From: Acidobacteriaceae bacterium
GTDB taxonomy: Bacteria > Acidobacteriota > Terriglobia > Terriglobales > Acidobacteriaceae
Length of the DNA stretch: 38,782 bases
Direction: 5' to 3'
Assembly (NCBI GenBank): GCA_003171315.1
Contig: PMYE01000139.1
Coordinates: 1 to 38,782, forward strand
Below are positions 1-38,782 of the stretch, piece after piece. Every line of letters begins with the position of its first letter. Position 1 is the first letter of the stretch. A program made the translations under genes and the position numbers. Below the pieces are notes generated by a model, which did not search any database, was not told the DNA's origin, and was given only the letters and a program-made list of their open reading frames with translations.

Positions 1-354
1 GTCATCAACTACTCGCCCATGCTTTCCGGTCTGCTTACGGGCAAGATGACCGCCGCGCGCGCGGCGTCACTGCCGCCGGACGATTGGCGCCGCAAGAACG
101 CGGAATTCAGCGAGCCGCGTTTGAGCCGCAATCTGCGCCTGGTGGAATTGCTGTGCGAGATCGGCAGCGGGCATGGCGTGAGCCCCGGCGTGGTGGCCGT
201 GGCGTGGTCGCTGCATCATCCCGCCATTACCGCCGCCATTGTGGGCGGGCGCAGCGCAAAACAGGTTGAGGAGACGGCTTCCGCGCTCCGCTTCCGGTTG
301 CGCGAAGAAGAGTACGAAAGGATCTGCGGATTTCTCGCTTCGATGCAGGCTTGA
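1..354 (+). CDS. Aldo/keto reductase, C-terminal part (cut by window start)
   Basis: The reading frame is open from the first base and ends at 354, so only about the last 117 residues are present. The visible part begins with VINYSPMLSGLLTGK, which matches the barrel strand of aldo/keto reductases where a conserved 'YSPL..GLLTGK' follows the NADPH-binding region. It continues through a helix with VAWSLHHPAITAAIVGGRSAKQVEE, the family's cofactor-phosphate-binding segment (usually 'P..I.G.r...q..en'). Such enzymes reduce carbonyl compounds in the cytoplasm with NADPH. The catalytic Asp/Tyr/Lys/His residues lie upstream of the window, so the substrate cannot be inferred. A palindrome just after the stop could end transcription. 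Confidence 0.85.
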   Translation, partial: VINYSPMLSGLLTGKMTAARAASLPPDDWRRKNAEFSEPRLSRNLRLVELLCEIGSGHGVSPGVVAVAWSLHHPAITAAIVGGRSAKQVEETASALRFRLREEEYERICGFLASMQA

Positions 355-381
355 AACAGCCCGATCGCGCAAGCAATAAAC

Positions 382-408
382 AAGAACCCCGGCCGCAGCC
401 GGGGTCTT
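382..408. terminator. Bidirectional hairpin between convergent genes
   Basis: A GC-rich stem (CCCCGGC at 387-393 with GCCGGGG at 398-404, loop CGCA) is extended by AAGA/TCTT outer pairs with one bulged A at 386. It sits between the stop of the aldo/keto reductase (354) and the stop of the convergent gene (431). There is no long T-run on either side, so the strength as an intrinsic terminator is uncertain. Confidence 0.6.
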
Positions 409-430
409 GTGTGAGGAGGAGGGATCTCGA

Positions 431-949
431 TTACATCGCCGCCACAAAGTCCGGGACGGTGACGGCTGCGTATTCCTGCAGCAATTGCGTCGTACGGGCG
501 GCCATGCCGATATACATCGAAGCGGCGCGGTAGGCATTCACGCGAACTCCTTCGCTGGCGTGCTTGAATGCGTAGTGTGCCAGGGCCGTCAGGACGCAGA
601 CGCGAATTTGCATCGCATCGCTGTGCAAAGTCTCCACCAGCAAGCGGTCCACGCCTTCGCAATTCTTCGCGGCGAAGTCCGCCATCTCCAACATGACTCC
701 CGCATTCTGGAACATGACCCAGAGGCCCTTTATGCCCTCCATGCGCTGCCAGGTTTCTTCAGGCGTGGCGCTCAAACCTTCCTGCCAAAGGAAACGGTCG
801 CTCAACTCGCGCGCACTCCACTCGGGGCGAAGCCGTGCCAGCAGAGTTTCCCATGTTTGCGCATTACGCCTCCGCACACTCTTGCGCCAACGCACAAGAT
901 ACAGCGCAATTGCAACCACGGCAGCGATTTGGAGTACAGGCAACACCAT
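431..949 (-). CDS. Hypothetical membrane-anchored protein, 172 aa
   Basis: I do not recognise this protein. Residues 2-19 (VLPVLQIAAVVAIALYLV) form one hydrophobic segment followed by RWRKSVRRR, which is a typical N-terminal anchor with a positive cytoplasmic side. The remaining ~150 residues are mostly helical, with several Trp and Met residues and no recognisable catalytic motif. The ATG at 949 is preceded by GAAGGT about 5 bases upstream, a reasonable ribosome site. It faces the aldo/keto reductase tail-to-tail, and no operon partner is visible. Existence as a gene is supported by its length, its codon pattern and a plausible start; function is unknown. Confidence 0.7.
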   Translation of the reverse strand: MVLPVLQIAAVVAIALYLVRWRKSVRRRNAQTWETLLARLRPEWSARELSDRFLWQEGLSATPEETWQRMEGIKGLWVMFQNAGVMLEMADFAAKNCEGVDRLLVETLHSDAMQIRVCVLTALAHYAFKHASEGVRVNAYRAASMYIGMAARTTQLLQEYAAVTVPDFVAAM

Positions 950-1346
950 CGGTGACCTTCAGAATCGGGCTTGTTGGTCTACTTCTCGGCCTGCGACCGA
1001 ACCCGTAATACTCCTGTAACACCATTATTTGTAACAGAAAACAAAGCGCTTGTCTGCGGAAAAAGCGCCTCGGAAATACCTCTTTTGTGGGATACGATAC
1101 TGCTCCATCGGACACCGTACGAAAGTAACATTTCAGCGCTGCGAGCCAAATCCCCCGTTTGCAGAAACCTTTGTGCGAGCGCGCAAGTGCTGAGCCAAGA
1201 GCCGTTTGGAGCAGCCAGGGTCGCAACCTGCATGGCCGGCCCGCGCCGGGTTGGCGCTTTCGAAGCCGGAACGGCCGGCTGTGCATAACGCACTCCAATA
1301 CAATGAATAAAGCAAAGTGGAAACCCACTGAAGGAGAGATATTCGA
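950..1346. other. Gap without a gene, upstream of ndk
   Basis: No open frame here looks coding. The segment separates two divergent genes, so it should hold promoters for both. A TACAAT hexamer at 1299-1304 is a fair -10 candidate for ndk, but the sequence 16-18 bases upstream does not resemble TTGACA. No repeat or strong hairpin was seen. Confidence 0.4.
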
Positions 1347-1763
1347 GTGCTGCAACGCACGCTGAGCATCATCAAGCCGGACGCGGTCCGCAATGGTTTC
1401 ACTGGCGCCATTCTGGCCGAGATTCATCGTGCCGGCTTCCGCATCGTCGCCATCGGGAAACAATCCATCTCCAAGCCGGAAGCCGAGGGCTTCTACGCCG
1501 TTCACTCCGGCAAGCCGTTCTTCGACAGCCTTACCGGCTTCATGTCGTCGGGGCCTCTGATCCTCATGGTCCTGGAAAAGGACAACGCCATTGCAGACCT
1601 GCGCAAGCTGATGGGCGCCACAGACCCCGCCAACGCCGAAGAGGGAACCATCCGCAAGAAGTTTGCCGGCTCCATCCAGGAGAATGCGATTCACGGCTCC
1701 GACGCGGAAGAGACAGCGGCCTTCGAGATCGGCTATTGGTTCGCGGGCTACGAGCTGATTTAG
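1347..1763 (+). CDS. ndk: Nucleoside-diphosphate kinase
   Basis: Ndk transfers the gamma phosphate of ATP to NDPs through a phosphohistidine intermediate and so balances cytoplasmic NTP pools. The 138-residue length is that of the bacterial family. It opens with [14 protein letters not shown], which holds the conserved ATP-contacting Lys (K10). It contains the catalytic histidine in NAIHGSD (His116) and ends with the usual Glu-rich helix and a hydrophobic tail. The start is GTG at 1347, chosen because AAGGAGAG at 1331-1338 gives a strong ribosome site at normal spacing and because the N-terminus aligns with the family. It appears monocistronic or co-transcribed with the DinB-like gene 47 bases downstream. 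Confidence 0.97.
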
Positions 1764-1810
1764 CTCGCGGCGCGGGTTACGGAAACGCGCGCAGCGGAGG
1801 TAAATCTGCG

Positions 1811-2362
1811 ATGACGGCCAGCAACAACGAACTCGCGACGCTGTTTCTCGAGTTCTCGCGCAAGAAGCTGTTCGGGCAGTATTGGCCGCGGCTCAGGGAG
1901 TGCGTGGCGCCGCTTACTGAGGAGCAGGTGTGGTGGAGGCCGAACCAGGCCAGCAACAGCATTGGCAATCTTCTGTTGCATCTGAATGGCAATGTGCGGC
2001 AATGGCTGGTGGCGTCGTTCACCGAGGATGAAGACAAACGCAACCGCCCGGCTGAGTTCGCGGCGGAAGGCGGGCTGACGGCAGCCGAACTGCTCGCCCG
2101 CCTCGGCGCAACGCTGGATGAAGCTGCCAAAGTTCTCGACCGCCTTACCTTCGCCGAGTTGCTCGCTCCCTACGAAATTCAGGGCTACAACGTGCGTGGC
2201 CTCGACGCGGTCTACCAGGTCGTCGAGCACTTCGGCTTGCACTACGGGCAGATTGTCTACATCACCAAGAGTCTGACAGCCAAAGACCTCGGCTTCTATA
2301 AGGAGCTGAACAAGACCGACCGGGCGTCGTGCGCGTCACCGGGCAACGATCCATCCAGTTGA
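1811..2362 (+). CDS. DinB/YfiT-type four-helix protein
   Basis: The protein has 183 residues from the ATG at 1811, which is preceded by GCGGAGG at 1794-1800. The open frame extends further upstream but that part overlaps ndk. It shows the DinB-superfamily pattern: a first helix ending in NSIGNLLLHLNGNVRQWL and a late helix with QVVEHFGLHYGQIVYI. The three spaced histidines (one in LLLHL, two in EHFGLH) are the family's usual metal ligands. Members include thiol-dependent transferases such as bacillithiol transferases and many uncharacterised stress proteins. The actual substrate is unknown. The C-terminal 15 residues are polar and look non-conserved. Confidence 0.85.
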   Translation: MTASNNELATLFLEFSRKKLFGQYWPRLRECVAPLTEEQVWWRPNQASNSIGNLLLHLNGNVRQWLVASFTEDEDKRNRPAEFAAEGGLTAAELLARLGATLDEAAKVLDRLTFAELLAPYEIQGYNVRGLDAVYQVVEHFGLHYGQIVYITKSLTAKDLGFYKELNKTDRASCASPGNDPSS

Positions 2363-2399
2363 TATAATTTGCCCACCTTCGAGCTAGGAGCGTATCGAT

Positions 2400-3194
2400 A
2401 TGCTCACTCGCAAACTCTTCGCTTCCATTCTTTTTGTTGCCTTCTCGATTGCGTCATCTGCCGCTGAACCGGCCCAGGCGGTCACTTGGCCCAGCTCTGG
2501 TACGCCAATCCTGCGATTCACGTTCAGCAAGTTCAGGGGAATCGGTTCAATGGGCACTGAGCGGACATTCGTCACAGATGTCCTCGCAGAGAACCTCTCC
2601 GCGAAGCTTATTTCTACCCAGAAATTCTCGGTTTATGTGCTCGATAAGAAGCTGGTGCGAATTGGTGAGGCGTGGATGCAGGTCGACAACCTCGGTCCCG
2701 GCCAGTCGGCCAAGTTCCAGATCTCGTTCAACGCATCAGGCGCTCCAGCGACGGTGGCCGTCCTCTCTGCATCCGACATTCCGCGAAAGGTATCCCTGAC
2801 CGTGAACTCGGTGCCACAAAGCGCGGATCTTAAGGTTGACGGCGTCGACGTCGGCGCGACGCCAAAACTGATCAGCGTCGGCATCGGAAAGCATCAACTT
2901 GGATTTAGCAAGGAAGGATTCAACTCAGGAACATTCCCACTTGAGATCGGTCCGGACGATGTCTCCGGGGGCTCTGTCAGCTACGAGCTCGGCGCGGCAC
3001 GGTACGACACCATCGTACTGAGGGACGGCAGCGTGTTGAACGGCGACCTCGATTCGATCTCCGGGATGGATGTCGTTGTGCGGATCGGTGGGAGCCTTCA
3101 GCACTTCAATCGCAACCAGATCAAGCAGATCGTCCTGGTAGAGCGGGAGCCGCCGAGCCAGGACCAACTGCCTCCGCCGGAGCCTAAACCATAG
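2400..3194 (+). CDS. Secreted PEGA-domain protein of unknown function
   Basis: The 264-residue protein begins with a classical signal peptide (MLTRKLFASILFVAFSIASS, likely cleaved near AEPAQA). Residues about 136-182 (VNSVPQSADLKVDGVDVG, then ATPKLISVGIGKHQL) match a PEGA-type beta domain with its 'aDV.vDG..vG.tP....l..G.h.v....eGF' pattern. Such domains are found in surface or periplasmic proteins and often pack against the cell wall. The C-terminal part (VLRDGSVLNGDLDSISGMDVVV) resembles short beta repeats, and the protein ends in a Pro-rich tail. The start ATG at 2400 follows GAGCTAGGAGCG. It is convergent with the alcohol dehydrogenase, 34 bases away. No partner indicates a specific task. 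Confidence 0.85.
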   Translation: MLTRKLFASILFVAFSIASSAAEPAQAVTWPSSGTPILRFTFSKFRGIGSMGTERTFVTDVLAENLSAKLISTQKFSVYVLDKKLVRIGEAWMQVDNLGPGQSAKFQISFNASGAPATVAVLSASDIPRKVSLTVNSVPQSADLKVDGVDVGATPKLISVGIGKHQLGFSKEGFNSGTFPLEIGPDDVSGGSVSYELGAARYDTIVLRDGSVLNGDLDSISGMDVVVRIGGSLQHFNRNQIKQIVLVEREPPSQDQLPPPEPKP

Positions 3195-3228
3195 CGCGCA
3201 TTCGGCGTCCGGTCGGAAGCCGCGTGCT

Positions 3229-4275
3229 CTACTTCAGCGTACTCATATCGATCGCAAACCGGTACTTCACGTCCTGCCTGAGCAGCCGCTCGAAGGCTTC
3301 GTTGATCTTCTGCATGGGAATCACTTCCACGTCCGCAGTGATATTGTGCTGGCCGCAGTAGTCGAGCATCTCCTGCGTCTCGGGCATGCCGCCGATCGAG
3401 GAACCGGTAAGCGCGGCGCGCCTGGAGACGAGGTTGCCGATGTTGACCACGGGGAATTTCTCCGGCAGACCGACGAGCGCCATGGTCGCATCCAGCTTCA
3501 GCATCTCCGTGTAGGGATCGAGCGAGTGCGGCGCTGAAACAGCGTCGAGGATGAAGTCGAACGATCTGGCGTGGGTCTTCATGGCCTTGGCATCCGTGGA
3601 CAGAACCACTTCGTTGGCGCCCAGGCGCATGGCGTCGTCCTTCTTTTTGGGCGAGGTGGTGAACTGCACCACATGCGCGCCGAAGGAATGAGCGAATTTG
3701 AGCGCCATGTGGCCCAGCCCGCCCAGGCCAACGACGCCAACCTTCTTGCCCGGTCCCACGTTCCAGTGGCGCAGCGGCGAGTAGGTGGTGATGCCGGCAC
3801 ACAGCAACGGCGCGACACCGGCCAGGTCGAGATTCCCTGGAACCGTGTGCGCGAAGCGCTCGTCCACTACGTAATTGTTGGAATAGCCGCCCATGGTGAG
3901 CGACCCGTCCACGCGGTCGGGCGAGGCGTAGGTCAGCGTCACGCCCTCCTCGCAGTACTGCTCCTCTCCGTGCGTGCATGGCGCGCAGTGGCGGCAGGAG
4001 TCCACGATGACGCCGATCGCCGCGATCTGGCCGGCCTTGAATTTCTTCACCGCGCTTCCTGCGACCGTCACGCGGCCCACGATCTCGTGACCCGGCACCA
4101 TGGGATAGATAGCGTTGCCCCATTCGTTGCGGACCATGTGCAGATCGGAGTGGCAGACGCCGCAGTAAAGCGTCTCCATGGCGATTTCCGTAGGTCCAGG
4201 CTCGCGGCGGCTGAAGCTGACGGGAGCGAGCGGCGATTGCGCGTTGGGTGTTCCATAGCCTTTCGATGCGGTCAT
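3229..4275 (-). CDS. NAD(P)-dependent zinc alcohol dehydrogenase (YahK/CAD-like)
   Basis: This 348-residue protein is a medium-chain dehydrogenase/reductase. The catalytic zinc ligands are visible at C41 in YCGVCHSDLH, H63 in PGHE and C159 in LLCAGITTY. The structural zinc is bound by C94, C97, C100 and C108 (CRHCAPCTHGEEQYC). The nucleotide-binding GLGGLGHMALK lies at 183-193. The combination 'GVCHSDLH...EWG...YPMVPGHEIVG' is typical of the cinnamyl-alcohol/aldehyde-reductase branch (YahK, AdhA), which usually reduces aldehydes with NADPH. I chose the ATG at 4275, preceded by AAAGGA; a longer frame upstream lacks family similarity. It is probably a single-gene unit, with a ~120-base gap to prmC. 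Confidence 0.93.
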   Translation of the reverse strand: MTASKGYGTPNAQSPLAPVSFSRREPGPTEIAMETLYCGVCHSDLHMVRNEWGNAIYPMVPGHEIVGRVTVAGSAVKKFKAGQIAAIGVIVDSCRHCAPCTHGEEQYCEEGVTLTYASPDRVDGSLTMGGYSNNYVVDERFAHTVPGNLDLAGVAPLLCAGITTYSPLRHWNVGPGKKVGVVGLGGLGHMALKFAHSFGAHVVQFTTSPKKKDDAMRLGANEVVLSTDAKAMKTHARSFDFILDAVSAPHSLDPYTEMLKLDATMALVGLPEKFPVVNIGNLVSRRAALTGSSIGGMPETQEMLDYCGQHNITADVEVIPMQKINEAFERLLRQDVKYRFAIDMSTLK

Positions 4276-4394
4276 GAGAAAAATCCTTTCGGGGAAATGG
4301 TAAAACATCCAACTTGCGGGAAATTGGATCGAGGTAGGCGCCGATTCGGCATTGTACCGGCATTTCGTTGGATTCCGCGCCGCCGCAATCGGAT

Positions 4395-5282
4395 TCACGG
4401 CCGCCGCGCAACAGCCACGCGCGGAATCTGCTGTAAATCTTCAGTAAATTCGATGCCTCCGAATCCCGCGCCTGCAAGCAGCGTGCGGATGCGTTCTTGC
4501 TGGCCGAAACCAATTTCGAGCGCCACAAATCCGCCGGGCACAAGCGCGGCGAAGGCCTGAGGAATCAGCCGGCGATAGATGGCGAGGCCGTCAGCCCCGG
4601 CGAAGAGGGCCTGAGCGGGCTCATAATCGCGCACTTCCACTGCGAGCGAATCGCGGTCCGTCTCCGGCACGTAGGGCGGGTTGGAGACGACGAGATCGAA
4701 CGGCTGATCCGCAACGGGGGCCAGCAGATCGCCTTCGAAAAAGCGCACCCGCTCCGCGACACCGTTGCGCGCGGCATTGGCTTGCGCCACGGCCAGCGCC
4801 GGCGCGGAGATTTCCGTGGCGCGAATGCGCGCGCCGGCAAGATGACGAGCCAGCGCCACGGCAATCGCGCCTGAGCCGGCGCCGGCGTCGACGATCCTCG
4901 GCCGATCGAACGCCGCAGCCAACGCAATCGCTTTTTCGACCAGGTGCTCGGTTTCGGGCCTGGGGATGAGCACATCCTGGTTCACATAAAACGGCAAGCC
5001 GTAGAACTCCACCTCGCCGGTGATGTATTGGATGGGCTCGCCGGCGCGGCGTCGAGCGGCGAAGCCGCGCAATTGGGCGGCGGCGGCGGGCGAAACGGGT
5101 TCGCCGCCGTGCGCGATCAGCCAGGCGAGATTCCTGTCCGGCGCATCCTCTCTCAGCACACTGAGCAGCAGCGCCTCGGCGTCGCGGCGCGCTCGCTCGC
5201 CGTGCGGCCCCGCGGCAAGCGTGCCTTCGGCCTCGGCGAGCAGAGCGCGAATGGTTGCGGAATCGATCGGTGTGGGCTGCAT
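4395..5282 (-). CDS. prmC: Peptide chain release factor N5-glutamine methyltransferase
   Basis: PrmC methylates the Gln of the GGQ motif in release factors RF1 and RF2 using S-adenosylmethionine, which raises termination efficiency. The 295-residue length and domain order fit. The N-terminal helical domain ends in GEPIQYITGEVEFYG (81-95) and IPRPETEHLVE (106-116). The SAM-binding DAGAGSGAIAVALA lies at 132-145, and the catalytic NPPYVPETD starts at 201. The ATG at 5282 is 19 bases downstream of the acyl-CoA dehydrogenase stop on the same strand, so the two are probably co-transcribed. In many bacteria prmC is paired with prfA, but no release-factor gene is seen here. Confidence 0.96.
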   Translation of the reverse strand: MQPTPIDSATIRALLAEAEGTLAAGPHGERARRDAEALLLSVLREDAPDRNLAWLIAHGGEPVSPAAAAQLRGFAARRRAGEPIQYITGEVEFYGLPFYVNQDVLIPRPETEHLVEKAIALAAAFDRPRIVDAGAGSGAIAVALARHLAGARIRATEISAPALAVAQANAARNGVAERVRFFEGDLLAPVADQPFDLVVSNPPYVPETDRDSLAVEVRDYEPAQALFAGADGLAIYRRLIPQAFAALVPGGFVALEIGFGQQERIRTLLAGAGFGGIEFTEDLQQIPRVAVARRP

Positions 5283-5300
5283 AGGATTCGCGGGATGGTC

Positions 5301-7115
5301 CTAAACCGGGTAGCGCTCCAGCGCGATAGCATGATGCGCCACGGTGCGGCTCAATGCGATCACATCGGCGGGCGTGAACCGCGCCAGCCGCCGCAGAATG
5401 GCCAACTGCGTCTGCAGCGCGTCGCCTTTGCCGCAGCCGGCGAGCACACGGCGCGCCGCCTGCTCGGCAAATCCCATGGCTTCATCGGCCAGCAGGCCCG
5501 TCATGGCTGCGGCAGCCGCGGCCGGACTGCGGCCCGCGCGGATTAGCTTGCGCGCGCGCAGCAGCGCCGACTCCAGCGCGTAGACATGGCTGATGAGATC
5601 GGCCAGGTCGGCCATGATCTCCTGTTGCTCTTCAAGGCCGGTCATAAACCGCTGGCTGGCCACGCCCGCGGTGAACAGCGCGATCTTTTTCACTGCGGCC
5701 AGCACCGCGGCTTCGCGCGCCAGCGCCTCGCCGTCATCGGGGCCGGCGCCGAACGAGGGCGGCTCCGTCACTTCGTCCATCACGCGCTGGATGGCCCCGG
5801 GCAGCGGCAACTTTCCGCTCATCGCGCGCTTCATCAGCCAACCGGTAATGATGAGGCGATTGATTTCGTTGGTTCCTTCAAAAATGCGGTTGATGCGCGC
5901 ATCGCGATAGGTGCGCTCCGCCGCATACTCCTCGACGTACCCGAAGCCGCCCATCGTGGCCACCAGTTCGTCCGCCACCAGCGCGAGCATCTCCGAGCCG
6001 TAGACCTTCACGATGGAGCACTCCACCGCGTACTCCTCAATACTGCGCGGAGCATCGCCGCGCTCCCACGCTTCCTCGCCGCCGTGTCCTGCTAAGCGCG
6101 CGTCAATAAGGCCCGCCGTACGATAGGCCATGCTTTCGGCGGCATAGAGCCGCGCCGCGGCAGAGGAGATCTTGCGCTGGATCATGCCGAACTCCGCGAT
6201 AGCCTTGCCAAAGGCGTGGCGCTCCTTTGCGTAGCGGATCATATGGGCCAGCGCATGACGGGCCCCGCCGACACAGGCTACGCCCAGCTTGAAGCGGCCC
6301 ACGTTGAGCACATTGAAGGCAATGTGGTGGCCTTTTCCTGCCTCGCCGAGCAGATTTTCTTTGGGGATTTTGCAGTCCTCAAGGACCAGCGGACAAGTCG
6401 ACGAACCGCGGATTCCCATCTTGTGTTCTTCGGCGCCGATGGTGAGGCCCGGCGTGCCGCGCTCAATGAGAAATGCCGAGAACTTCCCGCCCCCCGCTTC
6501 CCGGTCGACGATCTTGGCGAATACCGTATACAGCCCTGCGATGCCGCCGTTGGTGAGCCACTGCTTTTCGCCATTCAGAATGTATTGGGCGCCGTCGGGC
6601 GAGAGCGTGGCGCGAGTGCGGATGTTCATGGCGTCGGAGCCCGAGCTGGCCTCTGACAACCCATAGGCGCCGATCCACTCGCAGGTGGCGAGCTTGGGCA
6701 GGTAGCGTTGCTTCTGCTCCTCGGTCCCATACCACACCAGCGGCAGCGTGGCGATGCCGATATGCGATCCGAAAGCGGTGGAGAAGCTGGCCAGCACGGA
6801 GATGTGGTCGGTGATCAGCGTGGAACTGACCTTGTCCATCGCCAGGCCGCCGTACTCCTCGGGAATATCGACCGCGGCGAACCCCAGATCGGCGGCCTTG
6901 CGCAGCAGCGCCTGCATCGCGCCGGACTCTTTTGCCTCGATCGCCGCCACGCGCGGCAGAATCTCCTCGCGCGCGAACCGCTCCGCGGTGGCCGCGATCT
7001 GGCGCTGCTCCTCGTTCAGGTCTTCGGGAGTGAAAACTTCCTCCGGTGTGCGAGGTTCGAGCAGAAAACTGCCGCCGGCGGCGGCAACAATGGGGGATAC
7101 GGTGACAGCGCGCAT
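5301..7115 (-). CDS. Acyl-CoA dehydrogenase, long form with C-terminal extension
   Basis: This 604-residue flavoenzyme performs the first step of fatty-acid beta-oxidation, making trans-2-enoyl-CoA and passing electrons to ETF. The core has the FAD-contact motif YGLSEASSGSD (151-161) and the catalytic base Glu413 in RIFEGTNEINRLII. About 170 residues follow the core, as in VLCAD/ACAD9-like and Bacillus FadE-type enzymes, which act on long chains. The N-terminal ~25 residues are poorly conserved, and the ATG at 7115 has a GGAGG about 13 bases upstream, slightly far. It lies upstream of prmC in the same direction; no other beta-oxidation gene is nearby. Confidence 0.93.
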   Translation of the reverse strand: MRAVTVSPIVAAAGGSFLLEPRTPEEVFTPEDLNEEQRQIAATAERFAREEILPRVAAIEAKESGAMQALLRKAADLGFAAVDIPEEYGGLAMDKVSSTLITDHISVLASFSTAFGSHIGIATLPLVWYGTEEQKQRYLPKLATCEWIGAYGLSEASSGSDAMNIRTRATLSPDGAQYILNGEKQWLTNGGIAGLYTVFAKIVDREAGGGKFSAFLIERGTPGLTIGAEEHKMGIRGSSTCPLVLEDCKIPKENLLGEAGKGHHIAFNVLNVGRFKLGVACVGGARHALAHMIRYAKERHAFGKAIAEFGMIQRKISSAAARLYAAESMAYRTAGLIDARLAGHGGEEAWERGDAPRSIEEYAVECSIVKVYGSEMLALVADELVATMGGFGYVEEYAAERTYRDARINRIFEGTNEINRLIITGWLMKRAMSGKLPLPGAIQRVMDEVTEPPSFGAGPDDGEALAREAAVLAAVKKIALFTAGVASQRFMTGLEEQQEIMADLADLISHVYALESALLRARKLIRAGRSPAAAAAAMTGLLADEAMGFAEQAARRVLAGCGKGDALQTQLAILRRLARFTPADVIALSRTVAHHAIALERYPV

Positions 7116-7242
7116 CGGCTTCAGGGGCCTCCTGCCTGGGCTACCGCATGGGCCAACCTAATCATAGATGCTTGAAATCGCGTATCGAGCCGGTTTTCGC
7201 TACGCAACGCCACATATCCCTATATGTCGATACAACCTAGTG

Positions 7243-7483
7243 TCCTGTCTCCAAAGTCCGCATCATAAATCCAGTTGTCATCCTGAGCGGAGTTTGGCCG
7301 TTATTAGGCCAAACGGAGTCGAAGGATCTGCGGTTGTTCTTCAATGAACTTCTGACTCACCACGCCAGCAAGCGCTCGGGGTGAAAAGAATCGCAGGGGC
7401 GCCGGGGAGGAAGATGGCGCCCGTTCGAACCGGCGGCCCTGGAGGCCGTGCTTGTGTCCCGCCTCTAAAGTTCGCATCAAAAA
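7243..7483 (+). repeat. Two diverged direct copies of a ~27-base motif
   Basis: At 7243-7269 and 7457-7483 the sequence follows TGTCCYGYCTCYAAAGTYCGCATCA with a few changes. They bracket the family A palindrome and about 190 bases, so they may be the remains of an inserted element or duplicated promoter-like DNA. Confidence 0.5.
7277..7336 (+). repeat. Palindromic repeat family A, intergenic copy
   Basis: Conserved arms (GTCATCCTGAGCGGA on the left, GAGTCGAAGGATCTGCGG on the right) flank a perfect 8-bp hairpin, GTTTGGCC (7292-7299) with GGCCAAAC (7307-7314). A second copy in opposite orientation lies at 24924-24985 inside a gene. The arms are nearly identical, while the hairpin tip differs but remains paired. 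Confidence 0.85.
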
Positions 7484-7527
7484 CAAAGCAATTTACCATC
7501 ACACCGATGTGGCCGCTGTCCCGCTGA

Positions 7528-7578
7528 CTCGCCAACTCCGCTAACTCCGCCAGCTCCGCTAACTCCGCTAACCCCGCA
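7528..7578. repeat. Short-unit repeat run (CTAACTCCG-like)
   Basis: Units CCAACTCCG, CTAACTCCG, CCAGCTCCG, CTAACTCCG and CTAACCCCG follow one another without spacers. This is a degenerate 9-mer tandem array; no function can be inferred. Confidence 0.75.
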
Positions 7579-7737
7579 GCTCTTTCGGTCCCTCGGTCCC
7601 TGCCCCGCCTTCGTCAAGCCTCAGCCTGCGCCCGTCCACCGGATGTGCCTGAAAAGAAATCGCAAAGAAATTTCGTCAACCTTGCAGATTATTTCCATCA
7701 CCTCGCGCACAATGAATCCAGTACAGGGCAAAGCGGC

Positions 7738-7802
7738 CTACGGGCTACGGGCTACAGGCTACCGGCTCCGGGCTCCTGATCCCTGATCCCTGTCCCCTGT
7801 TC
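7738..7802. repeat. Low-complexity phrase repeat (GGGCTAC / CTGATCCC units)
   Basis: Four units around GGGCTACC or GGGCTACA are followed by CTGATCCCTGATCCCTGTCCCCTG. Read on the other strand, the second half is a GGGATCAGG-type string like the one at 24246-24291, so this is a repeat type used at several intergenic sites in both orientations. Confidence 0.7.
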
Positions 7803-8102
7803 ACTGTCGTTAACTCCTTTGCCGAGAAATATCTGCGGGCAAGTCCTGTGGAATCAGACGGTTGGCGGACCCTATTTACTCCAGCCCCATGAAACCAAAG
7901 CAGTTATTTTCAGACGCCAGGGGAGGCGCCCCCCGTAACTTTTTTGATAACATCAGCGGCTTGCATTCCACCCCACTGATGGACTGCCCCCCGACGGCGA
8001 CTTCCTCCATATCTCTCTCAATCCAAAAGAAATATTTCCTTCCCCAACTTTGCGGATCAATTCCGCGAAATCGCTAAGCTTAAAACCATAGGAGCTTACG
8101 CA

Positions 8103-8276
8103 ATGACCGAAATCGCCGAGCTTGCAACCGGCGAATCCGAGTGTGAAGCCCTCGATCGGCTCACCGAAAACGACGCCGTTGCGCCGCTCCTCGCCGGCGC
8201 CACCCCTCCCTGCCGGGCCAGGCGGTCAAGACTGGCGGGCGGCGGAGCAGGCGCTGGACATTGTGGACTGTTTGTC
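8103..8276 (+). pseudogene. Possible small broken gene
   Basis: An ATG at 8103 follows AGGAGCTTACGCA and opens MTEIAELATGESECEALDRL, which looks protein-like. About 30 codons in, the frame turns Arg/Gly-rich. A frame offset by two bases then reads PGGQDWRAAEQALDIVDCL before a stop near 8285. This is compatible with a frameshift or with a chance open frame. I do not recognise a family, and both halves are short, so this is only a weak suggestion. Confidence 0.2.
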
Positions 8277-8469
8277 CCCAATATGAATCGAGCCGGATTT
8301 GTAGCGCGCCGCGACCAGCGGTATGTGATACGGAATTCATCCTCGTGTGACAAAATTCAATTACGCTGCCGTTTCGCTGCGCTCATCATTTCGTGCTTCC
8401 ATGGCAAACGCCCCTACTGGAACCAGCGGCTCTCGGATGCATAAGAGGCCTGTTCGACTGGACAACGCG

Positions 8470-8967
8470 ATGAAGAAACCGAATTCATCGATGCAACTGA
8501 CGCGCGCCGCCGACTATGCCGTCCGCGTGATGATTCAGTTGGCCGTGCTGCCGTCCAAGGGGCGCGTCTCGCTTCCCGCGCTGGCCCAGGCCACAGGCGC
8601 TCCGGAAAGTTTCCTGTCCAAGGTATTGCAGGCTCTGGCGCGTGCCGGGCTCATTACCTCGCAGCGCGGCCAGTCGGGCGGTTTTCGCATTACACAACGC
8701 GGCCGCGATGCGTCGATGCGCGATGTGGTTGAGGCCATCGACGGTTCCATCAGTCTCAACATCTGCCTCGTGCACGGCCGCTCCTGCCCCAGGAAGGCGC
8801 GCTGTCCGGCGCATCCGGTTTGGGCCAAAGCGCAGCAGGCCATGCTGGAGGTCCTCTCCAGCGCTTCCATCGCCGCCATGGCAGTCCAGGCATCGCCGGC
8901 CAAGCCAGGCCATTCCGCCAGCGGCGCGCATGCCCTCCAGGTCGCAGCGAACCCGGCCCGGCGATAG
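8470..8967 (+). CDS. Rrf2-family transcriptional regulator with three Cys
   Basis: The protein (165 aa from the ATG at 8470; an internal ATG at 8491 would give 158 aa) opens with MQLTRAADYAVRVMIQLA, the signature of Rrf2-type winged-helix regulators. SLPALAQATGAPESFLSKVLQ is the helix-turn-helix, and a wing with SQRGQSGGFRI follows. Three cysteines (in ICLVHGRSCPRKARC) sit in the loop where IscR, NsrR and RirA hold their Fe-S cluster, so it probably senses iron, nitric oxide or redox state. The last ~35 residues are low in complexity. It precedes the thiamine operon but is separated from it by the riboswitch, so regulation of that operon is not implied. Confidence 0.9.
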   Translation: MKKPNSSMQLTRAADYAVRVMIQLAVLPSKGRVSLPALAQATGAPESFLSKVLQALARAGLITSQRGQSGGFRITQRGRDASMRDVVEAIDGSISLNICLVHGRSCPRKARCPAHPVWAKAQQAMLEVLSSASIAAMAVQASPAKPGHSASGAHALQVAANPARR

Positions 8968-9011
8968 CCTTTCATCCAGCGCCCGTCCATTTGCCAATGC
9001 CAAGCCCGCGG

Positions 9012-9035
9012 TGTTTCAATCGTGTTATTGAAACA
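9012..9035 (+). promoter_or_regulatory. Hairpin at the 5' edge of the TPP riboswitch
   Basis: A perfect 9-bp stem pairs TGTTTCAAT (9012-9020) with ATTGAAACA (9027-9035), loop CGTGTT. Its right arm overlaps the expected 5' strand of riboswitch stem P1, and its sequence can also pair with the ribosome-site hairpin 125 bases downstream. Confidence 0.6.
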
Positions 9036-9110
9036 GGGGTGCTCCACGCGAGTGGGGCTGAGAAATACCCTCGAACCCGATCCGGATAATACCGGCGTGG
9101 GAAGTTTTCT
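9031..9110 (+). promoter_or_regulatory. TPP riboswitch (THI element)
   Basis: The order of conserved blocks is that of the thiamine-pyrophosphate aptamer: GGGGTGC (9036-9042), a short variable P3 stem TCCAC-GCGA-GTGGG, CTGAGAAATACCC (9058-9070, the pyrimidine-binding block), then GAACCCGATCCGGATAAT and ACCGGCGTGGGAAG (the pyrophosphate-binding half, ending near 9104). One change from consensus is C for T in ACC[T]GAT. P1 can form from AAAC (9031-9034) with GTTT (9104-9107). It lies about 85 bases upstream of the TonB receptor start and implies repression of the downstream genes when thiamine pyrophosphate is plentiful. Confidence 0.95.
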
Positions 9111-9154
9111 TCGACCGAGCGGCATTCTTCCTCACCTCACTTCGCGGCACAAGC

Positions 9155-9187
9155 TCCTTTGTTTCATTTGAGCTCTGAAACAAAGGA
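9155..9187 (+). promoter_or_regulatory. Hairpin masking the ribosome-binding site of the TonB receptor gene
   Basis: TCCTTTGTTTCA (9155-9166) pairs perfectly over 12 bp with TGAAACAAAGGA (9176-9187), loop of 9. The AAAGGA at 9182-9187 is the ribosome site of the ATG at 9193, so the folded hairpin would block translation. No T-run follows, so this looks like a translational expression platform rather than a terminator. Confidence 0.8.
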
Positions 9188-9192
9188 TTTCC

Positions 9193-11664
9193 ATGCCCGC
9201 AGCCGCAGCCACCGTCATAGCCCGCATTTCGTCGTCACCCTCCGGCCGCACCTGCAGGTCACCGATTAAGAGCCTCTTGCTAGCCTCCTGCCTTGCCTTG
9301 CCGCTCCGCGCCCAAACCGCTCCGCAGACGGCGACACTTCCCGCTCCGGCTCCGGAAGCCGGCGCACATACGCCAGCTCCTGCGCAGCAAAAACCCGCTC
9401 CCGTCACCACCACGGTCGTCGTCCACGGCGAAGTGGAAGACAACTATCTTCCCGAGTCCGCCACGGTCGGAAGCTTAACCAGCGTGCCCATTAAGAACTT
9501 GCCGCTCGCCGTCTCCATCGTCACCCGCGACCTGCTCAACGACCAGGTTTCGCGCCTGCTCTCCGACGTGGTCCAGAACGACGCCTCCGTCGGCGACGAC
9601 TACGTGCCCGTGGGCTACTACGGCGATTACCAGATTCGCGGATTCCCGATCGATCTTGCCACCGGACTTGAAATCAACGGCATGACCATCGCCGGCGAGC
9701 AGGATGTTCCGCTGGAAAACAAGGAGGCCGTCGAGTTTCTCAGGGGCATTGCCGCCGTAGAGAGCGGCGTGGCTTCTGCCGGCGGCCTCATCGACTACGT
9801 GACCAAGCGCCCGGCCAACATTGGGGCCGCCGACTTCGCCACCGATCATCGCGGCACGGCTTACGGCGCGGTCGACCTCGGCCATCTCTTCGGCGGCCGC
9901 AAACAGGTGGGCGCGCGCGTGAACCTCGCCGGCGAGCGCATCGTTCCCTACATGAACTCGACCAACGGGTGGCGCGCGGCGGGCGCTGGCGCAGCCGACT
10001 GGAAGCTGACCCCGGCAACGACTCTCAAGGGCGACTTCGAGTACCAGCACAAAACCGAGCGCGACGGCAGCGGCTATCAACTGCTCGGCGGCACAACCCT
10101 GCCCGACATCACCCGCATCTACCGCTCGACTATGCTGGGCGATCAGCCCTGGGGCCCTCCCGACACCTATGACACTTTCAACACGAACGCACGCCTCGAC
10201 CATTCCTTCTCGCCCTCGTGGGTCGCCTTCGCCGCCGCCAGCCTCAGCCACTCGCTCATCCAGGACAATGTGCTCTATGTGTATGGCTGCTATTACGAGG
10301 CCGAGTGCAACACCGGCTCGGCTCCTTACCCATTCTTCTTTGCGCCCGACGGAACCTACGACATCTACGACTATCGCGATCCCAACGAGCTGCGCATCGA
10401 CGCCGAGGCTGAAGCCATGATCACCGGCCACATCCGCACCGGCGCCATCACGCAGGACGTGACTGCCGGCGTCGCCGTCTTTCTGCGCACGGTGCAGCAG
10501 CCCGGCTTCTATACGGCCACAAATCCCTATTCACCCGACGGCGTAGTGCAGGACGGAGCCGTCTACACCTACGTCGGTTCGGCAAACATCTACCAGCCCA
10601 TTGCGACCCTTCCACCGCCCGGCGACCCGAATTCGCTCGAGAGTACGCTCCAATCCGCCGGTCCACGCCGCCTCTGGGAAGACAGCCACCAATCCTCCGC
10701 CGTCGTTCAGGACCGCGTGCATCTTCCCGGCCGCATCCAGATCATCGCGGGCGGTCGTTACGACTCATTACGCGACCACAACTACTCGGCCTACGCAAGC
10801 TGTAGCGATCCAACCGAACTGGATCCATCGACCGTGACCAATCCAAATCCCTGCGCTCCTGAGCCTTCCGACAAGCCCGTCTGGCTGCCGCAATTCGCCG
10901 TCACCTACAGCCCCATCCCGAACCTCACCCTCTACTCGAACTACGGGGTCATGCTCTCACTTGGTCCGCAGGGGCCCTTCTGGACCGACAACGGCAGCCA
11001 GTTCCTCGCACCGTTCTTCACGCGCCAGGCTGAAGTTGGCGCTAAGTACGAACCCGGCCAGCGCATTCTGCTCACCACCGCGTTCTTCCACATGCGCGCG
11101 CCGTTCTTCTATCCCAAAATCCTTGCCGCTGCCGACAGCAATTATCCGGCATGTGCATTTGATCCCACAGCGCCGGCAAATCTCTGCTTCGAATCCGAGG
11201 GCCGCGAAACGCACAACGGCGTCGAGCTCAACGCCGAAGGCAAAGCCGCCAACTGGCTACGCCTGAACGGTTCGGCCGCGGCCATGAACGCCGTCTCCAC
11301 CAACACCGGCACGCCGTCTTTTGACAACAAGCAAGTGATCAACGTGCCGCGCCTGCACACCAACGTGTTTGCCGATCTTACCGTGCCCCGCATCCACGGC
11401 CTTCATCTGATGCCCGGCTGGAGCTACACCTCGCGCAAAGAGGCCACGCGCGACGATGCGGTCAGCGTGCCCAGCTACAACCTCTTCAACCTGGGCGCGC
11501 GCTACACGCCCGGCGGCGAGCAGGGCCACGTCACGTTCCACCTCTACGCGGACAACATCGGCAACAAGCGCTACTGGTCCGATACCGGCGCCAGTTACGG
11601 CGACACCTTTGTCTGGCTGGGCGCGCCGCCGACTGTGCGGCTCTCAGCGCACTACACGTTCTAG
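9193..11664 (+). CDS. TonB-dependent outer-membrane receptor, predicted thiamine transporter
   Basis: This 823-residue protein has a signal-peptide-like segment (SPIKSLLLASCLALPLRAQ, about 23-41), a Pro/Ala-rich linker, and a plug domain starting near residue 80. The plug includes LPLAVSIVTRDLLNDQVSRL, YQIRGFPIDLATGLEINGM and VEFLRGIAAVESGVASAGG, followed by LIDYVTKRPA. A long beta-barrel follows and ends in the required C-terminal aromatic (RLSAHYTF). The plug style resembles siderophore-type receptors. The upstream TPP riboswitch and the downstream PnuT-like permease argue that the ligand is thiamine or a precursor; TPP-regulated TonB receptors are established in Bacteroidetes. The ATG at 9193 has AAAGGA 5 bases upstream. 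The substrate is inferred, not seen. Confidence 0.93.
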   Translation: MPAAAATVIARISSSPSGRTCRSPIKSLLLASCLALPLRAQTAPQTATLPAPAPEAGAHTPAPAQQKPAPVTTTVVVHGEVEDNYLPESATVGSLTSVPIKNLPLAVSIVTRDLLNDQVSRLLSDVVQNDASVGDDYVPVGYYGDYQIRGFPIDLATGLEINGMTIAGEQDVPLENKEAVEFLRGIAAVESGVASAGGLIDYVTKRPANIGAADFATDHRGTAYGAVDLGHLFGGRKQVGARVNLAGERIVPYMNSTNGWRAAGAGAADWKLTPATTLKGDFEYQHKTERDGSGYQLLGGTTLPDITRIYRSTMLGDQPWGPPDTYDTFNTNARLDHSFSPSWVAFAAASLSHSLIQDNVLYVYGCYYEAECNTGSAPYPFFFAPDGTYDIYDYRDPNELRIDAEAEAMITGHIRTGAITQDVTAGVAVFLRTVQQPGFYTATNPYSPDGVVQDGAVYTYVGSANIYQPIATLPPPGDPNSLESTLQSAGPRRLWEDSHQSSAVVQDRVHLPGRIQIIAGGRYDSLRDHNYSAYASCSDPTELDPSTVTNPNPCAPEPSDKPVWLPQFAVTYSPIPNLTLYSNYGVMLSLGPQGPFWTDNGSQFLAPFFTRQAEVGAKYEPGQRILLTTAFFHMRAPFFYPKILAAADSNYPACAFDPTAPANLCFESEGRETHNGVELNAEGKAANWLRLNGSAAAMNAVSTNTGTPSFDNKQVINVPRLHTNVFADLTVPRIHGLHLMPGWSYTSRKEATRDDAVSVPSYNLFNLGARYTPGGEQGHVTFHLYADNIGNKRYWSDTGASYGDTFVWLGAPPTVRLSAHYTF

Positions 11665-11666
11665 CA

Positions 11667-11753
11667 GCCCGCATAGCGGGCAAAAGAAGGTAGCCCCAGG
11701 CGCGAGCCTGGGGATGTGACATGGTATTCAACGTACAGCCCGCTTGAGCGGGC
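11667..11753. repeat. Three consecutive palindromes between receptor and kinase genes
   Basis: Hairpin 1 is GCCCGC/GCGGGC (11667-11681). Hairpin 2 is CCCCAGGC/GCCTGGGG (11694-11713). Hairpin 3 is GCCCGCT/AGCGGGC (11738-11753). The first and third share their stem sequence. They may be a REP-like cluster that tunes mRNA stability or partial termination inside the operon. Confidence 0.75.
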
Positions 11754-11779
11754 GTAAGATCGGGAAGCAGTTCGCACGG

Positions 11780-13012
11780 ATGAGCGCAATACCCAAAGCG
11801 CACGGTATGGACGGCACGCTGGTCGAGCCCGACTGGCCGCCGCTCACGCTTGCCGAGCTTCGCTTGCTTCTGCGTCAATTTCCCGGGATCGGCGAGCCCA
11901 CGCGCATCCTCTCCGTCAGCCCGCGCCCCTTCTCCGCGGCTGGTGTCGTCGCCACGCGCAACGGCCGGGGCCCCCACGGACAGGCCTTCGTCCCTGGGGT
12001 GGAGTGTCGCGTATTCGTCAAGCGCCATCACCGCGCCGTGCGCGATCGCGACGGATTGCTCGAAGAGCACCGCTTTCTCTCGCATTTGCTGGCGCGCGGC
12101 GTGCCCGTGCCGCATGTCCTTGCTTCTGCGGCCGGAGAAACAGCCATCGCAATGGGCGAATGGACCTGCGAGGTGCACGAGATTCCGCTGGGCGTCGATC
12201 TTTACGAGGACGCGATCTCCTGGACGCCATTTCGCAGCGCGGCCCACGCGCATTCTGCGGGCGCCGCGCTCGCGCGTCTCCATCTTGCCGCACAAGACTT
12301 CACAGCCCCGCGCCGCATGCCCCGCCCGCTCGTCGCCGGCTTCACCATCTTCGCCGCAAAAGACCCCGCTGCAGCGCTTCATCGCTATCTCTCCGCGCGT
12401 CGGTCACTTTCCACGCAGAACGCCGTGCGCGCCTGTGCCGAGCGCGCCCTCGAACTGCTCGCGCCCTTTCATGCCGAGCTTGCGCCGCTTTTGCCTGCGC
12501 TCGATCCACTCTGGACGCACAACGACCTCCACGCCTCGAATCTCTTCTGGGGCGATGCCGGCCCCAACGCCGATCTTGCGGCGCGCGCTACGGCCATCAT
12601 CGACTTTGGCCTCGCCGACCGCACCAACGCCGTGCACGACATCGCTCACGCGATTGAACGCAACATCGTCGAGTGGCTTGTCCTCGTCAAAGATCCCGCG
12701 CACCCGGACGATGTGCCTATCCACTTTAACCATCTTCAGGCGCTTCTCGACGGCTACGAATCCGTCCGCCCGCTTTCGCGCGAAGAATCGGCTGCGCTCG
12801 CACCGATGACCGCCCTCTGCCACGCCGAGTTCGCTCTCTCCGAGGCCGATTATTTTCTCGGCATTCTGCATTCCGAAGAGAAGGCCGCCATGGCCTACGA
12901 CGGCTGGCTCGTTGGCCACGCCCACTGGTTTCATGGCACAGCCGGCAGCGCTCTTCTCGATGCGCTGCGCCGCCGCGCCGCGCGGCCTCCACAAGGGACG
13001 GCCCGGCCATGA
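11780..13012 (+). CDS. APH-fold phosphotransferase, candidate thiamine kinase
   Basis: The protein has the aminoglycoside/choline-kinase fold. A Lys-containing N-lobe strand (VECRVFVKRHHRAVRDRDGLLEEH) is followed by a Brenner motif with catalytic Asp249 in THNDLHASNLFWG and a metal-binding Asp275 in IIDFGLADR. This fold includes ThiK (YcfN), which phosphorylates thiamine. Here the gene sits between a riboswitch-controlled receptor and a PnuT-like permease and overlaps the permease start by ATGA. Phosphorylating thiamine after uptake would trap it, so a thiamine kinase role is a reasonable inference. The ATG at 11780 (410 aa) is my choice; ATG 11807 is also possible. The upstream TTG frame overlaps a palindrome and is unlikely. 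Confidence 0.88.
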   Translation: MSAIPKAHGMDGTLVEPDWPPLTLAELRLLLRQFPGIGEPTRILSVSPRPFSAAGVVATRNGRGPHGQAFVPGVECRVFVKRHHRAVRDRDGLLEEHRFLSHLLARGVPVPHVLASAAGETAIAMGEWTCEVHEIPLGVDLYEDAISWTPFRSAAHAHSAGAALARLHLAAQDFTAPRRMPRPLVAGFTIFAAKDPAAALHRYLSARRSLSTQNAVRACAERALELLAPFHAELAPLLPALDPLWTHNDLHASNLFWGDAGPNADLAARATAIIDFGLADRTNAVHDIAHAIERNIVEWLVLVKDPAHPDDVPIHFNHLQALLDGYESVRPLSREESAALAPMTALCHAEFALSEADYFLGILHSEEKAAMAYDGWLVGHAHWFHGTAGSALLDALRRRAARPPQGTARP

Positions 13013-13620
13013 TCTGGACCGTGATCGCCGCCTACCTTGCTGCGCACGGACTTGAAGTAGCCGGCATGATGGCAACGGTGCTCGGCATCTGGCTCACTAC
13101 CAAACGCCTGCTCATCTGCTGGCCAGTCATCCTGCTCGCCGACTTTCTGTACCTCGCGGTCTTCTACCGGTCCAGGCTCTTCTCGGATGCGCTGCTGCAG
13201 GTATTCTTCGTTGTGTTCACGGTCTACGGCTGGTGGAACTGGTGGCGCGGCGTACGTGCCGAAGGCGAAGTGCGCGTGGCGCCGCTCGGCGTGCAGGCCT
13301 GCATTGTGGCCCTTGTTGCGGGCGCTTTCGGCAGTTTGCTTCTGGGCCGCGCGATGCTCTGGCTCAGCGGCATACTGCATATTACCGTGGCATTGCCGCA
13401 CCTAGATGCCATGCTCACTAGCTACTCGCTCGTCGCCAGCTGGTGGGGAGCGCGCAAGCACATCGCCAACTGGTGGCTTTGGATTGTCGTGGACCTGATT
13501 TACATCGGCGAATACATCTACAAGGATCTTCTGCTCACGGCCTTGCTCTACGCGGGGCTGGTTGCGCTGGCCGTGCTCGGCCTGCGCGAATGGCGCCGGT
13601 CCGCGCCGGCGGCCGCTTAA
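13009..13620 (+). CDS. pnuT: PnuC-family vitamin permease, probably thiamine (PnuT)
   Basis: This 203-residue integral membrane protein has about seven hydrophobic segments. It shows the PnuC-family aromatic clusters VYGWWNWWRG (about 73-82), SWWGARKHIANWWLWIVVDL and YIYKDLLLTALLY. PnuC-type permeases move unphosphorylated vitamins by facilitated diffusion and depend on a cytoplasmic kinase for trapping. The ATG overlaps the kinase stop as ATGA, implying translational coupling. The TPP riboswitch upstream of the operon points to thiamine rather than nicotinamide riboside, hence PnuT. Its stop overlaps the stop of the convergent dehydrogenase gene in the palindrome TTAA. Confidence 0.9.
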   Translation: MIWTVIAAYLAAHGLEVAGMMATVLGIWLTTKRLLICWPVILLADFLYLAVFYRSRLFSDALLQVFFVVFTVYGWWNWWRGVRAEGEVRVAPLGVQACIVALVAGAFGSLLLGRAMLWLSGILHITVALPHLDAMLTSYSLVASWWGARKHIANWWLWIVVDLIYIGEYIYKDLLLTALLYAGLVALAVLGLREWRRSAPAAA

Positions 13621-14630
13621 ACGGCAGCCTGAACCACGTTCTTGAGCGGCTCACCGCTCATATATCGCCGCAGCTCATCGGCGACGACGCGCAGTGCGCG
13701 CGGCGCAAACTGTGGTGTCGAGGCGGCGACGTGCGGCGTGAGCAGAAGATTCGGGCATCTCCATAGCGGGTGGCCTTCGGGCAATGGCTCAGGTTCTGTC
13801 ACGTCCAGCGCGGCGCGAATCCGCCCCGAATTCAGTGCTTCCACCAGCGCATCGGTATCCACGACCGGTCCGCGAGCGGCATTCACCAGCAGCGTGCCTT
13901 GCCGCATCAGAGCGAGCTGGCGGCGGCCGATCAGCCCTCGCGATTCCGGAGTGGAAGGAAGGATCAAAACCACCACCTCGGCCTGCGGGAGCAAGCTGTC
14001 GAGCTCGCCAACGGCGTGCACTATGGGTTCGGTACGCGCCCGGCGCGCCACGCGCAGCAACCTCACGTCGAACGGCGTCAGCAATCGCTCGATCTCCTTA
14101 CCGATCGCGCCGTACCCAACCAGCAGCACCGTTTTGCCGGTCAACTCTTCCTGCAAAACCGGCGGATACATCGCGCGTTTGTCGCCAGTGATCGCCGCGT
14201 AGTGCGCGCTGGCCTCGAAACGGCGCTTCCACGCGCCCGACCTTTGAATATCGAGATACAGCGGAAAGTACTTCAGCATTGCCAGAATGGCCGCCAGCGT
14301 CCACTCCGCCGTGGGGATATTGTGCGCGCCATGTGCATTGCAGATGGTTGCGTGCGGCCCCACCGTCCCGGGAATCCACTCCGTTCCCGCCATCATCGAG
14401 AGCACCAGCTTCACGCCGTGCAGCTTCGGCCATACGCGCATGGCGTGCGTCGGATAGGGATCGGGAATCCAGACATCGATCTCGACATCTCGATCCATTT
14501 TGTCCGACACCGGGATCAGCTCGATTCCTTCGGGAAAATCGCGGAACAAATCGGCTGACAATACGGCTGGATATCCGACGCGAAGCATGGGGTTCTTGAG
14601 CCCAACCGGCTGCGGGCTCCTCGATTCCAT
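13617..14630 (-). CDS. D-2-hydroxyacid dehydrogenase, NAD(P)-dependent
   Basis: The 337-residue protein shows the D-isomer-specific 2-hydroxyacid dehydrogenase pattern. The nucleotide motif is VGYGAIGKEIERL (GxGxxG at 172-177). The catalytic Arg253 lies in NAARGPVVDTDAL, the acidic residue in ALDVTEPEPLPEGHPLW (Glu279 or Glu281), and His300 in LTPHVAAS. Members reduce 2-keto acids such as glyoxylate, hydroxypyruvate or pyruvate; the substrate cannot be told from the sequence. The ATG at 14630 has GGAG 5 bases upstream; ATG 14588 is a shorter alternative. It is convergent with the thiamine operon and probably transcribed alone. Confidence 0.92.
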   Translation of the reverse strand: MESRSPQPVGLKNPMLRVGYPAVLSADLFRDFPEGIELIPVSDKMDRDVEIDVWIPDPYPTHAMRVWPKLHGVKLVLSMMAGTEWIPGTVGPHATICNAHGAHNIPTAEWTLAAILAMLKYFPLYLDIQRSGAWKRRFEASAHYAAITGDKRAMYPPVLQEELTGKTVLLVGYGAIGKEIERLLTPFDVRLLRVARRARTEPIVHAVGELDSLLPQAEVVVLILPSTPESRGLIGRRQLALMRQGTLLVNAARGPVVDTDALVEALNSGRIRAALDVTEPEPLPEGHPLWRCPNLLLTPHVAASTPQFAPRALRVVADELRRYMSGEPLKNVVQAAV

Positions 14631-14736
14631 GCTACTCCAGGCCTTGTCCCGCCATGCTCATGGCAGTCGCCTTCATTCACGCTCGCCAATCAGAGACGTG
14701 AAATGGGTCACGGAACGCCGGCCTTACGGCCGCTAT

Positions 14737-14851
14737 AGCGGGTCTCCTGCAGGTGTAGACCAAGGCACAATCGCTAAGTGGCTTTTTCATCAAGAAAAAG
14801 CCACCTTGAATTCTGTCCGAAATGGCTCATCGTTGCAGGAGAACCGCCGCT
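14737..14851 (-). repeat. MITE-like palindromic element, family B, copy 1
   Basis: The 115-base element has imperfect terminal inverted repeats (AGCGGGTCTCCTGCA at the left; the right end read on the other strand is AGCGGCGGTTCTCCTGCA). It has an internal perfect 11-bp hairpin, GTGGCTTTTTC (14778-14788) with GAAAAAGCCAC (14794-14804). About 92 bases (14735-14826) match 23914-24004 in inverted orientation with three differences, and 14832-14849 matches 23776-23793. It ends 20 bases beyond the hisA stop. Confidence 0.85.
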
Positions 14852-14870
14852 AGGGTGCTGACATCAGGAC

Positions 14871-15548
14871 TCACACTGCCAGCATCTCTGTGTACACTGC
14901 CATCCCCACCACGGCGTCCGCGCCCAAAGCATCCAGAGCATCCACTTCCTGCCGGCTGCGAATGCCGCCGGCGACAATGAGCTGCCGCTTTGTTAACGCG
15001 CGTAAGCGCGCCGCGGTTTCCGCTGGAAAGCCTTGCATTGTGCCTTCCATGTCGACGTGCGTGTAGAGGAACGCCGCGGCGTAGGGCTCAAGCTGCGGGA
15101 TCGCGTCATCGGGAGTCAGCTCCACCTGCGCCTTCCAGCCCTTCACCGCAATGCGCCCGTTTTTCGTATCGATCCCGGCGACAACGCGTTCTGCGCCCAC
15201 GGCCAGGGCGAGTTCGGCCGCGAAGTCCGTGTTGACCGCGCCTTCCGTCGAAAAAAGCGCTGAACCGATGATCACGCGTTTTGCGCCCGCATCCAGAACC
15301 TGCCGCGCGCGCTCGATGGAGTGAATTCCGCCGCCGGCCTGACAGGTCAACCGCCGCGCTATTTTGGCTACAAGAACGGAGTTCTCGCCCTGCCGCATCG
15401 CGGCGTCCAGGTCGATCAACTGCACCAACGGAAATTTCGAAAACTTCTCGATCCAGTACTCAAAATCGTCGAAGGCCAGGCGCAGCTTCTCACCCTGCAC
15501 AAGCTGCACGATGCGCCCGCCCATTAGATCGATCGAAGGAATCAGCAT
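14871..15548 (-). CDS. hisA: ProFAR isomerase
   Basis: HisA catalyses the Amadori rearrangement of ProFAR to PRFAR, the fourth step of histidine synthesis. The protein is a 225-residue (beta/alpha)8 barrel, slightly short for the family (about 240). The catalytic acids are Asp7 (IPSIDLMGG) and Asp127 (AGIDTKNG). The phosphate-binding loops are QAGGGI (70-75) and the late VAGGIRS. I chose the ATG at 15548, which overlaps the end of hisF; the longer open frame upstream is only hisF read in another frame. It is the last gene of the his operon. Confidence 0.96.
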
Positions 15549-16321
15549 GGCAGCCTCACTGGAACGCCAACTTCCGCTAGTTCTTCCTTGAGCGAACGTG
15601 AAGTGGAAACTCCGAAGTGAAAGATGCTGGCCGCAAGCGCCGCATCGGCTTTGCCGCGCGTGAACACGTCCACAAAGTGGGCCACCGTTCCCGCGCCGCC
15701 CGACGCGATGACGGGAATGCTCACCGCCTCGCTCACCGCCGCGGTCAATTCGCAGTCGAAGCCTGCGCGCGTCCCGTCCGAATCCATCGACGTCAGTAGA
15801 ATCTCGCCCGCGCCGCGCTGTTCGGCTTCGCGCGCCCACTCGACGACGGTTCGACCGACGGGGCGCCGGCCTCCGTGCACGTACACTTGCGCCCCGCGCA
15901 CCGGGTCGGCGGCCTTCGGATCGCGCCGCGCATCGATGGCGACTACAACCGCCTGCGCGCCGAAGCTGCTGCCGATGGCGCTGATCAGCGTAGGGTCGGC
16001 CAGCGCCGCCGAGTTGATGCTCACTTTGTCCGCGCCCGCCTCGAATACTTGCTCCGCGTCGCGCGCCGACTTGATGCCCCCGCCCACGCAGAACGGCACA
16101 AACAGATCGCGCGCCGTGCGCCGCACCGTGTCGAGCAGCGTCTGCCGTCCCTCATGCGTCGCTGTAATGTCCAGCAGCACAATCTCGTCCGCGCCCTCTT
16201 TCGCGTGCCGCGCCGCCTGGGTCGCCGGATCGCCCGCATCCACGAGATCGACAAACTGCACGCCTTTCACCACGCGGCCCGCATGCACGTCGAGGCAGGC
16301 GATGATGCGCTTGGTCAGCAT
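15542..16321 (-). CDS. hisF: Imidazole glycerol phosphate synthase, cyclase subunit
   Basis: HisF uses ammonia delivered by HisH to convert PRFAR to imidazole glycerol phosphate and AICAR. The 259-residue barrel starts with [20 protein letters not shown], with catalytic Asp11. The second catalytic residue is Asp130 in [10 protein letters not shown]. Phosphate loops are FCVGGGIKS (78-86) and [12 protein letters not shown] 15-residue stretch after Asp130 ([21 protein letters not shown]) is the flexible loop where HisF proteins vary. The gene overlaps hisH upstream by 7 bases and hisA downstream by 7 bases, as expected for a stoichiometric HisHF complex. Confidence 0.97.
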
Positions 16322-16947
16322 ACGGTTCCTTTTGCCTGCCAGGCGAGAAAATTGCGCAGAATCTTCAGCCCTGTTTCGCCGGATTTTTCCGGATGGAACT
16401 GTACGCCCATTACGTTACCGCGCTCGACGGCGGCGGCGAACGGCTCAATATAGTGCGTCACCGCGGCCGTGTCCGCGGTAACAGGCCCTTTGTACGAATG
16501 CGTAAAGTAAACAAACTCGCCGGGCTCGACTCCGGCCAGCAACCGCGAGGCAATTCCGTTTACGGGCCGCACTTCGAGGGAGTTCCACCCGACATGCGGA
16601 ACTTTTTCCTGGCTTTCGGCAAAGCGCGTGCACGATTCTGAAAAGTGTCCCAGCCCCGGCTGCTGCGGCGCTTCGCTCGATCCCGCGTAGAGCCACTGCA
16701 TGCCCACGCAGATGCCCAGGAACGGCACGCCGCGCGCAACGCCCGAACGAATCGCGCCTGTCAGCCCTGTCGCGTCCAGCCGTTCTGTCGCCGCGAAGTG
16801 ACCGACACCCGGCAGCACAATGCGCTCCGCGGATTCAACGAGCGTAAGATCGTCATCCGTCACGACCGTCTCCGCGCCCAGATGCCGCAGCGTTTTCAGC
16901 ACCGAGGTCAGGTTGCCGGCTTTGTAGTCAATGACGGTGACACGCAT
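16315..16947 (-). CDS. hisH: Imidazole glycerol phosphate synthase, glutaminase subunit
   Basis: HisH is the class-I glutamine amidotransferase that supplies ammonia to HisF. The 210-residue protein has the nucleophile Cys80 in [11 protein letters not shown] and the His185/Glu187 pair in VQFHPEKSG. The N-terminal strand is [11 protein letters not shown], and the oxyanion/tunnel region PGVGHF is present. Its ATG overlaps the hisB stop by one base (TGATG), which favours coupled translation. Confidence 0.97.
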
Positions 16948-17576
16948 CAGAGCAGCCCCTTCGTGCTCGGCAGCATCTTGCCCAGTTGCTTGTCGCGCGA
17001 GCAGGCCACGCGCAGCGCACGCGCGAATGCCTTGAAGATGGCCTCGATCTTGTGGTGATTGGAGCGGCCATACATCGTCTTTACGTGCACATTGGCCCGC
17101 GCCCCGCGCGCGAACCCCTCGAAGAAATCCGTTACCAGCTCGGTTTGCAGATCGCCAACAAGCCGCGTGCGCGCCTTCGTGTCCACGGCAAAGGCCGCGC
17201 GCCCGCTCAGATCCACGGCCGCAATCGCCAGCGTCTCGTCCATCGGCATCACAAAATATCCGGCGCGCAGAATGCCGCGCTTGTCGCCCAGCGCGCGGTC
17301 AAACGCTTCGCCGAGCGCGATGCCCACATCCTCGACCGTGTGGTGCTGATCCACATCGAGATCGCCGTCGCACTTCAACGCAAGATCGAAGGCGCCGTGC
17401 CGAGTAAACAGCTCCAGCATGTGATCGAAGAAGCGAATGCCGGTTGAGATTTCATACCGACCCTTTCCTTCGATCGCGAGCTCGATCTCGATGCGCGTCT
17501 CAGCTGTATTGCGCACAAGCGTCGCGGTCCGGGCGCTTGCGTTCTTAGCCGTAGTCCTGCTTTTCTTCGCTGTCAT
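16947..17576 (-). CDS. hisB: Imidazoleglycerol-phosphate dehydratase
   Basis: HisB dehydrates imidazole glycerol phosphate to imidazole acetol phosphate with two manganese ions. Metal-binding motifs are [10 protein letters not shown] (HHTVED at 78-83) and [18 protein letters not shown] (HHKIE at 174-178), plus [13 protein letters not shown]. The 209-residue monofunctional form lacks the histidinol-phosphatase domain fused in enterobacteria. The N-terminal ~18 residues are Lys/Ala/Thr-rich and outside the fold. I chose the ATG at 17576, which overlaps the hisC stop by one base; a GTG one codon upstream is also possible. Confidence 0.96.
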
Positions 17577-18670
17577 CACTTCCCGCCTTCCGCACGCAGC
17601 GCGGCCAGCGCTTCGTTCAGCGCCGCAACAGCCTGTCGCATCTGCTCACGCGTTCCAATCGTGATGCGCACACGGCCGTCGCAACCCGGATCGCTCGAGC
17701 GGTCGCGGACGAGCACGCCTGCGGCGCGCATCCGCCGCACAAACTCTGCATGCTGCGCGCCAATCTCAACAAGAATGAAATTCGCCCGGCTCGGCCAGCG
17801 GCGCACTCCGGCCGCATCGAGCGCCGCCTCAAACTCCGCCCGCGCCGCCAGCACCTCGCCCACATACCAATCCAGGTAGGGCGCATCTTCAAGCGCCGGC
17901 GGCAGGCAAGCCAGCGCCAGCGAGTTTACGCTGTACGGCGAAAGCACGCGCCTCACCCAGCGCATCAGTTCCTCGGGGCCGGCCAGCAGCCCCAGCCGCA
18001 ACCCGGCGAGCCCATACGCCTTGGAGAACGTGCGCGCCACAAAGAGATTTGGCAGCGTTCCCACGAGATCGATCAGCGTCTCGCCGTGGAAATGAAAGTA
18101 CGCCTCGTCGACGAGCAGCACTGCCTGCGGCGCGCGCCGCGCCAACTCGAGAAGCTGCGCGCGCGTGGCCACCGAACCCGATGGACTGTTGGGATTGGCG
18201 ATCGCAATCACTTTCGTTCGCGGTCCGATCGCCGCAGCCAGCCTGTCGAACGGAAACTGCAGATCGTCCCCCGCCTGCACCGCAACCACGCGTGCATCCG
18301 TCGCGGAGGCGTAGACCTCGTACATGGTGTACGTGGGCACGGGCAGCAGCAATTCGTTGTCCGCTTCGAGAAATGTCTCGAAGAGCACGTGAATGGCTTC
18401 ATCCACACCGTTGGTCAGCGCCACCTGCTCAGCGCGCAGCCCCAGATGCGCGGCCACGATCGCCTCCACCGGCTCGCGTTCGGGATACCGCGTCAGCGCA
18501 CCGGCAGAAATCTGCGCCAGAGTCTCGCGCACCTTCGGCGAGCACTCCAGTGTGTTCTCGTTAAAGTCCAACCGCATGGCCTCGCGGCTGCCCAGCGGAG
18601 GGTGATACTCCTTCATTGCCTGCACACGCGCGCGCGGCCCCGGAGCCACTGTCGTCGTTGCCTCAGCCAC
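17576..18670 (-). CDS. hisC: Histidinol-phosphate aminotransferase
   Basis: HisC transfers the amino group from glutamate to imidazole acetol phosphate with pyridoxal phosphate. The 364-residue fold-type I enzyme shows [12 protein letters not shown] near the N-terminus, [13 protein letters not shown] (158-170), [10 protein letters not shown] (185-194) and the PLP lysine Lys217 in [15 protein letters not shown]. It ends with RVRITIGT, the family's substrate-carboxylate Arg region. The start is GTG at 18670, preceded by AAGGAGG, a strong ribosome site located inside the end of hisD, which it overlaps by 8 bases. Confidence 0.96.
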
Positions 18671-19949
18671 GGGCCCTCCTTTTCAAGCGCGTTCGAATCG
18701 CCTCTGCATGGCCGCTTAGCCCTTCCGCTTCAGCCAGCAGCGCAGTCTTCGGTCCTAACTTCTTCACGCCCTCCGCGGTGTACTCCTGTACCGTGATGAG
18801 CTTCACGAAATCATTCACGCTCAACCCGCCGCGCACCCGCGCCATGCCGCCAGTCGGCAGCGTGTGATTCGGCCCGGAGACGTAGTCGCCCATCGGCTGC
18901 GAAGACCAACGGCCGACGAACACTGATCCTGCGTTCTGAACCCATTCCAGATCGCTCGCCGCGTCCACAGTCAGGTGCTCGGGAGCAAGGCGGTTCGTAA
19001 TCTGCCGCGCCTCTTCAGCCGAACCCGCAACAATCGCCACTCCGTTGCGCCGGAGCGCCTCGCGCGCCACTGCGTTGTTGCGGCAGCGCTCTCTTGTCTC
19101 GGCCATCACCGCCCGCGCCAGTTCTTCGCGCGTCGTCACAAACACCGCCAGCGCCTCGGGATCGTGCTCCGCCTGCGCCACCAGGTCGCTTGCAATGGCC
19201 GCTGCGTTGCCGCGCTCGCTGGTGACTACAATCTCCGTCGGGCCAGCCAGCATATCGATGGCGCAGTCGAACGCGACCAAGCGCTTGGCCGCGGTCACGT
19301 AGAGATTGCCCGGTCCCACGATCTTGTCCACACGCGGCAGGCTCGCGGCGCCATAGGCCAGCGCCGCCACGGAGTGCGCGCCGCCCAGACGATAGAACTC
19401 CTCGATCCCCAGGAGATGCGCGGCGGCAAGAGTTTCCTGCGCGGGCTTTGGCGAAACCACCACGATGCGCTTCACTCCCGCCACCTGCGCCGGAATCGCC
19501 GTCATCAGCAGCGTCGAGGGCAGTGGATGCCTTCCGCTCGGCACATAGCACCCGACAGAACCAAGTGGGCGCACCAACTGCCCGGTCGTCAAGCCTTCTG
19601 TGGTCGAGTCACTCCACGATGCCGGCATCTGCCGCTGCGCGAACCCGCGAATCTGAGCAGCCGCCGTAGAAAGCGCGTCACGCAGCGCGGGGTCGAGCGC
19701 CTTCCACGCGGCGGCCATCTCTTCCTGTGTTACCCGGAGGGCGGCCACACCCGTTTCCGGCATGGCAAGCCCGTCAAGCTCCGCCGCGTAGCGAAGCAGC
19801 GCGCGGTCGCCTTGCTTGCGTACGTCGCTCACAATGCGCTGCACCGTGGGCAGAACAGAATCCAGCGCCGCGCCGCCGCGGCGTTCCAGCTCCGCCAGCG
19901 CCGCTGCCGCGGCCCGCGCATTTCGTCCCGTGGTCCGGATCAGTTTCAT
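18663..19949 (-). CDS. hisD: Histidinol dehydrogenase
   Basis: HisD performs the last two oxidations, histidinol to histidine, with NAD and zinc. The 428-residue protein has the general base pair Glu324/His325 in NRLAPEHLTVD, the substrate and zinc region AEHDPEA (260-266), PSGRHPLPST (137-146) and KIVGPGNLYVTAAKR (209-223). The length is standard. The ATG at 19949 lies 13 bases downstream of the hisG stop, the largest gap inside the operon. Confidence 0.97.
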   Translation of the reverse strand: MKLIRTTGRNARAAAAALAELERRGGAALDSVLPTVQRIVSDVRKQGDRALLRYAAELDGLAMPETGVAALRVTQEEMAAAWKALDPALRDALSTAAAQIRGFAQRQMPASWSDSTTEGLTTGQLVRPLGSVGCYVPSGRHPLPSTLLMTAIPAQVAGVKRIVVVSPKPAQETLAAAHLLGIEEFYRLGGAHSVAALAYGAASLPRVDKIVGPGNLYVTAAKRLVAFDCAIDMLAGPTEIVVTSERGNAAAIASDLVAQAEHDPEALAVFVTTREELARAVMAETRERCRNNAVAREALRRNGVAIVAGSAEEARQITNRLAPEHLTVDAASDLEWVQNAGSVFVGRWSSQPMGDYVSGPNHTLPTGGMARVRGGLSVNDFVKLITVQEYTAEGVKKLGPKTALLAEAEGLSGHAEAIRTRLKRRARG

Positions 19950-19962
19950 CGTTCGTCTCTCG

Positions 19963-20838
19963 TTACAGCACCACTTTGTTCAGCGGATACTCCACAACCC
20001 CCGCCGCCCGCGCCGCTTTCAACCGCGGAATCACATCCCGTGCCACGCGCTCTTCGAGAATGGTGTTGACCGCGACCCATTCTGAATCGCTCAACTGCGA
20101 AATGGTCGGCGAATTCAGGGCCGGCAGCACGGCCAGTACGCCCTCAAGGTCTTCGCGCTTCACGTTCAGCATCAGCCCCACCTGCGCCTGCGCGTCGATG
20201 GCGCCGCGCAGCATGAGTGCAATCTGGCCGATCTTCTGCCGCTTCCACTCGTCGGCCAGGGCGGCCTTGCCGGCGATGAGGTGCGTCTCGCTCTCCATCA
20301 CCGTGTCGATGATCTTCAGGTGATTGGCCTTCAGCGAACTGCCGGTCTCCGTTACTTCAATGATCGCGTCGGCCAGCATAGGCGGTTTCACCTCCGTCGC
20401 GCCCCAGCTGAACTCCACCTTCACGTTCACGCCCTTCGCGGCAAAGTAGCGCTTGCTCACCTCCACGAGCTCCGTGGCGATGATCTTGCCTTCCAGGTCT
20501 TCGGCCTTCTCATACCCGCTTGCCTCGGGCACGGCCAGCACCCAGCGCACCTTGCGGCGGCTTTGCTTGGCATAGGTCAGAGTGGTCACGCTCTCCACGT
20601 CCAGGCCGCTTTCGACAACCCAGTCGATGCCCGTGAGGCCCGCATCGAGCGCGCCGTGATCGACGTAACGCGCCATCTCCTGCGCGCGAATCAGCATGCA
20701 CTCGATCTCGCTGTCGTCGATCGACGGAAAATAAGAGCGGCCGTCGGAGTAGATATTCCATCCCGCGCGCTTGAACAGCGCAATGGTCGCGTCCTGCAAA
20801 CTGCCCTTGGGAATTCCCAGTCTCAGCTTATTGGCCAC
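19963..20838 (-). CDS. hisG: ATP phosphoribosyltransferase, long form
   Basis: HisG joins ATP and PRPP in the committed step and is normally feedback-inhibited by histidine. At 291 residues it is the long (HisG-L) form with a C-terminal ACT-like regulatory domain, so no HisZ partner is needed. Visible family segments are [32 protein letters not shown], the PRPP loop [12 protein letters not shown], and the regulatory part [20 protein letters not shown]. The start is GTG at 20838, preceded by GGAGGTGAACC within the end of hisI, which it overlaps by 11 bases. Confidence 0.97.
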
Positions 20839-21187
20839 GGTTCACCTCCGCGCCCGCGGCGATGGGCTTCGTAAAACAGCTCACCGTGCCCTCGTGGCAA
20901 ACCAGGCCGTCACCTTCCACCTCCACGCGAAACAGCAGCGTGTCGTTGTCGCAATCAGTCGCGGCCGAAACCACGCGCAGCCGGTTGCCGCTGGTCTCGC
21001 CTTTCATCCACAGCTTCTGGCGCGTGCGGCTCCAGAAGGTCACAAAGCCGGTCTCTTGCGTCTTCGCGTAGCTGGCTGCATTCAGAAAACCCAGCATCAG
21101 CACCTCACCCGTGCGCGCGTCCTGCACAATGCCCGGCACGAGGCCATCCATCTTGTCAAAATCGATTCTCGCCGTATTATCGCTCAT
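20828..21187 (-). CDS. hisI: Phosphoribosyl-AMP cyclohydrolase
   Basis: HisI opens the adenine ring of PR-AMP. The 119-residue protein contains the metal and zinc motifs DCDNDT (78-83) and [10 protein letters not shown] (96-105), plus [18 protein letters not shown]. It is the stand-alone cyclohydrolase with no fused HisE domain, and hisE is not in the operon. I chose the ATG at 21187, preceded by GGATGGAAG; the longer open frame runs back through the attenuator terminator and is not real. Being first in the operon, directly behind the attenuator, is unusual for hisI. Confidence 0.95.
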
Positions 21188-21239
21188 CTTCCATCCTGTC
21201 TTCGTCCCCTGTTGGGGTTGAAATTTTCCTCCAAACACG

Positions 21240-21270
21240 AAAAAACCCACCAGCATGATTCGCCGGCGGG
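21240..21270 (-). terminator. his attenuator terminator hairpin
   Basis: Read on the minus strand, CCCGCCGGC (21270 to 21262) pairs with GCTGGTGGG (21254 to 21246) over 9 bp including two G-U pairs, with loop GAATCAT. The tract TTTTTT (21245 to 21240) follows. It is an intrinsic terminator placed between the leader peptide and hisI, the position expected for transcription attenuation. Confidence 0.9.
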
Positions 21271-21329
21271 CTTGGTGTTTCTTTCCGATCTCTCTGGCCG
21301 TCTACTTCAGGCCATGGCAGTCCGCCGGC
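21262..21329 (-). promoter_or_regulatory. his antiterminator pairing
   Basis: GCCGGCGG inside the leader-peptide gene (minus strand 21329 to 21322) is perfectly complementary over 8 bases to CCGCCGGC (21269 to 21262), the 5' arm of the terminator. If a ribosome stalls at the His codons just upstream, this segment stays free and can capture the terminator arm. If translation continues to the stop, it is covered and the terminator forms. Confidence 0.8.
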
Positions 21330-21376
21330 ATGGTTGTCCCATGATGGTGGTGGCCGTGATGGCGGAGGCTCTGCAT
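21302..21376 (-). CDS. hisL: his operon leader peptide (24 aa, 7 His)
   Basis: An ATG at 21376 opens a 24-codon frame that reads MQSLRHHGHHHHGTTMPADC, then HGLK and TAG. Six of its seven His codons lie within seven consecutive codons (HHGHHHH). This is the hallmark of a histidine-operon leader, where scarce charged tRNA-His stalls the ribosome. The stop lies 32 bases before the terminator hairpin, and the antiterminator segment lies four codons after the His run. A ribosome site is weak (GAAG about 5-6 bases upstream). It is the first element of the his operon and would regulate hisI through hisA. Confidence 0.92.
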   Translation of the reverse strand: MQSLRHHGHHHHGTTMPADCHGLK

Positions 21377-21384
21377 CTGTCTTC

Positions 21385-21414
21385 AAGGTACGGGTAAAGC
21401 CCCGAAGGTGTCAA
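21385..21414 (-). promoter_or_regulatory. Candidate promoter of the his operon
   Basis: On the minus strand a perfect TTGACA (21414 to 21409) is followed after 18 bases by TACCTT (21390 to 21385), a poor -10. Transcription would start about at the leader ATG (21376), which would make the leader peptide almost leaderless. The -35 is convincing; the exact -10 is not. Confidence 0.4.
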
Positions 21415-21459
21415 ATCCTTTTCTTGCCGCCGGCCCATGAGCAAGTGGAGAATGAATTC

Positions 21460-21798
21460 GTGCAAGACCAAGCGCGATTCACGTTCGTTCCCCTGGCGAT
21501 TCTGGCTTTCTGCCTTGCCTTCGGCGGGCGAGCCGCTCCGGCTGCTCGGCAATCGAGCCCAACGCAAACCGCAGCGAAGACAAAACCTGTTCCGCCGCCC
21601 GAGGCGCGCCTCGACATCAACCACGCCAGCGCCGATGAGCTGCTGAAAGTTCCCGGCATGACGCCAAGCTGGGCAGGCCGCATCGTGCGCTTCCGCCCTT
21701 ACCGCACCAAGCAGGATCTGCTGGACCGCGGCGTGCTTCCAAGCGAAGTTTACGACCGCATCAAGGACTACGTTATCGCGCATCGCGACAAGGAATGA
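21460..21798 (+). CDS. ComEA-like helix-hairpin-helix protein
   Basis: From the GTG at 21460 (GGAG at 21447-21450 upstream) the product has 112 residues. RFTFVPLAILAFCLAFGG is a signal peptide or anchor, followed by a Pro/Ala/Lys-rich linker. The C-terminal segment LDINHASADELLKVPGM, then TPSWAGRIVRF and KQDLLDRGVL, is a helix-hairpin-helix domain of the ComEA/type II secretion GspK-like class that binds DNA without sequence preference. It could take part in DNA uptake, although no other competence gene is adjacent. It is divergent from the his operon and its start region abuts the his promoter. An upstream GTG at 21445 is an alternative start. Confidence 0.85.
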   Translation: MQDQARFTFVPLAILAFCLAFGGRAAPAARQSSPTQTAAKTKPVPPPEARLDINHASADELLKVPGMTPSWAGRIVRFRPYRTKQDLLDRGVLPSEVYDRIKDYVIAHRDKE

Positions 21799-21927
21799 CT
21801 GCACCGGCGACCGGCCAAAAAACCGGCCGGCATTGCACTCCCGCCGGTTCGTTCTCCGATTGCACAAACATTCTCATGGCCCGCGGCTCCGGGCCGTTAC
21901 ACTGTTCACTGACAGGAGGCGCGCCGT

Positions 21928-22698
21928 ATGCAAACCCGGATTCTGGGCACCACCATGCCGGTGCTCGAAGTGCAACTGGATCCCAACGAAAGCGTGTTTT
22001 CAGAGAGCGGCGAGCTTTCGTGGATGACCGCCTCGATCCAAATGGCGACGCACACGCAGATGGGCGGGGGCGGCGGTCTTTTTGGCGTGCTCAAGCGCGT
22101 GGCGGGCGGCGGCAGCATCTTCATGACGGAGTACCGCGCGATCCAGTATCCCGGAGCGGTGTCGTTTGCCGCCAAAGTCCCCGGCCACATTGTGCCCGTC
22201 GAGCTTGGCCAGGGGCCGGAGTACATGGTGCACCGGCACGGGTTTCTTTGCGCCACGCCTCAGGTCACCATCAGCGTAGGCTTTCAGCAGTCGCTCGGCG
22301 CGGGCATCTTCGGCGGTGATGGCTTTCTTTTGCAGCGCATCGGCGGCGCAGGCACGGCGTGGCTCGAACTCTCGGGCGAACTCATCCAGAAGAACCTAGC
22401 CCCCGGCGAAGTGCTGCGCGTGCATCCGGGGCACGTGGGCGCGTTTCAATCGTCGGTCGGTTTCCAAATCACCATGGTTCCGGGCATCAAGAACATGATC
22501 TTCGGCGGCGATGGACTTTTTCTGGCCGAGATGGTGGGCCCGGGCGCGGTCTGGCTGCAAACGCTGCCCATCTCGCGGCTGGCGCACCAGATCGGCGAAT
22601 ATCTGCCGCCCGCTCAAGCGCAACCGGCGGCCGCCGCAGGCGTCGGCGGCGGACTCCTCGGCGGCATCGTCGGGTCCATATTAAGCGGGGGCCAGTAA
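21928..22698 (+). CDS. AIM24/TIGR00266-family protein
   Basis: The 256-residue protein begins after AGGAGG with MQTRILGTTMPVLEVQLDPN. It shows the repeated beta-strand plan of the AIM24 family: ESVFSESGELSWM near the N-terminus, QQSLGAGIFGGDGFLLQRIGG in the middle and GIKNMIFGGDGLFLAEMVGPG later. The duplicated GG-DG-LFL pattern is clear. It ends with a Gly-rich tail (GVGGGLLGGIVGSILSGG) like that seen in membrane-associated members. The family is widespread and related to yeast mitochondrial Aim24, but its biochemical role is not established. It is followed by the AI-2E permease 12 bases later, probably in one transcript. Confidence 0.9.
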   Translation: MQTRILGTTMPVLEVQLDPNESVFSESGELSWMTASIQMATHTQMGGGGGLFGVLKRVAGGGSIFMTEYRAIQYPGAVSFAAKVPGHIVPVELGQGPEYMVHRHGFLCATPQVTISVGFQQSLGAGIFGGDGFLLQRIGGAGTAWLELSGELIQKNLAPGEVLRVHPGHVGAFQSSVGFQITMVPGIKNMIFGGDGLFLAEMVGPGAVWLQTLPISRLAHQIGEYLPPAQAQPAAAAGVGGGLLGGIVGSILSGGQ

Positions 22699-22710
22699 GG
22701 ATCGTCTCAC

Positions 22711-23745
22711 ATGACTGAGCACGCCCGGCAACCACAGAACGCTCGCGGACCCATCGTCTTTGCGTTCGCCCTGGCTTTGGCTGTTTACCTGGCGTGGATG
22801 GTCCGCGGACTGCTGGTCCTGCTCTATGTCTCCGCGCTCTTTGCCGTCGTGCTCACGCCGGTGGTGCGCGCCACGTCGCGGCTTCGCGCCGGCCGCTGGA
22901 AGCCGTTTCAGGGCTCGGTAGCCATTTTTATCCTTCTGCTGGCTGCCGCTGCCGCGCTCACAGCCTTCGGATTTCTCGCCTTCCCACCCGTGATCCGCGA
23001 TCTGCAGGCCCTCAGCGGCGAATTGCCCGCCCGCGTTCCCGCGTTGCTGGAAAAGCTCAAAGAGGTTCCTTTCGCCGATCGCCTGGACCCCGCCGATGTC
23101 ATCTCGTGGATTCAGGGATCGCTCAGCAGCGCGGCGGCTTATCTGTTGCTCTCGCTCAAGTCCTGGGCCGGCGCGCTCGTCCAGGTGGTCGCCGGCTTTG
23201 TTCTTACGCTCTACTTTATCCTTGAGGGCGACGCCGCGTATCGCTGGTTTCTTTCGTTTCTCCCGCCGCAACCCCGCCAACGGCTCGACCAAACGCTGCA
23301 GCGCGCGGCCATCCGTATGCAACGCTGGCTGCTCGGGCAACTCAGCCTCATGCTGATTCTCGGCGTCGTCAGCACCATCGTCTTCCTGTCGCTCGGCGTC
23401 CGCTACGCCTACGCGCTCGGCGTGCTCGCCGGCCTGCTGAACATCGTTCCTGTTCTTGGCGTCACCGTCTCGCTCGTCCTCGCCCTTCTGGTGGCGGCCA
23501 TCGACTCCTGGGGCCGCGTGCTCGGCGTCGCCATCTTCTTCATGCTTTGGCTGCAGATCGAAAACTCCTGGCTCATTCCCCGCATCATGAGGAACCGCGT
23601 CAATCTTCCCGCCCTCGCCATCTTCGTCGCTCTCCTCCTGGGCTCCGCTTTCGGGGGCATTCCCGGCGCCATGGTCGCCATTCCCACCGCCGTGCTGGTC
23701 TCCGTCCTGATCGACGAATATCTGGTGCGGAACAACGAGGCCTGA
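22711..23745 (+). CDS. AI-2E family (PerM-like) membrane transporter
   Basis: This 344-residue integral membrane protein has about eight hydrophobic segments in the AI-2E/PerM arrangement. There is an N-terminal pair (residues 15-45, 65-90) and a cytoplasmic or periplasmic helical stretch (RDLQALSGELPARVPALLEKLK). The conserved block YALGVLAGLLNIVPVLGVTV is followed by ENSWLIPRIMRNRVNLPAL, the family's hallmark. Members include exporters of autoinducer-2 and Na+/H+ antiporters, so the substrate is open. The ATG at 22711 follows AAGGAT. Downstream begins a long repeat region. Confidence 0.92.
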   Translation: MTEHARQPQNARGPIVFAFALALAVYLAWMVRGLLVLLYVSALFAVVLTPVVRATSRLRAGRWKPFQGSVAIFILLLAAAAALTAFGFLAFPPVIRDLQALSGELPARVPALLEKLKEVPFADRLDPADVISWIQGSLSSAAAYLLLSLKSWAGALVQVVAGFVLTLYFILEGDAAYRWFLSFLPPQPRQRLDQTLQRAAIRMQRWLLGQLSLMLILGVVSTIVFLSLGVRYAYALGVLAGLLNIVPVLGVTVSLVLALLVAAIDSWGRVLGVAIFFMLWLQIENSWLIPRIMRNRVNLPALAIFVALLLGSAFGGIPGAMVAIPTAVLVSVLIDEYLVRNNEA

Positions 23746-23775
23746 ACTGCCGCTCCGGCGGCGAGGTTTCGTTTA

Positions 23776-24004
23776 CGGCGGTTCTCCTGCAACTAGAGCG
23801 GTTCCAGAATTCACGTGCCTTTATGAGGGTAGTGAAAGGTGGCATTTTCTTGAGGAAAATGCCACTCGGCAATAGTGGTTCCGGTGTATAGCAATTCTGG
23901 AACCGCTTTATGCGCCATTTCGGACAGAATTCAGGTGGCTTTTTCCTGATGAAAAAGCCACTTAGCGATTGTGCCCTGGTCTACACCTGCAGGAGACCCG
24001 CTAT
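23776..24004 (+). repeat. MITE-like element, family B, copy 2 (interrupted)
   Basis: Bases 23776-23793 and 23914-24004 match copy 1 at 14735-14849 in inverted orientation, with three differences over the longer segment. The two matching parts are separated here by 120 bases that are absent from copy 1 and that contain a smaller inverted-repeat element. The internal hairpin GTGGCTTTTTC/GAAAAAGCCAC is conserved. Confidence 0.85.
23797..23907 (+). mobile_element. 111-base inverted-repeat element nested in family B copy 2
   Basis: The ends AGCGGTTCCAGAATT (23797-23811) and AATTCTGGAACCGCT (23893-23907) are perfect 15-bp inverted repeats. Inside is an 11-bp hairpin, GTGGCATTTTC (23839-23849) with GAAAATGCCAC (23855-23865). 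This hairpin differs from that of the host element by one compensated base pair, so the two are related. It encodes nothing and resembles a MITE or REP-type unit; no clear target duplication is seen. Confidence 0.75.
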
Positions 24005-24006
24005 GG

Positions 24007-24054
24007 TGCACTATTTTTGGTGCAGCGGGGCCGAAATGCACTGTTTTTGGTGCG
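24007..24054. promoter_or_regulatory. Two tandem NtrC-like palindromic boxes
   Basis: TGCAC-N8-GTGCA (24007-24024) and TGCAC-N8-GTGCG (24037-24054) share the core CTRTTTTTGG and are 30 bases apart centre to centre, about three helical turns. They resemble NtrC sites (TGCAC-N7-GTGCA) but are one base longer. No nitrogen gene follows, so this may be an orphaned regulatory region. Confidence 0.35.
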
Positions 24055-24245
24055 GCCTATCGGAAGAAACCCGGTCTTTTCAGCTCAAAACCGGCAATTG
24101 GGGGTTACTCATGCGTTACAAGGGGCGCCTCCCCCGGCGTCTGTACATAAGTGCATTGGTTTCATCAGGTTGGCGCAAGTTGAGTCCGCCAATCGCCTGA
24201 TTCCACAGAACTTACTCGCAGATGTATCTCAGTAAAGGAGTTAGA

Positions 24246-24396
24246 AGCAGGGAACAGGAACAGGGATCAGGGAACAGGGATCAGGGAACAGAGAGCACGC
24301 GCCCGCGCCCTTTCTCCAACTGGGTCTATTGTGCGCGAAGAGACGGAAATTAACTGCAAAATGCAGGGGCATAGGGACTAGGGACGTAGGGACTAG
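24246..24396. repeat. Low-complexity phrase repeats (GGGAACAGGGATCA, GGGACTAGG units)
   Basis: Bases 24246-24291 are built from AGGGAACAGGGATC units and 24369-24396 from AGGGACTAGGGACGT units. Similar material lies at 24458-24475, and in opposite orientation at 7770-7802. Confidence 0.7.
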
Positions 24397-24574
24397 AAAA
24401 GTAATGACTTAGCTGACTACCGGATGGAGTCGAGCGGGGCGCGGGGCTTGACAACTCGAAGCAGGGAGCAGGGACCAAGCCGCCCAGCGAGCCGCCCAAA
24501 GGGCGCCCGCCGCTCAGCGGAGATCCCGGGCAGAGCCGCTCAGCGGTGGCAAATGCGAACTAAAATCGAGAGAG

Positions 24575-25375
24575 ATGTCCGATACGCTTTATTTGAGCCT
24601 GTGGTATCCGAATCTACGCCTGGAGGCGCTGGCTGAGAAGCTGACCGCGGTGCTGGGCGCTTTTGCCGCGCACGGCGGCGCGGAGAAGGTATACTCCGCG
24701 GCCGTGTGGCCGGTGGGCTGGAACGAGACTCCGGTCTTTGAACGCGTGTATGGGCGCATGGGAAGCGGGACGGAGCGCGGTGTTGACCCGCGCCAGGCCG
24801 TGGAAGATGCCATGGAGCTGCTGCACGACGACTACGCCTACGAGTTCCAGATCGGCTGGAGCTTGTGGGAGCTGGAGGCGGGGCCTCCGGCTTCGCAGAG
24901 CGAGCATGATGGCAGACCAAATGCAACCGCAGATCCTTCGACTTCGTTTGCCGCACAAAACGCGGCAAACTTTGCTCAGGATGACCGATCTAAAGGGTTG
25001 GGCGGACTCGCTCAGGATGACAGGGACTCTTTTGATGCAAGCATCAGAGACGGGACGCTAGTGCAGCTTGATGCACGTTGGGCTCGCGCACCGCGGCTGG
25101 TTCGTGTCACCGGCTATGGGCCGCTTTTCGACGAGGGGGCGTACGAGCAGGACGGACACATCCGCATCGACTTCGGCCCGGACGCGCCGTTTCTTGAGGA
25201 AGATGCCGATCTGGACCAGGCGGGCGCCAGGCACGTGGAAGAGAATGTGCGGCAACTGGTGGAGCTGGCGGCGGCCATGGAGAAGGCGTCGGGCGCGACG
25301 ACGCGCCTGTTATGGAGCGAGCTGGGCGAAAGTCTTGCGCAGCGGCTGGCGGCGCGGCTGGGCATGGGAAATTAG
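24575..25375 (+). CDS. Unknown protein with an in-frame palindromic repeat
   Basis: I do not recognise the family. The 266-residue protein opens with SDTLYLSLWYPNLRLEALAEKL and continues with a mixed alpha/beta region to about residue 103 (IGWSLWELEAG). It resumes at about 160 with LVQLDARWARAPRLVRVTGYG and ends in a helical segment. Between them, residues about 117-149 (TADPSTSFAAQNAANFAQDD and the next 13) are encoded by a family A palindromic repeat and a partial second copy. The outer parts show balanced composition; the insert is Ser/Ala/Asn/Asp/Gln-rich. No signal peptide is seen, so it is probably cytoplasmic. The start ATG follows GAGAGAG. Confidence 0.78.
   Translation: MSDTLYLSLWYPNLRLEALAEKLTAVLGAFAAHGGAEKVYSAAVWPVGWNETPVFERVYGRMGSGTERGVDPRQAVEDAMELLHDDYAYEFQIGWSLWELEAGPPASQSEHDGRPNATADPSTSFAAQNAANFAQDDRSKGLGGLAQDDRDSFDASIRDGTLVQLDARWARAPRLVRVTGYGPLFDEGAYEQDGHIRIDFGPDAPFLEEDADLDQAGARHVEENVRQLVELAAAMEKASGATTRLLWSELGESLAQRLAARLGMGN
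24924..24985 (-). repeat. Palindromic repeat family A, copy inside a gene
   Basis: The arms CGCAGATCCTTCGACT and GCTCAGGATGAC match the reverse of 7277-7336. The hairpin GTTTGCCGC (24946-24954) with GCGGCAAAC (24962-24970) keeps pairing despite changed bases. A further half copy, CGCTCAGGATGACAGG, follows at 25009-25024. The insert keeps the host gene's frame. Confidence 0.85.
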
Positions 25376-25407
25376 GGAAGCTTTGAACAAACCGCGCGCG
25401 AACCATC

Positions 25408-25629
25408 AGGGGCTAAAGCCCGTCGTTCCATTGGCCATTTTTTCGGCCCGACTAAACAGGTTGCGGAAAAAGTGGCCAGCTACAAGAAGAACGATCCCTC
25501 GGCGGCTAAAGCCGCACTCATTTTGCGGCGTTTACGGCACGCGACCCACCCACTGGGTGGGTGCCCCGCTCGTGCCCTTTCAAAGAAACTGGGTTTTTCC
25601 GCAACCTGTAAAGTCGTGCCCTTTCAAAG
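25408..25629 (-). repeat. Palindromic repeat family C, copy split by another element
   Basis: Left part: CAGGGGCTAAAGCCC to CGGCCCGACTAAA (25408-25456). Right part: GTCGTGCCCTTTCAAAG (25613-25629). Joined, they rebuild the unit found intact in argS (31437-31500), with its GGGGC-TAAA-GCCC and GGCNCGACT-GTCGTGCC palindromes. Confidence 0.8.
25457..25608. mobile_element. 152-base MITE-like element with target duplication
   Basis: Perfect 15-bp inverted ends, CAGGTTGCGGAAAAA (25457-25471) and TTTTTCCGCAACCTG (25594-25608), are flanked by TAAA on both sides (25453-25456 and 25609-25612). It interrupts a family C repeat exactly at the duplicated TAAA. Inside lies a divergent family C-like unit (GGCGGCTAAAGCCGC ... 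CGTGCCCTTTCAAAG) with an ACCCACCCA/TGGGTGGGT palindrome. It has no coding capacity, so it would need a transposase supplied elsewhere. Confidence 0.8.
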
Positions 25630-25676
25630 CGGTGAGCGATTCCAAAGCGGCGAACGACTCCAAAGCGGTGAGCGAT
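25623..25676 (+). repeat. Three 18-base direct repeats
   Basis: Units TTCAAAGCGGTGAGCGAT, TCCAAAGCGGCGAACGAC and TCCAAAGCGGTGAGCGAT are directly adjacent at 25623, 25641 and 25659. They appear to grow out of the CTTTCAAAG end of the family C repeat and lie just before the lptCA start. Confidence 0.85.
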
Positions 25677-25694
25677 TCGGAGGTTGGCTAGGAC

Positions 25695-28271
25695 GTGCGG
25701 ATCACGATCGAGCGAATCCGGACGCTGGTGCTGGCGGCGGCAGTGGTGCTGCTGGCGGCTCTGGGAGTGTTTTTGGTCAAAGCCAGGTGGAAGAACCTTC
25801 TGAGCCGTCACGATCTGCCGCAGCGGCTGGCCAAGAACATCGAGCAGGAGGCGAGCGGGTACACCTTCGTTCACGCCCTGGGCGCGCACTCGCAGTACAC
25901 GATTCACGCTTCGAGGGAAGTGGAGCTGAGAAACGATCGCGTTGAGCTGCACGACGTGCAAATCGATCTCTACGGTGAAGACGGCAGCCGCATCGACCGG
26001 ATTGCGGGCGACACCTTTGAGTACGACCAGAAGAGCGGGCTGGCCACGGCCCAAGGGCCGGTGGAGATGCTGCTGACGCGGCCGTCAGCGAGCACCGCAG
26101 CGGCCGTGGAGACCGCTGGCAAGACGAAGGGTCATGTGATTGCGGAGGTTGGCGCAGCAACGGGCTCGGCGGGACAGATTGACGTGAAGACCAGCGGCGT
26201 GACGTTCGACCGGAACAGCGGGCTGGTGACGACGGCGCAGCAGGTGAATTTCTCGCTGACGCAGGGATACGGAAGCGCCATGGGAGCCCGGTACGACTCG
26301 CAGAGCGGCTACCTGACGCTGGAGCAGGCGGTGGAGCTGACCACGCACCGCGGCGGCGATGCGGTGCAGATTCATGCGCAGCATGCGGAGTTCGACCGCG
26401 GCGCGCGGACCTGCCGGCTGCGCGCGGCAGCGGCGGATTATCGCGGCGGACAGGCAAACGCGGCTCAGGCCACGATTCTGTTCCGCGAGGACGGGTCGGT
26501 GGAGCGGCTGGACGCGACCGACGGCTTTACGCTGGCGACCGCAGCCGGCGGGCGCCTGGCGGCGCCCGTGGCGCGGATGGACTTTGACGAGCACAACCAG
26601 CCGCAACGTGGCCGCTTGGAGGGCGGCGTGACCATGAACTCGGCGAGGGAAGGCCGCACGGTGCATGGAACGTCGCCCACGGCGGAGCTGGCGTTCACGG
26701 CCGACGGTCTGCTCAAGAGCGCGTACCTGGAGCGCGGCGTGGCCATCGAAAGCGAAGAAACGAGCGGTGAGGGCAAGGGGCAGAGCGCGGCGCTGCAAGT
26801 GAGCCGGACATGGCGCTCGCCGGTGGTGGACATTGACTTCGGCCTGCTGCGGGGGACGGGCAAGAAGCAGGTGGAACCGAAAACGATGCGCGGCACGGGC
26901 GGCGTGGCGATTAGCAGCGAAATCCGGCGCGGGAACGGGGCGGCGACATCTGCAAAGATGACCGCCGATGAGGTGACGGGCGCGTTCGGACCCGGATCGA
27001 CACTGCGCGCGATAACCGGCGTGGGTCACGCAGGGGTGGAGCAGACGACGGCTACGGGAACGCGGCAAACCGCAAGCGGAGACCTGCTCCTAGCGCAATT
27101 TGCACCGGTGGGCGGGAATGCGGCGAGCGGCCATGCGAAGACTGGGGGCTTGGCGAAGAGCGGGGCGATGATTGGCGGCGGGGAGGCGGCGGGCGCTGCC
27201 CAGGTGCAATCGGCGGAGCTGGATGGGCATGTGGTGCTCGTTGAGCAGCCGGCGGCCAGGCCCGGAGCGCAGCCGCAGCCGCCGATGCATGCGACGGCGG
27301 GCTTGGCAGTGTATGAGGGCACGGGCCAGTGGCTGCACCTGACGGTTCATCCCCGCGTGGAGGATGGCGGGCTGGCGTTGACCGCGGACAAGGTGGATGT
27401 GTCGCAGCAGTCGGGAGATGCCTTTGCGCACGGCAACGTAAAGGCGACGTGGACGGATACGGGAGCGGGCGGCTCCGGGGAAGAGAATGGCGCGGCCAGC
27501 GGCGGCGAAGGGCAGGAGGAATTGACTCTGGGCGGCAAGGGGCCGGCGCACATGATTGCGGCGGATGCGCAACTGAATGCGTCGACGGGCGAGGCGACGT
27601 TTCGCGGACATGCGCGGCTTTGGCAGCAGGCGAATTCGGTGGCCGGCCCGGTGATTACGTTAAACCAGCACATGCAGACGCTGGTGGCGCGAAGCAGCGA
27701 TCCGGCAGAGCCGGTGAGGGCGGTGCTGGTGAGCGCAAGCGGGGCGGGCGCGGGCATGCATGCGGCGCAACCTGCAGGGCAGACGGCGGAGAGCCATGCG
27801 GGCGCAAAACCTGAAGCCCCCTCGGTGATCCGCGTGCGCGGGGGCGAGCTTTGGTACTCCGATGCCGAGCGGCGTGCGGTGATGCGCGGTGGAGCGCTGG
27901 GGGCAGTAGTTGCCGAGACGGGCAGCGCAACGTCGTCTTCCGATGCCGTGGAACTGCGACTGCTGCCGGCGGGAAATCACGAGGGAGGCGGCGGGCAGGC
28001 CCAGGTGGATCGCATGACGGCGACGGGCCACGTGGTGCTGACCTGGCAGAACTGGCGTGGAACCGGGGAGCAGCTGGTGTATTCCGGCGCAACCGGGGAG
28101 TACGTGCTATCGGGCGCCGCCGCGGCGTGGCCGAAGATGACCAATCCCGAGCGGGGAACCGTGACCGGCGAGGCTTTGATTTTCCATGGCCGCGAGGATA
28201 GCGTCAGCATCGAAGGCGGCGGCCGCGAAACCAGAACCGAGACGACTGCTCCGGAAGTGCGCGGAAAGTAA
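25695..28271 (+). CDS. Fused LptC/LptA-like LPS transport protein
   Basis: This 858-residue protein begins with a single membrane anchor ([20 protein letters not shown], about 9-28). An LptC-like domain follows (about 40-130: [20 protein letters not shown], then [22 protein letters not shown]). Several OstA/LptA-type beta-jellyroll segments come next: [20 protein letters not shown] (about 172-191), [19 protein letters not shown] (about 421-439), [20 protein letters not shown] (about 556-575) and [18 protein letters not shown] near 720. In the Lpt machine, LptC and LptA form the periplasmic bridge carrying LPS from LptBFG to LptD; here they seem to be one polypeptide. The lptB and rpoN genes follow, as in the conserved proteobacterial cluster. 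The start is GTG at 25695. Gly/Ala/Gln-rich linkers (about 480-530, 585-605, 680-710) are likely flexible. Confidence 0.88.
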
Positions 28272-28450
28272 CGGCGGAATTCGCGCAAAACCAGAGCGAT
28301 TGTGCCTTATTTTGCCGATTTCAAAGCCGCAGCTGGTTCCGCTCCGCGGGCGAGGACCTGTCCGAGGGGGCCCCGGGGTGGCCGCATCGGCTTGCGTGCC
28401 GCAGCTGCGGGATACTGATACTCTGGTTTTGCGGTAAGCCGGCGAAACGA

Positions 28451-29179
28451 ATGCAAACACTGATTGCCGAGGGAATCGGCAAGAGCTACAAGCGAAGGCA
28501 GGTTGTGAGGGACGTCAACCTGCGAATCTCCCGCGGCGAGGTGGTGGGACTGCTGGGGCCGAACGGCGCCGGCAAGACGACCAGCTTTTACATCATCGTG
28601 GGGCTGGTGCAGCCGGAGAGCGGGCGCGTGCTGGTGGACGAGACCGACATCACGCGGCTGCCGATGTATCTGCGCGCGCGCAACTACGGCATCAGTTATC
28701 TTCCCCAGGAGCCTTCGGTGTTCCGCAAGCTCACCGTGGAGGAGAACATCCTGGCGGTGCTGGAGGCGCAGCCGCTGGGCAACCGGGAGCGGAGGACGCG
28801 GGCGGAAAAGCTGATCAACCAATTGAACCTCGGCCACATCCGCACTACGCGGGGCTACGCGCTTTCAGGCGGCGAGCGGAGGCGCGTGGAGATTGCGCGG
28901 GCGCTGTGCATCCAGCCGAATTTTATTTTGCTCGACGAACCGTTCAGCGGCATCGATCCCATCGCGGTGCTGGAACTGCAAAGGATTATCTTCGACCTGA
29001 AGGCGGGCGGCATCGGCGTGCTGGTGACGGACCATAACGTGCGCGAGACGCTGAGCGTGACCGATCGGGCGTACATTATTGCCGAGGGGCGGATTTTCCG
29101 CGCCGGGACGCCGCATGAGCTGGGCAATGACGTCGACGTGCGGCGCATTTACCTGGGCGAAGGGTTCTCGCTGGGCTAA
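28451..29179 (+). CDS. lptB: LPS export ABC transporter ATP-binding protein
   Basis: LptB powers extraction of LPS from the inner membrane with LptF and LptG. The 242-residue ATPase has Walker [10 protein letters not shown] (36-44), a Q-loop near [18 protein letters not shown], the signature [15 protein letters not shown], Walker [14 protein letters not shown] and the switch His in [10 protein letters not shown]. The segment [19 protein letters not shown] is characteristic of LptB rather than other small ATPases. It follows the fused lptC/A gene after ~180 bases and precedes rpoN; lptFG are not in the window. Confidence 0.97.
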
Positions 29180-29260
29180 GGCGCTGGACGCTGGACGGAA
29201 TGCGGGCATATCCTATTTGATCCTGGCGGGGGCGCGTCTCCCGCGGCGCTAAGAGATTGA

Positions 29261-29271
29261 TACATAAGTGC
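29261..29271 (+). promoter_or_regulatory. TACATAAGTGC box upstream of rpoN
   Basis: An 11-base string identical to 24144-24154. Both are preceded by a GC-rich block of the form GGGGCGC..CTCCC..CGGCG (29229-29248 and 24122-24139). One copy sits about 130 bases before rpoN, so it may be a regulatory box or part of a small repeat. Confidence 0.4.
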
Positions 29272-29399
29272 CGGGACGGGACGGTAACCGATTCGGGAAA
29301 AATGACGCGAATGGGTGATTCGATTTGAGGCATTTTCTGCATTAAGCTTTTCTCGCACGGTTAGACTCGGCTTGAGTCAAATCGGGAAAGAATGCATCG

Positions 29400-31013
29400 A
29401 TGGCGCTACTGCAACCAAAACTGACTCTGAAAGTGGCGCAACGTCAGGTCCTGACGCCGGGCCTGATGCAGATGGTGAGCGTTCTTGCCCTGAACAAGCT
29501 CGAGCTGAAGGAGATGATCGATGCCGAGATGGTGGAGAATCCGGTCCTAGAGGAGATTGACGAGACGGTTCCGATGCTGGATCAGGTGGCGGGCCGCGAG
29601 GAGCGGCTGGAACGCGGCGCAGAGGAGGCAGCCGCGCCGCCCAAGGACGTCTTCAGCGAGATCGATTTTGGCTCGTACTTCCAGGAGTATCTCGACCCCG
29701 GCTATCGCACGCAGCCGGAGTACGAAGAGAATGAGAAGCCCTCGTTTGAAAACTTTCTCTCGCAGCCTACGACTTTGTCCGATCACCTGGCGTGGCAGTT
29801 GGGAGCTCTGAGCCTGGATGCGAAGCTGCATGAGGCGGCCGAGTTCGTGGTGGGCAATCTGGACGAGGATGGATACCTGGCAGCAAGCGAAGAAGAGCTG
29901 GCCGCGGCGTTCAGTCCGGCGCCGCGGGATGCGGCAGCCGGCAACGGTCACGAGCTGGACCAGGCCGCAACGCAGGGTTTGATCCGACGCGCCCTCGCTC
30001 TGGTGCGGCAGCTCGATCCGGCGGGCGTGGGGGCTCGCGACCTGCGGCAGTGCCTGGCCATTCAGATCGCGGCGCAACAGCACGAGTTCTGCTATTTGTA
30101 CGGGAAGGCGGCCGGCGAGACGGGCGCCCAGGCGAATGGCGATTCGCCGCAAGACCCGCATAGGGGCTTCCGCGCCGAGGCCGAAGCCAAAATCGACGAG
30201 CGGCGGCGCGCGATGGAAGTGGCGGCGCTGATTGTGGAAAGGCACTTGTCTCTCCTGCAGAAGCGCGACCTGAAGAACCTGGCGCGCGCGGCGCAGGTGA
30301 CCGCCGAAGAAGCGCACGCGGCGGTGGAGTTTATCCGCACGCTCGATCCGCGCCCAGGGCGCATGTACAACCGCGAGCAGGCGCGGCTCATCGAGCCCGA
30401 TGTGTTCTTTGTGAAGCGCGGCGACGAGTGGGTGGTCACGATGAACGAAGAGGACCTGCCCAGCCTGCGCTTGAGCCAGCGCTACCGGCGCATGCTGGTC
30501 TCGGCCGACACCGACAAGGAAGTAAAGGAGTACGTGAAGGAGCGGTTCCGCTCCGCGCTGCAACTGATGCGCAACATCGCGCAGCGCAAGAGCACGATAT
30601 TGCGCACGTGCGAAGTGATTGTGCGGCGGCAGCAGGAGTTCTTCGAAAAGGGCGTGGAAGGTCTGCGGCCCATGATGATCAAGGAAGTGGCCGAGGAGAT
30701 CGGGGTTCACCCTTCGACGGTGAGCCGCGCCGTCTCCAACAAGTACGCGCACACGCCGCAGGGCGTGCTGGAACTGCGCTTCTTCTTCGGCGAAGGCGCC
30801 AACGGACCGGAGGGCGCGGACACGCCGCTGGTGGTCTTGAAACGCAAAGTCCGCAAGCTCATCGAGGAAGAAGATCCGCGGCATCCGCTAACCGACGATC
30901 AGCTTACCGCCGTGCTGCAGGCGCATGGCATTCAACTCACCCGCCGCACCGTGGCCAAATACCGCGAGGACATGAATATTCCCTCGACGCACCAGAGGCG
31001 GAAGAGGGAATAG
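29400..31013 (+). CDS. rpoN: RNA polymerase sigma-54 factor
   Basis: Sigma-54 directs RNA polymerase to -24/-12 promoters that need an AAA+ enhancer-binding activator. The 537-residue protein has the activator-interacting N-terminus (ALLQPKLTLKVAQRQVLTPG, rich in Gln and Leu), then an acidic region and the core-binding domain around 105-340. The helix-turn-helix KEVAEEIGVHPSTVSRAVSN lies near 425-445. The C-terminal RpoN box RRTVAKYREDMNIPSTHQRR recognises the -24 element. The ATG at 29400 has GGGAAAG upstream. Its place behind lptB matches the conserved lpt-rpoN neighbourhood. An internal insertion (about 175-275, with Ala/Gln/Glu-rich stretches) makes it longer than the usual ~480 residues. 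Confidence 0.97.
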   Translation: MALLQPKLTLKVAQRQVLTPGLMQMVSVLALNKLELKEMIDAEMVENPVLEEIDETVPMLDQVAGREERLERGAEEAAAPPKDVFSEIDFGSYFQEYLDPGYRTQPEYEENEKPSFENFLSQPTTLSDHLAWQLGALSLDAKLHEAAEFVVGNLDEDGYLAASEEELAAAFSPAPRDAAAGNGHELDQAATQGLIRRALALVRQLDPAGVGARDLRQCLAIQIAAQQHEFCYLYGKAAGETGAQANGDSPQDPHRGFRAEAEAKIDERRRAMEVAALIVERHLSLLQKRDLKNLARAAQVTAEEAHAAVEFIRTLDPRPGRMYNREQARLIEPDVFFVKRGDEWVVTMNEEDLPSLRLSQRYRRMLVSADTDKEVKEYVKERFRSALQLMRNIAQRKSTILRTCEVIVRRQQEFFEKGVEGLRPMMIKEVAEEIGVHPSTVSRAVSNKYAHTPQGVLELRFFFGEGANGPEGADTPLVVLKRKVRKLIEEEDPRHPLTDDQLTAVLQAHGIQLTRRTVAKYREDMNIPSTHQRRKRE

Positions 31014-31130
31014 CTGACAGCTTTCAGCTCTCAGCCTTCAGCTCTTGGCCTGTAGCTCTCCGCTTCGAGAGCGGACACATCGGCAGTAGCAAAGTGCAAA
31101 AACCTGGTGGCTGTAGGCTGAGAGCTGTTT
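31014..31130. repeat. AGCTTTCAGCTCTCAGC-type phrase repeats between rpoN and argS
   Basis: The gap reads CTGACAGCTTTCAGCTCTCA and continues with CAGCCTTCAGCTCTTGG, and CTGTAGGCTGAGAGCTG occurs near its end. It is another degenerate short-unit repeat between convergent genes; the facing AGCTCTCAGC and GCTGAGAGCT arms could fold and act as a terminator. Confidence 0.5.
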
Positions 31131-33179
31131 TTACATCGCTTCGGGGCTTTCGATGCCGAGCAGGGCGAGCGCACGGACGAGTTCGCGCAGGGTGACGGCG
31201 GCGGTGGCGAGGAGAAATGTCTTTCGCGCCGGGTCTTCTTCGGTAAGGATGTGGTGGCGATGGTAGAAGTTGGCGAACTCCTGCGCGAGCTGGAAGGCGT
31301 GCTTGGCGAGGTGGGCGGGTTCCGATGTGCTGATGCACTGCTCCAAAACCTGGGAGAAACGGCCGGCGCGCAGCCAGAGCGACCAGATGTCTTCGTTGGC
31401 TTCGCCACTGAGGTAGCTTGCAAGATTTGAAACCACAGGGGCTAAAGCCCCTTCATCCTTTGCCATCTCTGCGGCACGACTGAAGTCGTGCCCTTTCAAA
31501 TCACCGAATTGCTGGGCGAAGTCCGTCAATGCTTCATCCGGCGTGGTGTCTCCCTTGCGGAAAATGTTGCGGATGCGAACCACGGCGTACTGAATGTAGG
31601 GGCCGGTTTCGCCCTCGAAGCTGAGCGCGTCTTTGAAGTCGAAGGCAATGACGGAGTTGCGCGTGACCTTGAGCATGAAGTAGCGCAGAGCGCCGATGGC
31701 AATCTGACGGGCGATCTTCTGCCGTTCGGCTTCGGCATTTTCGCCCGTTCCGCCTGTCTGGCGCGCATCGACTTCGGCGCGCGTAGCGGCGATGAGCTTG
31801 TCGATGAGGTCGTCGGCCTTCACGCCGACTCCCTTGCGTCCGGCGACCTCCACGTAAGATCGCTTCTGGTCTTCTTCGGAGAGTTGGATGCCAAGTTCGA
31901 CGCAGGTGCGCGGCGTCAGCGCCACCATCTCGTAGGAGAAATGGATCGAATGCCCGGCCTGTTCCAGGAAGCCCAACGCGCGCAACCCCGCGGCGACCAC
32001 GTCCTGAAGATACGACTGCCGCGAGTCGATCACGTTGTAGACCGACGACCCACGGCCGAACTTAGGAGCCGCGCCGCCCGAAGGTCGATCCGTCGAGACC
32101 CATAGCACCCGGCCGTCCGGGTAGCTCGTCCACGGGCGGTAATGAAAATCCTTGCCCAGAAGGCCGAATTTCCAAAGCTGGTAAGCGATGTCCTTGCCGA
32201 CGTAAGTCACGGTACCGTTCGAGCGTACGATGACCTTGTTAGTATCTTCGTCCGTCGAGTCCGAAAAGGCCGAGCCGGGCATCACCCAGCACCCTGCGTT
32301 CTTACCTTCGGCCTCTAAGTAAATTCCTTTACGCTCCTTCAGAAGTTCAAACGCGGTAGCCCAGAACTGGAGGTGCAGAATCTCGCTCTCGCGCGGAAGG
32401 ACGTCGTATTCAATCCCCATGCGCAGCATGGTCTTGATGTGACAGGAGACGATCGCATCGGCCACGATGTGGGCCAACTCGGCGAGTTCCCCAACGCCAG
32501 CCTCGATGGCGTGCAGCGCCTGCTTCCGCCACTCGAGCGCCTCGGGATTGTCCTTGTAGTAAGACGAAGTGCGCGCGTAGAGGTCCCAACAGAGGTAGTC
32601 GAAGCGGCAGGCCGGATCGGCCGCCATCCCGGCCACCTGCTCCGACGTCTTGTGCTCCAGATGGTGAAAACCCACCACGACATCGGCTACCTGTACGCCG
32701 GTGTTGTCGATGTAGTTCTGCACTTCGACTTCGTGGCCGGCGGCGCGGAGCATGCGCACGAAGGTGTCGCCCAGGACGGCGTTGCGCACATGACCGATGT
32801 GCGCGGCCTTGTTCGGGTTGATGTTGGTGTGCTCGACAATGATCTTGCCGGTGGATGCGGGGGCGGCGGTTTGCAGGTCTCCGGCGAGCAGGGCCGCACC
32901 GTACGCAGCGCGATCCAAGCGCAGGTTGATGTAACCGTTGCCGGCGATCTCCGCGCTCGCGACGCCCTCGATGGGCGGCATTTCGGACAGTATCTCGGCG
33001 GCGATGACGCGCGGCGCTTTGCGAAGCTGGCGAGCCAGCCCGAAGGCGGACGTGACGCCCAGCTCGCCGAAGCGGGGCTCCTTGGGAGGTTCAACAACTA
33101 CCTCCGTTTCAATGCCATAGCGGATCTTCAAATAAGCCGCTACACTTTGGGCGATGCGTTGTTCAATGTGATGGAACAC
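31131..33179 (-). CDS. argS: Arginyl-tRNA synthetase with an in-frame repeat
   Basis: ArgS charges tRNA-Arg. The N-terminal Add-1 domain reads PRFGELGVTSAFGLARQLRK. The class I motif HIGH is at 127-130 (NPNKAAHIGHVRNAVLGD), and the catalytic core contains TYVGKDIAYQLWKFGLLG. GRKGVGVKADDLIDKLI replaces a canonical KMSKS, as is common in ArgRS. The C-terminal DALR anticodon-binding domain starts with GPYIQYAVVRIRNIF. Residues about 561-583 (GHDFSRAAEMAKDEGALAP region) are encoded by a family C palindromic repeat inserted in frame within that domain. From the GTG at 33179 the protein has 682 residues; GTG 33218 is an alternative start, and neither has a strong ribosome site. Confidence 0.95.
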   Translation of the reverse strand: MFHHIEQRIAQSVAAYLKIRYGIETEVVVEPPKEPRFGELGVTSAFGLARQLRKAPRVIAAEILSEMPPIEGVASAEIAGNGYINLRLDRAAYGAALLAGDLQTAAPASTGKIIVEHTNINPNKAAHIGHVRNAVLGDTFVRMLRAAGHEVEVQNYIDNTGVQVADVVVGFHHLEHKTSEQVAGMAADPACRFDYLCWDLYARTSSYYKDNPEALEWRKQALHAIEAGVGELAELAHIVADAIVSCHIKTMLRMGIEYDVLPRESEILHLQFWATAFELLKERKGIYLEAEGKNAGCWVMPGSAFSDSTDEDTNKVIVRSNGTVTYVGKDIAYQLWKFGLLGKDFHYRPWTSYPDGRVLWVSTDRPSGGAAPKFGRGSSVYNVIDSRQSYLQDVVAAGLRALGFLEQAGHSIHFSYEMVALTPRTCVELGIQLSEEDQKRSYVEVAGRKGVGVKADDLIDKLIAATRAEVDARQTGGTGENAEAERQKIARQIAIGALRYFMLKVTRNSVIAFDFKDALSFEGETGPYIQYAVVRIRNIFRKGDTTPDEALTDFAQQFGDLKGHDFSRAAEMAKDEGALAPVVSNLASYLSGEANEDIWSLWLRAGRFSQVLEQCISTSEPAHLAKHAFQLAQEFANFYHRHHILTEEDPARKTFLLATAAVTLRELVRALALLGIESPEAM
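31437..31500 (-). repeat. Palindromic repeat family C inside argS
   Basis: Two palindromes are present: GGGGC-TAAA-GCCCC (31438-31451) and GGCACGACT-GA-AGTCGTGCC (31473-31492), then CTTTCAAA. The same unit occurs interrupted at 25408-25629. It is translated as about 21 residues and keeps the argS frame open. Confidence 0.88.
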
Positions 33180-33256
33180 AAGTAGACGAGTATAGCAGCC
33201 GCTCGCCAGGGGACCCACATTTGGCGGCAGAGGCTACACTAGAGGTAGGAAGGCTT

Positions 33257-34372
33257 ATGTGGTACCCGGCCGCGGTGCTGTTGTTTGCCCTGATGCAAAC
33301 GCCGGACTACTCCGCCGAAGGGCTCAAGGCCCTGGACGGCGGGAACTACGCCGCGGCCGTCGAGCAGCTTTCGAAAGCCGTTGCGGCCGATCCCAAGGAC
33401 TACGCAGCGCACTTCAATCTGGCTCTCGCCAACAGCCTGCTGGGGAAAGACAGCGAAGCCATCGCCGGATACCGGACCGTTCTCGAGTTGAAGCCCGGCT
33501 TGTACCAGGCTGAGCTGAACCTGGGAATCGTTCTGATTCGGGCCAAGCAGGCGCGGGAGGCGATCCCGCTGCTCGAAGCGGCGGTGCAGGAGAAGCCGAA
33601 GGAGTTGCAGCCGAACCTGCAACTGGCGGAGGCCTTGTTGGCCGCGGGTGAGCTCGCCAGAGCGGAGCAGTACTACAGAGCCTCCGCCGACCTTGATCCC
33701 AGCCTCAAGGATGCATTGTTGAAAGTGGCCGTGGCGTACGAGCGTGGCGGCCAAGCTCCCCAGGCCATCGAGATCTACACACAGTTTCCGGAGAACGTGG
33801 CGGCGCGGGAGCGCATGGGCGAATTGCTCATCGAGGCAGGGAAGCCGGCCGAGGCGGCGCCGCAACTGGAGTTCGCGGTGGGGAAGTCCCCGACGTCGGC
33901 CAACCGGGTAGCTCTGGCCACAGCCTACCTGCGGACCAACCAGGCGGAAAAAGCAGTCGAACAACTGCAGCAGGCGGTCGAGGGAGAACCGCGCAACTTC
34001 GAGCTGCGCATGAAGTACGGCCGGGTGGTCCGCGATCTGAAGAAGTACCCGGCGGCCGGGGCGGAGTTCATGCGCGCCACCGAGCTCAAACCGGATTCGA
34101 TCGAGGCGTGGAACGAGCTGGCGAGCATGCTTATCCTGTTGGAGGACTTCCCGCGGGCGCTGGCGGCGCTCGATCGAGTCCGTCAACTTGGCGGGGAGAT
34201 GCCGGGCCACTTCTTTTTGCGTGCAATCATGCTGGACAAAATGAAGCAGCTCAAGCCCGCCCTCGATAACTATCGGAAGTTCCTCACTCTGGCGAATGGC
34301 AAGTACCCGGATGAGGAATTCAAAGCGCGTCAACGGGCTCGTATCCTGGAAGGGGAGCTGGGTAAGAAGTGA
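33257..34372 (+). CDS. TPR-repeat protein, exported
   Basis: From the ATG at 33257 (AGGTAGGAAGG upstream) the protein has 371 residues. A short hydrophobic N-terminus (MWYPAAVLLFALMQT) suggests export or an anchor. It is followed by about nine tetratricopeptide repeats, for example NYAAAVEQLSKAVAADPKDY, AHFNLALANSLLGKDSEA and AEFMRATELKPDSIEAWNEL. TPR proteins are interaction scaffolds. It is divergent from argS and is the first of four or five tightly spaced genes, with its stop overlapping the next start (GTGA), so it probably works with the two small secreted proteins that follow. Confidence 0.9.
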   Translation: MWYPAAVLLFALMQTPDYSAEGLKALDGGNYAAAVEQLSKAVAADPKDYAAHFNLALANSLLGKDSEAIAGYRTVLELKPGLYQAELNLGIVLIRAKQAREAIPLLEAAVQEKPKELQPNLQLAEALLAAGELARAEQYYRASADLDPSLKDALLKVAVAYERGGQAPQAIEIYTQFPENVAARERMGELLIEAGKPAEAAPQLEFAVGKSPTSANRVALATAYLRTNQAEKAVEQLQQAVEGEPRNFELRMKYGRVVRDLKKYPAAGAEFMRATELKPDSIEAWNELASMLILLEDFPRALAALDRVRQLGGEMPGHFFLRAIMLDKMKQLKPALDNYRKFLTLANGKYPDEEFKARQRARILEGELGKK

Positions 34373-34824
34373 TTCGAATCGCCGCGGTTGCCACAATCCT
34401 GACACTGGCCTTGGCCGGCGCCGGTGCGGCTCGGGCGGACCTCGCCAAGGTTCGGGCCGAGACGCGTCCCGTTCAGCGCGCGCGGATGGCCATGGACAAT
34501 GCGAACGACCAGCTTGGCAGAGCCTCCAAGAGCTACAAGGAAGGCGGCCTCGCGGCGGCCCGAGCGGCCCTCGATGAGGTGTTGGGGTCGGTGGAACTGG
34601 CCAAGCAGTCGCTCGATCAAACTGGCAGGAATCCGCGAGACTTTGGCGAGTATAAGAACCTCGAGCTGAAGACCAGAGCATTGTTGAAGAAGCTCGAGGC
34701 ACTTGTCGAGAGCATGTTGTTCCAGGAGCGCGAAGAGTTGAAACCCCTGATAGATACGCTGCACAAGATACACGACGACACGCTGATGGCGATCATGGAA
34801 GGCCGGAAGAAGGGGAAAAAATGA
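34369..34824 (+). CDS. Small secreted helical protein, 151 aa
   Basis: I do not recognise the family. A signal peptide (IRIAAVATILTLALAGAGAARA, likely cut near ARA-DL) is followed by an almost entirely helical protein with ARMAMDNANDQLGRASKSYK, ALDEVLGSVELAKQSLDQTG and LKPLIDTLHKIHDDTLMAIM, ending in KKGKK. It starts with GTG overlapping the TPR gene stop and overlaps the next gene by ATGA, so the three are translationally coupled. It may be a periplasmic partner of the TPR protein. Confidence 0.82.
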   Translation: MIRIAAVATILTLALAGAGAARADLAKVRAETRPVQRARMAMDNANDQLGRASKSYKEGGLAAARAALDEVLGSVELAKQSLDQTGRNPRDFGEYKNLELKTRALLKKLEALVESMLFQEREELKPLIDTLHKIHDDTLMAIMEGRKKGKK

Positions 34825-35453
34825 AGACATGGGCCGCTGTGATTTGTCTGGTGGCGTCGTGGCCGTGCCTGGCCCAGCGCGATTTCCTGCGGGCGGACGA
34901 GATCGACCTGCTGCGCGCGGCACAAGATCCGAACGAGCGCCTCCCTCTGTACGTGAAGTTCGCCAAAGAACGCCTTAGCCTGATCCAGCAGTATGCCGCG
35001 AAGGAGAAGGCCGGCCGTGCCGCGCTGATTCGGGAGACTCTCGATGAGTACACGAAGATTATCGACGCCATCGACACGGTCACCGACGACGCCCTTAAGC
35101 GTGGCAAGACGGTGGAGAAGGGGCTGGCGTTCGTAACGTCCGGCGAGAGGGATCTGCTGGGTGCACTCCGACGACTGGCAAAGAGCACGCCGCCGGACAT
35201 GGCCATCTACAAGTTTTCTCTCGATCAGGCCATCGGCGCCACCAGCGACAGCCTGGATCTGGCGCTCGATGACTTGGGAAGCCGCTCGGCGGACCTCAAG
35301 GCCAAGGACGAGAAGGAGCGGAAAGCGCGCGAGGCCATGTCGAGCCCGGAAGAAGTGGCGGCCAAGCGCGCCCAGGAGAAGCAGGACGCGGAGCCGCAGA
35401 AAAAAGCTCCCACGCTGCGCCGCCCTGGGGAAACCGCCCCGCCCAAGGAATAA
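34821..35453 (+). CDS. Secreted helical protein, 210 aa
   Basis: This is an unrecognised protein with a signal peptide (MKTWAAVICLVASWPCLAQ). A helical domain follows (FLRADEIDLLRAAQDPNERL, FAKERLSLIQQYAAKEKAGR, YTKIIDAIDTVTDDALKRGK), with a charged Lys/Glu/Pro-rich tail from about residue 165 onward. The motif IIDAIDTVTDDAL resembles LIDTLHKIHDDTL of the preceding protein, so the two may be diverged relatives. It overlaps its upstream neighbour by four bases (ATGA). The next gene starts 6 bases after its stop. Confidence 0.82.
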   Translation: MKTWAAVICLVASWPCLAQRDFLRADEIDLLRAAQDPNERLPLYVKFAKERLSLIQQYAAKEKAGRAALIRETLDEYTKIIDAIDTVTDDALKRGKTVEKGLAFVTSGERDLLGALRRLAKSTPPDMAIYKFSLDQAIGATSDSLDLALDDLGSRSADLKAKDEKERKAREAMSSPEEVAAKRAQEKQDAEPQKKAPTLRRPGETAPPKE

Positions 35454-35458
35454 CCCCC

Positions 35459-36451
35459 GTGCCATCCATTTACCAAGCCGCCAATCTGCGGCTGAGCCGG
35501 GGTGTGTCCGCTCCCCCAGACGTCACCAGGGCGTTGCAGCGCGACCTGCGCCGGCTAGGCTACCTGCGGGCCGGGATCGACGGAATCTTCGGGAGGGAAA
35601 CGGAGTCGGCCGTCCAGGCGCTCCAATACGATCTGCGGCACAATGAGGGCGCGGGACTGGACGGTTGCTCGCTCGTGCGCGTGAGCGATTACAACCGCGG
35701 GCGCGTAGCCGCGGTGGACGGTGTCGCCGGCGAGAGCCTCGCCGCAACCATGGCGGAGATGCTGGCCGACGAGCGATTCGCGCAGGTCCCGGAAAGCCCC
35801 GATCCGAAAGGCGAGAACGCGCGGGTGGCCGTCACCCTGGCGGCCATGCAATCCGTCGAGGTCCCGGTGCCGTTCCTGATCGGGATTCTCAAGCAGGAGA
35901 GCGGACTGAGGCACTTCAGCGAGCCCACCTCGGCGAACGAAGACAACTTCGTGGTGGTCGGAATGGACCGGAATGCCGCGGGCGAACCGGCCATCACGTC
36001 GCGCGGGTACGGCGTCGGGCAATACACGTTGTTCCACCATCCCCCCACGCCGGACGAGGTCCGCGATGTGATCCTGGACCCGTGCGCGAATGTGAAGAAG
36101 GCGATCCGCGAACTCGCCGCGAAGTTCGCGGGCTTCCTCAAAGGCGCAACCCCGGCCACGCGTGCCGACGATCGCCTGGCCGAGGCTGGCTGCGGCCCGC
36201 TGCGGCTGTGCCAGTATGCGCCTGGCGATCCGCGCTACATGCGAGCTTGCCGCGAGTGCCTGGCCGCCGCCGGAACCACGGAGATCGCTCTGGCCCCGAC
36301 GCAGTACCATCCCGCGAGCGTGTATCGAGGCGTGCCGATTCGCAAGAACTTGGGCTGCGACTGGCCATACGCCGTGCGGCGCTACAACGGCGCCGGCGTG
36401 AACTCCTATCACTACCAGGCGCAGGTTCTCTTGCGCGTTCTGAACGGTTAA
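35459..36451 (+). CDS. Peptidoglycan-binding, lysozyme-like protein without signal peptide
   Basis: The 330-residue protein (GTG start, AAGGA 9 bases upstream) contains a PG_binding_1 domain at about 18-62 (VTRALQRDLRRLGYLRAGID and GIFGRETESAVQALQ). A middle domain at about 125-330 looks like a lytic transglycosylase: IGILKQESGLRHF supplies the catalytic Glu, SRGYGVGQYTLFH matches the G-x-G-Q-x motif, and VRRYNGAGVNSYHY closes the fold. Cysteines cluster at about 240-265 (CGPLRLCQYA, CRECLA). No signal peptide is visible, which is more like a phage or tailocin lysin than a housekeeping enzyme. It is placed directly behind two secreted proteins. Confidence 0.82.
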   Translation: MPSIYQAANLRLSRGVSAPPDVTRALQRDLRRLGYLRAGIDGIFGRETESAVQALQYDLRHNEGAGLDGCSLVRVSDYNRGRVAAVDGVAGESLAATMAEMLADERFAQVPESPDPKGENARVAVTLAAMQSVEVPVPFLIGILKQESGLRHFSEPTSANEDNFVVVGMDRNAAGEPAITSRGYGVGQYTLFHHPPTPDEVRDVILDPCANVKKAIRELAAKFAGFLKGATPATRADDRLAEAGCGPLRLCQYAPGDPRYMRACRECLAAAGTTEIALAPTQYHPASVYRGVPIRKNLGCDWPYAVRRYNGAGVNSYHYQAQVLLRVLNG

Positions 36452-36467
36452 CATAGGGGAACATCCA

Positions 36468-36929
36468 ATGCGACAAATTCCGAGCTGGGACGAGTACTAC
36501 CTCGATATCTGCAAGATGGTCTCTGCCCGAAGCAAGGACCCGAACACGCAGATCGGCTGCGTCATTGCGGGGCCGGCGCACGAGATTCGCTCGACGGGCT
36601 ACAACTCACTGCCCAGGGGAATCCGCGACGACGTGCCGGAACGGCTGGAGCGGCCCACCAAGTACCTGTGGATGGAGCATGCCGAACGCAACGCCATCTA
36701 CAACGCCGCCCGATGCGGGACGCCGCTCGAAGGCTGCACGCTCTACGTCGAGATCATGCCCTGCATGGACTGCGCGCGGGCGATCGTGCAGGCGGGGATT
36801 CGCCAGGTCGTCATCTCCGGCGCGCGCATGAGCCAGTACACCAGCGACTACTACGACGAGCACTTCCACAACGTGGAGGCGCTGTTCCAGGAGGCCGTCG
36901 TCATCGTCCGGCGTGTGCCCGCAAGCTAG
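36468..36929 (+). CDS. dCMP/cytidine-type deaminase
   Basis: The 153-residue protein is a zinc deaminase of the dCMP deaminase (ComEB) type. The zinc ligands are His71 with the proton-shuttling Glu73 in EHAERNAIYNAA and the two Cys of MPCMDCARAIVQAG. The N-terminus SWDEYYLDICKMVSARSKDP and TQIGCVI is typical of the dCMP class. It would make dUMP for thymidylate synthesis. The ATG follows AGGGGAAC. It lies 16 bases after the lysozyme-like gene in the same direction, and its stop overlaps the convergent gene's stop in CTAG. Confidence 0.92.
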   Translation: MRQIPSWDEYYLDICKMVSARSKDPNTQIGCVIAGPAHEIRSTGYNSLPRGIRDDVPERLERPTKYLWMEHAERNAIYNAARCGTPLEGCTLYVEIMPCMDCARAIVQAGIRQVVISGARMSQYTSDYYDEHFHNVEALFQEAVVIVRRVPAS

Positions 36930-37486
36930 CGCTTACTCTGCTTGGCCTTTGGCGCGGCTTTCTTTGGAGAGGCCCTCTTCGCCGCCGCCGGTTTAGAGGC
37001 GGCCAGATCCGAGTTGTCCGCGTCCACCAAAGCCTTCCACGCGCCGGTCGCCTGTTTCTTCCAAACCGTCGCAAACTTGCCGTGGTCGTTGACGGCCTTG
37101 CCGGAGGCGCCTTTATAGCTCATGACGTAGGCGCCGTAGTCGTAGGCCATGTCGCCGCTCTTGGCCACCTCGACCTTGGTAACTGTCCAGGTCAGCTCCA
37201 AATCGGGCAGGGCCAGCATCTGAGTATACGAGGCGCGAATAGCGGCTTTGCCGTTCGCCACGGCTTCTCCCGGCGACAGTATGACAGCATCGTCGGCGTA
37301 GAACGCGACCACTTTGTCGACATCTCGTGTGGCTGCCGCTTTCGCAAACTCCGCCTCAGTATCGCGGATGGCTTTCTCCTCCGTCGCGAGGTTCACTTCC
37401 GGCGTACTGCTGCAGCCGCCGGTCGACAGCAGAACCGCTGCAACCAGAGGCGCAACAACCACCAAGCGCATGTCCAGCTTTCTCAT
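36926..37486 (-). CDS. DUF4440/SnoaL-like lipoprotein
   Basis: The 186-residue protein has a lipoprotein signal (VVAAPLVA-like hydrophobic stretch, then LLSTGGCSS; Cys at about 25). An NTF2-like domain follows (AIRDTEAEFAKAAATRDVDK, VVAFYADDAVILSPGEAVAN, GKAAIRASYTQML, GKFATVWKKQATGAWKALVD), matching the DUF4440/SgcJ family. These folds bind small molecules or act as enzymes, but many have no known role. The C-terminus is Ala/Lys-rich (PAAAKRASPKKAAPKAK), an odd, very basic tail for a lipoprotein. AGGAGG lies 7 bases before the ATG at 37486. Confidence 0.88.
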   Translation of the reverse strand: MRKLDMRLVVVAPLVAAVLLSTGGCSSTPEVNLATEEKAIRDTEAEFAKAAATRDVDKVVAFYADDAVILSPGEAVANGKAAIRASYTQMLALPDLELTWTVTKVEVAKSGDMAYDYGAYVMSYKGASGKAVNDHGKFATVWKKQATGAWKALVDADNSDLAASKPAAAKRASPKKAAPKAKQSKR

Positions 37487-37575
37487 CGGGTACCTCCTGT
37501 TCGCTTTGCCAACTCAGCCACGAGAATACACCAAATCGCACGCCGCCAGTCGCACGACGCGGGACGCAGCCTGCT

Positions 37576-38304
37576 TCACTGCACGAAGCGCATTTCGCCG
37601 AAGCGTTCGGGGGCGTGGGGGCCGGGCCGCTCCTGCATGGAGTCCGACCAGATGCTCATGCGGCGATTGGGCTCCACGCCGTCCCAGCGGTTGAGATTGA
37701 AGGTCCAGACTGTGCCGGGCGACGGCCGCTTGGAAAACTCCTCGAAGTTGACCCACGGGATAGACACCTCGAGGCTCCACCCTTTGTCCTTGTCGCTGCG
37801 GTCGTTGAGCGTGCCATTGACGGCAACCCCCACCTTCACGCCTTCGAGGTTGAACCGCTTGAAGAACATCCGCGACCCCGGGGCGACCGTCACGAGGAGG
37901 TAGTCGTAGATGACGCCCCGCGCGTTCATCTCCAAGCCGATGTAGGCGGTCGTCTGAGCCGGCCTCGGGTTGATGAAGATCTCGACCGCGTCGTCCTGCC
38001 AGGTTTGATCGTCGCGCTGGGTGAACTGCGCGGTGACATCGGCGTCCTCGCAATCGTACGACACGTACAGATTGTCATCGTCCCACAGCAACCGGGCAAC
38101 GGTCTTCTGCTTCGCGCCGGTTTGCGAATCCCAAGGAAAAGTCAGTTCGCCGGTGTTGGCCGTAGCCCAAGCCTTGTCGTCGAGTTTCCCATCAATGACG
38201 ATCGGCGATGTAGCGCGCTTCACTTCGTACTTCGGAATGGGCGGGGCGGGCCGGGTCTGGGCACAAACGGCGGAGGTTATCAAAAAGGCCACGATTGTTC
38301 GCAT
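37576..38304 (-). CDS. Secreted CBM9-like (DOMON-type) protein
   Basis: From the ATG at 38304 the product has 242 residues. A signal peptide (MRTIVAFLITSAVCAQ) is followed by a carbohydrate-binding family 9-like fold: PIVIDGKLDDKAWATA, TVARLLWDDDNLYVSYDCED, WQDDAVEIFINP, and near the end TVWTFNLNRWD. This pattern (a binding module that reads 'iDG..dd.aW' and 'lyv....D') is common in secreted polysaccharide-related proteins of soil bacteria. No catalytic domain is attached. The open frame extends upstream but the signal peptide fixes the start. It is not closely linked to any operon. Confidence 0.88.
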   Translation of the reverse strand: MRTIVAFLITSAVCAQTRPAPPIPKYEVKRATSPIVIDGKLDDKAWATANTGELTFPWDSQTGAKQKTVARLLWDDDNLYVSYDCEDADVTAQFTQRDDQTWQDDAVEIFINPRPAQTTAYIGLEMNARGVIYDYLLVTVAPGSRMFFKRFNLEGVKVGVAVNGTLNDRSDKDKGWSLEVSIPWVNFEEFSKRPSPGTVWTFNLNRWDGVEPNRRMSIWSDSMQERPGPHAPERFGEMRFVQ

Positions 38305-38364
38305 ATTCAATGAGTGTAATGGAACGGCGCTGCTAGAATTGATGGGGTGGTTCGCCGCCGGGGC

Positions 38365-38553
38365 ATGAAGAAGCGATTGCCAAAACTCGCGGGTGAGGAT
38401 CAGGAGCGGAACTTCTGGGCGACGCACGATTCGACGGCGTACCTCGACTGGAAGAAGGCGAAGCGGTTGGCGCTGCCGAACCTGAAGCCGTCGCTCAAAG
38501 TGTTTCTGTTGGAACGAATCGACTGCGAGTTGAGACCCACCCGCGCCAAATAA
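38365..38553 (+). CDS. CopG-antitoxin-like small protein, possibly truncated
   Basis: From the ATG at 38365 the product has 62 residues (GTG at 38347 would add 6). KRLPKLAGEDQERNFWATHD and STAYLDWKKAKRLALPNLKP closely follow the CopG_antitoxin (BrnA-type) consensus 'FWe.hDst.ylDw..a......pnLkps'. The usual ribbon-helix-helix segment after it is shortened to FLLERIDCELRPTRAK, so DNA binding may be lost. No toxin gene is adjacent. A strong hairpin follows the stop. Confidence 0.72.
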   Translation: MKKRLPKLAGEDQERNFWATHDSTAYLDWKKAKRLALPNLKPSLKVFLLERIDCELRPTRAK

Positions 38554-38556
38554 CAA

Positions 38557-38584
38557 AAGGGTGAGGGCCCCCGCCCTCACCCTT
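38557..38584. terminator. Strong bidirectional terminator hairpin
   Basis: AAGGGTGAGGGC (38557-38568) pairs perfectly over 12 bp with GCCCTCACCCTT (38573-38584), loop CCCC. It lies between the stop of the antitoxin-like gene and the stop of the convergent ppdK. Confidence 0.85.
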
Positions 38585-38625
38585 AAATTGCAGTCTTTGT
38601 GTCTTCGTGACTTTGTGGTGAGGCG

Positions 38626-38782
38626 TTACGCCGTGCGCGTCATCTCGGTTTTGTCGCCGGCCAGGGCGGCCTGGGCCGCGGCTAGCCTTGCGATCGGGAC
38701 TCGGTACGGGCTGCACGAGACGTAGTTCATGCCTACCCGGTAGCAGAATTCCACCGAGCTGGGCTCGCCGCCGTGCTCGCCG
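38626..38782 (-). CDS. ppdK: Pyruvate, phosphate dikinase, C-terminal end (cut by window end)
   Basis: On the minus strand a frame open to the window edge reads [20 protein letters not shown] and then [20 protein letters not shown], ending at 38626. This is the conserved C-terminus of PPDK, including the catalytic Cys of the PEP/pyruvate domain ([18 protein letters not shown]). PPDK interconverts pyruvate and phosphoenolpyruvate with ATP and phosphate. Only 52 residues are in the window, so nothing can be said about the swivelling or ATP-grasp domains. Confidence 0.93.

Follow-up and report, generated by a model that had tools for sequence, protein, structure and literature searches.

How is the histidine biosynthesis operon of this acidobacterium controlled, and does that control follow the plan of the enterobacterial his leader? 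The window, that is the whole stretch of DNA analysed here (38,782 nucleotides of an Acidobacteriaceae contig), was described in a first-pass annotation, made from the sequence alone, as carrying an eight-gene his operon preceded by a 24-codon minus-strand frame (21376 to 21302) with the run HHGHHHH, seven His codons in all, a GC-rich terminator with six T, and an 8-base leader segment perfectly complementary to the 5' arm of the terminator. Reading and translation returned the same frame, with six of its seven His codons in the run and the seventh at codon 21, and the terminator was recovered with its T run. The complementarity is also exact, GCCGGCGG (21329-21322) matching CCGCCGGC (21269-21262) over all 8 bases. 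The operon was borne out by its open reading frames and their Pfam matches (hisI, hisG, hisD, a class I/II aminotransferase for hisC, hisB, a glutamine amidotransferase for hisH, and two His_biosynth proteins for hisF and hisA), which make it the cognate biosynthetic operon of a His-rich leader. The gene hisI starts at 21187, leaving a gap of 114 nt after the leader stop codon. The TTGACA and TACCTT promoter elements are an addition to the earlier description. The features are as follows.

21409..21414, minus strand: -35 element TTGACA of the predicted his promoter, the best match, conserved in relatives
21385..21390, minus strand: -10 element TACCTT (TAnnnT), after an 18-nt spacer, ending 8 nt before the leader ATG
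21302..21376, minus strand: leader peptide gene, 24 codons plus TAG, MQSLRHHGHHHHGTTMPADCHGLK, with the HHGHHHH run
21361..21365, minus strand: candidate strand 1 (CCGCC), for which pairing with GGCGG of strand 2 is possible
21329..21343, minus strand: hairpin CAUGG/CCAUG, directly 3' of the His run and abutting strand 2
21322..21329, minus strand: strand 2, the 5' strand of the antiterminator (GCCGGCGG), within the leader gene (codons 16-19), pairing with strand 3
21295..21314, minus strand: hairpin UGGCC/GGCCA, spanning the leader stop codon, absent from some clades
21262..21269, minus strand: strand 3 (CCGCCGGC), in the 5' arm of the terminator, common to antiterminator and terminator
21240..21273, minus strand: intrinsic terminator, 13-bp stem (21273-21243), 5-nt loop, six T (21245-21240)
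14871..21187, minus strand: operon hisI-hisG-hisD-hisC-hisB-hisH-hisF-hisA

Elsewhere in the window, a TPP riboswitch was identified at 9025-9120 on the plus strand (67.5 bits), and a divergent open reading frame with a helix-hairpin-helix motif (PF12836), presumably ComEA-like, occupies 21334-21798 on the plus strand, with its likely start near the his promoter.

The arrangement very probably constitutes a ribosome-mediated transcription attenuator, itself probably leaderless, that controls the his operon. RNA polymerase would begin no more than about three bases from the leader AUG, and ribosomes would load on the leaderless RNA end. When charged His-tRNA is scarce, a ribosome would stall in the His run, so that strand 2, just beyond its front edge, would be free to pair with strand 3 as it emerges; with strands 2 and 3 paired, the terminator could not form and the eight genes would therefore be transcribed. 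When His-tRNA is plentiful, the ribosome would cover strand 2 during the emergence of strand 3, which would then pair with strand 4, and transcription would stop. We infer this response to histidine, and its timing, from an anatomy, an antiterminator pairing, a promoter position and a spacing that are all conserved in close relatives.

Conservation was assessed in 110 hisI loci, taken from 30 genomes (that of the window included) and 80 GTDB contigs with titles naming Acidobacteriaceae, Acidobacteria, or genera such as Granulicella, Edaphobacter and Terracidiphilus. Removal of duplicates left 87 non-redundant hisI upstream regions, and an alignment of this kind had been proposed in the first-pass annotation. 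A His-rich leader (at least four His in seven codons) was present in 86/87; the only region without the run, L035, is cut by a contig end and retains the tail MPADCHGLK. By the same criterion, leaders were found in 25 of 4350 shuffles of the 87 regions and in 0/87 on the opposite strand. For the window itself, the 500-nt upstream region was shuffled 5000 times with its dinucleotides kept, and at least five His in seven codons (observed: six) never occurred; another 5000 such shuffles gave at least four in 12 cases. Among other residues on the same strand, the nearest were clusters of Ala (40/87) and Arg (39/87), which are frequent because GC-rich composition would give them.

A lenient pattern (a G-rich arm and a T run after the leader) identified a terminator in 86/86 regions, whereas a stricter stem scan listed none in 16/86 and produced a few spurious stems. 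The failures are a fault of the strict scan, since both the alignment and the lenient pattern show terminators in these regions, and an early impression that Granulicella and Edaphobacter leaders have no terminator was ruled out on the same grounds. Thus, in close relatives, all 86 upstream regions that are complete retain both the His run and the terminator. The residues after the run vary (MPADCHGL or SVLAAVSG), and these amino acids change along with the RNA pairing; therefore, the constraint appears to lie on the RNA and not on the peptide.

In the alignment of the 86 leaders (A1), where the antiterminator comprises 688 cells, 98.1% of cells in strands 2 and 3 were paired, compared to 25-65% in controls with one strand slid by one to three columns. 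Twenty-seven antiterminator cells were changed on both sides (9.1 in shuffles). There was no excess over shuffles in the number of antiterminator pairs with changes on both sides (2, shuffles 2.2) or of pair types (7, shuffles 7.2), nor in those numbers for the terminator-state structure (11 pairs, shuffles 8.9; 30 pair types, shuffles 28.5). The antiterminator helix was chosen by RNAalifold unprompted. A tree was built from 83 loci, the other three of the 86 being too short; on it, the three most variable antiterminator pairs showed 28 one-sided changes, of which 23 kept the pair, and one double change. Alignment, RNAalifold and tree together describe an antiterminator that excludes the terminator and is conserved in close relatives.

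The remaining helices were conserved to different degrees. In the CAUGG/CCAUG hairpin, 98.3% of cells were paired and 3 of the 5 pairs showed changes on both sides, with a variant CACGC/GCGUG at this place in L087; the terminator was paired in 88.1% of cells (A1), and the UGGCC/GGCCA hairpin in 83.4% (four pairs) and 64.2% (fifth pair). On the tree, hairpin pair 50-56 and terminator pair 140-156 often break, with 4/9 and 0/20 one-sided changes, respectively, keeping the pair. A sequestration of strand 2 by strand 1 is suggested by clade-specific folds and by the third base of codon 4, which was C in 60/60 leaders with a P/S/TAD or PAE tail despite nine different amino acids at that position (a raw count, with no background); it has little folding support and is not decisive. 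The stability of the 161-nt leader RNA was not unusual (z -1.09).

The spacing between the His run and strand 2 is also conserved. The last His codon upstream of strand 2 was 11 nt away from it in 68 of 86 leaders, 5 nt in 13 and another distance in 5, and strand 2 ended 17 nt (65 leaders) or 20 nt (17 leaders) upstream of the leader stop codon in 82/86. In a folding model in which the ribosome was assumed to cover 12 nt past the first A-site base, the pairing of strands 2 and 3 ahead of the emergence of strand 4 was 1.0 for an A site 14 nt upstream of strand 2 and dropped to 0.93 at 11 nt and 0.08 at 8 nt; the codon at 14 nt is His in 81/85 leaders. From this drop, it follows that the end of the main His run lies near the point at which a stalled ribosome would begin to hide strand 2. 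A stall at the His codon 5 nt from strand 2 (13/86) is predicted to mask strand 2, as would a stall at codon 21, which is His in the window and in 34/85 leaders at that place. With no ribosome on the leader, modelled 2:3 pairing was 0.96 for the window, with a mean of 0.69 and a median of 0.90 over the 86; the untranslated state is thus predicted by the model to be ON, with the antiterminator formed, and we infer read-through of an untranslated leader.

Generic ribosome-position folding favoured the "stalled" over the "at stop" position by more than 0.5 in 56/58 leaders of clade A, 16/19 of clade B and 7/9 of clade C, compared to 106/174, 44/57 and 16/27, respectively, when the post-run segment was shuffled; for other families the figures were 27/41 observed and 54/123 shuffled. 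This approach was dropped as proof of function since its shuffled control was too weak, and the case therefore rests on conservation and spacing.

Several lines of evidence bear on where the leader RNA begins. The -35 and -10 boxes in the 86 relatives were chosen as best matches, and on that basis the -35 element (at most 60 nt upstream) was exactly TTGACA in 79/86 and TTGACT in 7/86, TAnnnT was present in 85/86, and the spacer was 17 or 18 nt in 83/86; the TTGACA/TACCTT promoter was missing from the output of a strict sigma-70 consensus scan run on the window. The distance from TAnnnT to the start codon is an unselected count, and the end of the motif lay 8-9 nt upstream of that codon in 77/86 and almost nowhere else. 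Of 44 leaders from other families, 39 had the end of TAnnnT 7-11 nt upstream of the closest in-frame start, compared to 2 at 22-26 nt; the first choice of starts had favoured those near a -10 box, and repetition with the nearest in-frame ATG gave the same peak. Sequences resembling Shine-Dalgarno 4-mers (-15 to -4) preceded 3/86 and 3/44 leader starts, compared to 52/82 hisI starts in the same loci. On position alone, the -10 box is near enough to the start codon for transcription to be expected to begin there or close by, and the leader starts are without a Shine-Dalgarno sequence. Given these two features, the 5' end of the leader RNA is probably no more than about three bases from the start codon, and the RNA is predicted to be leaderless. 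According to the sections available of a survey of leaderless genes, their sign is a TAnnnT with its first T about 12 bp upstream (14-15 nt in the present leaders), and they occur in 3/3 Acidobacteria genomes, at 13.3% of genes on average (PMC3160421). As a separate observation, locus L214, on contig C94 of the window's own genome, has a promoter-like TTGACA/TAGCGT followed after 8 nt by a two-codon frame, ATG-AAT-TAG.

Leader peptides read from the 5' end of the RNA have precedents in other phyla. The parts consulted of two reports describe leaderless leuL, trpL, ilvL, thrL and metL in Streptomyces lividans (PMC8079986) and a leaderless trpL in Sinorhizobium meliloti (PMC7298713), with the Streptomyces leaders also sharing the TAnnnT -10 box. 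As far as those parts go, the eight Streptomyces leaders do not include one for His, and start sites were mapped there while they are only predicted here. For Corynebacterium glutamicum, the portion seen of PMC3896937 reports three his operons with leaderless mRNAs and a hisD leader that has no His peptide. Known His leaders, judging from excerpts of PMC9413887 and PMC2965389, belong to gammaproteobacteria and some Firmicutes. The Firmicutes attenuators share with the present family short leaders with His codons, a terminator and an antiterminator, before hisZ/hisS paralogues or his operons; they belong to another phylum, and the likeness is drawn from these partial descriptions and not from sequences. 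The same excerpts of PMC2965389 report no sequence similarity between Firmicutes and Proteobacteria leaders and, as of 2010, almost no associated functions for the attenuators predicted in Acidobacteria. No description of a His leader in Acidobacteria was found in the parts of the literature that the search covered, most subscription papers being outside its scope. A 2004 study by Vitreschak et al. reportedly deals with attenuators.

The E. coli hisL leader (Rfam RF00514) shares with the present element the His-run leader peptide, the choice between antiterminator and terminator, and the position before a his operon. The first-pass annotation had gone further, proposing that the enterobacterial mechanism operates here by exactly the same plan; the class of mechanism, ribosome-mediated attenuation, stands, but the plan does not. 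Whereas E. coli has its antiterminator strand 35-46 nt beyond the stop codon, strand 2 falls within the leader gene here, the choice is a simple one among three strands, and the leader looks leaderless. The E. coli operon begins with hisG, whereas here hisI is first and the -10 box lies 8 nt from the leader start codon. In E. coli trp-type attenuators, strand 3 likewise pairs with either strand 2 or strand 4; the amino acid differs, and strand 2 follows the leader stop codon there but lies within the leader gene here. In a control model of E. coli hisL, nt 86-97 took part in an antiterminator when the A site was at any of codons 5-13, a range that includes His codons 8-13 but not the last (14); no antiterminator formed without a ribosome or when the ribosome was at the stop codon, whose last base is nt 51. 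This result agrees with textbook behaviour.

There are several potential alternatives to the leaderless attenuator. A classical enterobacterial design, with a leadered hisL, the A-F relay of RF00514 and termination in the absence of translation, would suit the same kind of operon and codon, and the full-length RF00514 model does match the window, though weakly (25.9 bits, with E 0.027 for 351 bases). However, this score is below the cut-off of 49 bits, and with strand 2 inside the leader gene it led us to reject membership of RF00514; 0/297 Acidobacteriota genomes scored over the cut-off (in a search whose filters lose weak matches). Together with the missing Shine-Dalgarno sequence, the position of the antiterminator strand, and an untranslated leader that pairs 2:3 in the model where that of E. 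coli does not, this makes the classical design unlikely. Separately, the only RF00514 match at E <= 0.001 among the 297 genomes was L111 (genome G161), at 36 bits and also below the cut-off.

It could also be that the terminator and leader are real but that control is exerted by Rho, by an RNA-binding protein or by reinitiation at hisI, with the His run secondary. Reinitiation after leader genes has been proposed, in the part consulted of PMC4833913, for gaps near 10 bp, compared to 114 nt here. The terminator is intrinsic, and relatives conserve the His run, the antiterminator and the spacing of the two as a set, so control of this kind is very improbable. His-rich peptides can bind metals, and a gene for a poly-His peptide does exist elsewhere (L170), so that the leader could be imagined as a metal-binding micropeptide gene with an incidental terminator; since it sits before hisI in relatives (once before hisG, L152), and the residues after the run track RNA pairing instead of preserving one peptide motif, we regard this as scarcely credible.

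The distribution of the attenuator in the phylum was examined with a covariance model, R1, built from A1. At E <= 0.001, R1 matched 174/299 genomes of the class and 50/297 of the phylum, false matches included; the model is weak at whole-genome scale, where about 26-28 bits are needed for E 0.001. On 30 short leader-bearing regions from outside the close relatives, it found 29 (not L222), many at 16-27 bits. Of the matches fetched from other families of the class, 19/20 were a His leader with hisI downstream and one was false, while 8/15 fetched from outside the class had a His-rich leader, before hisI (7) or hisG alone (1, L152). The false matches fell on other terminators (L143, and the other 7/15 from outside the class). 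Independently of R1, 40 hisI upstream regions (39 outside the class) were picked among the matches listed; a leader was present in 17, all from the better-scoring first 20, and absent from 23. In 20 of those 23, hisF lies just upstream of hisI, which is therefore not the first gene there. Seventeen further regions came from the class outside the family, with a His-rich leader in f2 (10/10), f3 (1/1), f11 (1/1) and f5 (1/1, a weaker run) and none in f4 (0/2), f9 (0/1) or f10 (0/1). Two more f1 regions yielded one His-rich leader, the other being a 103-nt contig end. Judged by sequence, the leader design thus also stands before operons that begin with hisI in other families of the phylum. Beyond the close relatives, support for a conserved antiterminator is only partial: duplexes of the post-run segment with the terminator region had a mean z of -1.39 against shuffles, with 30/41 below 0 and 17/41 matched by at most 5 of 100 shuffles, and a terminator was missing by pattern in 3/44 leaders from other families.

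A broader reading is that these leaders form an old, phylum-wide leaderless class with a reversed default, ON without a ribosome and turned OFF only by a ribosome that has passed all His codons and is seated on the leader-gene strand. We put this forward tentatively, as somewhat doubtful in its full extent; under it, since initiation does without a Shine-Dalgarno sequence, the switch would in addition sense how leaderless (70S) initiation stands. The leaderless attenuator itself offers a proposal for the control of histidine synthesis in a large phylum, and the RNA family described here is out of reach of the Rfam His_leader model. Its layout is simpler than that of E. coli, and since the switch strand lies in the leader gene and translation is apparently leaderless, the question of leaderless initiation and tight translation-transcription coupling becomes testable. 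The comparison points to His leaders having originated, or been rebuilt, on quite different RNA architectures.

Additional copies within one genome were also considered, and all five second matches fetched (L167-L171) proved false. One of these, L170, encodes a peptide of 40 residues whose N-terminus is signal-like and whose tail is HHHRHHHHHHH; a hairpin, a T run and an apparent carA follow, and it is not a his leader. Another, L169, gave the first instance of an element found in three loci (L238, L239 and L240) from three genomes of the same family with Cys/Met-rich leader peptides, e.g. MSLDAHNSTMAMCICMCICGRGLWVPSRERSN. In these loci TTGACA and a TAnnnT 7-9 nt before the ATG precede the leader, and a hairpin and a T-rich stretch follow it; in L238 and L240, the gene that comes next qualifies as a homocysteine synthase by the NCBIfam cut-off. 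The three elements are likely leaderless Cys/Met attenuators, and at least one other pathway thus seems to share the plan, with Cys/Met-rich leaders and similar promoter-to-start spacing before homocysteine synthase genes. Matches to the Cys/Met peptide were found in 5/120 genomes at E <= 0.05, three of them with the promoter-leader-hairpin layout.
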